A stretch of DNA of 45,306 nucleotides. Origin: Candidatus Poribacteria bacterium. GTDB taxonomy: Bacteria; Poribacteria; WGA-4E; WGA-3G. The DNA lies in the NCBI GenBank assembly GCA_012270795.1, contig JAAXHO010000170.1, positions 26,426 through 71,731 of the forward strand, in the 5' to 3' direction. Made by a program: the position numbers and the translations under genes. This document shows, one piece after another, positions 1 to 45,306 of this stretch. Position 1 is the stretch's first letter; the number at the start of each line of letters is the position of its first letter. The notes under the pieces were generated by a model. The model was not told where the DNA came from and made no database searches. It saw only the letters and a program-made list of their open reading frames with translations.

Positions 1-39
1 CCTCCAACAAGAGTACATTTCGACAATTGAATGCCTCTA
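1..39. repeat. End of a short inverted-repeat element (family A)
   Basis: The first 39 bases end in GACAATTGAATGCCTCT, the terminal sequence also found at both ends of the elements at 16477-16798 and 27686-27847. Only the right end lies in the window, and the element continues off the left edge. Its last bases overlap the stop codon of the adjacent TonB-dependent receptor gene. Confidence 0.75.
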
Positions 40-2319
40 CGATAACAACCGTCCAATGAGACAATAATTTATAGAAATGGTATAATTAACCATGTTATCA
101 AAAACGTCTAACGAACTCCAACCCCAAAACCGAGGTTCATTGACATAACCGGTCAGATTGTTAAAATCAATACCACCAGTGGGAGATGTATCGTTGAGGA
201 CGTTACGTCCTATAAGTGCAATTTCAGTATCGGCATTTGGTATTTGACATGCAAGTCGGACACCACCATCTAAAAGCCAATCATCGCTGAATTCCGCAGA
301 GTCGTAAAGAAAAAAGTGCACGCGGCTGCGGTATGCCCAATCTGTAGCTGCAACGAGACGAAAACCTGCCGGAAGTTCAAGTATGTAACGGAACGTCACA
401 TCTGCAATCCAAGCTGGTGCCTGCGGTAAACTGTTGCCATTGATAGAAAAAGTCCCTTCAGCAGAAGCGGACGGATCCAACACTTTGCACGGTGCACCAC
501 ATCCTTGCACTGCTAAATTCGGATCGTCAATGCGTGTCTGGTTGTAGCTAAGTCCTGCTGACACCTCAAGTGAAGGGACCGAGAGGAAAATCAATTCTGC
601 CTCAACACCGCGTCCAATGGTACTATCAGCGTTCACCAACCGATTGAAATTGGCACCTCCGCCCACCGCAGTAAGCTGTTGATCCTGCATAAAGTAGTTG
701 AACGCTGTCAGATTCATGTGTAACCGCTGCCCCAATAGACGTAGTTTTGTGCCACCTTCAACAGAGAGAACTGTTTCTGTCCCTGCGACTGTGACCTCAT
801 CGCCAAACAGTAAACGTCCCTGAATGCTGGGGGCACGGAATCCACGCGCGACACGAAAGTACGTCTGCACATTAGGAGAAACTTCATAACGTAGACTTAG
901 ATCGCCGCTCCACACCCTGTCCTCTGGATTCTGATGAATGGGACCGAGTGGACCTGCCTCCGTAACAGCTGGTGCTTCGTCCCGCCATGCTGTATAATCT
1001 TTCGCATCATTAGACAAACGCACACCAACACCCAATTCCAGTTCATCAAGCAATTGGTATGTCATTGACGCGAATGCTGCTCCTGCTGTAGCGGTTTGCT
1101 CTTGACGCGCCATACCATCTTGAATGCCACCTGCCAAAGTATCATAGTTGAAATCCTCCATCTCCACAAACTCATGGAAGTAGTACAACCCGATCTGATA
1201 TGCAAGACGGTTTTCTCCAATAGTCATCAAACGAACTTCCTGACTGAATTGCCTCAGCAAGGGAATACCAGATGCCGTTTCAGATGGAAATGGTATTTCT
1301 CCAGGACCACCTGTCCCAGTAAACACAGCACCGTACCCGCCATCAATATCACCTCGCGAAAATGTAGTAAGACGCTCCAGTCCTGTCAGTGAAACCAGCT
1401 GAAAGTTGCCAATGTCATAACGCAGTTCAAGAGTTAACCTTCCTGACCTGAGTGTCTGTTCATTTTCTGCATCGTGCGCAATAGTATCACGTGCAAAGTC
1501 ATCCACCAGACCTCCCTCATCAGGAACAAGGACATTGGCCCGAAACAGACGTGAAGTCCCATCAAGATCACGCCCATGAAACTTAAGCCACGCTTCAAAT
1601 TCAGGTATCGGAGTCCACAGCAGCTGCAAACGACCTGCCGAATCACGATATCCGCCTAAGACATCCTCCTCATCCGTAAACGCATTATCTATCCAATCAC
1701 CACGCCACTGATTGAGTATGGAAAGTCTCGCTGAAAGCACATTCGAAACAAGTGGACCTGATACTGCACCTTCAAAATTACTGCTGTTGAATCGTCCGTA
1801 ACTCAAACGTCCATATCCCTCTAAAACCTGTGTGGGACGTGCAGATTCGAACTTCACAGCACCAGCAGGCGTATTCCGACCAAATAACGTGCCTTGCGGT
1901 CCCCGCAACACCTCTATCCGATCCAGATCAAATACAGGAAAACCTTTCAACATCGTATTTTCAAGCACAACCCCATCGTAGAGCACAGAAACGGGTTGTG
2001 ATGCATTCAGGTCAAAATCCGTATCGCCAAGTCCACGAATATAAAAGCGCGGAAACACACGTCCAAACGACGATTCCATCTGAAAACTCGGTGTCCGATT
2101 CGACAAAAACCGCAAGTCCATACCCGACGCACGCAAAGTATCAGATTTACCCCCGCGAACCGTTGAAACCGATAAAGGCACCTCAAAAGACAACTGCTCG
2201 CGTTTTCGCGCAGTAACGACAACATCTTCCAACTGAATCACATCATCTGTATCTTCATCAGCAAAGACTAATAAAGGAATCGTTAGCACCACCAAGAAAA
2301 CTATGATTATTACTTTCAT
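37..2319 (-). CDS. TonB-dependent outer-membrane receptor
   Basis: This 760-residue protein is a TonB-dependent receptor, an outer-membrane gated barrel that imports a ligand with energy from TonB. Residues 1-20 form a signal peptide with a cleavage site after VFA. A TonB-box-like DVVVTARK follows near residue 32, then a plug domain (about 45-160) with RGLGD and LRGPQGTLFGRN motifs typical of the family, then a long beta-barrel. Start at 2319 is supported by an upstream AAAGG. Length is normal for the family. The last strand does not end in the usual aromatic residue but runs on as CLIGRLLS to a TAG that lies on the edge of a repeat element, so the C-terminus may have been altered by that insertion. 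The substrate cannot be told from sequence. The nearby esterase and sugar genes make a carbohydrate or siderophore ligand possible. Confidence 0.93.
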   Translation of the reverse strand: MKVIIIVFLVVLTIPLLVFADEDTDDVIQLEDVVVTARKREQLSFEVPLSVSTVRGGKSDTLRASGMDLRFLSNRTPSFQMESSFGRVFPRFYIRGLGDTDFDLNASQPVSVLYDGVVLENTMLKGFPVFDLDRIEVLRGPQGTLFGRNTPAGAVKFESARPTQVLEGYGRLSYGRFNSSNFEGAVSGPLVSNVLSARLSILNQWRGDWIDNAFTDEEDVLGGYRDSAGRLQLLWTPIPEFEAWLKFHGRDLDGTSRLFRANVLVPDEGGLVDDFARDTIAHDAENEQTLRSGRLTLELRYDIGNFQLVSLTGLERLTTFSRGDIDGGYGAVFTGTGGPGEIPFPSETASGIPLLRQFSQEVRLMTIGENRLAYQIGLYYFHEFVEMEDFNYDTLAGGIQDGMARQEQTATAGAAFASMTYQLLDELELGVGVRLSNDAKDYTAWRDEAPAVTEAGPLGPIHQNPEDRVWSGDLSLRYEVSPNVQTYFRVARGFRAPSIQGRLLFGDEVTVAGTETVLSVEGGTKLRLLGQRLHMNLTAFNYFMQDQQLTAVGGGANFNRLVNADSTIGRGVEAELIFLSVPSLEVSAGLSYNQTRIDDPNLAVQGCGAPCKVLDPSASAEGTFSINGNSLPQAPAWIADVTFRYILELPAGFRLVAATDWAYRSRVHFFLYDSAEFSDDWLLDGGVRLACQIPNADTEIALIGRNVLNDTSPTGGIDFNNLTGYVNEPRFWGWSSLDVFDNMVNYTISINYCLIGRLLS

Positions 2320-2382
2320 ATATTCACCTTTAAAAATAGTGTATGGTTCATGTAATCCCGTGATAGGTTGATTGACTTGGAA

Positions 2383-3417
2383 TTACTTTGCAAAGAACTG
2401 CCTTACAAATTCCCATGCACCTGCTTTGTAATATCGATGTCCGCCATCTCCGATAAACAGCTCACACCTATCTGCCACACCCGCAACCGTATAGATCTCT
2501 TTCAACCGTTGATATGCAAACTTTACATGTTCTATCGGAAAAATACCATCATCTTGCCCCGCAATTGCCAAAAACGGACGTGGTGCAATTAAACCAGCAA
2601 CGTCATACATCTCACCTAACCGCATCACACCCGGCACATAGTTGCACTCACAGTGCCGAATAGTACCGATACTCCCTTCAAACGTGCAAAAATAGCAACT
2701 CGGAACAGCAACAGCAATACGTGTTTCACATGCAGCAGCGAAAAGCGACACCGTCCCACCACCAGAGTTACCAGTAATCGCAATCCGTTCAGAATCTACT
2801 GGCAAGTTTTCTGTCGCCCAATCAATCAATCGTGACATGTCCCACACCCGCTCACCGATGGGTGTTCGCCCAACAAGTATGCTATGTACTAACTGATGCC
2901 TGCATGAGTGTGTGCTATTGTTTTGCTTATCCGCTTCAGTGCGCGTTTCACCGAAGGCGCGTGTTGTCGGAGCAATTGCAATGTACCCCTCTTCCACAGC
3001 AGCCTGACGTGCAATGTCCCGTTCACCTGCTATCATCTCCTGCTCCTCTTTTTCCGAATGAGCAATACCAGCGTAGATATGCGGATGATTGTGTCCATGT
3101 GGTGTAAGGATCAAAGGAACATTTCCCGCAACTGTTTTCGGACGAAGCAGATAAAATGGCAACGGCACTGTCGGCTCTACCCACAAATACCAACTTTCCC
3201 GAATATGCGTGTCCATATCCAAAACTTCAAGTTGTTCCGCTTTCGGAATATAATCAGCAAGGTCAGATTCCATATTATCTAAACCCAGAATATTCCGCAA
3301 CGCCGGACGAAATTTGGCTTGCCATGCTACCAAACCTTCTGATGTCGTTTCATGGAACTCATACCTCCTCGGCACTGTGTGGTATAAAGTTTCAAAATAT
3401 TTTTCTGCATTGTACAT
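2383..3417 (-). CDS. Alpha/beta-hydrolase, acetyl-xylan-esterase-like
   Basis: A 344-residue alpha/beta hydrolase related to the acetyl-xylan esterase / Abhydrolase_7 group. The nucleophile elbow is GNSGG around residue 217. The expected acid is the Asp in AGQDDGIFP, and the catalytic His lies in GDGGHRYY near the C-terminus. An upstream segment LILTPHGHNHP supplies the oxyanion-hole region. No signal peptide is visible, so the enzyme is probably cytoplasmic. The start at 3417 follows GGAG at good spacing. It lies behind, and on the same strand as, the TonB receptor gene, with about 60 bases between them, so joint transcription is possible. Members remove acetyl or other acyl groups from sugars, but the actual substrate is unknown. 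Confidence 0.8.
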   Translation of the reverse strand: MYNAEKYFETLYHTVPRRYEFHETTSEGLVAWQAKFRPALRNILGLDNMESDLADYIPKAEQLEVLDMDTHIRESWYLWVEPTVPLPFYLLRPKTVAGNVPLILTPHGHNHPHIYAGIAHSEKEEQEMIAGERDIARQAAVEEGYIAIAPTTRAFGETRTEADKQNNSTHSCRHQLVHSILVGRTPIGERVWDMSRLIDWATENLPVDSERIAITGNSGGGTVSLFAAACETRIAVAVPSCYFCTFEGSIGTIRHCECNYVPGVMRLGEMYDVAGLIAPRPFLAIAGQDDGIFPIEHVKFAYQRLKEIYTVAGVADRCELFIGDGGHRYYKAGAWEFVRQFFAK

Positions 3418-3682
3418 TACAATTTTCTCCTCTACATATTACGAAATAAACTTACACAGAACTCACATAAGATTATACCCTATTTTCGTTTTCTTATGGT
3501 GTAGTTTTGCAGAACTTTAAATTCAAAAAAGGAAATTTATACTAAAAACCAAATTCCAAATAAACGAACCAATTTTATGTGAAAAAAAATGAATTTATGT
3601 GTATAATTGCAAATGGAAGTATTGTAAAAAACCTTGTTACTGTTTTTCTACAAACAGACTTTTATGCAGAGAGGGGAAAACA

Positions 3683-4456
3683 ATGTTATGGTATAAAAAC
3701 TGGTATTGGCTATTGGCATTGCTCGTTGTTATCGGCATTAGGGGATATGTTCTCTTGAAACCGAAACCACCAGTTACACTTGAAAAAGTTCACAACAAAC
3801 CAGAACTTAATAAAGTTCGCAAAGCAGCACCGAACAAAGGCATGGAGACGTTTGTGGATCCAATCACTGAAGACAACACAGAAAACGATGAAATATCAGA
3901 TGTTTTCCCAGATGAACCTTCCGAAACAACGGCTGAACCCCCAACAGATAACATATATGTTGAAAGTGTTGAGGATATAGTCCAGCCAGAAGAAACACCT
4001 AAAGCAGTAGCAGACGATTGGCGCACCGCCGACTACGGAGAATCACCCTTTGGGTTTGGTGAGTATCCGAAAATTCCATCAGATCTCCCCAATGATTATA
4101 GACCTGGATGGACTATGTCCAATGTTGCTGAACAGCGAGAAGAGATTCAGGCTAGTCTACGTGCTTGGGAACTGTTAGATCGATCGCGCATCAAGTTGTG
4201 GAATGAGGGGCACACTGAAGTTACAACTATTGATTTGAGTCCAATTACAAATAAGATATATCCACTTTCACCTACTACGGTACTCGTTAAGTATACAGGA
4301 ACAGGAATTGATAAACGCGTCAGTTCAGTCTTTACAGACTCTGATTTTCCAGAAGATTTAGCAGAACGAATCAAATTTGGAGAGAGACCCCCGGGAATCT
4401 TGATTTTAGACTATGATACTGATGGGTTTGATGTGTATGAATTCCTTGGATTATAA
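3683..4456 (+). CDS. Membrane-anchored protein of unknown function
   Basis: I chose the ATG at 3683 because it follows GAGAGGGG at proper spacing and opens directly on a transmembrane segment. The upstream in-frame codons give a Cys-rich, unlikely N-terminus. The 257-residue product has one N-terminal membrane helix (WLLALLVVIGIRGYVLL), then a low-complexity acidic stretch rich in Glu, Asp, Thr and Pro to about residue 120, then a globular C-terminal part of about 130 residues with no family I recognise. The layout resembles the protein at 43185-43880 (anchor, Pro/Glu linker, small domain). A TATAAT lies at 3602-3607. It is divergent from the esterase gene. I propose no function. Confidence 0.7.
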   Translation: MLWYKNWYWLLALLVVIGIRGYVLLKPKPPVTLEKVHNKPELNKVRKAAPNKGMETFVDPITEDNTENDEISDVFPDEPSETTAEPPTDNIYVESVEDIVQPEETPKAVADDWRTADYGESPFGFGEYPKIPSDLPNDYRPGWTMSNVAEQREEIQASLRAWELLDRSRIKLWNEGHTEVTTIDLSPITNKIYPLSPTTVLVKYTGTGIDKRVSSVFTDSDFPEDLAERIKFGERPPGILILDYDTDGFDVYEFLGL

Positions 4457-4793
4457 CCTATTTGGAGGAATATAAACTGCCCATCTGAAAAACGGTCAGA
4501 CCACCACGCTTCCTTACCTTTTTATTTTCTCGGAGACCCCTTCCTAACATCTTTATTCCGATTTACCCAACGAACGGGGATACCGCTGCAAATGTCAAAA
4601 TTTGGTCGATCCGCTATCCATCAGATATAAAAGAAAATCTGAAATACATTGCAACAAAACCTTGAGAATATATAAGCAGGATAGTCACAGTAACTACAGC
4701 GTATCTCATAAATATTTATTGATTTGAAATTTTCTTTTAATGTTGTAGGTGAGAATTGAAATTTCGGTGTAAATCGGTACTTGATATAGACGT
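4457..4793. other. Intergenic region, no clear gene
   Basis: About 340 AT-rich bases between two convergent genes. A stretch at about 4557-4665 stays open on the plus strand without a start codon and could be a gene remnant, but I recognise nothing in it. No terminator with a clear T-run was found. Confidence 0.4.
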
Positions 4794-5624
4794 TTAAGAA
4801 GTAGTTTCTGCCGAGTTAAATTTTACGACCTTTTCCCAAAGATGATCTGATGTTGTGTAATGGGTTTCATAATCACGATCTTCAAATAACAAATATTGCG
4901 TCGGTTTGATGTTCTCCTTTGCAACCTTGTAGTATTGGGGAAATATTTCAATACCAGTGGAATTCCTAAACAACTTCTGCGCGACCTGACAAGTCGTCGC
5001 AGAACCCGCAAACAGATCAAGCACCCAATCATTTTCTTTGGTAAACAACTTAATGAACCATTGAGGTAACGTCTTCGGAAAAACGGCACTATGTTTACGA
5101 TTTCCCGTTTCTGTTGCTAAGTGTAAAACATTAGTCGGATATGCCATCTTTCTGTCTAACCAATTGGACACATTTTTACCGAACCCACTCCCCACTCTTG
5201 ACGTATCCCGACTCTGATCCGCCTTACTGAGCTTCTTCAGTCTTTTCGCCGCCCAATCTCCCATTGGTACCATAACGGATTCTTGATACATATTGAACTT
5301 CTTGGTTTTGTTAAACTGTAAACATCTTTCCCAAGCATCTCTAAATCGGTTAGGCCATTTACCCGGATAACTATTCTTCTTATGCCAGATAAATTCCTCC
5401 ATCCACAACCATCCCTGTTTTTTCATCTCAAGTATCAACTCAATAACATAAGTATGTCGTTCTCCGTTAACTGCTTTCTCTTTAATGTTTAGGATAAATG
5501 TACCAGATGGTTTGAGAACTCTAAAAAATTGTTTGGCACGAGGCATAAACCAATCCACATATTCATTGGGGTTGATACCTCCATACGTCTTAGATCGACG
5601 GTCTGCATACGGAGGAGAGGTCAT
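4794..5624 (-). CDS. Site-specific DNA methyltransferase (N4-C/N6-A, beta class)
   Basis: An amino-methyltransferase acting on DNA bases. Motif IV (TSPPY) lies at the very N-terminus and motif I (LDLFAGSATT) near residue 210, the order of the beta class. TSPPY is more usual in N4-cytosine than in N6-adenine enzymes. Coding homology clearly extends upstream of this ATG: the same frame reads TYLYLGDCLEVL then DLIMTSPPY, the standard family N-terminus, through about 5730, where an in-frame TAG stands further up at about 5776. No ATG, GTG or TTG exists in that stretch, so the true start is either a rare codon (ATA at 5708-5706, or CTG at 5747-5745) or has been mutated. No restriction endonuclease partner is adjacent, so it may be an orphan methylase. 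Confidence 0.85.
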   Translation of the reverse strand: MTSPPYADRRSKTYGGINPNEYVDWFMPRAKQFFRVLKPSGTFILNIKEKAVNGERHTYVIELILEMKKQGWLWMEEFIWHKKNSYPGKWPNRFRDAWERCLQFNKTKKFNMYQESVMVPMGDWAAKRLKKLSKADQSRDTSRVGSGFGKNVSNWLDRKMAYPTNVLHLATETGNRKHSAVFPKTLPQWFIKLFTKENDWVLDLFAGSATTCQVAQKLFRNSTGIEIFPQYYKVAKENIKPTQYLLFEDRDYETHYTTSDHLWEKVVKFNSAETTS

Positions 5625-5886
5625 AATCAGATCATAGGAATCAGTGTCAAACTCACCGAGTACCTCTAAACAATCACCAAGATAAAGATATGTTTTTATT
5701 GCTGTTATTGAATAATTTACCTCTATACCTTGAATATTACAATTCAGTGGTAAATGAAGGGACTTACCAAATTGCTATTACAGCGTAAAGAAACCTTTTC
5801 AATTTTGCCACTATTAGTAAGTCTAAATAATACTATATCTACTCAGAAAAGTCAAACGAACTTAAAATACAATTCTTGCGGTTCAC

Positions 5887-5914
5887 TTGACAAAATTCGC
5901 ATCAATGCTATAAT
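5887..5914 (+). promoter_or_regulatory. Consensus sigma-70 promoter
   Basis: TTGACA at 5887-5892 and TATAAT at 5909-5914, spacer 16. Both hexamers are perfect. It lies about 80 bases before the ATG at 5998 and should drive the SDR and Gfo/Idh pair. Confidence 0.75.
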
Positions 5915-5997
5915 ACCATAATAATAAACAACACACTAAAACCTGTCAACTGAATTCAACTTAACAATACGACAGGTTGAATATGAAAGGTTTTTCA

Positions 5998-6897
5998 ATG
6001 AAAGTATTGATAACTGGTGCCAGTGGTAGACTCGGCACTTATGTCATACGAGAATTAGCAGAACGTCATACACTCGTCTTAATGTCTCGTAGACAACCCG
6101 CTGAGGAATTTGCTAACCTACCATTTATTCAAGGCGACCTGAACAACTTTGAGGACTGCCAACGCGCTGTGGAAGGTGTAGACGCTATCCAACACCTTGG
6201 CGCGCAACCTAATCCCGTAGACCATCCAGATATGCGTGCAAATGCCAAAGAAAAAGGCATACCTTTTGATGCAACTTTCAAAACCAATATGCTCGGCACC
6301 TACTACCTCATGCAAGCCGCAATTGAAGCAGATGTACAAACAGTGGTCATGTCCGGCAGCAACTGTGCATTAGGACATGGATTCCGAATTAGCAAAACAC
6401 ACATGCCCATAGATTACCTACCTATAGACGAAGAACATCCCTGCTACCCTGAAGATTCCTATAGTTTCTCCAAACGTTGTGGTGAAGACCTATTAGCAAG
6501 TTACACGCGTGCCTACGGCATCCGAACCTACATCACCCGTCCCGCAGGTATCACGCCAGAAGAACGCAGAAAACAGATGGCAAAAAATGTAAAACCCACA
6601 AATGGTTGGACACCATGGTTGTGGTGTTGGGTAGGCAGTGAAGATGTCGCAAGTTCCCACCGTTTGATCATGGAAAAAGCGGACACGCTACCACCGCACG
6701 ATGTCTATTTTCTCAACGCAGATGACACCTCTGCTTTAGAACCCTCCTTAGAATTGGTAGAACGTTTTAAACCGGAATTCTTACCAAAAGTCAGGACGCT
6801 AAAAGGCCATCAATCGTTTATCAATTGCGATAAACTTAAAAACGCAGTCGGGTGGGAACACAAAACATCGTGGAGGGAATATCATGGCAACGAGTGA
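5998..6897 (+). CDS. NAD(P)-dependent epimerase/dehydratase (extended SDR)
   Basis: About 299 residues from the ATG at 5998, which follows GAAAGG with seven bases between. A TTG at 5977 and an ATG at 5983 in the same frame have no such site. The Rossmann glycine motif TGASGRLG is at the N-terminus, and the catalytic YSFSK (Tyr-x-x-x-Lys) lies near residue 155, with an upstream Ser in the SGSN segment. This is the extended SDR family that oxidises or epimerises sugars and sugar nucleotides, and uronate dehydrogenase-like members look similar. The last 14 bases overlap the start of the next gene, so the two are translationally coupled and probably act on the same sugar. The protein should be cytoplasmic. 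Confidence 0.85.
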   Translation: MKVLITGASGRLGTYVIRELAERHTLVLMSRRQPAEEFANLPFIQGDLNNFEDCQRAVEGVDAIQHLGAQPNPVDHPDMRANAKEKGIPFDATFKTNMLGTYYLMQAAIEADVQTVVMSGSNCALGHGFRISKTHMPIDYLPIDEEHPCYPEDSYSFSKRCGEDLLASYTRAYGIRTYITRPAGITPEERRKQMAKNVKPTNGWTPWLWCWVGSEDVASSHRLIMEKADTLPPHDVYFLNADDTSALEPSLELVERFKPEFLPKVRTLKGHQSFINCDKLKNAVGWEHKTSWREYHGNE

Positions 6898-7966
6898 CAG
6901 AGTACGCATCGGAGTTGTCGGCGTAGGAAGCATCGCAGTACGTGGCATTCTCCCGCACCTCACACAAGACGATGTCCAAGATAGATTACAGGTAACTGCT
7001 GTCTGTGACCCTGTGCCTTGTAGAGCACAAGCCGCATCCAAAAAATTCAATGTGCCACACGCTTACGAAACTTTTGAAGAGATGTTGGCAGACGGTCATG
7101 TTGACGCTGTCAGCATTGCATCCCCCATAGGGATTCATTATGAACAAGGCAAACTCGCAATTGAGCACGGGGTCCACGCACATTTCAACAAAACGATGAC
7201 AACCACTGTTGATGAAGCGGACGACCTAATTGAATCGGCAAAGCGAAAAGGTGTCAAATTAGTCGCATCCCCCGGACAGATGCTGCGTCCAATACATCAA
7301 GAAATTAAGAGACTAATTGATGATGGTGCTATCGGAACGTTAACTTGGGCAGCAACAGGTTCCTCTTTTGGCAGATACCACGAAGCTGAATCGGTTCGGC
7401 ACGGGGACGATGTCCTCTCTAACATAAATCCAGCGTGGTACTTCCGAAAACCGGGTGGCGGTCCCCTCTACGATATGACCGTTTACGGATTACACACAAT
7501 GACCGGTATCCTCGGTCCCGTCAAGCGGGTTACTGCGTTCTCTGGTGTGCGTGTCAAGGAACGTGAATTCCGAGGTGAGATGCTACCATGCGACATGGAC
7601 GATAATACCTTTATTCTACTTGACTTCGGTGAAGCCTTCTTCGGTTTTGTCTACGGTGCAGCTGCGGGACACGCCATCAGAGGTGGATTAGCAATAAACG
7701 GAACTGCAGGTTCTATTGAGGGAAGTACAATCAACGGCAAACCAATTGACGCACCGAAAAGGGCACTACCGCACGTCGTCGGTCCCCATCGCAGCATACA
7801 GGAAGCACATGTTTACGAAGACATCATGCAACTCGTTGACTGGATCCGCGAGGATAAACCTACCATCGTCACTGCAGAGCATGCCCGACATGTCATTGAA
7901 ATCTTTGATGCAGGATACCGATCAGCAGAGACAGGACAAGCACAAACCTTACGAACCACATTCTAA
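6884..7966 (+). CDS. Gfo/Idh/MocA family oxidoreductase
   Basis: A 360-residue NAD(P)-dependent sugar or cyclitol oxidoreductase. The N-terminal Rossmann domain starts RIGVVGVGSIA, with CDP near residue 45. The usual EKP signature is replaced by FNKT (HFNKTMTTTV). The C-terminal half is the beta-sheet substrate domain, with a YGLHTMTG segment in place of the common His motif. The start ATG at 6884 lies inside the end of the SDR gene and follows GGAGGG. The operon suggests that both enzymes work in one oxidation or isomerisation of a sugar. The altered EKP motif could change cofactor or catalytic behaviour. Confidence 0.87.
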   Translation: MATSDRVRIGVVGVGSIAVRGILPHLTQDDVQDRLQVTAVCDPVPCRAQAASKKFNVPHAYETFEEMLADGHVDAVSIASPIGIHYEQGKLAIEHGVHAHFNKTMTTTVDEADDLIESAKRKGVKLVASPGQMLRPIHQEIKRLIDDGAIGTLTWAATGSSFGRYHEAESVRHGDDVLSNINPAWYFRKPGGGPLYDMTVYGLHTMTGILGPVKRVTAFSGVRVKEREFRGEMLPCDMDDNTFILLDFGEAFFGFVYGAAAGHAIRGGLAINGTAGSIEGSTINGKPIDAPKRALPHVVGPHRSIQEAHVYEDIMQLVDWIREDKPTIVTAEHARHVIEIFDAGYRSAETGQAQTLRTTF

Positions 7967-8012
7967 GCTTCAAGCATTAGAAAAAGAGTTCTCTTATTAT
8001 GTGTATTATCTA

Positions 8013-8168
8013 ATACCAATTCTAATTAATATTGTTCCATTAAGGAATTTCACTTTTATCGTTGGTTGGAGGTCTCTCTTCGGTAGGAGCGACCTCCCGG
8101 TCGCGACCGGGAGGTCGCTCCTACCATATCTCCGTCGCTAATGAGATATAATCAATTAGAAATGGTAT
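8013..8168. repeat. Inverted-terminus element (family B) with central palindrome
   Basis: The ends are inverted: ATACCAATTCTAATT at 8013 and TTAGAAATGGTAT at 8156-8168. The middle holds a long perfect palindrome of the form GGAGCGACCTCCCGGTCGCG at about 8086-8124. A second copy in opposite orientation is at 30241-30396 and is almost identical for over 100 bases. No coding capacity, so this is probably a MITE-like element moved in trans. Confidence 0.8.
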
Positions 8169-8240
8169 AACCTTGAAATTTACAAAGATATAAAGTATCC
8201 TTGAGTACATAACCCACGTTATGTACAGGAGAATTGACTC

Positions 8241-8492
8241 ATGAAATTTGATGAACAAAAAAACGCAACATTAGACGGTCTCATTACATGCGATGCAGAG
8301 ATTATGAGTGGCACACCCGTTTTTAAAAACACCCGTGTTCCCATAAAAAACCTGATTGACTATTTAGAGACTGGAGAAACACTTGATGCGTTTTTAGATG
8401 ATTTTCCATCTGTCAACCGAGATCAAGTAGTCAAAGTCTTGGAACTTGCCAAAGAAATGCTCCTAACACATGCCTATGCAAATTCTCATTGA
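8241..8492 (+). CDS. DUF433 domain protein
   Basis: An 83-residue DUF433 protein, a small winged-helix-like family often found as the antitoxin-like partner of PIN-related toxins. The core is the SGTPVFKNTRVPI segment, then a short helical region ending in VVKVLELAKEMLL. Start at 8241 follows AGGAG. Here the next gene, only 12 bases on, is a sugar kinase and no PIN-like gene follows, so a toxin-antitoxin role is not supported by context. A second DUF433 gene is at 21126-21353. Confidence 0.85.
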   Translation: MKFDEQKNATLDGLITCDAEIMSGTPVFKNTRVPIKNLIDYLETGETLDAFLDDFPSVNRDQVVKVLELAKEMLLTHAYANSH

Positions 8493-8504
8493 GGAATTCA
8501 ACTT

Positions 8505-9458
8505 ATGCCAAGAGCCCTATGTATCGGTGAACTGCTCATCGATTTTGTATCAACGACACCTGATGTCACCCTTGCCGATGCTCCCGGATTTGTCAAAGCC
8601 CCCGGAGGAGCCCCTGCTAACGTCGCTGTCGGTTTAGCCAAACTTGGCGTAGATGCGGGTTTCATCGGTAAAGTCGGGGCAGACCCGTTCGGCGATTTCC
8701 TGACTGAAACGCTTCAACAAAACAGTGTTGATACCGCATATCTCATCGCAGGAGAAACATCCCGTACCACCTTAGCCTTCGTTGCCACACGTTCTGATGG
8801 CATGAAAGACATTACGTTCTATAGACATCCAGGTGCTGACATCCAACTTTCCCCCGATGAGATTGACGCGGACTATATCCAATCAGCAGCACTGTTCCAC
8901 TACGGTTCTGTTAGCCTTAGTCATTCCCCAACCCGTGAAGCAACCCTCAAAGCCATTCAATGTGCGAAATCTGCAGGTGCCTTCATCTCCTACGACCCCA
9001 ATTTGCGACTGATGTTATGGGACAACCCCGATGAGGCAAGACATTGGATTTGGGAAATGATGCCTTTTGCAGATGTCGTCAAAATCTCAGAGGAAGAGTG
9101 GGAGTTTATTACAGGAGATGTGGAATTGCCACGCGGCATTGAACGGATTCTCGGTCTCGACGTGAAGTTGCTTGTTGTGACATTAGGTGAACGCGGCTGC
9201 TATTTCACAAACGGAAACGCTAACGGATATGTTGAAGGTTTCACCGTTGAAGTCGTCGATACACTCGGTGCTGGTGATGCATTCGTCGCTGCAATGCTCT
9301 CCCGACTGATAAAGCACACTGACCTTACTTCACTAAACACCGACCAGCTTGAAAGTATCATGCGTTATGCCAATGCGGCGGGAGCATTGGCTACGCAAAA
9401 GGTGGGTGTGATTCCCTCTTTACCAACACCACAGGAAATCAAGCAGTTCCTCTCATAA
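8505..9458 (+). CDS. PfkB-family carbohydrate kinase (fructokinase-like)
   Basis: A 317-residue ribokinase-fold kinase that phosphorylates a sugar with ATP. The N-terminal signature includes APGGAPANVAVGLAKLG with the GG of the sugar site. The second PfkB signature DTLGAGDAF near residue 250 carries the catalytic Asp (GAGD). The overall pattern (GELLIDF at the start, YDPNLR at about 165) is that of fructokinases. The start follows GAGG, 12 bases after the DUF433 stop, so both genes are probably on one transcript. A GH32 fructosidase homologue lies at 40318-41871 but is not linked. Confidence 0.88.
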   Translation: MPRALCIGELLIDFVSTTPDVTLADAPGFVKAPGGAPANVAVGLAKLGVDAGFIGKVGADPFGDFLTETLQQNSVDTAYLIAGETSRTTLAFVATRSDGMKDITFYRHPGADIQLSPDEIDADYIQSAALFHYGSVSLSHSPTREATLKAIQCAKSAGAFISYDPNLRLMLWDNPDEARHWIWEMMPFADVVKISEEEWEFITGDVELPRGIERILGLDVKLLVVTLGERGCYFTNGNANGYVEGFTVEVVDTLGAGDAFVAAMLSRLIKHTDLTSLNTDQLESIMRYANAAGALATQKVGVIPSLPTPQEIKQFLS

Positions 9459-9531
9459 AAAATAGGGGAATACTGATAATCCACTCATTTAATTTTATCT
9501 ATTTGCAGGTAGAGGAAAAACACCCCTTTGA

Positions 9532-10266
9532 TCAAGAAAAATCTATTTGTAAACTCTGATTTCGCTCCAAAAGTCCTTGAAGCACTTCCATATCCCGAAT
9601 TAGATTGTCTTTAATATGTAAACGCATTAAACCCGTTAGATTTGCTATAGGATCAATGTTTCTGATTTGATTCTTATCCAATGCTAAATGTGTCAATTCT
9701 GCCAAACCAGCAAGAGGGGAAAGATCAGATATTTGATTTCCGCTAAGCCATAAATGCGTGAGGTGTTTCAAATTAGAAAGCGGTTTGACATCACTCAGTT
9801 GATTCCGTCTTATGTTTAGCAACCGCATATGAGTCAAGTTTGCAAGAGATTTTATGTCGCTAAGTTGATTATCCCAAACTCCTAACTCTGTGAGTTGCGT
9901 CAATCCACTAATAGGTGCGATGTCGCTGATCTGATTTTCACCGAGGCCTAATTTCGTGATTTGCTTTAAATTTGCAAGTGGCGTAATATCCCTGATTCGG
10001 TTGTCCCAGAACTCTAAGTACGTCAGTTCTGTCAATCCAGCAATAGGCGTAATATCCCTAATCTGATTCTTTTGAAGTTCTAAAACTCTTAATCCTGTTG
10101 CCTTCTCCAATCCTGTTAAGTCTTTAATGTCTTTTTCTTCGGCATGTAGTTTCTCTAATTCTTCCAATTTGCCTTGGGGGATAGGATCGGTTGGACGTAG
10201 CCCCAGTGCCTCTCGGATGGCAGCAGCCAAGTTAGGATCCGGTATTGTTACAGTCAAATTTTCCAT
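9532..10266 (-). CDS. Internalin-like leucine-rich-repeat protein
   Basis: A 244-residue protein made almost wholly of eight 22-residue LRRs of the pattern LTxLTxLxLxxNQISDIxPL, after a short N-terminal cap (VTIPDPNLAAAIREALGL). It has no signal peptide, unlike its paralogue at 11502-12371, and starts directly at the cap. The cap, the LEKATGL linker and the repeats are shared with both upstream paralogues, so the three arose by tandem duplication. LRR arrays of this type bind proteins. The partner is unknown. Without a signal it is either cytoplasmic or has lost its export sequence. It is third in a same-strand row, separated from the second by about 165 bases that hold two palindromes. Confidence 0.85.
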   Translation of the reverse strand: MENLTVTIPDPNLAAAIREALGLRPTDPIPQGKLEELEKLHAEEKDIKDLTGLEKATGLRVLELQKNQIRDITPIAGLTELTYLEFWDNRIRDITPLANLKQITKLGLGENQISDIAPISGLTQLTELGVWDNQLSDIKSLANLTHMRLLNIRRNQLSDVKPLSNLKHLTHLWLSGNQISDLSPLAGLAELTHLALDKNQIRNIDPIANLTGLMRLHIKDNLIRDMEVLQGLLERNQSLQIDFS

Positions 10267-10337
10267 AGGGTAATATTCCTTTCAAAATAGTGTAGCATTT
10301 TATAGTAGATTATACAATTAATTCTACATTCTGAGTT

Positions 10338-10416
10338 GTAGGAGTGATCTTTGGTCGCGACTAAAGATCACCCCTACAGAAGAGACCGTACGGTCGCGAC
10401 TAAAGGTCGCTCCTAC
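10338..10416. repeat. Two diverged palindromes of the GGTCGCGAC type
   Basis: A hairpin at 10338-10377 (GTAGGAGTGATC...GATCACCCCTAC around GGTCGCGAC) is followed by a partial copy at 10392-10416. They are variants of the palindrome in the centre of family B elements. They lie between two LRR genes and could attenuate transcription. Confidence 0.65.
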
Positions 10417-10431
10417 AGAAGATGTGTATAA

Positions 10432-11469
10432 TTACTTCAATAATTCACCATAGTTTCCTGCTGGAGGAATCTCAATATCAATAGCCAGATCAGGAAGTTG
10501 TTTTTTGAGTTTTCGGAGCGGTTCCATATCCTGAATTGGATTGTCTTTAATCCATAAGTCTGTCAAATGTGTCAATCCAGCAAGTAGTGTAATGTCTCTG
10601 ATATAATTTTTGCTGAGGTATAATTCTTTTATCTGTGTCAATTCTGCAAGCGGTATAATGTCCTTTATTTGATTCCTATCAAGAAGTAAGTTTGTCAATT
10701 GCGCTAAGTTAGCAAGCGGTGTGATGTCGCTAACCTGATTGTTTTGCATCTCCAAGTATACCAACTGAGACAATTCCGCGATCGGTTTTATGTCGCTAAT
10801 TTGATTATGACCGAGCAATAAAGATCTAAGATTCGTTAATTTTACAAGTTCCGTAAGATCCTTGATATGATTATTATGAAGGTATAGACTTGTTATTTGA
10901 GTTAAGTTAGCGATTGGTGTGAGATCGTTAATTCGATTATACCCGAGGTTTAATTTTGCTAACTGCTTCAATGTTTTGAGTGGTTTGATGTCACTAATCT
11001 GGTTTTCATAGAGGTGTAACGCTTTCAGTTGTGTTAATTTAGCAAGTGGTGTGATGTCACTGATCTGGTTCTTACCAATGTTTAACTCTTTTAATTGTGT
11101 TAATTTAGCAAGTGGTGCGATGTCACTGATCTGGTTTCCACTGAGGTATAGTTGCGTTGTAAGTTGTGTCAGTCCAGCGATTGGTGTGATGTCACTGACC
11201 TGATTGTCGTAGAGTATCAACTCTGTTAGCTGGGTCAATCCTTCAAGTGGTGTGATGTCATTAATCTGATTCTTGTAAAAATTTAAGACCTTTAAACCCG
11301 CGGCTTTTTCCAATCCTGTTAAATCTCTTATATTTTTTTCGCCAGCGTATAGTTCCTCTAATTTTTCCAATTGATTTTGTGGGATAGGATCGCTTGGAGA
11401 TAAGTCGAGCGTTTCGCGCATTGCGGCGGCTAAGTTGGAATCTGGTATTGTCACAAATGGACTCGTCAT
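10432..11469 (-). CDS. Internalin-like leucine-rich-repeat protein
   Basis: 345 residues with about twelve LRRs of the 22-residue internalin type after the same cap as its neighbours (VTIPDSNLAAAMRETLDL). One repeat (LTTQLYLSGNQ) carries one extra residue. No signal peptide and no clear Shine-Dalgarno sequence before 11469, so expression may rely on coupling to the gene 32 bases upstream. The C-terminus (KLKKQLPDLAIDIEIPPAGN) is nearly identical to that of the gene at 11502-12371, but here seven more residues, NYGELLK, are encoded by a copy of a short repeat also present at 38432-38461. This suggests recombination between the two 3' ends. Confidence 0.85.
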   Translation of the reverse strand: MTSPFVTIPDSNLAAAMRETLDLSPSDPIPQNQLEKLEELYAGEKNIRDLTGLEKAAGLKVLNFYKNQINDITPLEGLTQLTELILYDNQVSDITPIAGLTQLTTQLYLSGNQISDIAPLAKLTQLKELNIGKNQISDITPLAKLTQLKALHLYENQISDIKPLKTLKQLAKLNLGYNRINDLTPIANLTQITSLYLHNNHIKDLTELVKLTNLRSLLLGHNQISDIKPIAELSQLVYLEMQNNQVSDITPLANLAQLTNLLLDRNQIKDIIPLAELTQIKELYLSKNYIRDITLLAGLTHLTDLWIKDNPIQDMEPLRKLKKQLPDLAIDIEIPPAGNYGELLK

Positions 11470-11501
11470 AACATAATATTTCGTTAGACTATTGGAGTAT
11501 T

Positions 11502-12371
11502 TTAGTTTCCTGCTGGAGGAATCTCAATATCAATAACCAGATCAGGAAGTTGTTTCTTGAGTTTTCGGAGCGGTTCCATATCCTGAATTGAATTTTCCGT
11601 GAGGTATAATTCCTTTAACTGTATTAGATTCGTGATTGGTTTCATGTCGCTGATCTGATTCCGGTTTAGTGATAACACTTCCAATTGCGTCAAATTCGTG
11701 AGTGATTGTATATCGCTGATTTTATTATCAGAGAGGTATAACGTTGTCAACTGTGTCAACTTTGCAAGCGGTTTTATGTCACTAACTTGATTCAACTCAA
11801 TTCCTAATCTTGCTAACTGTGTTAAATCAGTAAGTGTATTTATGTCACTGATCTGGTTTTTATCTAACCATAACAACTCCAACTGTGTCAAGTTAGCAAG
11901 TGGTTTTATGTCGCTGATTTTATTATCAGAGAGGTATAAATTAGTCAGTTGTGTCAAGTTAGTAAGTGTATTTATATCACTGATTTGATTCGCAACGATA
12001 TCTAAATCTATTAACTGCGTTAAACTTGTCAGAGGTGTTATATCACTAATCTGATTATCCCCAAGGTATAAGTTTGTCAATTGGGTTAGTTCTGAGAGAG
12101 GTGCCAGGTCCTCAATCTGATTCTTACGAAGTTCTAAAGTCTTTAAACCTGTTGCCTTTTCTATTCCCATTAAGTTTTTTATACCTTTGCTGTCAGCACT
12201 AAGTTTCTCTAATGCCTGAAATTTCTTTTGTGATATAGGATCATTTGGACCTAAACCGAGTGCTTCGCGCACAGCTGCGGCTAGGTTATCATCTGAAATT
12301 GTCACTTCTGGTCCAGCTGAGCAACTGAGGAAAATCACTAATAATACAAACAGACTGAAAATGCGTTTCAT
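11502..12371 (-). CDS. LRR lipoprotein, internalin-like
   Basis: About 289 residues from the ATG at 12371. A TTG four codons upstream is the other option, and both have weak ribosome-binding sites. The N-terminus MKRIFSLFVLLVIFLSC is a lipoprotein signal with the lipobox cysteine at about residue 17, so the protein should be lipid-anchored. It carries the shared cap (VTISDDNLAAAVREALGL) and about nine 22-residue LRRs. As the first gene of the tandem set it is the only one with an export signal. The role is probably protein binding at the cell surface. Confidence 0.87.
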   Translation of the reverse strand: MKRIFSLFVLLVIFLSCSAGPEVTISDDNLAAAVREALGLGPNDPISQKKFQALEKLSADSKGIKNLMGIEKATGLKTLELRKNQIEDLAPLSELTQLTNLYLGDNQISDITPLTSLTQLIDLDIVANQISDINTLTNLTQLTNLYLSDNKISDIKPLANLTQLELLWLDKNQISDINTLTDLTQLARLGIELNQVSDIKPLAKLTQLTTLYLSDNKISDIQSLTNLTQLEVLSLNRNQISDMKPITNLIQLKELYLTENSIQDMEPLRKLKKQLPDLVIDIEIPPAGN

Positions 12372-12417
12372 AATCTTTACCAAATGGGCACGCCCTGCTG
12401 GACGCGCCCTCCTTTTA

Positions 12418-15400
12418 TCATCCCTTATTCAGAACTTCGTCCAAATTAAGGATAAGGTTTGCAATCATCGTCCATATAGCGACTTCGACTGCATCCAATT
12501 TTGGGTCAGGTTTGGATTCACCGACTGCAATCAATTCTTTGGCTGCCTCTGGGTCCGCTTGCATATCTTCTGCGTGTGCCTGCATTGTTTCAAGGAGCAG
12601 TTTTGCTTCCGTTGGTTTCGGTTCGCGTGCGGTTGCCATCTCAAAGATGTAAGCAATTCTTTCCTCAGGTGTGTTGCCACCTTCCTTGATCGTGCGTTCT
12701 GCGAAAACGCGCGCCGCCTCAAAGAACTGCGGATCGTTCATCAACATCAATGCCTGCATCGGTGTATTTGTACGTTCACGACGGATTGTGCATGCCTCTC
12801 GTGATGGTGCATCCAAGATATTCATCTGTGGCGGTGGTGCAGTTCGCTTCCAGAATGTGTACAGACTTCTACGATACACCTTATCAGCCCCAGAATCTTT
12901 CCTAAAGGTGTCAGTATTGGATCCAGTAAATCCAACGGCTTTCCAGAGTCCACCCGGTTGCGGAGGCTTAACACTCGGACCACCGATACGTTTATACAAC
13001 AACCCACTAACAGCCAAAGCGTTATCACGCACGATTTCAGCATCTAACCGATACCTTGGTGCGCGGGAAAGTAGCAGGTTGTCCGCGTCACGTTCTAACT
13101 TTTCACGTGTAACCCGTGAGCTCTGCATATATGTTGCGGAGGTTAGCATCAACTTCTGCATTGCTTGCATGTCCCAACCAGAGTCAACAAATTCAGTGGC
13201 AAGCCAATCAAGAAGTTCTGGATGTGTAGGCGGACTGCCTTGTGTCCCGAAGTCCTCTGATGTCCTCACAATACCAGCTCCGAAAACGTTTTGCCATAGA
13301 CGGTTGACCGTAACACGTGAAGTGAGTGGATGTTTGCGCGAAACTAACCATTTTGCAAGCGTCAATCGGTTCGGTGGTGATCCTCTCACAATCGGTGGTA
13401 GTACTGCGGGTGTCTGAGGGTGAACCTGCTCTCCACGGTGTTGATATTCACCGCGTTCAAGGAGGTATGCACCGCGTGGTTCAGCGCGTTCCTGCATCAC
13501 CAATGTTGTGGTAAGCGAATTGTTGAGAGAATTTCTCTTGTTTTGAATATCCGTAATGTCCGCGTAGAGTTTCTTCAATCCTTCATCCGTTGAAACATTC
13601 CGACGGTAGTATTCCCGAATTTGCGTCTGTTGATTACCGTTGCGTTTACCTCTGTCAACTGCTACCGTATCAACAATGTTCGCTGTTACCATCGGTGCAT
13701 CAGATTCCATGCGGAAGAAGAAACCTGACGGACCAGAATAGTTGACAACTTTTAGCAATAAAGCATTGTTGCCGGGGTTCAGTTGGATTTGAACCTTATC
13801 CGTATCTGGCGCAGCATCACGTTGAATATTGCTTGCAAGCACCTCCGCTTGGTTCACCCACACCTTCAACGCATCGTTGCTACTGAGATAAAGTGTTGCT
13901 TTCTGTTTGGTTTCGGAAGCGATATTTCGATAAAGATAGGTCGCGCTGTTTTCACCGACAATATCGTTATGTACCTGTCCATCTTTCCAATGCGCCTGTT
14001 GTTTCCACGTCAATTCTTGCGAACCGACCTTGAATTTGTCCTTCGTATTGACAGGTTTCGTTTCCGGTTCATAAACATTATAGAAAGCAATGTTGCCGTG
14101 TTCTGCAGTAAAAGGACCAACAGAATTCCAGTTCCCAAGCGATACTTTAGAACCTATCGGATAAATTGTTGGTGCATCAGTGACAGCAAGTCTGAACCGG
14201 CCGAAGTGGTGTTTAGCGTGCTGAGATTCGTGTTTAAGACGAATTCTGACCAATCCACCTGCTTCACTTCCCAACGGATTTGCAACAAGGAAGATCGCTT
14301 GTCTACTGTTCCCACGATTATTATTGCTTTCCAATCCCCATCCTGTTTCAGCATTGTCATCAATAGCATTGGTAATGACAAAATCACCGTTTGCCTGTTC
14401 TTTGTCTGCCCAGGCTTTTATAATGGGAATAGATATCCAAGGGTCTTTGGCTTCTGCAGGTTCTGCTGTTTCTTCCGCGGGTTGTGTTGCATTGTTTTCT
14501 GTTGCTACTTCTTCAGCGGGTTTTTCAATCTCTTGCTTCTGATCTGTAGCAGCATCTTCACCTTGTTTTTCTGCGTCTTGCGTCCCATCTGCATCGGGTG
14601 CTGTTTCCTCAACTGGTGCATCTTCAGCAGGTTTGTCAGCCCCCTTTTCTGATGGTGTTTCTTCTGCTGCTTTTGCAGCTTCTTCTGCTCTTTTTGCTTC
14701 TTCTGCTGCTTGCTGTATTGCTTCAGCCGCCTTCTGTGCAGCTTCCTTAGCAGAATTTAAGGCGTGTTCCGCTTCTGAAGGTGGAACAATGTCAACCAAA
14801 AAACCGGTCAAAACCACGTTACTATTATCACTACGTCCGATACCACTTCCGGGTAAGGAACTATCAGGCATCGCTTCCAATCGCACGGCACTCCATTTAC
14901 CAGGTGGTATTTTAGCAATAACCTCATATACCTCTTTATCTGGATTCGTGCCACTTGCTAAAACGGAATTGTCATCTCGGATTTCAACCGTTGCCCCACC
15001 TTGCGAAAGCACGACCTCTGGTTTGATATGTGTCCACCGCGGCATTCTGTTTTCCCAAGCAATTTGTGCAGCATCAATATGTGGTAGAGCACCCTTGCTC
15101 TGTGCGTCCAAATCCTTTATCTGTTCATCATATTTTTCAAGTTGTGCCTTTTGCTCTGCTGTCGGCAACTTCACTACCGGTGGGGAATCCTTACGATTAC
15201 CGTCCATCGCATTTTCAGTGATATTGTTGAAATACGCAAAAAGTTGATAATATTCCTTCTGTGAAATCGGGTCATATTTATGGTCGTGGCACTGCGCACA
15301 CCCAGCAGTCAATCCCATCCAGACAGTTGACGTGGTATTGACTCTATCAACAGCATATCGGACATAGTATTCCTCAGTGATAGAACCGCCTTCGCTTGTT

Positions 15401-16320
15401 GTAACATGGCACCGATTGAAACCGGTTGCAACACGTTGGTCAAGGGTCGGTTCCGGTAATAGGTCCCCTGCTAACTGCTCAATCGTGAACTGGTCAAAAG
15501 GCATATTGTTGTTGAATGCCTTAATAACCCAATCCCGATACGGCCACATCTCACGGTAGTTGTCTAAATGCAGTCCGTGGGTGTCGCCATACCGAGCAAC
15601 GTCTAACCAGAAACGCGCCATGTGCTCGCCATATTCAGGCTTTTTCATGTAACTATCAATGAGTTTGTCGTAAGCATCGGAGGAATCATCGTTAAGAAAG
15701 TTATGTATCTCTTCAAGTGTTGGTGGTAAACCTGTAAGGTCGAAACTTAAGCGTCTGATAAGTGTGCGTTTGTCGGCTGCTCCAGCAGGTTGTAATCCCT
15801 CTTTTTCGAGCCGTGCAAGTATGAACGCATCAATCGGATTTTTTACCCAACCACTGTTAGTGACCTTCGGTAGTGTTGGACGCACAGGTGTCGTAAATGC
15901 CCAATGTTCCTCCCACTTAGCACCTTCGCTTATCCATTGCTTGATGGTCTCTATCTGTTCTTCTGTTAACGTTTTGTTGAAATCTTCTGGTGGCATCCGA
16001 CGAAACTCGTCTTCAGAAGTAATGCGAAGATACAACTCACTCTCTTCTGGTTCATTAGGAACGAGAATCGGAAATCCGCTTGGGTCAGAAAACGCACCTT
16101 CCTTCGTATCAAGGCGAAAGTTTCCCTGCCGAGTTTTTTCGTCTGGCCCGTGGCAGGCAAAACAGCTATCCGCCAAAATTGGTCGGATATCCTGGCTATA
16201 ACTCACTGTGGTTTCTTTAGTTTCATGGTGTTCTGCAGAAGCAATCGGCAGTCCCAACACAACAATGCACAAACATATTAACATTACTATTAGCGGAACA
16301 GAACTTTTAGCACTTTTCAC
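12418..16320 (-). CDS. Planctomycete-type cytochrome with PSCyt1, PSCyt2 and PSD1 domains
   Basis: I chose GTG at 16320 because AAGGAG stands nine bases before it and it begins a clean signal peptide ending ASA; codons further up would place extra sequence before the signal. The 1300-residue exported protein has a PSCyt1 haem motif CFACH near residues 53-57, a PSCyt2 (DUF1549) domain with CAQCHDHKYDPI, an Ala/Glu-rich linker of about 110 residues, a discoidin-like or carbohydrate-binding-like middle part, and a C-terminal PSD1 (DUF1553) domain with NRLWQNVFGAGIV and a THPELLDWLA segment. Such proteins are abundant in Planctomycetes and related groups and are suspected to act in periplasmic electron transfer or polysaccharide breakdown. 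The function is not proven. It is monocistronic with its own promoter. Confidence 0.9.
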   Translation of the reverse strand: MKSAKSSVPLIVMLICLCIVVLGLPIASAEHHETKETTVSYSQDIRPILADSCFACHGPDEKTRQGNFRLDTKEGAFSDPSGFPILVPNEPEESELYLRITSEDEFRRMPPEDFNKTLTEEQIETIKQWISEGAKWEEHWAFTTPVRPTLPKVTNSGWVKNPIDAFILARLEKEGLQPAGAADKRTLIRRLSFDLTGLPPTLEEIHNFLNDDSSDAYDKLIDSYMKKPEYGEHMARFWLDVARYGDTHGLHLDNYREMWPYRDWVIKAFNNNMPFDQFTIEQLAGDLLPEPTLDQRVATGFNRCHVTTSEGGSITEEYYVRYAVDRVNTTSTVWMGLTAGCAQCHDHKYDPISQKEYYQLFAYFNNITENAMDGNRKDSPPVVKLPTAEQKAQLEKYDEQIKDLDAQSKGALPHIDAAQIAWENRMPRWTHIKPEVVLSQGGATVEIRDDNSVLASGTNPDKEVYEVIAKIPPGKWSAVRLEAMPDSSLPGSGIGRSDNSNVVLTGFLVDIVPPSEAEHALNSAKEAAQKAAEAIQQAAEEAKRAEEAAKAAEETPSEKGADKPAEDAPVEETAPDADGTQDAEKQGEDAATDQKQEIEKPAEEVATENNATQPAEETAEPAEAKDPWISIPIIKAWADKEQANGDFVITNAIDDNAETGWGLESNNNRGNSRQAIFLVANPLGSEAGGLVRIRLKHESQHAKHHFGRFRLAVTDAPTIYPIGSKVSLGNWNSVGPFTAEHGNIAFYNVYEPETKPVNTKDKFKVGSQELTWKQQAHWKDGQVHNDIVGENSATYLYRNIASETKQKATLYLSSNDALKVWVNQAEVLASNIQRDAAPDTDKVQIQLNPGNNALLLKVVNYSGPSGFFFRMESDAPMVTANIVDTVAVDRGKRNGNQQTQIREYYRRNVSTDEGLKKLYADITDIQNKRNSLNNSLTTTLVMQERAEPRGAYLLERGEYQHRGEQVHPQTPAVLPPIVRGSPPNRLTLAKWLVSRKHPLTSRVTVNRLWQNVFGAGIVRTSEDFGTQGSPPTHPELLDWLATEFVDSGWDMQAMQKLMLTSATYMQSSRVTREKLERDADNLLLSRAPRYRLDAEIVRDNALAVSGLLYKRIGGPSVKPPQPGGLWKAVGFTGSNTDTFRKDSGADKVYRRSLYTFWKRTAPPPQMNILDAPSREACTIRRERTNTPMQALMLMNDPQFFEAARVFAERTIKEGGNTPEERIAYIFEMATAREPKPTEAKLLLETMQAHAEDMQADPEAAKELIAVGESKPDPKLDAVEVAIWTMIANLILNLDEVLNKG

Positions 16321-16426
16321 TGGAATACACTCCTTTTTCAATGTGGCTTGCGATATAAAATTTGTCATACAGAATATTGTTTTATGTAACGTGACGACAA
16401 TCAAAAAGTTTAAAAACGACGATTCA

Positions 16427-16456
16427 ATTTTAAGATGTTAAAGGTCTTATTGTCAA
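16427..16456 (-). promoter_or_regulatory. Sigma-70-like promoter for the PSD1 cytochrome gene
   Basis: On the minus strand TTGACA (16456-16451) and TAAAAT (16432-16427) are 18 bases apart. It predicts a leader of about 100 bases before the GTG at 16320. The family A element starts only 20 bases upstream. Confidence 0.6.
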
Positions 16457-16476
16457 TACTTTTTTGATTTAGGGAT

Positions 16477-16798
16477 GCAGAGGCATTCAATTGTCAAAAT
16501 GTACTCTATGTAGGAGGGGTTTCAATCCCGATTTCCCAGCTTCTGTAGGAGCGACCTCCTGGTCGCGACCGAGAGGTCGCTCCTACCTTAAGGAACCTAT
16601 GTTATACGATTTCTAAATGATAATCTTACATTATTTCGTAGGTCGGGTTTCCCAAGCTCTACCCATAGGTGTCAATTTAAGAAATGAAACTCTTGTTGGA
16701 GGGGTTTCTAACCCCGATTTTATGCCATTCCACTCTGCTATCGGGGTTAGAAACCCCTCCAACAACAACAACGAAACCCGACAATTGAATGCTTCTGC
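16477..16798. repeat. Inverted-terminus element (family A), long copy
   Basis: The left end GCAGAGGCATTCAATTGTC at 16477 is the inverse of the right end GACAATTGAATGCTTCTGC finishing at 16798, with one mismatch. Inside lie the GGTCGCGAC palindrome (about 16543-16587), part of a GTAGGTCGGGT repeat, and a further hairpin GGGGTTTCTAACCCCG / CGGGGTTAGAAACCCC at about 16701-16759. No open reading frame of note. Confidence 0.8.
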
Positions 16799-17040
16799 CT
16801 TTCCATATAAAATATTTGCTTTTTGGGGTGTAAAATGTTATACTTCTATTAGTTTGCTAAATAGCGTTCCCACCTCGTAGCATGCTTAGTTAAGAATGTT
16901 TTCCACCGGCGTGGAAAGTGGTAAGCAAGCAGTGGTGAAATCCTTGGCAAAATATAAACATATCATAGTTGTTTGTGTGCGGAAAGGTTCTTTGTGCATG
17001 GCAACTGTATCTATTGTATGACACAATACAGGAGGAAGAA

Positions 17041-17835
17041 ATGAACTTAAAGATTTTGGTGATTGGATTTTTGTTTTTGAGTTTAAGTATCATGGCAACC
17101 GTGAGTGAAGCGGTAAAGGATGCGGATATAGTCCTATATCTCCCATTTGATGAGGGCAGTGGGAACACAACAAAAGACCAATCGAACCATAATAATGATG
17201 GCACGCTCCACCAAGTGCAATGGGCAGAAGGTAAGTATGGTAAATCGGTAGAGTTCAGTGGCGCAGCGGGGGGATGGGTAGAAGTTCCCGATTCGCCTTC
17301 GTTGGACATCACCGAGCAGATTACGTTGATGGCGTGGGTCTACCCGACGCAGTTTACAAATGAGTGGTTTCGCATCGTCAACAAGTGTTGGGCAGGCGAC
17401 ACAACACCGTGGATGGTATACGGTTTCTACGAACAAGCCGGAACAATGGGGCGAATCGGTTTTACCATCGCAGTTGATGGTGGACAAGAAAAACTTTGTA
17501 GAAGCGGCACAACACCGCAGTTACCAACGAATGAATGGAGCCATATCGCGGCTACCTACGATGGTCAGATGATGCGACTTTATCAGAACGGTGTTGAAGT
17601 GTTGTCGGCAGCGCATACAGGTACAATAGATACAAATGATGTACCTGTCGCGATTGGTCGTAACAGTGAAGGCAATCGTGAACATTATATTGGCCGCGTT
17701 GATGAGGTCGTTATCTGGAAAACTGCGCTGGATGCATCTGAAATCAATCTGTCAATGGACACTCCTGCAGCTGTTGAACCAGGAGGCAAACTACCTGTCC
17801 GATGGGGACATCTCAAAGAACGACGTATAAATTAA
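17041..17835 (+). CDS. Exported LamG/concanavalin-A-like domain protein
   Basis: The ATG at 17041 follows a perfect AGGAGG and begins a signal peptide (ILVIGFLFLSLSIMATVSEA), so the 72 bases of open frame before it are not coding. The 264-residue product is one Laminin_G_3 domain: DIVLYLPFDEGSGNTTKDQS at the start, VEFSGAAGGWVEVPDSPSL, WSHIAATYDG and LYQNGVEV, then YIGRVDEVVIWKTALDASEI at the end. Such domains bind sugars or proteins outside the cell. The tail GGKLPVRWGHLKERR resembles the tail of the CBM9-like protein at 34041-34745 and may be a sorting signal. Confidence 0.86.
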   Translation: MNLKILVIGFLFLSLSIMATVSEAVKDADIVLYLPFDEGSGNTTKDQSNHNNDGTLHQVQWAEGKYGKSVEFSGAAGGWVEVPDSPSLDITEQITLMAWVYPTQFTNEWFRIVNKCWAGDTTPWMVYGFYEQAGTMGRIGFTIAVDGGQEKLCRSGTTPQLPTNEWSHIAATYDGQMMRLYQNGVEVLSAAHTGTIDTNDVPVAIGRNSEGNREHYIGRVDEVVIWKTALDASEINLSMDTPAAVEPGGKLPVRWGHLKERRIN

Positions 17836-17840
17836 AAAGT

Positions 17841-17865
17841 AGGGCGCGGTTTCAAACCGCGCCCT
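17841..17865 (+). terminator. GC-rich hairpin after the LamG gene
   Basis: A perfect inverted repeat, AGGGCGCGGTTT and AAACCGCGCCCT, starts six bases after the stop codon. It is followed by only two T residues, so it could be a terminator or just a stabilising stem. Confidence 0.5.
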
Positions 17866-17910
17866 TCCATACCGAATGGCAAGCAGGAGATTTTGTTGAG
17901 GTGCAACAGA

Positions 17911-18519
17911 ATGGCATTTAGTGATTTCAAAACGATCCCTGATGTTCAAGAGAGATTTGGGATACGGCATGTGGAAAATGACTTTATAGAGCCTAAAAAC
18001 GGCACGAGTCCTTCGGAACAATTTCTACAAGAGTTTGATTTTAACCGCGAATATATTGATGTTCTTACCTCCGAAGGCGCAAGGTGTGAGGCAATTATCT
18101 TCCCTGTTTTGCGTGAAGTCTATAAAGGGTATGCTGAGAATTACGCACTCTGGATAAAAAAGCCGATTTCCTATGATGATGTGCTGAGCGGTACACCAGA
18201 TTATTTCATTTCAACACGATCTGAGTTGGGTAAACTCGTTGTCGGCACACCGTTGATAATGTTGGTTGAGGCAAAGAAGAACGATTTTGAGGTAGGTTGG
18301 GGACAATGTCTCGCGGAGTTAGTCGCCGCGCAAAAGATTAACGAAGATACGGAACACCCTGTGTTTGGTATTGTCAGCGATGGAACGTTCTGGCAGATTG
18401 GACATCTTGTCGGCGAAACCTCCACCCAAAATCGAACGAGTTTTATTGTGGATAATTTGCCTGTCCTGTTTGGTGCTATTGATTCTGTTTTCAAAGCAGC
18501 AAAAAACTCCTGCCCATAA
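17911..18519 (+). CDS. PD-(D/E)XK nuclease-like protein
   Basis: The ATG at 17911 has GAGG nine bases before it. The 202-residue product carries GTPDYFIS at about residues 90-97 and LIMLVEAKK at about 110-118, the separated Asp and E-x-K pattern of the PD-(D/E)XK nuclease fold. A Gln in the following helix (GWGQCLAELVAAQ) also fits. This is the size and shape of stand-alone proteins related to the N-terminal part of type I restriction subunits. No methyltransferase or specificity subunit is adjacent. A second, different protein of this fold is coded at 19144-20322. The activity is inferred only. Confidence 0.65.
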   Translation: MAFSDFKTIPDVQERFGIRHVENDFIEPKNGTSPSEQFLQEFDFNREYIDVLTSEGARCEAIIFPVLREVYKGYAENYALWIKKPISYDDVLSGTPDYFISTRSELGKLVVGTPLIMLVEAKKNDFEVGWGQCLAELVAAQKINEDTEHPVFGIVSDGTFWQIGHLVGETSTQNRTSFIVDNLPVLFGAIDSVFKAAKNSCP

Positions 18520-18722
18520 GCATTTTTACCAATTTGTGTGAACCTATCAGTTTATCCCATAGATCTAATTTCCGAAGAATACGTCGTGTTTTTCTATTGT
18601 AGGTGGGTTCTGTGCTCCACCGTTGTTGGTTACTACATTTTATAGCAAACTAACGCCAAATGCACGCGTGGAGTCAGCAAGGTTTTACGTGATCTGGTAA
18701 ATTCATTCCTTACGATGGAACC
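18520..18722. other. Short intergenic region
   Basis: About 200 bases between convergent genes. A GTGGGTTCTGTGCTCCACC hairpin lies at about 18603-18622. I see nothing else. Confidence 0.3.
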
Positions 18723-18947
18723 TTAGGATGGAAGTGTGCGGATTTTTCCTGTCACTTCCACAACGACAGGAAATCCCTCAAATGTTGCATCGTTTTTGAA
18801 TTTTTGCGCGATGGGAAAATGTGCGTCTACCACATAAACCCGTAACGCCTCGGAATTTTCATGGCGACCAATGCCAACTCCCACAAAACCCTCCTCGAGA
18901 CGATAACGGTCCCGAAGGTGCTTCTTTGCTTCAGAAATCGCTTTCAT
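18723..18947 (-). CDS. Small conserved-looking protein, unknown function
   Basis: 74 residues, with a good AGGAG twelve bases before the ATG at 18947. The sequence GVGIGRHENSEALRVYVV followed by GFPVVVEVTGKIR resembles the N-terminal strand pattern seen at the start of some trypsin-like or Nal1-like proteins, where a GVGVG motif precedes a PV-x-VE-x-TG strand. Here nothing follows, so it could be a stand-alone small domain or a truncated gene. It has no signal or membrane segment. I do not assign a function. Confidence 0.55.
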   Translation of the reverse strand: MKAISEAKKHLRDRYRLEEGFVGVGIGRHENSEALRVYVVDAHFPIAQKFKNDATFEGFPVVVEVTGKIRTLPS

Positions 18948-19025
18948 GCGTCTGCTCCTTTTTTTCCAACAATGGTTACGCCGTAGTAATCAAGAACGAA
19001 GCCTAGTGTCCTGTCCAGACTTATT

Positions 19026-19115
19026 TTGTAGGTCGGGTAGAGCGAAGCGAAACCCGACATTAATTCAAATAGCTGGCATCATGTCGGGTTTCGCTTCGCT
19101 CTACCCGACCTACAA
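19026..19115. repeat. REP-like palindrome (GTAGGTCGGGTAGAGCG family)
   Basis: Two 35-base arms, inverted and almost perfect, carry GTAGGTCGGGTAGAGCG and GCGAAACCCGACAT with a 20-base loop. Related copies are at 21503-21578, 23653 onward and 42683-42762, always between genes. Confidence 0.85.
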
Positions 19116-19143
19116 TGTAAGAGTAGATAATCCACTAGTTGAA

Positions 19144-20322
19144 TTACCCCGCTGACATTAGTACTGCTATTAAAATCCCAACTCCGACAATACCAAAGAT
19201 AGTCCACCAAAAACCTTGTTCGCGTCCACGTTTGCGATTTTCTTCATCTCTTTTTCTTAACAATCCGCTTTTTGCTTGCTCTGCTATTTGCGATCTCACG
19301 CTATTCACTACTGTCGTTCTGTCAATATTTGCTAATACCTCTTTTCTTATGCGATCCGTTTCGTTTTGTCTGACAGCATCCGTATCCGTGCTTTTTCGCA
19401 CGCGTTCTCTAATTTCTGCGTCTATCTCTCTTTGTACCTCCGCTTTTATCTTGTCTTCTCTATCATTTATTGCCTTATCGTGATTATAAACATAGTTCTC
19501 AAAAGTTTCGCGATCAATTTCTACAAAGTTGTTGTGTCTATGATTCTCCCAAAAAAACCATTTATTAGGATCACCGTCATTAGCAAATATCCCCAAATAG
19601 GTATCGGTTGCACAGAGATAGGAATGTAACTGTTCAATACCGTTCTCGACGCGTCCCGTTCTCTTACACTCCACAATTGCGACAAGTTTTCCATTTCTAA
19701 GAAACACTACATCTGCTCTGCGTTGGTCGCTGCCCATTTGGATTATATACTCGCGCTTGATACTATAACCCGGTGAAGCGATACGAAGTGATTTAAAATA
19801 GTCAGCAACAATCTCTGTGATTTGAGGTTCAGAATAGTGGACAGACTTCTCTTTAACTTGAGGTGTAAATGTTTTGGCTTGATTTTCAGAATAGTGGACA
19901 ACTTTCTTTCGTTTAGGTTTCAAGTTCGGCTGCTTAACTTGAAAATTAACAGATTTGCGTCGGACGCTTTCAATTTCGTTTTTAAGTTTTACATCGCCTG
20001 TTTGGGTTGCAAGTTTCAGTGCGGTTTGCCAATCTTGTTCTGCTTCCCTTGCTTGACTGAGTTTTATTTTTGCATTTCCTCTATCGTAATAAGCAAGCGC
20101 ATAATCAGGTTTGAGTCGGATGGCATCGTCATAGTCAGTAATTGCAGCTTTATATTGACCGAGATCATACTTCACTAATCCCCGGTAGTAAGCTTCTGCA
20201 AAATTAGGGTTGCGCTGAATAGCAGCACTAAACTCAGCAATAGCAGCACTGTATTGGCCTAAATGATTCTTTGTCACTCCTTGCCAGAGGTGATCATGTG
20301 GTGAAGCTTGATTTTCAGTCAC
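19144..20322 (-). CDS. TPR / type I restriction N-terminal-like nuclease / tail-anchored fusion
   Basis: GTG at 20322 follows GAGGGAA. The 392-residue product has three TPR units at about residues 8-115 (YRGLVKYDLGQY, YYDRGNAKIKLS), then a Lys-rich linker with two near-identical VHYSE segments. Next comes an HSDR_N-like nuclease domain at about 165-255 with RRADVVFLRNGKLVAIVECK, the D then E-x-K of the PD-(D/E)XK fold. A charged coiled-coil region (about 270-360) follows, and a single C-terminal membrane helix (IFGIVGVGILIAVLM). A predicted nuclease tethered to the inner membrane by its tail is an odd arrangement. No HsdM or HsdS is nearby. Possibly a defence or DNA-uptake-related protein, but that is only inference. 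It lies 35 bases after the methyltransferase gene upstream. Confidence 0.8.
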   Translation of the reverse strand: MTENQASPHDHLWQGVTKNHLGQYSAAIAEFSAAIQRNPNFAEAYYRGLVKYDLGQYKAAITDYDDAIRLKPDYALAYYDRGNAKIKLSQAREAEQDWQTALKLATQTGDVKLKNEIESVRRKSVNFQVKQPNLKPKRKKVVHYSENQAKTFTPQVKEKSVHYSEPQITEIVADYFKSLRIASPGYSIKREYIIQMGSDQRRADVVFLRNGKLVAIVECKRTGRVENGIEQLHSYLCATDTYLGIFANDGDPNKWFFWENHRHNNFVEIDRETFENYVYNHDKAINDREDKIKAEVQREIDAEIRERVRKSTDTDAVRQNETDRIRKEVLANIDRTTVVNSVRSQIAEQAKSGLLRKRDEENRKRGREQGFWWTIFGIVGVGILIAVLMSAG

Positions 20323-20357
20323 GAGTTGCTTCCCTCTATTGAACAGGTCTTAATTTT

Positions 20358-21101
20358 CTACTCTCCTGCTACCTTTTCAAAAATGATAACATGCTGCCAC
20401 GGCAGATCATCATGCGTTGCTACCCAAGACAACGGATGCGGTGTCATCTCTTTCACCACCTGCAATTCACTCATTTTGTGCAAACGTTTAATCGGCACAC
20501 TGTCATCTTCCAAGCGGTACTCTACAAAAACCACTCTACCACCAACTTTGAGACTACTGCAGATATTCCGCATCATCTCATACGGATGCGAAAACTCATG
20601 GTAGACATCTACCATAATGGCAAGGTCAACCGAATTCGGTGGCAGTTTCGGGTCGGTAATCGTGCCTAACACCCCTTTGATATTCGTAATACCTTCCTCC
20701 GCCATTTTCTTTGCAAGAATGTCGAGCATCTCCTGCTGAATTTCAACACCGTAGATAGTTCCGGTCTTACCGACTTTCGGTGACATGCGCCGCGCAATAT
20801 ACCCAGTGCCAACACCGATGTCCGCAACAACATCACCCTCTTTCAGTTTCAGCAGCCCGATAAGCGTATTCGGCATCTCTTCGCGTTCACGTTCTGGGCG
20901 TTCTAACCATCCCGCAGCGAGATGTCCCATCACCTCCGATATTTCGCGTCCCATATAGATTTTGCCGATACCGTCTCGGCTTGGCGGACGTTGTTCATAA
21001 CGTGTGCTTGCTGGACGTTGCGGGTTTTCAGCAGTTGTGGCATAACCTAACAGAAGAACCATGCCAATAATGCTTACCAAAACATAAAGGTTTTTAAACA
21101 T
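20358..21101 (-). CDS. Exported class I SAM-dependent methyltransferase-like protein
   Basis: 247 residues, start ATG at 21101 preceded by AGGAG. The N-terminus YVLVSIIGMVLLLGYATTAE looks like a signal peptide or membrane anchor. A class I methyltransferase domain follows, with motif I VADIGVGTGYIARRM near residue 92, an acidic VEIQ after the second strand and IMVDVYHEF at motif IV. The segment MGREISEVMGHLAAGWLERP before the domain is found in a group of similar proteins from Planctomycetes-like bacteria. SAM is cytoplasmic, so a methyltransferase with an export signal is puzzling. It may be membrane-anchored facing inward. It is downstream of DUF433 with a gap of about 24 bases. Confidence 0.83.
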   Translation of the reverse strand: MFKNLYVLVSIIGMVLLLGYATTAENPQRPASTRYEQRPPSRDGIGKIYMGREISEVMGHLAAGWLERPEREREEMPNTLIGLLKLKEGDVVADIGVGTGYIARRMSPKVGKTGTIYGVEIQQEMLDILAKKMAEEGITNIKGVLGTITDPKLPPNSVDLAIMVDVYHEFSHPYEMMRNICSSLKVGGRVVFVEYRLEDDSVPIKRLHKMSELQVVKEMTPHPLSWVATHDDLPWQHVIIFEKVAGE

Positions 21102-21125
21102 TGATTTGATCTCCTATATCTAATA

Positions 21126-21353
21126 TCAGTTATAAACGACCATCTGGGATTTTTCCTTGTCCGCAGCATACGCAAAACAAGCACGAATGTCGGTCTCGGT
21201 TAATTCGGGGAAATCATCAAGAACTTCTGCTACTGTCATACCCGATGCCAGATATTCAAAAACATCGTAAACAGTGATCCGCATTCCTCGAATACACGGC
21301 TGTCCACTGCGTTTGCCTTGTTCAATAGTAATAATGTCTCTGTAGTTATTCAT
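21126..21353 (-). CDS. DUF433 domain protein
   Basis: 75 residues from ATG 21353, which has AGAGGG at eight bases; a GTG three codons upstream overlaps that site and is less likely. The core GQPCIRGMRITVYDVFEYL is the DUF433 signature, followed by a DDFPEL turn and a helix. Such proteins commonly sit beside a PIN-like DUF5615 partner, but here the next gene is an exported methyltransferase. Function in this place is unknown. Confidence 0.85.
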   Translation of the reverse strand: MNNYRDIITIEQGKRSGQPCIRGMRITVYDVFEYLASGMTVAEVLDDFPELTETDIRACFAYAADKEKSQMVVYN

Positions 21354-21502
21354 TTCTTGCACCCTCTAAGTTTCTAAGTATAGTGTATAGTTTGTTAAAC
21401 TTTATCAAACATCTCTACGGGAAGGCAGGGTTATTTAGTTTTCGGTTTTTCTGCTATATTTTTTCACATTTCAATATAACCTTCTGTAGGTCATAACCTT
21501 CT

Positions 21503-21578
21503 GTAGGTCGGGTAGAGCGCAGCGAAACCCGACACGTTTCGTTCCTGTCGGGTTTCGCTGCGCTCTACCCGACCTACG
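21503..21578. repeat. REP-like palindrome (GTAGGTCGGGTAGAGCG family)
   Basis: Inverted arms at 21503-21534 and 21547-21578 match perfectly. The preceding bases contain the phrase ATAACCTTCTGTAGGTC twice in a row. Nearby, at 21606-21645, an AT-rich unit ACTAATAATTCTTAAAA occurs twice. Confidence 0.85.
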
Positions 21579-21694
21579 ATATAAACAGCCAGTAACACTC
21601 ATCAACTAATAATTCTTAAAAACTAATAATTCTTAAAACTAAATAACCCTAACGAAAAGAAATGTCAATAGACCTGCTGGAAGGAGTTAACAGT

Positions 21695-22738
21695 TTACCA
21701 CCTTCCGAGATAGAGTTCCCGGTTTTCCATCGGCATCTTCACACGTCTGCCTTGCTGCCGTTGCGAGTCAACGATGGCAAAGACCATTTCGGTGCTACGA
21801 TGCGCGAGTTGAATGTTACCTCGTGTTTCTGTATCAGTGTCAATCGCTTCAACAATGTCCTCAATGCATCCCACGGTGCCGCTTTTGCGTTGAAAGGGAG
21901 GAAATTGCGTATCTAAAATTTCATTAAACTGTCCCTGCCGTTTGCGAAGTTGAAAACCGAGACCGTTATTGAGAGAACGAACTGTCCCTTCACTGCAATT
22001 CACCTCAAATTCGTAAGCGGTACCGGGAACACTGATACCGTTAATACCGTTCTGAAAACGGATAAATCCCATAACAATGCTCGGATCAGACTCGGTGCGG
22101 TTGTCCTCAAAGTCAGCATCAGCAACAGCGACATTGCCTTGGACGTATTCTATCGGTGAATCGCTTGCTAAAAAGAGGATTAAGTCGGCGGCGTGTGTAT
22201 ATCCCCATAGTGCAGAACCCCCCGTATAAGCAATGATAGAACGCCGCTCACCTAACTCCCCGCTTTCAAGGATTTCACGCATTTTCATGTAGCCGGGTGT
22301 CCACCGACGTTGTGTACCAAGATTGAATTTGATGTCATATTTCTCACACGCCTCCAACATAGCGTCCGCTTCTACCATTGAAGCACAGAGCGGTTTATCG
22401 CAATAGATACCTTTCACACCGTTTTCTGCAGCAAATTGTGTGATCTCGGCATGGTTACCAGGACGCGTAGCGATGCTGACAATATCAGGTTTCTCCTGTA
22501 TTATCATCTCTTGATAGTCGAGATAATATTTCGGGATATCCCACTTATCGCAAACATATTGTGCCTTTTCTTCAACAACATCTGCAGCGGCGACAAGTGC
22601 TGTTCGTTCACAAACGGTATAACTTGCTGCATGCGAATACGGTAAAGCACCGTGTGGTGTTCCTTTCACCTCTTCATCAATCGTACCACCCATCCGTCCA
22701 CAGCCAACAAGACAAGCGCGATAGTGTGTGGTTTTCAT
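21695..22738 (-). CDS. Gfo/Idh/MocA family oxidoreductase
   Basis: 347 residues from the ATG at 22738, which has AGGAGG at eight bases. The Rossmann start is ACLVGCGRMGG. The EKP signature appears as YCDKPLCAS near residue 120, with Lys and Pro kept and Glu replaced by Asp. The second domain carries the WGYTHAADLILFLA helix. Such enzymes oxidise or epimerise sugars, inositols and related alcohols using NAD(P). The PhyH gene ends 31 bases upstream on the same strand, so the pair is an operon and may degrade one modified substrate. This pairing is common in Planctomycetes and Poribacteria, from memory. Confidence 0.88.
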   Translation of the reverse strand: MKTTHYRACLVGCGRMGGTIDEEVKGTPHGALPYSHAASYTVCERTALVAAADVVEEKAQYVCDKWDIPKYYLDYQEMIIQEKPDIVSIATRPGNHAEITQFAAENGVKGIYCDKPLCASMVEADAMLEACEKYDIKFNLGTQRRWTPGYMKMREILESGELGERRSIIAYTGGSALWGYTHAADLILFLASDSPIEYVQGNVAVADADFEDNRTESDPSIVMGFIRFQNGINGISVPGTAYEFEVNCSEGTVRSLNNGLGFQLRKRQGQFNEILDTQFPPFQRKSGTVGCIEDIVEAIDTDTETRGNIQLAHRSTEMVFAIVDSQRQQGRRVKMPMENRELYLGRW

Positions 22739-22769
22739 TGGCACTCCCTCCTAAAATGCTCCTTAGGCA

Positions 22770-23609
22770 CTAAGCAGTTAATTGAACGATATCCTGTTTG
22801 ACAATGTTCTTAATATGTCCATAAGACGCGGTTTTTGTCAATTCCTGCACCTCTGGTGACAAGCGATTGACGATTGCCTCTGGCAGCCCGACTTTGCCTT
22901 CATATTGCGGACGATACCGAAGAATTAGGAATCGCCTATCCCGATCTCTCGGTTTCCATCGCAAAACACCGTGTGTCAAGAGTTCAGAGATGACAACAAA
23001 GTCGCCTGCTTTCGGTGTGATATTGGTGAAAACGGGATTCGGTTCAGGATCAATGCCATCCGGTCCGGGTGTCAGCAGGTCTTCAGGTCGCTCAAATTGA
23101 CTTTTATGTGAACCCGGTATAACAATCAGTCCACCATCGCCAGGATGCACGTCTGTCAAATAAAAGAACGCCACGAAATCGTTGCAGTAGATGCGATTAT
23201 CCTTAATCTCGTAGCGGGTTAGCCAGTGCCGTCCCTCTCTTGCACAGTGCAAACCAGCAGGATTTGTTCCCATCGGTTGTCTGTCAGGATTGTGCTGTTC
23301 CAGTGTGAGCGTCCCCGACACAAAACGTGGCATATCAAAGGTAAATTCTTTGACAAGGGACCAGATAGCGGGATGCACCGTCATCGCTTCAAGTGATCGG
23401 TCAAACGCGAAGCCGTGTTCATATCTACCCCCTCTGCCGGGTTCTAAATCACGTGGGCGTGTCGTAAATCCTTCAGGACGTTTATCAAGTGGCATGTGGA
23501 TATACCTGTCAACAGCCGCTTGCGCCGCTTTCAGTGCGTCCCCTGTAACAGCATTTTCAATGTGTAAGTAGCCTGTAACGTCAAATAAATAACGTTGTTT
23601 CGGAGTCAT
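22770..23609 (-). CDS. Phytanoyl-CoA dioxygenase (PhyH) family protein
   Basis: 279 residues. Start ATG 23609 follows AAGGAAG. The fold is that of Fe(II)/2-oxoglutarate oxygenases: GDGGLIVIPGSHKS at 157-170, His213 in LTHGVLRWKP as the likely distal iron ligand, and an Arg shortly after that could bind 2-oxoglutarate. The proximal ligand region reads AGLHCAREG (His121), without the Asp two residues after the His of the textbook H-x-D motif. This is also seen in a PhyH subgroup with an LHGG motif. The substrate is not a fatty acyl-CoA by default, since bacterial members hydroxylate many small molecules. First gene of the operon with the Gfo/Idh gene. Confidence 0.85.
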   Translation of the reverse strand: MTPKQRYLFDVTGYLHIENAVTGDALKAAQAAVDRYIHMPLDKRPEGFTTRPRDLEPGRGGRYEHGFAFDRSLEAMTVHPAIWSLVKEFTFDMPRFVSGTLTLEQHNPDRQPMGTNPAGLHCAREGRHWLTRYEIKDNRIYCNDFVAFFYLTDVHPGDGGLIVIPGSHKSQFERPEDLLTPGPDGIDPEPNPVFTNITPKAGDFVVISELLTHGVLRWKPRDRDRRFLILRYRPQYEGKVGLPEAIVNRLSPEVQELTKTASYGHIKNIVKQDIVQLTA

Positions 23610-23652
23610 GATTTCTTCCTTATACCATTTTTACTTTATAATATATCATTTC

Positions 23653-23810
23653 CGTAGGTCGGGTAGAGCGAAGCGAAACCGGACATGTGTTGATTGTGGC
23701 TATCCTGTCGGGTTTCGTGCCTTTACCCGGGAAATGCCAATAAGGCATTCATACCCGGGGAATGCTATATAGCATTCATACCGTTGATTTCTTGATTTGG
23801 ACCTACGGAA
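23653..23810. repeat. REP-like palindrome split by a second palindromic repeat
   Basis: The left arm at 23653-23684 is of the GTAGGTCGGGTAGAGCG family. The right arm starts at 23706 (TGTCGGGTTTCG), stops near ACCCG at 23729, and seems to resume as ACCTACGG at about 23800. The intervening bases hold two small hairpins (AATGCC...GGCATT and AATGC...GCATT) and the phrase CCGTTGATTTCTTGATTTGG, which recurs in inverse at 27408-27427. Confidence 0.65.
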
Positions 23811-23877
23811 GAATGGAATAAAAACAATTAAAATTGGTATTATTATACGCAACAAGTAGTTTTGGGATTTGAAAATT

Positions 23878-24080
23878 TCAATTTTTACACCAAAAAGGTG
23901 TGAAAACCCCAAGTGTCTCACGCATTTGTTTTAGTTCTGGATAGTCAACGTCTTTTCGTAGTTGCTTTACTTCTTTGTCAAGAGAATAGATTCTGTTTCA
24001 AGTTGAAAGTTCCGTTTGATAAGTTCTTCAACCTGTTCAAGAAGTATTTCGACTTGGGAATCATTTTGTTGTATATGCAT
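23878..24080 (-). pseudogene. Small coiled-coil protein, frameshifted
   Basis: The ATG at 24080 has a very strong AGGAGG at nine bases. The frame reads MHIQQNDSQVEILLEQVEEL and ends at TAA (23969-23967) after 37 residues. The other frame, from about 23974, continues smoothly as DKEVKQLRKDVDYPELKQMR and ends WCKN at 23878, so one base has been lost or gained. The joined product of about 67 residues has heptad-like Leu/Ile spacing, suggesting a coiled coil. The gene stops just inside the left inverted repeat of the putative element. The role is unknown. Confidence 0.5.
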
Positions 24081-24236
24081 AGTGATTTCCTCCTGCTATA
24101 CTTAACAAAGTGGTTTTTTATTTAAGCTGTTTAATCCTATTTTGTTAAGTATAGCATTAAAAAACTTGAGTGTCAAATTAGGGAGAGAAATAACTTTAAA
24201 AAGCCCCGAAAACCCTGATAAATACTGGGTTTTCCC

Positions 24237-24266
24237 TTGACATAAGACATTGAAAAATGGTATAAT
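24237..24266 (+). promoter_or_regulatory. Perfect-hexamer sigma-70 promoter
   Basis: TTGACA at 24237-24242 and TATAAT at 24261-24266 with an 18-base spacer. The next gene in this direction is only a transposase remnant, and just after the predicted start lies a hairpin at 24279-24300 (ATAGGGGG / CCCCCTAT). Confidence 0.65.
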
Positions 24267-24278
24267 ATAGGTAGGAAA

Positions 24279-24300
24279 ATAGGGGGCGGTAACCCCCTAT
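24279..24300 (+). other. Hairpin just after the promoter
   Basis: An 8-bp perfect stem with a six-base loop, within ten bases of the expected transcription start. A second stem (AAAAGCA and TGCTTTT) follows at about 24309-24326. It could be a short RNA or a 5' stabiliser of the transposase transcript. Confidence 0.45.
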
Positions 24301-24360
24301 AAGATCAAAAAAGCAGAGTTGCTTTTCTGATAATTTCTTATCTTTGCTGAACAACTTACC

Positions 24361-24685
24361 GGACGAAAAATCCTGGAATTTATCAGGAGTTTCGTCAATG
24401 TTAAAGATTCTGAGTTGATAACAGACGAATTTCAGGCTTACAACCTTATCGGCAAAGAGATGAAACACGCTGTTATCAATCATCAGGAGCAATTTGTTGA
24501 TGGTGAAACGCATAACAAACACGATAGAGGGCTTTTGGTCGCTTCTCAAGCGTGCCTGGTATGGTTCACACCATCATTATCAAACAGCATACACTCCGCT
24601 ATATGTGGCGGAAGCAGGCTATAAATACAACTACCGAAATCATGATGATATGTTCGGTAAGTTTATTAACGAAAGTATGAGGTGA
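24361..24685 (+). pseudogene. IS1595-family (ISXO2-like) transposase remnant
   Basis: The first frame gives GRKILEFI and then ELITDEFQAYNLIGKEMKHA, and the second gives NTIEGFWSLLKRAWYGSHHH up to TGA at 24685. Both match the DDE catalytic end of ISXO2-type transposases (TDE-x-x-AY, then H-T-N-T-I-E-G-F-W). The frames join if one extra A at about 24514 is removed, which restores GETHTNTIEGFW. The first two thirds of the enzyme are missing upstream of about 24360. This is a truncated and frameshifted remnant that cannot act on its own. Confidence 0.8.
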
Positions 24686-24688
24686 GAA

Positions 24689-24793
24689 ATGACAATAATA
24701 ACTTGGATATTAATGAGATTATCGGTGCTGTTGGCTGATAAGAAAGAATGTTCTTATGCTCCTCATAGGTTATTTCTTCTAACCACTCATTAA
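24689..24793 (+). CDS. Possible small protein after the transposase remnant
   Basis: A 34-residue frame (MTIITWILMRLSVLLADKKE...) follows the transposase stop by three bases, with GAGGTGAG before its ATG. The first half is hydrophobic. Its end overlaps the converging Cys-pair gene by 15 bases. It could be a leftover of the insertion element. Weak evidence. Confidence 0.3.
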   Translation: MTIITWILMRLSVLLADKKECSYAPHRLFLLTTH

Positions 24794-25219
24794 ATCCTCA
24801 AAAACATGTAAACATTCGTTGCAAATAAGATTTTTTTCTTTTAATAGGTGTGTTTCACCCGTTAGGCTAGGAGTTGAAATAAAGGTTTTGTATGTGGCGG
24901 TCATAACATTGACAATTGTTATCATTGTTAATGTGGCGATTCTACAATCATGACATTTCATCCCAGATTCTCTAAAGAACTCTCTCAATCTGAACCCTAT
25001 TCGAGGTTGCATGGGTTTTGAACTTAGTGCACCACAAGGTTTAGGACATAATAAGGCAAATGAATGGAGAAGGTCTTCTATTTTTCCAAAGCCCAAGGGG
25101 GGTTTCCAAGGATTGAATATACCTGCAACAGTATAGGCAGTTCGACATTGATGACATAAACGTGCGTGTTTGGGTGGAAACTCGCTGCCAATAATTGATC
25201 TTAAAAATTTCTTAATCAT
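24779..25219 (-). CDS. Protein with four Cys pairs (zinc-ribbon-like), unknown
   Basis: 146 residues from ATG 25219, which has AAGGG at seven bases. Cys pairs occur as CHQC (about 22-25), CPKPC (about 58-62), CHDC (about 89-92) and CNEC (about 134-137), enough for two zinc sites of the zinc-ribbon type. A mildly hydrophobic stretch (ATLTMITIVNVMTATYKTF) lies between the third and fourth pair. I recognise no family. The gene lies inside the putative inverted-repeat element. Its mRNA leader, 25220-25368, can form strong alternative stems that reach the Shine-Dalgarno sequence, which suggests control of translation. Zinc binding is inferred from spacing only. Confidence 0.6.
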   Translation of the reverse strand: MIKKFLRSIIGSEFPPKHARLCHQCRTAYTVAGIFNPWKPPLGFGKIEDLLHSFALLCPKPCGALSSKPMQPRIGFRLREFFRESGMKCHDCRIATLTMITIVNVMTATYKTFISTPSLTGETHLLKEKNLICNECLHVFEDLMSG

Positions 25220-25368
25220 ATTGTATCCCTTAAATTGTAGGTTTGGTCATCCAGTAAATCCCAACTTCTCACACAAAAGAAGTGGGTATCCCTGGCGACC
25301 AAACCATAACACCTAATTTGCATTAGATATGGGATACCCATAGTCTGATGGTGTTATAGTTTGGTCTG
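25220..25368 (-). promoter_or_regulatory. Structured mRNA leader with competing helices
   Basis: Read on the minus strand, the strand at 25366-25350 (GACCAAACTATAACACC) can pair over all 17 positions with 25313-25297, with one G-U pair. On the plus strand that pair would be an A-C mismatch, so the minus strand is the better RNA. The same 25305-25297 segment (GGTTTGGTC) can instead pair with GACCAAACC at 25248-25240. A second set of strands, GGGTATCCC (25339-25331) and GGGATACCC (25292-25284), is complementary, and GTATCCC also matches GGGATAC (25229-25223), which overlaps the ribosome-binding site. A further stem is at 25286-25260. This predicts at least two exclusive folds with opposite access to the Shine-Dalgarno sequence. 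Confidence 0.6.
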
Positions 25369-25374
25369 TTAAAG

Positions 25375-25404
25375 AGTCTACAATTAAAGAAGTGGGAATG
25401 TCAA
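25375..25404 (-). promoter_or_regulatory. Promoter for the leader and Cys-pair gene
   Basis: TTGACA (25404-25399) and TAGACT (25380-25375), spacer 18, on the minus strand. It would start RNA at about 25368, directly at the first arm of the leader stem. Confidence 0.55.
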
Positions 25405-25463
25405 GAAAAAAAGGGTTAAAAGAGTGTAAAAAATAACTGTCATCTCTATGTTTGGTGTTTTAT

Positions 25464-25493
25464 TTGTAATTTGGTGGGAATTAATCGTATAAT
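25464..25493 (+). promoter_or_regulatory. Promoter for a structured RNA candidate
   Basis: TTGTAA (25464-25469) and perfect TATAAT (25488-25493), spacer 18. The predicted start at about 25500 coincides with the first base of the closing stem of the RNA. Confidence 0.55.
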
Positions 25494-25499
25494 TAAGAA

Positions 25500-25612
25500 G
25501 ACCACCAAACACTCAATATGGGGGTGAAGCAGAATGACTATTAGGGTTAGGACCTGGTATTCGCGGGTGCAATACCCGCCACCTCCATAGAGTGTTTGGC
25601 GGTCGTTTTTTT
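25500..25612 (+). ncRNA. Structured small RNA candidate with own promoter and terminator
   Basis: A 15-base closing stem (GACCACCAAACACTC at 25500-25514 against GAGTGTTTGGCGGTC at 25590-25604, one mismatch) is followed at once by G and seven T, as in a rho-independent terminator. Inside it a second stem pairs GGGGGTG (25520-25526) with CACCTCC (25580-25586), and within that lies GCGGGT-gcaat-ACCCGC (25563-25579). An alternative hairpin pairs GGTATT (25556-25561) with AATACC (25571-25576) and excludes the former. No open frame fits. The inner part has tRNA-like size (about 67 bases) and a T-arm-like loop, but lacks a proper anticodon arm. A strong promoter on the opposite strand (25677-25649) means transcription from the other side cannot be excluded. 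Confidence 0.6.
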
Positions 25613-25648
25613 AATTTCAGAGCAGGGTCTATCCTGAACTGTTCATAT

Positions 25649-25677
25649 ATTCTAACGTAAAATAAGCAGATTGTCAA
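25649..25677 (-). promoter_or_regulatory. Sigma-70-like promoter facing left
   Basis: TTGACA (25677-25672) and TAGAAT (25654-25649) with a 17-base spacer. It would transcribe through the structured RNA in antisense and on towards the Cys-pair gene. Confidence 0.5.
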
Positions 25678-25785
25678 GTTAAATTTGACTTTTAAGCAAA
25701 TGTAAAATGTTAAGAATGAAAATTTTTGTTGAAAATAACGGGAAACGCAATTCTACATTTAATCCTGAATAAATAGAGGAAAAAC

Positions 25786-26079
25786 ATGAATAATAAAGTT
25801 GAGTTTGTTTCGATAGGTGGAAAACAGTTTAGTTTTGATTGGAATGTGACTAATAAAGATTGTGGGGTGGCAAATTCTGTAAAAGGATTGCCTGTAATAG
25901 ATGTTAACAATGAAGAATTAGCAAATATTCTTATAGAATCAAAAGATTATCTGTTGGCAAGCGATTGTGATTGTGCTATATACATAGGAAGTAAACTTCC
26001 TAAGCATTGTATTGATGGATTTCAATTTGAGTGTGTTGTGGGAAAATGTCTTGATGAATTCTTTTCACCTGACAACTAA
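25786..26079 (+). CDS. Small hypothetical protein
   Basis: 97 residues with a good AGAGGA before the ATG at 25786. The protein has no signal peptide or membrane segment. It contains five Cys, with a CDC pair in LASDCDCAIYIGSK, and is acidic at the C-terminus (CLDEFFSPDN). I recognise no family. It is the last gene before the right inverted repeat of the putative element. Weak composition bias and a solid ribosome-binding site make it a probable real gene. Confidence 0.6.
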   Translation: MNNKVEFVSIGGKQFSFDWNVTNKDCGVANSVKGLPVIDVNNEELANILIESKDYLLASDCDCAIYIGSKLPKHCIDGFQFECVVGKCLDEFFSPDN

Positions 26080-26192
26080 CAGAAAAACACAATCCCAAAA
26101 CTACTTATTGCGTTATTATATTTATGCAGTAACATTGTATCATATTTTTCAATTCTGAATCAAAATTCATTGCATTAGAAAGGGTAACAGAA

Positions 26193-27104
26193 TCAATAGG
26201 TTACATCTTTCACACACCGAAACTCGAGACTACTCTCTGTATTCACAGGAGGATAGTTAGAGCGAAATGTTACTTGCAAGAATTGTGCCTCAATGTCCCA
26301 TCCACCACCGCGATAAACACGTTCTGTATGTACAGCATCGGGGTCAAATGTCCTGTGGTCAATTGTCCTGCGGTCAAATGTTCCCCTCTGCATAGCACGT
26401 TCAGTCCATGCATCCATGTAATTTTCTACTAAATCTGTAATACTATCATGACCACCAATTGGATTACGCCTTAGTGCAGTGTAGTTAGTCTGATAATCAA
26501 ATGCATCCAGACACCACTCCCACACGTTACCCGCCATATCGTATAGACCATATCCATTAGCAGGGTAACTTCCTACAGGGGCTGTCCATTTGTATCCATC
26601 ATCTGCATCCATATTTGACCACTTAAAATTTGTGTTTTTATCTGCGAAATTACACTGTGTGCCATTGGGTTCAGTATCGCCCCACGGGTACTTATGACCT
26701 TCCAAACCACCACGTGCTGCCTTCTCCCATTCCGCTTCCGTAGGTAAACGCTTTCCCACCCACTTTGAGTATGCCATCGCTGCATACCAACTTACAAAAA
26801 TAACAGGATGATTCCCTATACCTTCGGGATAGGTATTATCTCGCCAATGCGTTAAATATCCCTCGCTGTATCCTTGGTAGATGTTCTCCTTCCACCACTC
26901 TGGGTTTACCTCTACGAATGCTTTGTATTCTGCATTTGTCACTTCATACACATCTATATAAAATGCATCAGTGTAAACAGTGTGTAACGGGTGTTCATAA
27001 TCTTTTGGATCGGCATCGGCACTTCCCATTTGGAATTCACCTGCTGGTATTAGTACCATTCTATCTATATTAAGCTCTTCATTATTTATATTCTGGTTAT
27101 TCAT
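26193..27104 (-). CDS. Formylglycine-generating enzyme (SUMF1) family protein
   Basis: 303 residues, start ATG 27104 with GGAG at seven bases. Family signatures are present throughout: VLIPAGEFQMGS at the start, YIDVYEVTNAEYKAFVE, HPVIFVSWYAAMAYSKWVGK, RLPTEAEWEKAARGG, YPWGD, GLYDMAGNVWEWC and YRGGGWD near the end. Classical members oxidise a Cys in sulfatases to formylglycine. Many bacterial members have other roles, such as in ergothioneine synthesis or as binding domains. No signal peptide is seen. No sulfatase gene lies in this window, so the substrate is not indicated. Confidence 0.9.
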   Translation of the reverse strand: MNNQNINNEELNIDRMVLIPAGEFQMGSADADPKDYEHPLHTVYTDAFYIDVYEVTNAEYKAFVEVNPEWWKENIYQGYSEGYLTHWRDNTYPEGIGNHPVIFVSWYAAMAYSKWVGKRLPTEAEWEKAARGGLEGHKYPWGDTEPNGTQCNFADKNTNFKWSNMDADDGYKWTAPVGSYPANGYGLYDMAGNVWEWCLDAFDYQTNYTALRRNPIGGHDSITDLVENYMDAWTERAMQRGTFDRRTIDHRTFDPDAVHTERVYRGGGWDIEAQFLQVTFRSNYPPVNTESSLEFRCVKDVTY

Positions 27105-27199
27105 CGGTATACTCCATTTTTTTTTTTGCTGATTTACCCTATGTCTTTCAGTTCTATTTTAATATCTTTTCATGAAGTTGTCAAGGAAACGATACAGAA

Positions 27200-27679
27200 G
27201 GGGTGTGTAAAGCTTTTGGCATGTGGCGATTCTGGTAGGAACGGAATGCGCGGAAAACGCAGAAAACGCAGAAAAGACTGCTGCATCAGGATTCTCTCTT
27301 AGAATAAAAATTACCCTAATCAAGACGGGTTATCGTAGGTATCTTCTCCGTGTCATCCGCAAATTCCGCGATTCTGTCTGAACAAGGATTTTCAGAATTT
27401 ACAGATTACCAAATCAAGAAATCAACGGTATGATGCCTTATGGCATTCCCCCAAATCAACGCTACAAATGCCATTTAGGCATTTGGCGGGTATGAATGCC
27501 ATTTAGGCATTCCCCGGGATTACCTCATCAATAGTTTTTGATACAGATTTATGCCAACTAATGAATGGTACGTAATACCTCAAACTCATCATCCTGAAAA
27601 TCTGATAATCCTGAAAATCCTGGTTCAGACAAATACATTACACTCCATTCAAAGCATGCAAAAATATTTACACACCCCT
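27200..27679. repeat. Inverted-terminus element (family C), host of nested repeats
   Basis: The ends are GGGGTGTGTAAAG at 27200 and TATTTACACACCCCT ending at 27679, inverse copies with small differences. The interior begins with degenerate GCGGAAAACGCAG phrases that recur in the copies at 32578-32760 and 41983-42211. It carries another inverted-terminus element at 27377-27629. No gene is present in this 830-base gap (27105-27934). Confidence 0.7.
27377..27629. repeat. Element nested inside family C copy
   Basis: TCTGAACAAGGATTTTCAG at 27377-27395 and CTGAAAATCCTGGTTCAGA at 27611-27629 are inverse copies with one mismatch. Between them, three AATGCC-ATTTA-GGCATT-like hairpins and the phrase CCAAATCAAGAAATCAACGG (27408) repeat material seen at 23729-23800. 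Confidence 0.65.
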
Positions 27680-27685
27680 ACCATA

Positions 27686-27847
27686 CAGAGGCATTCAATT
27701 GTCAATTAAGCACAAATTCTAACTTATGTTTTTTAAGGTAGGAGCGACCTCCCGGTCGCGACCGGGAGGTCGCTCCTACAGAAACTGGGGAAATCGGGGT
27801 TGAAAACCCCTCCTACAAGAGTACATTTTGACAATTGAATGCCTCTG
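27686..27847. repeat. Inverted-terminus element (family A), short copy
   Basis: CAGAGGCATTCAATTGTCAA at 27686 and TTGACAATTGAATGCCTCTG ending at 27847 are perfect inverse copies of 20 bases. The centre is the GGTCGCGACC palindrome at about 27738-27778. It starts seven bases after the family C element ends. Confidence 0.85.
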
Positions 27848-27934
27848 CCCTACCATATTATCGCGCTTGAAAATTGCCATAATGTAGTATATACTTATGA
27901 CATATACTCACTACACATTCATTGAGGTAAATCT

Positions 27935-30124
27935 ATGCGCAAATTGACGCAAATCACTCTTATTTGTCTGCCGATATGCGTGATAGCGACCACAGCATCA
28001 GTCGAGCAGATAACGACCACAGTCAATTTGGAGATGACAGACAAGAACAACGTCCCAATCCGTTTCGGGAAGGGGTTCTTCGTCACTGACACTTTGATTG
28101 TGACCAACGCTCATGTTATCAAAGGCGCAGCCGCTGGTACTGCGGTGTTGGCCGGTAAAGACAGAAAATATGTCATTGAGGATATCGCAGCAGTAGACCC
28201 GAAAACCGAACTGGTGCTGCTGAGAGTAACAACGTTCGGAATCACACCCCTGCCGATAGGTGATAGCGATTCAGTCAAAATAGGTGATAGTATATACACT
28301 GCGGGGAGTGCCACAGGAGGTATCATTACAAGTCGGCATGGTATATATCCAGCAGAGTACTTTGAGATGACATCTTTGAACTCACAAATGCCCAGTGGCA
28401 CCCCTGCGTTAAACGACAACGGCGAAGTGATAGGGGTATACTTCAAGTCAAACGGGAAATGGCAAAAACATCATATCGTTGTCCCATCAAATGCCTTGAT
28501 GACGTTAATACGTCAGGCGAAACAGGCAAAATCAATATGGGAAAGCACACCGCTCGGTAATCTATCTGCCGAGTTTTTCTTTAAGTCGGGTAGGGCGCAG
28601 TCTAATTTAGGCAATTATCAGGCAGCGATATCGGATTTCACGGCGGCACTCACGCATAAAACGGATGATACGAAGACATACTACTATCGTGGACTTGCGA
28701 GTTACCATCTGAAGCAATACGATGCAGCACTCGCTGATTACGACACTGCTATCAGACTCAAGCCCGATTATGCAAATGCTTACAACAATCGTGGAAATGT
28801 AAAAATCGCACGCAAACAATACGAGGCTGCCATCGCGGAGTATGATGTTGCCATCAGTATTAACCCCGATTTCGCGATTGCCTATAACAATCGTGGATTG
28901 GCGAAACAACACCTCAAACAATATGAGCCTGCCATCTCGGATTATGATACCGCTATCAGATTGAAACCGGATTATTCTCAAGCTTACAATAATCGTGGGA
29001 ATGTGAAGGGAGACCTAAAGCAATACGAGGCAGCGATGATTGATCATGACATCGCCATCAAACTAGATCCTGGTAATGTCTATGCTTACAATGCTCGCGG
29101 TTGGACAAATTATAAACTTAATAACTATGAGGCTGCCCTACCGGATTTTGAAACCGCACTCAAAATAAACCCGGACTTTAAGTTTGCTTACAATAATCGG
29201 GGACTGACGAAAAAGGCACTCAAACAATATGAGGCAGCGATAGTCGATTTTAATACCGCAATAAAAATAGACCCAAATTATACACATCCTTACATCAATC
29301 GTGGGAATGTAAAGCAAGACCTAAAGCAATATCAAGCAGCGATAGCAAACTATGATAAAGCCATCAAAATAAAACCGAATTACGCAAAAGCTTATGGCAA
29401 TCGTAGAAATGCGAAACGGAGCCTCAAACAATACGAAGAAGCAATTGAAGATTATAACACATCCCTAAGACTGAACCCTGACAATATTTATCCCTATTAC
29501 AATCGTGGTCGGACGTATTACGACCTTAATCGATACATGGCTGCTATGGCAGATTTCGATGCCGCGATAAAGGTAGACCCTACCTATCAGAAAACCTACT
29601 ATCAACGCGGTAAACTGAAGTATGAACTCGGACAATATGCAGATGCTATTTCGAATTTTGACATATTGATAGACCGTTTCAATCGGACTTATAGCTATGA
29701 CTACTACTATCGTGGCAGAGCGAAATATGAACTCGGACAATATGCAGATGTTGTTGCTGACCTTGACATATCAATTCAACTCAATACAAGATATTCTCAT
29801 GCCTACCACATTCGGGGCAAGGCAAAGATGGAGCTTGGTGAATACGAAGCTGCGATTGAGGATTATGACACGGCAATTCAAATCTTACCTCAGTATGCCG
29901 AGTTTTTTTACAACCGTGGAGATGCACATGCAAAACTTGGAAACAAAGATACTGCTATTTATGATTATGCAATTGCCTGTTGTCTTCGAGGATACGAAAA
30001 AAGACAAACAGGGAAAACTGAAGAGGCAGATCAGGAGTTTGAAAAAGCCATGGGCCTCGCGAAACAGTTAAGCGACGCGCGTCTCACCGCCTGGATTGAG
30101 CAATACATCCGCAGGTCTCAGTGA
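27935..30124 (+). CDS. Exported trypsin-like domain / TPR protein
   Basis: 729 residues. ATG 27935 follows GAGG. A signal peptide (about 1-22) leads into a trypsin-like domain of the DegP/HtrA type: VTNAHV with the catalytic His near residue 59, PKTELVLL in the place of the catalytic Asp (the usual Asp is Glu here), and MPSGTPAL with the Ser near residue 152. About fifteen TPR units follow, from residue 205 to the end, each near 34 residues with the AYNNRG and YDTAI phrases. The protein should lie in the periplasm or outside. The Asp-to-Glu change may reduce or abolish proteolysis, leaving a binding role. A partner complex is suggested by the TPRs but is not identified. Confidence 0.87.
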   Translation: MRKLTQITLICLPICVIATTASVEQITTTVNLEMTDKNNVPIRFGKGFFVTDTLIVTNAHVIKGAAAGTAVLAGKDRKYVIEDIAAVDPKTELVLLRVTTFGITPLPIGDSDSVKIGDSIYTAGSATGGIITSRHGIYPAEYFEMTSLNSQMPSGTPALNDNGEVIGVYFKSNGKWQKHHIVVPSNALMTLIRQAKQAKSIWESTPLGNLSAEFFFKSGRAQSNLGNYQAAISDFTAALTHKTDDTKTYYYRGLASYHLKQYDAALADYDTAIRLKPDYANAYNNRGNVKIARKQYEAAIAEYDVAISINPDFAIAYNNRGLAKQHLKQYEPAISDYDTAIRLKPDYSQAYNNRGNVKGDLKQYEAAMIDHDIAIKLDPGNVYAYNARGWTNYKLNNYEAALPDFETALKINPDFKFAYNNRGLTKKALKQYEAAIVDFNTAIKIDPNYTHPYINRGNVKQDLKQYQAAIANYDKAIKIKPNYAKAYGNRRNAKRSLKQYEEAIEDYNTSLRLNPDNIYPYYNRGRTYYDLNRYMAAMADFDAAIKVDPTYQKTYYQRGKLKYELGQYADAISNFDILIDRFNRTYSYDYYYRGRAKYELGQYADVVADLDISIQLNTRYSHAYHIRGKAKMELGEYEAAIEDYDTAIQILPQYAEFFYNRGDAHAKLGNKDTAIYDYAIACCLRGYEKRQTGKTEEADQEFEKAMGLAKQLSDARLTAWIEQYIRRSQ

Positions 30125-30240
30125 TATTTGAATTACAGATTTTTTGTTGTGTTTTATTAACGCTTTGCTACAGAAGAACCCGTTTCGTTTTAGGTTTCTT
30201 GGGGAGGCACACAAACTCTCTATGCCGTTCACCCCAACTT

Positions 30241-30396
30241 ATACCATTTCTAAAAAATAAGGTGCCATTTGTCAAAATGTTCTGGTAGGAGCGACCTCCC
30301 GGTCGCGACCAGGAGGTCGCTCCTACCGAAGAGAGACCTCCAACTAACGATAAAAGTGAAATTCCTTAATGGAACAATATTAATTTGAATTGGTAT
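30241..30396. repeat. Inverted-terminus element (family B), second copy
   Basis: Runs opposite to the copy at 8013-8168. The ends are ATACCATTTCTAA and GAATTGGTAT. The centre is the GGTCGCGACC palindrome at about 30285-30326. The strip at 30327-30396 matches the left flank of the first copy with only a few changes. Confidence 0.8.
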
Positions 30397-30477
30397 TACA
30401 AACTGTACACTAAATTTCTCCCAAAAATTGTGGCATGTATAGTATAATGTTTGAAAAACGAAATAGGGAGGTTGTGT

Positions 30478-31392
30478 ATGAAACTCGGATTTGTGAGTGC
30501 AATTTTGCCTGACCAAACATTAGCAGAAGTGGTCCAATTCGCAGCAGACACAGGTTATGATTGTGTAGAACTCATGTGCTGGCCCAAAGGTAAAGCAGAA
30601 CGACGGTATGCAGGTGTAACACACGTTGACGTGGTAGCTCTTTCTGAAACAGAAGTAGACCAAATCCTGCAGTGTGTTGCAGATGCAGGAATAACGATTA
30701 GCGGTTTAGGCTACTATCCTAACCCGCTAACACCTGACGAAACAGAAGCAGAAATCTATAGAGAACATATAAAAAAACTAATATTGGCAGCGAAACGTCT
30801 ATCGGTAGATATCGTAAACACATTCATCGGCAGAGATCAGGCACGCACAATAGACGGCAACTGGAAACGGTTCAAACAGATGTGGAAACCGCTTATCCAA
30901 TTTGCTGCAGACAACGGCATCCGAGTCGGCATTGAGAATTGTCCGATGTTTTTCACCGAAGACGAATGGCCAGCAGGACAAAACCTTGCTTATGCCCCAG
31001 CAATCTGGGAACGCATGTTTGATGAAATTCCTTCACCCAATTTCGGTCTCAACTTTGACCCATCTCACTTTATATGGCTTCAGATGGATTACCTGAAACC
31101 GCTTGTCACCTTTGCTGATCGTATCTTTCATGTGCATGCGAAAGATGTACGATTAGATAGGGAACGACTTGATAAGGTAGGTATACTTGCAACACCTTTG
31201 TCATATCATACACCAAAGCTACCGGGACTCGGTGATGTCAATTGGGGACGTTTTTTCTCTGTACTCAGTGACACCGGTTATGATGGTTCGGTCTGTGTGG
31301 AAGTTGAAGATCGTGCTTATGAAGGGAAATTGGAGACGCGACAACGTGCCTTAAGACAGAGTCATATCTACCTCAGACAGTTCATCGGGTGA
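30478..31392 (+). CDS. Sugar phosphate isomerase/epimerase family (TIM barrel)
   Basis: 304 residues from the ATG at 30478, which has GGGAGG six bases before it; the open frame upstream of it is not needed. The fold is that of xylose-isomerase-like TIM barrels: [15 protein letters not shown] at the start, DCVELMCWP with the first Glu, IGIENCP-like VGIENCPMF in the middle, LNFDPSHF with metal-binding Asp and His, HVHAKDVRL, and VEVEDR near the end. It probably isomerises or epimerises a sugar or inositol intermediate. TATAAT at 30443-30448 may be its minus-10 box. The next gene begins four bases later, forming an operon. Confidence 0.87.
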
Positions 31393-31396
31393 CAAG

Positions 31397-32563
31397 ATGG
31401 ACTACTACGAATGGTTGCAAACAGAACACAGAGCACTTAAACAAGCAGGGCTGCTGCGCCACCTTCACACCGTGATGAGTCCTCCGACAAGTGTAATCAC
31501 TCTTAACGGAAACTATGTTGTGAACCTCGGTTCAAACAACTATTTGGGCTTAAGCACACATCCCAGCATTATCTCCGCAGCAGCCTCTGCAGCAATGGTA
31601 TATGGTGCTGGTGCAAGTGGCTCCCGTCTACTTTCAGGTAACATTGAATGCTACACAACTTTGGAAACTAACCTTGCAAAAGCAAAAGGCACTGAAGCTG
31701 TGCTTGTCTTTAGTTCAGGTTATGTGGCGAATACAAGCATCATTCCTGTGCTTGCGGGGGAAGGCGACCTTATCCTAAGTGATGAATTCAACCATGCAAG
31801 CATTATTGATGGATGCCGTCTCAGTCATGCGAAAAAAAAGATATATCAACATTGTGATGTAGAGCACCTAAAGACCTTATTAGCAGAGGCCTCTGGGTAT
31901 AATCGCATACTCATAGTAACAGACGGTGTGTTTAGTATGGATGGTGATATTGCACCGCTGCGGGATATATATGAAGTCACCATGAAATATAATGCAATGC
32001 TGCTTATAGATGATGCCCATGGGTTCGGTGTATTGGGGAAAGATGGAAGTGGCACCGTCGCACATTTGGGATTAGAAGGTGAATACATTATTCAGATGGG
32101 GACACTCAGTAAAGCAATTGGTGGACTGGGAGGATATGTCGCGGGAAAACGCATATTAATTGATTTGCTTATCAACCGAGCACGTGGCTTTATTTTTACG
32201 ACAGGACTGCCCCCCGCAACATTAGCGGCGGCAGATGCAGCACTCAATGTTATGCGTTCTTCACGGAATTTGCGGCGACAGTTACTAAAACATGCAGAGA
32301 CCATGAAGGTTGCTTTAACGAATTTAGGATATACCCTATTACCAAGTCAAACACAGATTTTGCCGGTGATAATAGGTGAACCGCAACGTGCAACTGACGT
32401 TGCTGAGGCGTTGCTTGCAGAAGATGTGTTTGCACCTGCAATTCGACCACCTGCTGTCCCATCGGGAACAAGTCGTTTGCGTGTTACCGTAATGGCAACG
32501 CACACAGACTCAGATATCCAAAAAGCAATTGATGCGTTTGCAACCGTGCGTCATCTGACATAG
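31397..32563 (+). CDS. Alpha-oxoamine synthase (BioF / glycine C-acetyltransferase type)
   Basis: 388 residues. PLP-dependent enzyme that condenses an amino acid with an acyl-CoA. Key residues: NNYLGL near 47, GSRLLSGN, His133 in FNHASIIDGC (PLP stacking), DDAHGFG at 205 with Asp206 and His208, and the Schiff-base Lys239 in GTLSKAIGG. The C-terminus is complete. The family includes 8-amino-7-oxononanoate synthase, 2-amino-3-ketobutyrate ligase and serine palmitoyltransferase; I cannot separate these by eye. No other biotin gene is nearby. It starts four bases after the isomerase gene, with only a weak GGGTGA site, so it may be translationally coupled. Confidence 0.88.
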   Translation: MDYYEWLQTEHRALKQAGLLRHLHTVMSPPTSVITLNGNYVVNLGSNNYLGLSTHPSIISAAASAAMVYGAGASGSRLLSGNIECYTTLETNLAKAKGTEAVLVFSSGYVANTSIIPVLAGEGDLILSDEFNHASIIDGCRLSHAKKKIYQHCDVEHLKTLLAEASGYNRILIVTDGVFSMDGDIAPLRDIYEVTMKYNAMLLIDDAHGFGVLGKDGSGTVAHLGLEGEYIIQMGTLSKAIGGLGGYVAGKRILIDLLINRARGFIFTTGLPPATLAAADAALNVMRSSRNLRRQLLKHAETMKVALTNLGYTLLPSQTQILPVIIGEPQRATDVAEALLAEDVFAPAIRPPAVPSGTSRLRVTVMATHTDSDIQKAIDAFATVRHLT

Positions 32564-32577
32564 ACATGATCGTTATG

Positions 32578-32760
32578 TAGGACTGTGTGCGGAGTACACG
32601 GAAGACGCGGAAAAGACACCCTATGAACATTTATTGCAAAGAATAACCCATAACTAAGCAACATAACTAAGCAAGATGATCCGTGGCAGCGGTCTTTTCT
32701 GTGTTTTCCGTGTCCTCCGCGCATTCCGTGATTCTGGATGCCAAAAACTTTACATACCCC
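32578..32760. repeat. Family C element, left end missing
   Basis: The right end CAAAAACTTTACATACCCC at 32742-32760 matches the family C terminus. The interior holds CGGAAGACGCGGAAAAGAC and its inverse phrases (CTTTTCTGTGTTTTCCGTG), as in 41983-42211. The left terminal repeat is degraded. Confidence 0.6.
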
Positions 32761-32779
32761 CGCAAGTTCAAACAGAGTA

Positions 32780-32808
32780 TTGACATTATTATCAAATTAC
32801 GTTATCAT
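32780..32808 (+). promoter_or_regulatory. Promoter for the Rpn nuclease gene
   Basis: TTGACA at 32780-32785 and TATCAT at 32803-32808 with a 17-base spacer, 30 bases before the TTG start. Confidence 0.65.
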
Positions 32809-32837
32809 AACAATAAAAATAAAATGCAGGAGACACA

Positions 32838-33794
32838 TTGCAGACAGATAGCAAAAAAACAGAATTAGAAGAAATACGAACATTATTTGATCCAAACGTC
32901 GGACATTTCGCAGACAAAAGTGCAAGATGGTTATTCAAAAAAACAGAGAACTTACACGGATTAGTCAAGATCCTCGCCAGTGAACTTGCAGAACATTTTG
33001 ATTTTACGCAAACAAAGGTAGAAAATAGGAGTTTTGTTGACGACACGTTGCGGGATTTAGTGTCGGATATGGTGTTTACCGTGCCATATCAGGACGAGAC
33101 ATTAGAAGGCGACCTCACCATCTATATCCTGATAGAGCATCAGTCCACCGTTGATCACCTGATGGGATTTCGGTTGTTATCCTATATGTGTCAAATATGG
33201 CGCAGGCAGTTAGAGGAACAGATCGTTCCAACTTATGAGATCTTGTTATATGGGGTGAAGGGGACGAACTTCGCTAAAGTTACTGAAGTTGATCATTCTT
33301 TTGAAGTCTTAATGATGGTGCTGCGACAAGAAAATGCAGATGCAACATCAATTCAAGAGACTATGGCAGCAGCGTTGGACCGTTTGGAGACATTAGCATC
33401 TGAAAATCCTGAACTCCACAAACACGCGTTACTCTATTTGTATTATCTCGTATTTTTTAAACGACCCGAAAAGGAACAAGAACACTTACGACAGCTATTA
33501 CAAACCTACACCCATGATAAGGAGGTTGAAAACATCATTATGACAGGTGCAGAAGCCCTTATACAAAAAGGTATAAATCAAGGTTTACAACAAGGTATTG
33601 AACAAGGCATTGAACAAGGTGAAATCCAAACCAAACGGGAGATCCTCTTGAGATTACTTGACATCCGCATCGGTGAAGTTCCAGATACAATTACCCGTAA
33701 AGTTTCAAGGATGCGTAGTCGTTCTCGTCTTGACGCACTTTTAGAACAAGCAGCAACAGCACAAACCCTTGATGATATTGAATGGAAGCAGTAG
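32838..33794 (+). CDS. Rpn-family PD-(D/E)XK nuclease/putative transposase
   Basis: 318 residues starting with TTG at 32838, which follows GCAGGAG. The N-terminal half carries the Rpn (YhgA-like) pattern: LFDPNVGHFADKSARW, RDLVSDMVFTV with the active-site Asp, and IYILIEHQS with the E-x-Q form of the E-x-K pair. The middle is helical with LLYLYYLVFF. The C-terminal QGLQQGIEQGIEQGE repeat and the RLGEVP-like end (IRIGEVPDTITRK) match DUF4351. Rpn proteins promote RecA-independent recombination in E. coli. The gene stands alone behind a family C repeat. Confidence 0.85.
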   Translation: MQTDSKKTELEEIRTLFDPNVGHFADKSARWLFKKTENLHGLVKILASELAEHFDFTQTKVENRSFVDDTLRDLVSDMVFTVPYQDETLEGDLTIYILIEHQSTVDHLMGFRLLSYMCQIWRRQLEEQIVPTYEILLYGVKGTNFAKVTEVDHSFEVLMMVLRQENADATSIQETMAAALDRLETLASENPELHKHALLYLYYLVFFKRPEKEQEHLRQLLQTYTHDKEVENIIMTGAEALIQKGINQGLQQGIEQGIEQGEIQTKREILLRLLDIRIGEVPDTITRKVSRMRSRSRLDALLEQAATAQTLDDIEWKQ

Positions 33795-33968
33795 CTTGGG
33801 GTGACCGCGCGAAATCCAACGCATAACGTTCCACACCCTTGTCGGCGCATTTGTAAACGCGTCTACCGTTCAAGGGTAATAAATATGTTGACCGCTTGAA
33901 TCGTAAAACGGCATCAAAATCACTAACAATAGGCACAACCACAATACTAATTTGTTATGCATTTTTTG

Positions 33969-33996
33969 TTGACAACTAAAAAATAAACATGATACA
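33969..33996 (+). promoter_or_regulatory. Possible promoter for the CBM9-like gene
   Basis: TTGACA at 33969-33974 and GATACA at 33991-33996, spacer 16. The minus-10 match is weak. Confidence 0.35.
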
Positions 33997-34040
33997 CTAA
34001 AATTAATAGTGTGTACATAGGAACATAGGAGAAATAAAAC

Positions 34041-34745
34041 ATGCCGAAAAAGATTATCTTGACCAGTGTTTTGTTTCTGATAGGTCTATCTTATGCATTA
34101 GGACATCTTGTTGACGAAAAACTGCAGAACTTTCAATATAATGCCGAATTCGTTAAGGTCGCTCCTATTGTTGATGGATACCTGGATGACCCCATTTGGG
34201 AAGATACACTCACCGGTAAACTTGAACAAGAGATAACCAGTGGATATAAATGGACTGAATCCGACGATTTTAGCGGTTCTTTCAAAGCCGTCTGGCGTGG
34301 CGAGTTCCTCTATATCGCAATCAAATTACAAGACGATCACATTGAAAGGTATCAATCTAAACTCTATATGGAAGATCAACTTGTCCTCCATATTGATGAA
34401 TTTCACTACCAACGCAAAAGTGACCTACACCGCTATGAAATACCTGTCGGTGTAGAATCCGGTGCCTTAAAAGCACCTTTGACTTCCATAGCTTGGGGCA
34501 ATGATGGGAAAACTTGTGAACTCAGCTTCCGACTCGGAGACATTGCAGATAAAGACAACGCAATCGGGTTCAGTATTGTCTATCACGATGTTGACAACGG
34601 ACATCTACAAAACAAAATCGCATGGGGACCAGAGGGATACACAGAACTAAACGAACTACTACCCGACCTTGTCTTCACAGCAAAAATTAACCCGAATTCA
34701 CAGCAAAAACTAATCCGATGGGGACAAATTAAAAGACTATACTAA
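34041..34745 (+). CDS. Exported CBM9-like domain protein
   Basis: 234 residues. ATG 34041 follows TAGGAG. Signal peptide MPKKIILTSVLFLIGLSYAL. The domain is of the carbohydrate-binding module 9-like type: VAPIVDGYLDDPIWED, then FKAVWRGEFLYIAIKLQDDHI, with DQLVLHIDE and WGNDGKTCELSFRLGD. These proteins bind sugars or haem at the cell surface. The C-terminus QQKLIRWGQIKRLY resembles that of the LamG protein at 17041-17835. It is followed by a strong hairpin. Confidence 0.83.
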   Translation: MPKKIILTSVLFLIGLSYALGHLVDEKLQNFQYNAEFVKVAPIVDGYLDDPIWEDTLTGKLEQEITSGYKWTESDDFSGSFKAVWRGEFLYIAIKLQDDHIERYQSKLYMEDQLVLHIDEFHYQRKSDLHRYEIPVGVESGALKAPLTSIAWGNDGKTCELSFRLGDIADKDNAIGFSIVYHDVDNGHLQNKIAWGPEGYTELNELLPDLVFTAKINPNSQQKLIRWGQIKRLY

Positions 34746-34759
34746 CACAAATATCAGGA

Positions 34760-34799
34760 ACAAATCCAACAACATTCACATAAATGTTGTTGGATTTGT
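34760..34799 (+). terminator. 17-bp perfect hairpin downstream of the CBM9-like gene
   Basis: ACAAATCCAACAACATT at 34760-34776 pairs perfectly with AATGTTGTTGGATTTGT at 34783-34799, loop of six. No T-run follows, so it may be a factor-assisted terminator or an mRNA-end stabiliser. Confidence 0.55.
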
Positions 34800-34820
34800 C
34801 CAAAAATAAAAGAGAAACAC

Positions 34821-35003
34821 TTGTACTATTTTGGTAAAACTTTAGAACTCATGGGTATTGCCTGTTTAGGTGCTGCCCTCTTTTTAGGTCTCGTCAATCC
34901 GTTTGAATATAGCGAAACAAAGGCAATGGGTGTTGAAATGGGTTTCCTAACGCTCGGCATTGTTGTCTTTTTCATCGGTAGACTGATTGAAAAACGCTCT
35001 TAG
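34821..35003 (+). CDS. Small membrane protein with two helices
   Basis: 60 residues, TTG start at 34821 with AAAGAG at eight bases. Two membrane segments (LMGIACLGAALFLGLV and MGFLTLGIVVFFIGRLI) and a positive C-terminus (EKRS). The pattern is common among small proteins of Planctomycetes-like bacteria, from memory. The function is unknown. It is 20 bases past the strong hairpin, so it may be transcribed separately. Confidence 0.65.
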   Translation: MYYFGKTLELMGIACLGAALFLGLVNPFEYSETKAMGVEMGFLTLGIVVFFIGRLIEKRS

Positions 35004-35131
35004 CAAAATTTCAAACTCACCTTACTTCCGTGGTGATACCCTAATCTTTCTTAAGACACAATCAAACACAACCCAATCCCATTGGAAACTCCAACAGGAC
35101 TTACACATTTCTTCTTTCTGATTGCTACATA

Positions 35132-36541
35132 CTATTCGTCAAGCGTGAAACGTAGCACACCCCGCCCCCTTGTTCCGACATAGAGCGTATTTCCATCAAC
35201 ATCAAAACTGGTAACAGGATATGGTATTTCTGACGTGACTTGCAGCCATGTGTCTGCCCCCTCCTTCAGTTGATACACTTTTCGCTTTGCTGTGCCGTAC
35301 ACCGTTGTGCCATCCTCAGCAAACCTACCTATTACAAGCGGCGTTCCTTCTACATCGGTGAGTATGTGCCAGTCAGTGCCATTATCTGATCGGGCAACAC
35401 CTTTGTCTGTTGCTACATAGACACTTTGCCCAACGAAAGTAATAGCATTAAAACGTTCAACAGAAAACGGAAGATTTGCAGTGACATCGGTCCATCGATC
35501 TCCTTCATCAAACGACAGCATGAGGTGTCCATCGCCTCTGCCTACGTAAACAGTATCTCCTGATACTGCAAATCTGAAATCTTTGGAATTGAGGACATCA
35601 GGATTAGATTCCTTACGAGCCATTTTATCCATATTCGTTATCCCTGTGTCGTACCAATTCAGAGTTCCAATCCTCCATCTGAAAAGTCTGTTTTTGTATT
35701 TCATGTAGTAACTTGTGGCTGTAACAGCAAATTCTTCAGGAAGTGGTTGACGGAGAATTCCACTGTAATCAATCTCAATAATCAGAGACTCTTTTGTTAC
35801 GTTTTTAAGAGACTCTTTTGTTACGTTTTTAAAGGAAGGCATTCCCGGAATACTTGTGAAACTATTGTCCTCAGAAGATACGCGGAAAAACTGATGTATC
35901 CCATTATTATTGTCCCTTGCATAGAGCTTTCCATCAGATTTCACAATACGTGTGTGATAACCAGTATCAATAGGAACACGTACCCACGTTTCACCTCCGT
36001 CATTTGAACGGGCAAGTTCACTCTCTGTGTTAGCATAGAGGATATCGTTAGTAGCACTTAAATGCTTGACATTCACATTTACAAGTCCTGTATTAAATTG
36101 ATGCCATGACTTGCCCCCATCAGTAGAACGCTGAATTCCTTGTGTTCCACCTCTATAGAAAGTGTTTGCATTCAACCATGCTGCATTAGAAGCTTGAAGA
36201 CCTGTATCCTTACAGTCACCAATAGTCAAGTTTGCATTCAACCATGCTGCATTAGAAGCATCTGCCGCATTATCAGCATTATCTAGGCGTGTCCAACTTT
36301 CACCTGCATCGCTTGAATAATAATCTCCTTTATTCGTCATCGCTATTACCTTTTCCCCAGATGCGGTTAGCCTGGACGTTGTATTTACTTGTAACATGGT
36401 TTTCCCATCTTTGCCAACCACAAAATAAGGGGGCATATCAACCGTAAATGTGTTTTCTTTCAAAGTGTCATCTTGTTTCGGAGTAATAGAAACCCACGAC
36501 TCACCGAGATCAGTTGAACGATAAAGAAGAACAGGATTCAA
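35132..36541 (-). CDS. BNR/Asp-box beta-propeller, downstream half of an interrupted gene
   Basis: 469 residues from TTG 36541, but no good ribosome-binding site precedes that codon. The frame is open without interruption from the TAA at 36601-36599 onward (VDKDSISWIELTNSSKAQL), so the coding sequence is in phase with the sigma-factor gene above and the two halves look like one gene. The content is Asp-box repeats (RSTDGGKSW, RSNDGGETW, SFDEGDRW), typical of sortilin-like or photosynthesis-assembly-like beta-propellers. Two in-frame repeats of DNA lie inside: 24 bases at 35795-35842 and a copy of ASNAAWLNAN 66 bases apart. It ends at RGVLRFTLDE. Function as a sensor or adapter domain is inferred. 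Confidence 0.75.
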   Translation of the reverse strand: MNPVLLYRSTDLGESWVSITPKQDDTLKENTFTVDMPPYFVVGKDGKTMLQVNTTSRLTASGEKVIAMTNKGDYYSSDAGESWTRLDNADNAADASNAAWLNANLTIGDCKDTGLQASNAAWLNANTFYRGGTQGIQRSTDGGKSWHQFNTGLVNVNVKHLSATNDILYANTESELARSNDGGETWVRVPIDTGYHTRIVKSDGKLYARDNNNGIHQFFRVSSEDNSFTSIPGMPSFKNVTKESLKNVTKESLIIEIDYSGILRQPLPEEFAVTATSYYMKYKNRLFRWRIGTLNWYDTGITNMDKMARKESNPDVLNSKDFRFAVSGDTVYVGRGDGHLMLSFDEGDRWTDVTANLPFSVERFNAITFVGQSVYVATDKGVARSDNGTDWHILTDVEGTPLVIGRFAEDGTTVYGTAKRKVYQLKEGADTWLQVTSEIPYPVTSFDVDGNTLYVGTRGRGVLRFTLDE

Positions 36542-36598
36542 CAGTTGAGCCTTTGATGAATTGGTTAATTCTATCCAACTAATGCTATCTTTATCTAC

Positions 36599-38245
36599 TT
36601 ATACTTCTACTGGTTTTACTTCACGTTTTGCTGCATTGATCTTCTTTGCTGAGACGTATAACCTGTTGTTTGAGGCTGTTAATTCAAAAATTACGTCAAG
36701 TGTTTTCCCCGACTTATCCCCTTGACTGATCGGGAGATGTTCCCATTTTTCATCATTAAGACGAAAGAGTCCTTCATCAGTACCGACAAAGACAGTGTTC
36801 TCAACTGCAGCGATTTCACGGATTTCTCTGTCTGTCAAACCTTCGGGCAGCGGTGTCCACGATTTACCTGCATCAACCGTACGGAATACACCGTTAGTAT
36901 GCACAAGGTAGATAGTCATATCGCTTTGTGCCCCTGGAATTCCATCTGTTATTACCATATCAACAAGTGGTCCTTCTATAGATTCACAAAGCACTTTCCA
37001 TGTTTCTCCTCTATCAACTTTCCATGTTTCTCCTCTATCAGTTGAAACCAATATCTCATTTATGGTCGCAAGGTAAAGCGTATCTTGACGTTCTACCACG
37101 GGCCACCACTTTGTCTTTACAGCTAGTGAAGCATGTGACGGACCTTCCATATTGTTTATGAGTTTCCACGCTGTTCCATCATCGGTGAGTCGGTATAGAC
37201 CTTGCCGTGTGCCAGCGTACACGTCCCCACGCGTTGTTGTGAAGAGACCGGACACTGCACCACCTACCGGTCCTTTTGTTTGGACCCATTCCGATTTTAC
37301 CTTTAATACCTCAGTTTCATCTGCATGTGCTGCAGCGAATAGTGGATCATCAGGTTTCTGCCCTATCCCATCGCTCTCACCTGATAAATCCGCATGCCCG
37401 TTCTGATTTCTAACTTCAGGTTTTGCGGGAGAATCAATAACAAGCTGTGCTTCCGAGATTTCAATTGTCCGTTCTGATTGTGCATTTAAGTTGAACGGCT
37501 TTTGGAAATCTTTAAGCCGTTGTGTGCCAAGTCCCATCAGCAATAGCACTAAAACGACAGAGGCAGCAGACATTGCTAATGGTACGAGCGGTTTACTGCT
37601 TGAAGGTACCACCGGATTGAGACGTGAAATTTCTTTCATAATGTTCTCTGTAAATTGTGTTGGCAGTTGGAAACTGCTAAGATTTTCTTTAATCATTGCT
37701 TCCTCTTTCTTAAGTCGGTTACGGGCGCGGCTGAGACGACTCCTAATAGTATTTGAGGATACACCGAGGAACTCGCTAATAGATTCACACGTCATTTCTC
37801 CAAGATAGTGGAGCGTCATTACTGTTCGTTCACTTTCTGGCAATTTTTTGAGTAAATCTCTCACCAGTTCACGCCGAATTGCATCGGCATCCGCTTCGCG
37901 CCGTTCCTCTATGTATCGTGTATAAGCCACTTTGTCCACCTCTTTGTTATCAACAGTTTCTAAGGATTGCATCGGCAGTCGTTTCTTTCGGAGCCATTCA
38001 TAGCACAGCCGTGTAGCAATAACATAGAGCCATCCAGAAAACAGGTTGTGGTTTTTCAAAGTGCCGAGTTTCTGGTACGCTCTCAGAAATGCGTCCTGTG
38101 TAATGTCCTGCGCGATATGAAAATCACCAATTTTCTGCCATGCCAGCGCGTGTACGCCCTTTTGATATTTTTTTACTAAGGCGGTGAACGCTGATTGGTC
38201 ACCGTCTAATGTGCGTTGAATTAGTTCAGCATCCTTCTTTTTCAT
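36599..38245 (-). CDS. ECF sigma factor fused to membrane helix and BNR propeller
   Basis: I chose ATG 38245, with GGAGG at seven bases, over an upstream in-frame codon. The 548-residue product begins with sigma region 2 (FTALVKKYQKGVHALAWQ, IAQDITQDAFLRAYQKL), then region 4 (LPESERTVMTLHYLGEMTCE, SNTIRSRLSRARNRL). A linker and a membrane helix (PLAMSAASVVLVLLLMGLG) follow near residue 230. The outer part carries BNR/Asp-box propeller repeats (STDRGETW and others) up to a TAA at 36601. Coding continues beyond this stop in phase as the 35132-36541 frame. A sigma factor tethered to an extracytoplasmic sensor could act without a separate anti-sigma. Whether the stop is real is the main doubt. 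Confidence 0.87.
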   Translation of the reverse strand: MKKKDAELIQRTLDGDQSAFTALVKKYQKGVHALAWQKIGDFHIAQDITQDAFLRAYQKLGTLKNHNLFSGWLYVIATRLCYEWLRKKRLPMQSLETVDNKEVDKVAYTRYIEERREADADAIRRELVRDLLKKLPESERTVMTLHYLGEMTCESISEFLGVSSNTIRSRLSRARNRLKKEEAMIKENLSSFQLPTQFTENIMKEISRLNPVVPSSSKPLVPLAMSAASVVLVLLLMGLGTQRLKDFQKPFNLNAQSERTIEISEAQLVIDSPAKPEVRNQNGHADLSGESDGIGQKPDDPLFAAAHADETEVLKVKSEWVQTKGPVGGAVSGLFTTTRGDVYAGTRQGLYRLTDDGTAWKLINNMEGPSHASLAVKTKWWPVVERQDTLYLATINEILVSTDRGETWKVDRGETWKVLCESIEGPLVDMVITDGIPGAQSDMTIYLVHTNGVFRTVDAGKSWTPLPEGLTDREIREIAAVENTVFVGTDEGLFRLNDEKWEHLPISQGDKSGKTLDVIFELTASNNRLYVSAKKINAAKREVKPVEV

Positions 38246-38290
38246 AGGAATCCTCCGGAGTTTTAGCATCCCTTGATTAATTAGACGCAC

Positions 38291-38603
38291 CTTAGATCAG
38301 AAAATGTTGCATTATTTTATGAAAAACCAGAAATTCTGTAAAATATAAATAGAAACCAAAAGCCTGTGAACTGACAGCATTTGATATTCTGCAAACACCG
38401 ATTTTCATACAAAATAACACTTAGTGCCAACTATGGTGAATTATTGAAATAATTCACCATAAATGTCTACAAAACCCTATGGATTGAAGTTTTTTTATCA
38501 GTGTTGGTAACCTATTATACGAAATAACGTTATTATTAGTAAATAACAGAATTCCATAAGTATTTTAACTTGGAATACTGTGAAATAAAACGGTCTTAGG
38601 CAA
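38291..38603. other. AT-rich region before HU, no gene
   Basis: About 310 bases without an open frame of note. A 14-bp perfect inverted repeat with a two-base loop (TATGGTGAATTATT and its inverse) is at 38432-38461. Half of it recurs at 10439-10452 in an LRR gene. Confidence 0.5.
38432..38461. repeat. Short perfect inverted repeat
   Basis: TATGGTGAATTATT (38432-38445) and AATAATTCACCATA (38448-38461). The same 14 bases encode part of the C-terminal tail of the LRR gene at 10432. Confidence 0.7.
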
Positions 38604-38644
38604 TTCAAGTGCGTCTTGACAACGCTTGAATTATGTAGTATTAA
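38604..38644 (+). promoter_or_regulatory. Promoter P1 for HU with overlapping inverted repeat
   Basis: TTGACA 38616-38621 and TATTAA 38639-38644, spacer 17. An inverted repeat, TTCAAG (38604-38609) and CTTGAA (38625-38630), flanks and overlaps the minus-35 box, so a repressor could bind there. Confidence 0.5.
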
Positions 38645-38677
38645 TATTAACAGAAACTATATTACGTTAATTTCATC

Positions 38678-38705
38678 TTGACATACTTTATATAGTTAAG
38701 ATAAT
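38678..38705 (+). promoter_or_regulatory. Promoter P2 for HU
   Basis: TTGACA 38678-38683 and GATAAT 38700-38705, spacer 16. It leaves a leader of about 125 bases before the ATG at 38839. Confidence 0.55.
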
Positions 38706-38838
38706 CAGACGTTGGATAGTTCTATCAAATTTTTACTTCAGTCGCATGCAAAAGTTTACTCATAGCGGTTCCAATCCTACCTTATGAGTTTTGCTCAACT
38801 GGATATATATATACTATTTATCAAAAGGAAATTGTATC

Positions 38839-39123
38839 ATGGCAAAGAAATTGATGAAAGCAGACATCATTGACAGCGTCGCTAAGAAAGCTGATCTCAG
38901 CAAGAAAGATGCGGGTGCTGCTGTTGAAGCGTTTACCACAACAGTCCAAGACGCTTTGAAGAAAGGTAATTCCATAGGTCTCATCGGTTTTGGGTCGTTT
39001 GAAGTCAGAACCCGAGCTGCTCGTGAAGGTCGCAATCCCCAAACCGGCGAACCCCTTAAAATTCCTAAGAAAAAGGTCCCAGCATTTAAAGCAGGAAAGA
39101 AACTTAGAGACGCTGTCTCCTAA
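38839..39123 (+). CDS. HU/IHF family DNA-binding protein
   Basis: 94 residues, the usual HU size. ATG 38839 follows AAAAGGAA; upstream in-frame codons lack a site. MKADIIDSVAKKADLSKKDA is the dimerisation helix, and IGFGSFEVRTRAAREGRNPQTG leads to the DNA-binding arm with the conserved NP of the arm tip. It ends in KKVPAFKAGKKLRDAV. HU bends DNA and shapes the nucleoid. The gene is monocistronic, with two promoter candidates and a strong terminator. Confidence 0.93.
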   Translation: MAKKLMKADIIDSVAKKADLSKKDAGAAVEAFTTTVQDALKKGNSIGLIGFGSFEVRTRAAREGRNPQTGEPLKIPKKKVPAFKAGKKLRDAVS

Positions 39124-39145
39124 ACTGAACAGTTCGACTGACATC

Positions 39146-39203
39146 AGAAAAAGTCGTGGATCAACCCATTCTATGTACAGGTTGTCCCACGACTTTTTCT
39201 TTT
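39146..39203 (+). terminator. Rho-independent terminator after HU
   Basis: AGAAAAAGTCGTGG (39146-39159) pairs with CCACGACTTTTTCT (39187-39200), with an inner CAACC/GGTTG pair, and runs into TTT. The A-rich left arm makes it bidirectional. A second stem (ACACCCC / GGGGTGC) is at about 39226-39258, serving the converging gene. Confidence 0.8.
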
Positions 39204-39279
39204 ACACACCCGAATAGGAGGCGGGACACCCCTATCAGACCTAAAAAGGCGGGGTGCTTTTCTTATCGTAATGACGAAT

Positions 39280-40254
39280 TTATTGGAAAGAAACACCTAA
39301 TTTGACACTGCGTTCAGGATGGTTGTCCATCTCAATGTAAGCCTCGACTGAGTCTTCAAACGGAACAACCGGGTCAACAATGTCTTCACAGTCAAACCTG
39401 CCATCTGCAAGCCATTGCCAGCAAGTATTTCGGATACGTGTGAAGTTCCAACGGGGATGGTCACGATTCGGGTCACTGTTGGCGCGGGCAAAAATAAGAT
39501 TTGGGATGTTCATGTGTGCGACTGCACCAAGGTCTAATCCACCTTTGCACTCTTTTGCCCAACCTGCGACGACCACTGTGGCTTCAAATGCAACACTGCG
39601 AATCGCATCGTCAAGTGCTTTGTAATTTGCACTTGTTTCCATGGCAACATCAAGACCTAAGCCGCCGCTGACTTCATGCAGCACTTCACCGACATTGCAG
39701 GCGGTTGGGTCTAAAACGAGAGCCGCACCCGTTTTTTCAGCGACGACGCGGCGTTTTTCTATGGGGTCAACACATGCAATGAAATCTGCCCCAGCTTCTT
39801 TTGCGAACTGCTGTGTCATCAAGCCAATTGCTCCCAAACCAAAAACTGCAACGCGGTCTCCGACACGCACTTGCCCATCACGGATAGAGGATAAGGCGAA
39901 GTGGGCGGGATCATAACAAACCGCCTCTTTCCATGTCATCCGGTCTGGCATTTTGAGCAGACGCGCAGCTTTCCATGTATGTGTCTCTTTGAGATGTCCG
40001 TGTGATGCAACGCGCTCCCCGATTTCAAACCCTTCAACATTGCCCCCTATTTCAATGATTTTCCCAACGCACATGTTCCCAAGTCCGTGTGGAAAACCTG
40101 CACCTCGAAAACCATAGTACAGTGTCATTTCGGTGCCACGTTTGGGGGCACCGAATTCTATTTGGACACGGACGCTGTCAGCAGGAACAGGTCCATCTTC
40201 GTATTCTCTTAGGATGGGTTGCCGTGGGGCAATCGCTACTAATTCTTTCGGCAT
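39280..40254 (-). CDS. Zinc-type alcohol dehydrogenase-like oxidoreductase
   Basis: 324 residues from ATG 40254, which follows AAAGGAG; nine codons further upstream are not needed. The MDR pattern is seen: VGKIIEIGGNVEGFEIGERVASHG in the GroES part, the Rossmann GLGAIGLMTQQFAKEAGA with CVDP near residue 180, and a C-terminal VVPFEDSVEAY. The catalytic zinc ligands of the usual Cys-His-Glu pattern are not obvious in the N-terminal domain, so it may not be a canonical zinc enzyme. The likely role is oxidation of a polyol or sugar alcohol with NAD(P). The GH32 gene lies 63 bases upstream on the same strand, so cotranscription is likely. Confidence 0.83.
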   Translation of the reverse strand: MPKELVAIAPRQPILREYEDGPVPADSVRVQIEFGAPKRGTEMTLYYGFRGAGFPHGLGNMCVGKIIEIGGNVEGFEIGERVASHGHLKETHTWKAARLLKMPDRMTWKEAVCYDPAHFALSSIRDGQVRVGDRVAVFGLGAIGLMTQQFAKEAGADFIACVDPIEKRRVVAEKTGAALVLDPTACNVGEVLHEVSGGLGLDVAMETSANYKALDDAIRSVAFEATVVVAGWAKECKGGLDLGAVAHMNIPNLIFARANSDPNRDHPRWNFTRIRNTCWQWLADGRFDCEDIVDPVVPFEDSVEAYIEMDNHPERSVKLGVSFQ

Positions 40255-40317
40255 TTTTTCTCCTTTGATAATAATTCGCAAATCATCGGGGTTGAAACCC
40301 CTCTCACACGAGGCACA

Positions 40318-41871
40318 TTATGTATAGATGTTTTTCATCTGCCACGCATCTAACGATACGAGTTGACTATCTTGCCCCTGAGACCGTAATGATACACCAA
40401 TGCTATCTTCTCTGTCAGGATAAACACGCATAGCAACACATTGCCGCCCATTTGCGAAGACTTCAACGACACTTTTATCAACGAACACTCGCAATTTCAG
40501 GGTTTCGTCTCCCATAATCGGGACGGATCCTGTTTCGGGAGCACGTGAACGCACATCGGGGGCAACAGATGAATAGGATGAATCAATCGTGAGGAGACTA
40601 TCGCGCACATTTCTGCCTGTGAGGTTGCGCAAACCACGTTCCCTGAAGAAAGCAATACGTGTGAACTCCTCTTTATTCGGAGAACGAAATACGTTGAGTT
40701 CAAACATAGGCGCGCCTTTGACATCAACTTCAAGCTCAAGTTCCATCGCGTTCCCCTTTATGCCATCTAATACAATTTCCTCGTTTGCTGTGAGGGGCAT
40801 TGCATTCACATGCTGATGATCATATCGCAACGATTCAATGTCACCTGCTGGTTCAACACCGATTTCATCTCTTGAGACAAGTGTGAGACGGCGCGGTAAA
40901 GTCATAATCTGATTCCAGCCTTTCGTCGGTTTTGCAGGGTTCATGTTGTATATAACGATGAGCCCACCTTCACCATCAGGGGTAGCAGAAGGGGCATGGA
41001 CACCCGCGGGGGACGCTGCACCGAAATTGTTCTTTGCACCTGCAGTCACAACGAACTTGTCGCGAGCTTTGTCGTAATCTCCGAGCAGGTATTGCCCGCC
41101 GCTCATGTGACTGAAAAAGAGGAGCATGTGTCTATCACCGATCGGCCAAAAATAGGGACACGCACCATCATCCCCAACGAGTGTGTATTGGTCATCTTCA
41201 ACAAAGGGATGCAGGTAGCCCCAGTTTGCCAAGTCTGCGGAACGGAGCAAGAAGTTAGCGCGAACAGGTTTGCCACCAGGACCGTGTGGTAATGTTCCAC
41301 CGGAGAGTGAATAATACATGTCATCTTTTTTCCAGATACACGGGTCAAAAACACGATAAACCGGAGTTGTTCCATCAGCGTGCCTTGATGGAATAACTGC
41401 TTTGCCTGTAACTTTCTCCCAATTCAGAAGGAGTGGGTCGCTTGAGACTGCTACCATGTTGCCGACAACTGTGCCGTGATACATTGCAATGACGCGGTCT
41501 TCTTCTACGAGTGTTGAGCCTGAGAAACAACAGCGTTCTGGGTTAGGATAAATTGCGTAGGGTAGGTCGCGCCAGTGGATAAGGTCATCACTGACAGCGT
41601 GTCCCCAATGCTGCCGTGTATCTTCGGGTGGATATGCTTGATAGAAAAGATGCCATCGTCCTTGCCAAAAACAGAGACCATTGGGGTCGTTCAGCATGGC
41701 TTCCGGATTGATATAGTGGTATATAGGACGATGTGGATCGCCTTCGTAAGTCTTCCGATAGGCGATGAGTCGCTGCATTAAGGAGTTCGTCTTTAGTTGT
41801 TCTTCCTGTTCTTCCAACGTTTCCGCGAAGGTATAGTGCGGGACCTTTGATGTGAAGTCTTCGTTAGCCAT
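40318..41871 (-). CDS. Glycoside hydrolase family 32-like protein
   Basis: 517 residues, ATG 41871 after AGAGGAG. GH32 marks: YHYINPEAMLNDPNGLCFWQ with the nucleophile Asp in NDPNG, YQAYPP, FSGSTL, and a FDP motif (RVFDPCIWK) where RDP is usual. The acid/base motif normally written E-C-P reads GACPYFWPIGD here, so the Glu is Ala. A C-terminal beta-sandwich with VFVDKSVVEVFANGRQ completes the family layout. No signal peptide. Family enzymes split beta-fructosides (levan, inulin, sucrose). The missing Glu means this protein may have low activity, use another residue, or only bind sugar. Confidence 0.86.
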   Translation of the reverse strand: MANEDFTSKVPHYTFAETLEEQEEQLKTNSLMQRLIAYRKTYEGDPHRPIYHYINPEAMLNDPNGLCFWQGRWHLFYQAYPPEDTRQHWGHAVSDDLIHWRDLPYAIYPNPERCCFSGSTLVEEDRVIAMYHGTVVGNMVAVSSDPLLLNWEKVTGKAVIPSRHADGTTPVYRVFDPCIWKKDDMYYSLSGGTLPHGPGGKPVRANFLLRSADLANWGYLHPFVEDDQYTLVGDDGACPYFWPIGDRHMLLFFSHMSGGQYLLGDYDKARDKFVVTAGAKNNFGAASPAGVHAPSATPDGEGGLIVIYNMNPAKPTKGWNQIMTLPRRLTLVSRDEIGVEPAGDIESLRYDHQHVNAMPLTANEEIVLDGIKGNAMELELEVDVKGAPMFELNVFRSPNKEEFTRIAFFRERGLRNLTGRNVRDSLLTIDSSYSSVAPDVRSRAPETGSVPIMGDETLKLRVFVDKSVVEVFANGRQCVAMRVYPDREDSIGVSLRSQGQDSQLVSLDAWQMKNIYT

Positions 41872-41982
41872 CGTTTCTCCTCTGGGTTATGCGTATAAAA
41901 TATATGGTGTTTAAGATAGCATGGTATCTCTTATTTGTCCAGTTAATTGAAACATTTCTTCCTGATTCAGAGCTTTTTAGCA

Positions 41983-42211
41983 AGGGTGTGTAAAGTTTTG
42001 GTTACTTGTCTGAATCACAGATTTTTCGGATGGCGCGGCGTGTTTGCGGAATCACGGAAGACACGGAGAAGATACCTGCGATTAAACGTCTTGCTTAGAT
42101 GCTGGTAATCTTATGCAATAAATGCTAAATGCGGTTGTCTTTTCCGTGTATTCCGTGAATTCCGCGCCTTCCGTGATTCAGACAAAAGAGTGACAAAAAC
42201 TTTACACATCC
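41983..42211. repeat. Family C element
   Basis: The ends AGGGTGTGTAAAGTTTTG at 41983 and CAAAAACTTTACACATCC ending 42211 are inverse copies. A second inverted pair inside is GTCTGAATCAC (about 42008) and GTGATTCAGAC (about 42172). Phrases such as CGGAAGACACGGAGAAGA are shared with 32578-32760 and 27200-27679. Confidence 0.75.
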
Positions 42212-42559
42212 AAAAAAGGACGATTTTTTACAAAAAAGTTGCAATTTTTTGTAACCGAGGAGATTGAACACACGTAATGCATAGTAGTTAGAGATATTAT
42301 GTCCGTGTAACATAATAGCGTTGTGGAGAAGCAGAAAGTTACACCAACGTCAAACATATTTCTCACACCTGGGGATTTAATAATGGATAACAGAGATATG
42401 AAAACCACAATCCAAAAAGTGAACACGTCAGACATCTGTTTCTTGAGTAGGTGTTATCCGCGCGTTGGACTTGATGGGCGTGTTTTAACTATGGTTAACT
42501 CTCAGTTACCCCCCCCCCACAATTTCACATTCGTTAATATCTATTAATTACAAAGTCTT
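42212..42559. other. Region without a convincing gene
   Basis: A frame at 42383-42547 (about 54 residues, MDNRDMKTTIQKVNTSDICF...) has only a distant GGGGA and no recognisable family. It ends through a run of ten C at about 42509-42518, a place where base-count errors are likely. I leave it as uncertain. Confidence 0.3.
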
Positions 42560-42588
42560 ATCGCAAGCATTTGTGTTTGCGATTTTTT
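42560..42588 (+). terminator. Rho-independent terminator
   Basis: ATCGCAA (42560-42566) pairs with TTGCGAT (42577-42583), followed by TTTTTT. It would end a plus-strand transcript from the uncertain frame before it. Confidence 0.7.
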
Positions 42589-42682
42589 CGTGCCCGCACA
42601 CTTCGTCGCGGGCTATTGTTGTTGCATTGAGGGATACTTCAATGCTTGTCATCCGTGTTGTGTTATATGCACAATACAGTGT

Positions 42683-42762
42683 CGTAGGTCGGGTAGAGCG
42701 TAAGCGAAACCCGACACGTCCAACTCTTGTCGGGTTTCGCTTACGCTCTACCCGACCTACGA
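42683..42762. repeat. REP-like palindrome (GTAGGTCGGGTAGAGCG family)
   Basis: Two inverted arms, 42683-42717 and 42728-42762. The variant AGCGTAAGCGAAACC replaces AGCGAAGCGAAACC of the other copies, and the change is mirrored in both arms, so pairing is kept. Confidence 0.85.
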
Positions 42763-42847
42763 TATAAACCAAACGTAAGGTATATTCTTGCACGACAAAC
42801 GGACAATGTGCAGAATATGCTTGAAATTATTACAAGGAGTGAATATA

Positions 42848-43183
42848 ATGATGAAACTCAATAGAAGGTATATCCGATATTTTGTTGTCGGTATTCTCTT
42901 GGCCTCGTTGGCTTTTGGGAGTTTTGGGTTGATTCGAGGGGCCGCAACCGAGGCACCGCGTGGACTGATACCCATATCTGAACCTGAGTGCATAACAGGA
43001 CAGAACTGTGAAAAACCGAATATTATCTGTCCAAACAAAAGAATAGGCTGTCCTCAAGAGACAGACAAAATTGGTAACCACATTATTCCTGACAGAGGAC
43101 TTATCAACCCCGTAGCAACCGAACCTTGCCCGCAAGACGCATTATTAAGTTCGCAAGGGGACACACAAATAAGGAGAGATTGA
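42848..43183 (+). CDS. Small Cys-containing anchored or secreted protein
   Basis: 111 residues from ATG 42848, with AAGGAG at ten bases (a second ATG follows at once). The N-terminus has a membrane segment (YFVVGILLASLAFGSFGLI). Then come seven Cys in short pairs (ECITGQNCEKPNIICPNKRIGC), which suggests disulfides outside the cell. The C-terminus is polar (SSQGDTQIRRD). No family is recognised. The next gene begins one base after the stop, so they are an operon. Confidence 0.65.
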   Translation: MMKLNRRYIRYFVVGILLASLAFGSFGLIRGAATEAPRGLIPISEPECITGQNCEKPNIICPNKRIGCPQETDKIGNHIIPDRGLINPVATEPCPQDALLSSQGDTQIRRD

Positions 43184-43184
43184 C

Positions 43185-43880
43185 ATGACAAAGCAAGGAC
43201 AGTGGGCAATAATAGGCGGACTCGCGCTGCTTATAGTCGGTTTCATAGCATTGCAGGTCTACCTGTATGTAGATATGAAACGGTTTGAAGAGGAACTTGC
43301 CGGCCCAGAACCCAAAACAGAAACCGAACAACCCTCCGAACAGGGGCAAGTGCCAGAAGTGGATAACAGACCGCCACCGCCAGATGATGGACATGAGTAT
43401 GTGTGGCACGGGGATCACTGGGACCCAGTGGACTCAACGCATGCCACCACCCCACCACCATCTGTTGTTGAAAAGCAGGGGAAGTATGAAGGATCCCTCA
43501 CGTACCACGCAGAACTATTGGAAACACATCCATCTGAAGCTCTCGCCCTCCAATGTGAAGAGCGCGGCCACTGGTCAGCAAAATACATAAAAGGGTATGC
43601 GCCTGCAGATGACCATGTTGCACAGGAATTTGCGAAATTGGTTTATCTTAAAGTTTATTACAATCATCTCTATCGTACAACTGGGAGGATACCCATTCCT
43701 GAAGAAGAGTATCAGCAGTTGCGGGAGGATATAAGGGCTCACCGAGAGAGTTGGGATGCATACAAGCACCTGCCTCTTAGTAACCCTGGCGGGCGTGTGG
43801 GCGCATTGAATAGGTTAGGTTGGCCGCTCATTTTAAGGAACTTTATCGTGTATGACGGACCGATCAGAGTTAATGAATAA
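43185..43880 (+). CDS. Membrane-anchored protein with Pro/Glu linker, unknown
   Basis: 231 residues. ATG 43185, with AAGGAGAG before it. One N-terminal helix (AIIGGLALLIVGFIALQVYLYV) is followed by a Pro/Glu-rich linker to about residue 65. A short HEYVWHGDHWDPVD segment comes next, with several His, Trp and Asp that could bind metal, and then a helical C-terminal part (about 95-231, EEEYQQLREDIRAHRESW). I have a memory of the WHGDHWD phrase in other Poribacteria-like proteins, but no known function. It is the second gene of the last cluster. Confidence 0.7.
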   Translation: MTKQGQWAIIGGLALLIVGFIALQVYLYVDMKRFEEELAGPEPKTETEQPSEQGQVPEVDNRPPPPDDGHEYVWHGDHWDPVDSTHATTPPPSVVEKQGKYEGSLTYHAELLETHPSEALALQCEERGHWSAKYIKGYAPADDHVAQEFAKLVYLKVYYNHLYRTTGRIPIPEEEYQQLREDIRAHRESWDAYKHLPLSNPGGRVGALNRLGWPLILRNFIVYDGPIRVNE

Positions 43881-43900
43881 CAGGTAAAGGAGACATTATT

Positions 43901-44053
43901 ATGTATAAAGTGAAAGTAGCGATTATCGGAATCGTTTGTGTGTTGTTATCTGTGTGCGTTCAGCAGGCATCTTATGCCCAAGGGGATCAGACTGCTTTAG
44001 ATGCTTTAGAACAGAATCTCAGCAAAGACGCAACACAAGTGAATAAGACGTAG
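43901..44053 (+). CDS. Signal-peptide ORF, probably the 5' end of the FN3 gene
   Basis: A 50-codon frame with AAAGGAG before ATG 43901. It encodes a textbook signal peptide (VAIIGIVCVLLSVCVQQASYA, cleavage after SYA) and about 25 further residues, ending ATQVNKT at TAG 44051. The next frame, open from 44047, reads DVGYYNLIKENMETLISDW and fits as the continuation if one base (such as a G near 44048) were restored. So this is most likely the broken front of the next gene rather than a separate peptide. Confidence 0.55.
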   Translation: MYKVKVAIIGIVCVLLSVCVQQASYAQGDQTALDALEQNLSKDATQVNKT

Positions 44054-44079
44054 GTTACTATAATCTCATCAAGGAGAAC

Positions 44080-45306
44080 ATGGAAACCCTGATTTCTGAC
44101 TGGAGTGCCAGCGAGACGAGGGTAGATAGCAATTGGAAATCAGCATTAAGGACAGGCACTATAGCCATCGTTGCTGCTGCGACAGTCTATGCGACGGGTG
44201 GAGTAGCGGGGGCATACGCCCCTGCTATATGGCTTGGTTATTTAAGTGGAAAATCGGGAGTAGAAGCGGCGAGTATTGATTTGACGCAGTATTTAGAAGC
44301 GATGGGGACTGTTCAATCATTGATGGATGATGCCTTGACAGATATACAGATCGCCTATAGAGATGGCGGCAGCACCATTACTTTCCCAAAAGTAGATATG
44401 GATGGGAATAAAGTACTTAATGATGATGGGACACAAGTGTACTTTGAACAAGATGCCCACGGCTATCTCAATACCTACAAAGAGTACATGAAGGCGGTGG
44501 CAAAATACTTGGGACGGAATGCGGATGATGATGTCGTTCAGGCATTATTTGATGAGGTTCAGGAAGGTAATGGGAGGGTGACGGTTGGAGTTGATAGTGA
44601 TCAGCAAACTCATACTTTTGCGACAATGTTTACCTATGAACATTTTCCTAATCCTCAGCCATTCGACTTATACGACAATTATGATTGGTTTACGAAGGGA
44701 CTACCGAAGAATCATCGCTGTGGTGGGGTTTGTGGTGAGGATTTTGGGACACCGCTTGGTGACCATGGAAAGGTATGTGCGGAATGTCGGGACATTTACT
44801 ATAGTTGCAAAATAAACTATAAGGATGAAGTAGAAGATCATAAGGTTCGGTATTGTAAGTTAAAAATTTGGAAGACAGATTCGGATGGGAATTTGGTTAG
44901 GACTCCAGATGGGAGAAGAGTGGAAATTGTTTGTCCGTATACATACCGGGATTGCACCTCAAATTGGAATGTCCACACCGCCTATCTTCCCCACGGCTCC
45001 GTTTGTAGGGAGAAACCAAACCCTGCCGAGCCAGATCAGCCTTACAGTTTGACCTTGACACCAGGGGTGACGACGATTGAGTTGAGGTGGACACCTCCTG
45101 AGAGGAGTGGTAGTTCTGATATAACGGATTACAAGTATTCATATCGGTTCAAGAACTTGAAGATTAATCTTTGGACTGATTGGTCATCTGCTGGGACGGG
45201 CCTCTCTAAGACAATAACGGATTTGCAGGCGGGTACGAATTATGAGGTCCGCCTGCGTGCTGTGAATAGTGCAGGTGAGGGTGTCGCTATTTATAAGTCT
45301 GTCAAG
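44080..45306 (+). CDS. FN3-domain protein, 3' end beyond the window
   Basis: Open for 409 codons to the window edge with no stop. ATG 44080 follows AAGGAG with only three bases between, so it is likely an internal codon of a longer gene whose export signal lies in the frame at 43901-44053. Visible parts: a hydrophobic Ala/Gly-rich helix pair (TIAIVAAATVYATGGVAGAY), a helical region, a Cys-rich stretch with CGGVCGED and CAECRD (possible metal or disulfide module), and a fibronectin type III domain at the end (LTLTPGVTTIELRWTPPE, TDLQAGTNYEVRLRAVN). It is probably exported and binds at the surface. The partner is unknown. Confidence 0.75.
   Translation, partial: METLISDWSASETRVDSNWKSALRTGTIAIVAAATVYATGGVAGAYAPAIWLGYLSGKSGVEAASIDLTQYLEAMGTVQSLMDDALTDIQIAYRDGGSTITFPKVDMDGNKVLNDDGTQVYFEQDAHGYLNTYKEYMKAVAKYLGRNADDDVVQALFDEVQEGNGRVTVGVDSDQQTHTFATMFTYEHFPNPQPFDLYDNYDWFTKGLPKNHRCGGVCGEDFGTPLGDHGKVCAECRDIYYSCKINYKDEVEDHKVRYCKLKIWKTDSDGNLVRTPDGRRVEIVCPYTYRDCTSNWNVHTAYLPHGSVCREKPNPAEPDQPYSLTLTPGVTTIELRWTPPERSGSSDITDYKYSYRFKNLKINLWTDWSSAGTGLSKTITDLQAGTNYEVRLRAVNSAGEGVAIYKSVK

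Follow-up and report, generated by a model that had tools for sequence, protein, structure and literature searches.

A structured mRNA leader family with predicted alternative folds in Candidatus Poribacteria

Introduction

Ahead of a small gene of Candidatus Poribacteria lies a stretch of DNA whose strands can pair in more than one way. Does it encode a leader RNA that switches between two folds, and does the choice of fold bear on the gene behind it? The stretch occupies positions 25404-25220 on the minus strand of the window, the 45,306 nucleotides of contig JAAXHO010000170.1 that were analysed here. A sequence-only reading had proposed such a switch, with one fold hiding the ribosome-binding site. 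As checks it named covariation among homologues and an Infernal search of Rfam; it would have yielded to homologues without compensatory changes, or to a transposon-end palindrome that fully explains the repeats.

Results

Architecture of the leader

The leader opens with a promoter, recognised from its sequence and from a promoter scan over 64 homologous elements. Its -35 box TTGACA (25399-25404) and -10 box TAGACT (25375-25380) are separated by an 18-nt spacer, and the latter stands 8 nt before the first complementary arm. This arrangement places the transcript start at about that arm, a1 (25350-25366), which forms the 5′ end of the transcript and the first side of hairpin A. Next come the loop strand s1 (GGGTATCCC, 25331-25339), a mini-hairpin, P3 (CTAA...TTAG, 25313-25326), that recurs across the family when alignment A6 is inspected by eye, and the second arm, a2 (25297-25313). 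Strand s2 (GGGATACCC, 25284-25292) is closely followed by a U-rich tract, TTCTTTT (25275-25281), and then by s3 (25251-25269), the 3′ side of hairpin B as identified by folding and covariation. Last come a3 (GACCAAACC, 25240-25248), a copy of the start of a1, and s4 (GGGATAC, 25223-25229), which overlaps the Shine-Dalgarno sequence AAGGGA (25226-25231) of the ATG at 25219.

These strands allow two mutually exclusive arrangements. In state 1, a1 pairs with a2 and s1 forms a pseudoknot with s2; in state 2, a3 competes with a1 for a2, s3 pairs with s2, and s4 competes with s2 for s1. The long stem (25350-25366 with 25297-25313) is 94% complementary over 17 nt, its sole imperfect pair being a wobble that reads U-G on the minus strand but would be A-C on the opposite one. 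Its rival, 25240-25248 with 25297-25305, is complementary at 9/9 positions; 25331-25340 matches 25283-25292 at 10/10, and 25223-25232 matches 25328-25337 at 9/10. The predicted fold of the window leader, at -63.5 kcal/mol, is far more stable than those of shuffled sequences (-40.7 +/- 4.3 kcal/mol; z = -5.3, 0/200 shuffles). The sequence-only reading had described most of this layout, and its account stands: four complementary strands, a segment (25305-25297) able to pair upstream over 17 positions or downstream over nine, GGGATAC lying over the Shine-Dalgarno sequence, a lone strand-specific wobble in the long stem, and a predicted transcript start at about the first arm.

An uncatalogued family in one phylum

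Across Candidatus Poribacteria genomes, 64 homologous elements were aligned, the window leader among them. About 20 copies, nearly all within genomes of the same family, came from a DNA search of relatives; a covariance model (R1) then reached a diverged second subfamily, and with a further model (R2) the set grew to 64. Subfamily 1, to which the window leader belongs, has 22 elements and subfamily 2 has 42. An R1-fitted alignment (A3) that included reverse-strand matches was excluded. Matches occur in 23 of the 85 genomes of the phylum, with few copies in most and up to 13 per genome, and the named records among them are Candidatus Poribacteria metagenome-assembled genomes. None was found in 291 genomes of another phylum. 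Within the window there is no second copy, all other matches being background of at most 23.5 bits. A gammaproteobacterial pattern match (L113) lacked the structure and was attributed to chance.

The Infernal search of Rfam 15 returned no family at gathering score; the sub-threshold matches below it were mostly microRNA-hairpin noise. A literature search for RNA elements in Poribacteria found no papers. By these searches, the leaders constitute a previously uncatalogued family. Structured leader RNAs with competing folds are a known kind; what is new to these searches is this family and the way in which a long 5′ hairpin, a pseudoknot followed by a U-tract and a predicted three-way exchange come together before exported-protein genes.

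Five subfamily 1 members from different genomes (L006, L011, L017, L019 and L023) share extra sequence 3′ of the leader, for example CCTATCTAAAGCGTGCCACAACTTGA...CGTGTCAACACTTGACC, which may be another conserved portion or a repeat lying next to it.

Covariation of the core helices

Covariation of a1:a2 and s1:s2 was compared with shuffled, slid and tree-based nulls, the last of which preserves the tree along with each column's number of changes over 300 simulations; all were exceeded. In alignment A6, whose fit to hairpins A and B tilts the pair counts in favour of both, hairpin A shows two-sided changes in 18/19 pairs, 93.7% of its cells paired, and 303 double-change cells against a tree-based maximum of 111. 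It is also supported when subfamily 1 is taken by itself, in the MAFFT alignment A2. Across the whole family, the pseudoknot s1:s2 ranks second in support: 95.2% of cells are paired, 6/9 pairs show two-sided change, and its 24 double-change cells lie above all 300 nulls (maximum 21). Hairpin B (s2:s3) is weaker: at 83.7%, its share of paired cells exceeds the null maximum of 79.6%, but its 33 double-change cells fall within the null (maximum 35). When the whole structure is slid along the alignment, pairing drops to 31-49%.

The paired strand can be read from the wobbles. G-U outnumbers A-C by 88 to 17 in hairpin A and by 84 to 2 in s1:s2, which indicates that the selected, folded strand is the RNA reading towards the gene, as had been proposed from the single wobble in the window. 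Judged from this comparative record, the leader structure is under selection and the leaders form a conserved RNA family in which compensatory change is strong. They show the marks of a structured cis-regulatory leader: compensatory changes above the null, a promoter upstream and a same-strand gene downstream. Two other candidate features did not hold across the family. The self-palindrome of s1, TATGGGTATCCCATA, is good only in subfamily 1, and a conserved leader peptide was rejected on inspection: ATGGGTATCC resembles a start codon, several members read TGTAGG, and no frame is kept.

Promoter and U-tract

In 55/64 elements, 6-11 nt separate the end of the best -10 box from arm 1; the distance is about 9 nt in nearly all. 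At the other end of the core, TTTT occurs within 16 nt 3′ of s2 in 56/64 elements, against 7.9 expected. The tract mostly starts 3-7 nt from s2, a wider gap than in textbook intrinsic terminators, and the GC-rich helix that it adjoins, s1:s2, is a pseudoknot. A GC-rich helix with a U-tract behind it suggests that transcription pauses or terminates here.

Evidence for the alternative fold

In subfamily 2, the competing pairings are specific to each element. Across its 42 members, own partners pair better than swapped ones both for a2:a3 (z -6.8, 0/5000) and for s1:s4 (z -4.3, 1/5000); the permutation nulls leave some relatedness, as the controls with reversed partners are not zero (-2.1 and -1.4, respectively), and a swap of a1 against the a3 region gives -1.4. 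The same swap test detects no own-partner preference among the 22 members of subfamily 1 (a2:a3 z 0.1, s1:s4 z -0.7), where the alternative pairing is present in single members.

Predicted folds of growing transcripts show a similar division. In RNAs that end just after the U-tract, a1:a2 is predicted in 22/22 elements of subfamily 1 and 36/42 of subfamily 2; by 75 nt beyond s2 the figures are 19/22 and 13/42, and with the 3′ part shuffled a1:a2 is kept in 22/22 and 34.7/42. Since RNAfold ignores the pseudoknot, the state energies behind these counts are biased against state 1. The three subfamily 1 elements that flip in silico are the window leader, L005 and L007. The window leader was folded both with arm 1 blocked and as transcript prefixes; among the latter, the flip falls between transcript ends 25229 and 25219, as s4 appears.

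Two folds are thus supported by covariation and modelling as a shared trait of subfamily 2, and are a prediction from folding for the window leader. The proposed fold-switching leader gains from the covarying alternatives in subfamily 2 and from the flip of the window leader in silico, whereas the window's own subfamily 1 gives it no covariation support.

The main rival explanation is a static 5′ structure, in which hairpin A and the s1:s2 pseudoknot would stabilise the 5′ end of the mRNA or bind a protein and the complementarity of a3 and s4 would be incidental or a relic. No other helix has support that comes close to that of hairpin A, which is located at the transcript 5′ end, and the 19 subfamily 1 elements that stay in state 1 would fit such a role. 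Two results argue against it: the alternative pairing in subfamily 2 is element-specific, and the flip disappears once the 3′ part is shuffled. We regard it as an unlikely though serious contender.

Position of the Shine-Dalgarno sequence

A second possibility, the original proposal for this locus, is translational control only: state 2 would hide the Shine-Dalgarno sequence through s1:s4 and state 1 would free it. In the window, where s4 overlaps that sequence, AAGGGA is predicted to be mostly paired after the flip (mean unpaired probability about 0.37), and L007 and a few others are arranged likewise. The hidden ribosome-binding site therefore survives as a prediction for the window and these few similar members, but not family-wide. 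In most subfamily 2 members the Shine-Dalgarno sequence lies well downstream of s4, by a start codon whose median distance from arm 1 is 182 nt, and control of translation alone would leave the U-tract unexplained. As a full account of the family it seems improbable.

Genes behind the leaders

The genes behind the leaders usually encode proteins that appear to be exported or membrane-anchored. With gene calls and a hydrophobicity threshold set by our own simple rules, 51/55 first downstream genes with a Shine-Dalgarno sequence encode a hydrophobic N-terminus, against 19/57 in the background (p = 2e-11); counted by protein cluster, the figure is 21/25 (p = 3e-5). The proteins are mostly of 60-500 aa and include one laminin-G-like and one TonB-plug protein, metallopeptidase-like proteins and many unknowns. 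By the same measure the window's own gene is an exception. Its open reading frame (24779-25219, minus strand) encodes 146 aa with Cys pairs, has no hydrophobic N-terminus or export signal, matches no Pfam family and has no homologue in 57 relatives.

Elsewhere in the window, a two-gene cluster (42788-43880) of related exported-protein genes resembles those behind subfamily 2 leaders in other genomes; no leader is detectable there, and a GTAGGTCGGGTAGAGCG inverted repeat lies upstream.

Neighbouring elements and mobility

Next to the leader, at 25485-25640, is a separate inverted-repeat element with 23-nt arms that are 83% complementary. It encloses, on the plus strand, a tmRNA-like acceptor and T-arm; 27 nt of it recur at 93% identity in 11 relatives, at one site in each, and in the three relatives checked with ARAGORN that site lies where the tmRNA gene ends (tag ADQELALAA*). 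The window itself contains no tRNA or tmRNA genes. Longer relatives of this element occur twice in genome G013 and once in G016, where (contig C50, about 11907-12130; L022, L117) it stands beside a stretch resembling the leader promoter, TTGACATTC...AATTGTA, without a leader. The promoter region of the window leader may therefore derive from that element.

Mobility of the leader itself, as a MITE or transposon end whose palindromes account for the repeats, was also considered. Copies do sit at different loci, and the two copies first found in this genome each have an IS1595-type transposase gene nearby. In the window, a frameshifted IS1595-type (ISXO2-like) remnant (24415-24685) closely follows the Cys-pair gene; it was assigned by its similarity to L002:42-737 near the second leader copy. 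Such elements would appear as many dispersed copies unrelated to strand or downstream gene. The leaders have instead strand-biased G-U pairs, a promoter, a same-strand downstream gene with a preference for exported-protein genes, and low copy number in most genomes. Their first downstream genes are not transposases, and no match was found in the phages, plasmids and viral contigs searched. A transposon-end palindrome thus does not fully explain the repeats, and we consider a mobile origin of the structure highly improbable.

A self-cleaving ribozyme of HDV-like nested-pseudoknot topology can practically be set aside: the strand order a1, s1, P3, a2, s2 in the alignment would fit P1, P2, P3, P1′, P2′, but P1 would be 17-20 bp rather than about 7, cleavage would have to take place where the transcript starts, and none of the HDV-like models in Rfam matches. 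A type I toxin-antitoxin mRNA was rejected as well, there being no small hydrophobic toxin downstream and the proteins falling into 25 clusters.

Discussion

We favour the view that these leaders probably represent a new cis-acting family of bistable mRNA leaders of Candidatus Poribacteria, in which the choice of state sets downstream expression. State 1 would form first, as the comparison supports, with nascent hairpin A and the s1:s2 pseudoknot followed by the U-tract. Once the next 50-75 nt are made, a3 is predicted to displace the lower part of a1 from a2, while s3 takes s2 and s4 takes s1, giving state 2; covariation points to this step in subfamily 2 only. The state chosen may then determine the expression level of the downstream gene. 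Most likely, RNA polymerase would either pause or terminate at the U-tract while the leader is in state 1, or read through into state 2, which in the window and a few relatives is predicted to cover the Shine-Dalgarno sequence additionally.

Several known systems offer parallels. Riboswitches and transcription attenuators share the 5′ leader, the mutually exclusive helices, the U-tract beside a strong helix and, as we propose for this family, control of a gene in cis. The leaders differ in that a pseudoknot is the candidate for the terminator helix, that three strand exchanges would take place at once, and that what unites the neighbouring genes is export, not a metabolite pathway. The resemblance to riboswitches is one of mechanism class, no ligand being known for these leaders. 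In H-type pseudoknot riboswitches such as preQ1-II, SAM-II and fluoride, the hairpin loop pairs with a strand just 3′ of the hairpin. The leaders do likewise, but their first helix is much longer (17-20 bp), its sequence is free to vary as long as it stays paired, and no Rfam family matches these leaders. The hok-type metastable mRNAs form a co-transcriptional 5′ hairpin that subsequently gives way to a fold of longer range. The leaders appear to follow the same order of events, although no toxin or antisense RNA is known for them and the downstream genes encode diverse exported proteins.

With this family, an uncultured, host-associated phylum gains a structured RNA class of its own, with 64 examples and a clear covariation record. 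The leader also provides a test case for whether a pseudoknot can act as an intrinsic terminator or pause helix. An RNA switch linked to exported and surface proteins would bear on the symbiont's contact with its sponge. More tentatively, and with considerable doubt, the leaders may form a phylum-specific RNA regulon in which a pseudoknot terminator or pause, undone by three-way strand exchange, would govern part of the exported proteome of these sponge symbionts upon some signal.

Follow-up and report, generated by a model that had tools for sequence, protein, structure and literature searches.

ColE1 RNA I and the type I toxin-antitoxin systems exemplify antisense-controlled RNAs. In bacteria, the determinants of alanine identity are A73, G2-C71, G3:U70 and G4-C69 (PMC9976931), dual-identity tRNAs exist, as illustrated by tRNA-ProX (PMC11415595), and an 8-bp target-site duplication has been reported for the IS1016 group of the IS1595 family of insertion sequences (PMC10045372). 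Features comparable to these meet at a locus of Candidatus Poribacteria bacterium, analyzed here within a stretch of 45,306 nucleotides (the window). Specifically, an RNA gene of about 113 nt at 25500-25612 has its own promoter, ends in a 15-bp closing stem and a U-run, and lies in an IS1595-family transposon. Judged by its sequence, it looks like one member of a real, undescribed and lineage-restricted RNA family in Poribacteria. The papers searched include none on tRNA-like transposon cargo or such RNAs in Poribacteria.

The window RNA and its transposon

The RNA is preceded by a sense promoter (TTGTAA-18-TATAAT, 25464-25493, plus strand) and enclosed by the two arms of the closing stem, GACCACCAAACACTC at 25500-25514 and GAGTGTTTGGCGGTC at 25590-25604 (both plus strand), for which relatives show covariation. 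The 3' arm and the T7 run at 25606-25612 together form an intrinsic terminator (25590-25612). From the right, a second promoter faces the unit (TTGACA-17-TAGAAT, 25677-25649, minus strand, 11 of 12 consensus bases). The plus strand folds at -57.4 kcal/mol, compared with -30.1 +/- 3.5 kcal/mol for shuffled sequences (z -7.75; 0/200 shuffles), and the minus strand of the locus also folds (z -6.45). Every sequence feature named in the original prediction of a free-standing structured RNA, delimited by promoter, closing stem and terminator, is present.

Inside the closing stem, a U-A-U/A-U-A bridge carries a 7-bp acceptor stem on toward the closing helix. The 5' strand of this stem, GGGGGTG (G1-G7, with G3 pairing to U70), occupies 25520-25526, and its 3' strand, CACCTCC, followed by the discriminator A73, occupies 25580-25587. 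Between them, on the same plus strand, lie a 14-nt linker without a D stem at the place of the D-arm (25527-25540), an anticodon-like arm of 5 bp with a 7-nt loop (TTAGG-GTTAGGA-CCTGG, 25541-25557), a variable loop of 5 nt, as aligned to relatives, and a T-arm (GCGGG-TGCAATA-CCCGC, 25563-25579). At the level of sequence, this arrangement establishes a predicted tRNA-Ala/tmRNA-like fold with acceptor, anticodon-like arm and T-arm and without a D-arm. The anticodon-like loop, GUUAGGA, is not that of alanine (NGC). The lack of a D-arm and the loss of U55 indicate that the window copy may be a decayed member of its family.

Rfam, searched at gathering scores, yields no family in the window, and the window RNA is not called as a tRNA by ARAGORN, which fits the earlier description of a core that is tRNA-like and not a normal tRNA. 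Since both tools miss this member, similar cassettes may be overlooked elsewhere. In a permissive search, the sole notable sub-threshold Rfam match is tmRNA (RF00023; 26.1 bits against a gathering score of 47; E 7e-9), which covers both tmRNA ends and lacks the mRNA-like interior, with 32 nt instead of 328 positions. The real tmRNA of this genome lies elsewhere, on contig C211. Additionally, the genome contains at G000:C185:6099-6184 (L004 1501-1586, minus strand) a tmRNA tRNA-like domain in which a short capped hairpin replaces the whole mRNA-like part; this RNA scores 66 bits, above the Rfam tmRNA cut-off, is extra to the normal tmRNA and is possibly a minimal tmRNA-like RNA.

The surrounding transposon spans 23848-26112 and is flanked by an 8-bp target duplication, TTATTATA, with identical copies at 23840-23847 and 26113-26120. 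Its left terminal inverted repeat, CGCAACAAGTAGTTTTGGGATTT (23848-23870, plus strand), opens with CGCAACAAGTAGTTTTGGGATT and has two mismatches to the right end, CAATCCCAAAACTACTTATTGCG in plus-strand letters (26090-26112, minus strand). A frameshifted C-terminal part of an IS1595-family transposase remains at 24343-24682 (plus strand, found by tblastn), with 85% and 54% identity to an intact transposase in genome G014 that matches PF12762/PF12760. With only this broken remnant and no intact transposase, the element is non-autonomous, and the inverted repeats, the target-site duplication and the broken transposase around the RNA mark the latter as its cargo. The same element holds a 97-aa open reading frame at 25786-26079 (plus strand) with no Pfam or PADLOC match, a small open reading frame of 146 aa with CxxC pairs and no family match at 24779-25219, and, upstream of the RNA at 25297-25366, a further long inverted repeat, GACCAAACCATAACACC / GGTGTTATAGTTTGGTC. 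Across the genome, AATAACGGGRAACGCAAT is present at just two places, 25734-25751 of the window and G000:C276:12775-12792, and both lie downstream of a family unit.

Elsewhere in the genus, the same ends border intact IS1595-family elements with 8-bp target-site duplications (for example TAAAGTTT at G000:C235 and AACATTTA at G004:C58), and other elements bring other cargo. In this genome, such ends were counted 15 times, compared with two occurrences of a reversed control. At least one end lies near the units at 9/14 loci; inverted repeats are not recognizable at G000:C8, G016:C20, G012, G027 and the G014 array. In 650 kb of loci, gathered before the dedicated repeat search, a 17-mer of the repeat occurs only near units, in the same elements. 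Homology between copies ends shortly outside promoter and terminator and the neighboring genes differ; the smallest copies (C152 and G013:C185, about 410 bp) comprise only the unit, its promoters and decayed ends. At ilvN-ilvC, the flanks were too diverged for an empty-site comparison to give exact borders. SINE-like retroposition was rejected, as the homology takes in the promoter upstream of the transcript and the loci have DNA-transposon ends with target-site duplications.

Family members, covariation and facing promoters

A DNA search returned close copies in two congeners; a four-copy covariance model (R1) then added further units, and an 11-sequence model (R2) brought in the rest. In total, 23 units were counted, spread over a few genomes from a single Poribacteria genus and one genome of a sister genus, all of them metagenome assemblies; the E-values of these home-made models are rough. 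Five units belong to the genome studied here (on contigs C227, the window copy, C152, C185, C8 and C276), three to G013, two each to G016 and G004, one each to G012 and G027, and nine to G014, where seven stand in tandem at a spacing of about 110 bp and a pair lies on the other strand. Directly upstream of the seven-unit array lies a short CRISPR-like array with the repeat CTTCTAATCGAACCAATTTGGAATAGAAAC (L061 8719-9150, G014:C50). Weaker R2 matches outside the genus and G027 were ordinary tRNAs without a closing stem in the examples inspected. Plasmid and phage DNA gave no family matches, and five pattern matches on viral contigs are not family members.

The family keeps the identity set of alanine: among the 21 of 23 units that score well enough for strict alignment, G3:U70 is kept in 20 and A73 in all 21, even where the pairs 5:68 and 6:67 swap. 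The anticodon-like loops, mostly N-U-U-N-N-C-A, differ among units and are usually not those of alanine. Other family members do carry D-arms, and several form full cloverleafs, to which ARAGORN assigns Thr(UGU), Ser(UGA), Val(GAC) and Pro(UGG) despite their alanine-type acceptor. Position 37 is usually C in the family, a base that is rare there in decoding tRNAs.

In a MAFFT alignment of 11 sense units, 20 of 38 pairs show two-sided changes, with a score of 0.367 compared with 0.166 after shuffling. None of 500 shuffles reaches four of the five measures; no rise is seen in the remaining one, further pair types. Taken alone, the closing helix shows two-sided changes at 9 of 14 pairs in this alignment, which was made without the model, though one of its own rows supplied the structure. 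A model-fitted alignment of 24 rows, made up of the 21 sense units plus three antisense readings whose scores stem from symmetry, gives two-sided changes in 30/37 pairs, and 0/500 shuffles reach any of the five measures; this alignment (A7) leans to its own structure, and the more independent check comes from the MAFFT alignment (A6). The copies at G000:C152 and G013:C185 are orthologous, both lying between the same sulfotransferase genes, and differ very little over the stretch that begins at the -35 box and extends beyond the terminator. Their tRNA-like parts match at 100%, one G-C pair of the closing stem has become A-T by compensatory change, and the flanks have diverged, a pattern that we count in favor of presumed purifying selection.

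The covariation across about 20 homologous units, in which the stems are kept, confirms by sequence comparison that the window feature goes beyond chance. The original prediction had named a lack of stem conservation in homologues, or an ordinary Rfam family, as what would speak against it, and neither was found. Its RNA, its tRNA-like core and its promoters on both sides have stood; its proposed switch between two exclusive inner hairpins has not. Both hairpins exist in the window (GGTATT/AATACC and GCGGGT/ACCCGC, with AATACC in common), but the former is absent in relatives, since it needs the window-specific T-loop TGCAATA where relatives have TTCGATT, and the arm that is kept is the T-arm. 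That first reading had overlooked the anticodon-like arm, the identity set of alanine, the wider family and the transposon.

Scanned against an E. coli-type consensus, both promoters recur across the family. The sense promoter ends 4-8 nt ahead of the unit at 14/16 loci. A facing promoter near TTGACA-17/18-TATAAT, scoring at least 11, is conserved on the right, also at 14 of 16, and at four loci both of its hexamers are perfect. Compared with Markov shuffles, the facing promoter reaches a combined P of 1e-18 and the sense promoter one of 2e-8; of the two, the facing one is usually the better consensus match. At the same distance beyond 211 tRNAs of the same genomes, the score was reached twice, both times at family units found by ARAGORN, leaving 0/209 ordinary tRNAs, which makes the facing promoter a hallmark of the family. 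On the antisense side too, U-rich sequence comes after the stem at most loci, so that the closing stem may terminate both transcripts. The structured product is probably the sense RNA, since the conserved G:U wobble would be an A-C mismatch on the antisense strand. An invertible segment with the closing arms as inverted repeats was rejected: at loci with both promoters recognizable, the weaker sense promoter is always on the left and the facing one on the right. An antisense-coded peptide was likewise set aside, as the antisense reading frames vary from locus to locus and resemble artefacts commonly seen antisense to tRNAs.

Proposed function and competing explanations

The layout established from sequence comprises a predicted sense promoter, an alanine-type tRNA-like domain, a leader-trailer helix that doubles as terminator, and a second, facing promoter. 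We give an even chance to the model in which this unit is a transposon-cargo, alanylatable tRNA mimic of an undescribed family, restrained by convergent transcription (Specifically, the unit would be transcribed from its sense promoter, and the closing helix would be trimmed in at least some molecules by RNase III, RNase P/Z and CCA addition). The trimmed RNA would then be recognized by AlaRS through G3:U70, yielding an Ala-charged or AlaRS/EF-Tu-binding mimic whose anticodon loop is foreign or does not decode. In turn, the facing promoter, recognized by its consensus match, may limit production of the RNA via convergent transcription or antisense RNA. RNA that is unleashed would burden or alter translation, and the element might benefit through an addiction-like trait or conditional alanine insertion. 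Against this model, the closing helix continues into the acceptor stem through a U-1:A73 pair, so that RNase P should be hindered and the primary transcript should lack a free CCA end. The missing D-arm and U55 of the window copy, the usual C at position 37 and the loci at which inverted repeats are not recognizable also count against it.

The reading that comes closest, a non-canonical alanine tRNA for mistranslation or suppression that is trimmed, charged with alanine and decodes non-Ala codons via its altered anticodon loop, strikes us as doubtful. It would accommodate the cloverleafs read as Thr, Ser, Val and Pro on an alanine-type acceptor, for which the dual-identity tRNA-ProX offers a bacterial precedent (PMC11415595), and full-cloverleaf members could indeed decode. 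Members of the window type, however, have no D-arm, C prevails at position 37, arrays hold degenerate copies, and no synthetase or editing partner is seen alongside. As AlaRS recognizes the acceptor helix, a D-armless member could still be charged and yet would hardly decode, so that for the window copy we prefer a mimic that perturbs translation or engages AlaRS/EF-Tu to a plain decoding tRNA. An alanine-type body that stays constant while its anticodon loops are hypervariable would also suit a decoy that soaks up anticodon nucleases or other tRNA-targeting enzymes in conflicts between element and host, diverse loops widening its range, and both the mobile context and the array beside a CRISPR array are in keeping with this. 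A decoy would not need the strict retention of G3:U70 and A73, though, and just one locus lies near CRISPR, which makes this explanation improbable.

Simple decay is slightly less credible again: the units would be fragments of tRNA or tmRNA, as pseudogenes or old attachment sites, enclosed in a hairpin by chance. The window copy, D-armless and with a damaged T-loop, could be read this way, as could the 27 nt that the G016 and G013 copies have in common with the 3' end of the genus tmRNA and the resemblance of other members to tRNA-Ala; against it stand the closing-stem covariation, the orthologous conservation from promoter to terminator, the retained identity set and the two conserved promoters. 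A bacterial Y RNA of the YrlA type, bound via its closing stem by the Ro60/Rsr protein, is highly improbable. The genome does encode an Rsr with TROVE and Ro60 vWA domains (C272), and the RNA combines a closing stem with a tRNA-like domain; in the window RNA, however, the stem emerges at the acceptor end, the acceptor, anticodon and T arms follow in normal order, and no family unit was found beside rsr. We rejected it for this architecture, and also since rsr is adjoined by other RNAs, candidate Y RNAs whose tRNA-like domain is permuted (T-arm before D-arm). These candidates, observed beside the Poribacteria Ro60/Rsr gene, are often two in tandem and stay below Rfam gathering scores (L029 ~3651; L030 ~1473 and ~1721; L031 ~5574 and ~5823; L032 ~2222 and ~2468; L011 ~1253, reverse strand).

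Returning to the alanylatable mimic, a more far-reaching version, which we consider speculative and unlikely, is an RNA-only selfish module: a transposon-borne alanine-tRNA mimic that would perturb translation while being held down by its own facing promoter, resembling a toxin-antitoxin system with a tRNA-shaped toxin. If the RNA is charged, it would represent a natural, transposon-carried family that retains the alanine identity code and varies freely in anticodon, D-arm and context. In that case, why mobile elements bear tRNA-like genes and what role natural mis-identity tRNAs play would become testable with short synthetic RNAs.

Comparison with known systems

The window RNA shares with tRNA-Ala the pairs G1-C72, G2-C71, G3:U70 and G4-C69, A73, the T-arm and a 7-nt loop on a 5-bp anticodon-like stem. 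In contrast to tRNA-Ala, the window member has no D-arm and a non-Ala anticodon loop, and it sits in a 15-bp leader-trailer helix that is also a terminator, with a convergent promoter and as transposon cargo. The tRNA-like domain of tmRNA (ssrA, RF00023) likewise has no D stem, and the acceptor sequence GGGGGUGA is identical to that of the genus tmRNA, as is the T-arm/acceptor sequence CGCGGGUUCGAUUCCCGCCACCUCCA in relatives of the window RNA. Unlike tmRNA, however, the window RNA lacks P2, pseudoknots and a tag reading frame and has an anticodon-like hairpin instead. Bacterial Y RNAs (YrlA) also join a long closing stem and a tRNA-like module in one small RNA, but differ in arm order, the Y stem taking the place of the anticodon arm in their permuted module, in the point at which the stem exits and in their link to rsr, which the window RNA does not have.

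Antisense-controlled RNAs resemble the unit in that two promoters face each other across a structured RNA, whose antisense role is here a prediction; they differ in the replication primer or toxin reading frame, neither of which was found at this locus. Like tRNA-ProX of Streptomyces, the family appears to combine the identity elements of one amino acid with foreign anticodons, whereas its identity is that of alanine rather than proline, no dedicated synthetase is seen, and it has the stem-terminator cassette, D-armless forms and a place as IS1595 cargo. Finally, IS1595-family insertion sequences with passenger genes offer the same transposase domains (PF12762/PF12760), inverted repeats and 8-bp target-site duplications, but the passenger here is a gene for a structured RNA, with convergent promoters.
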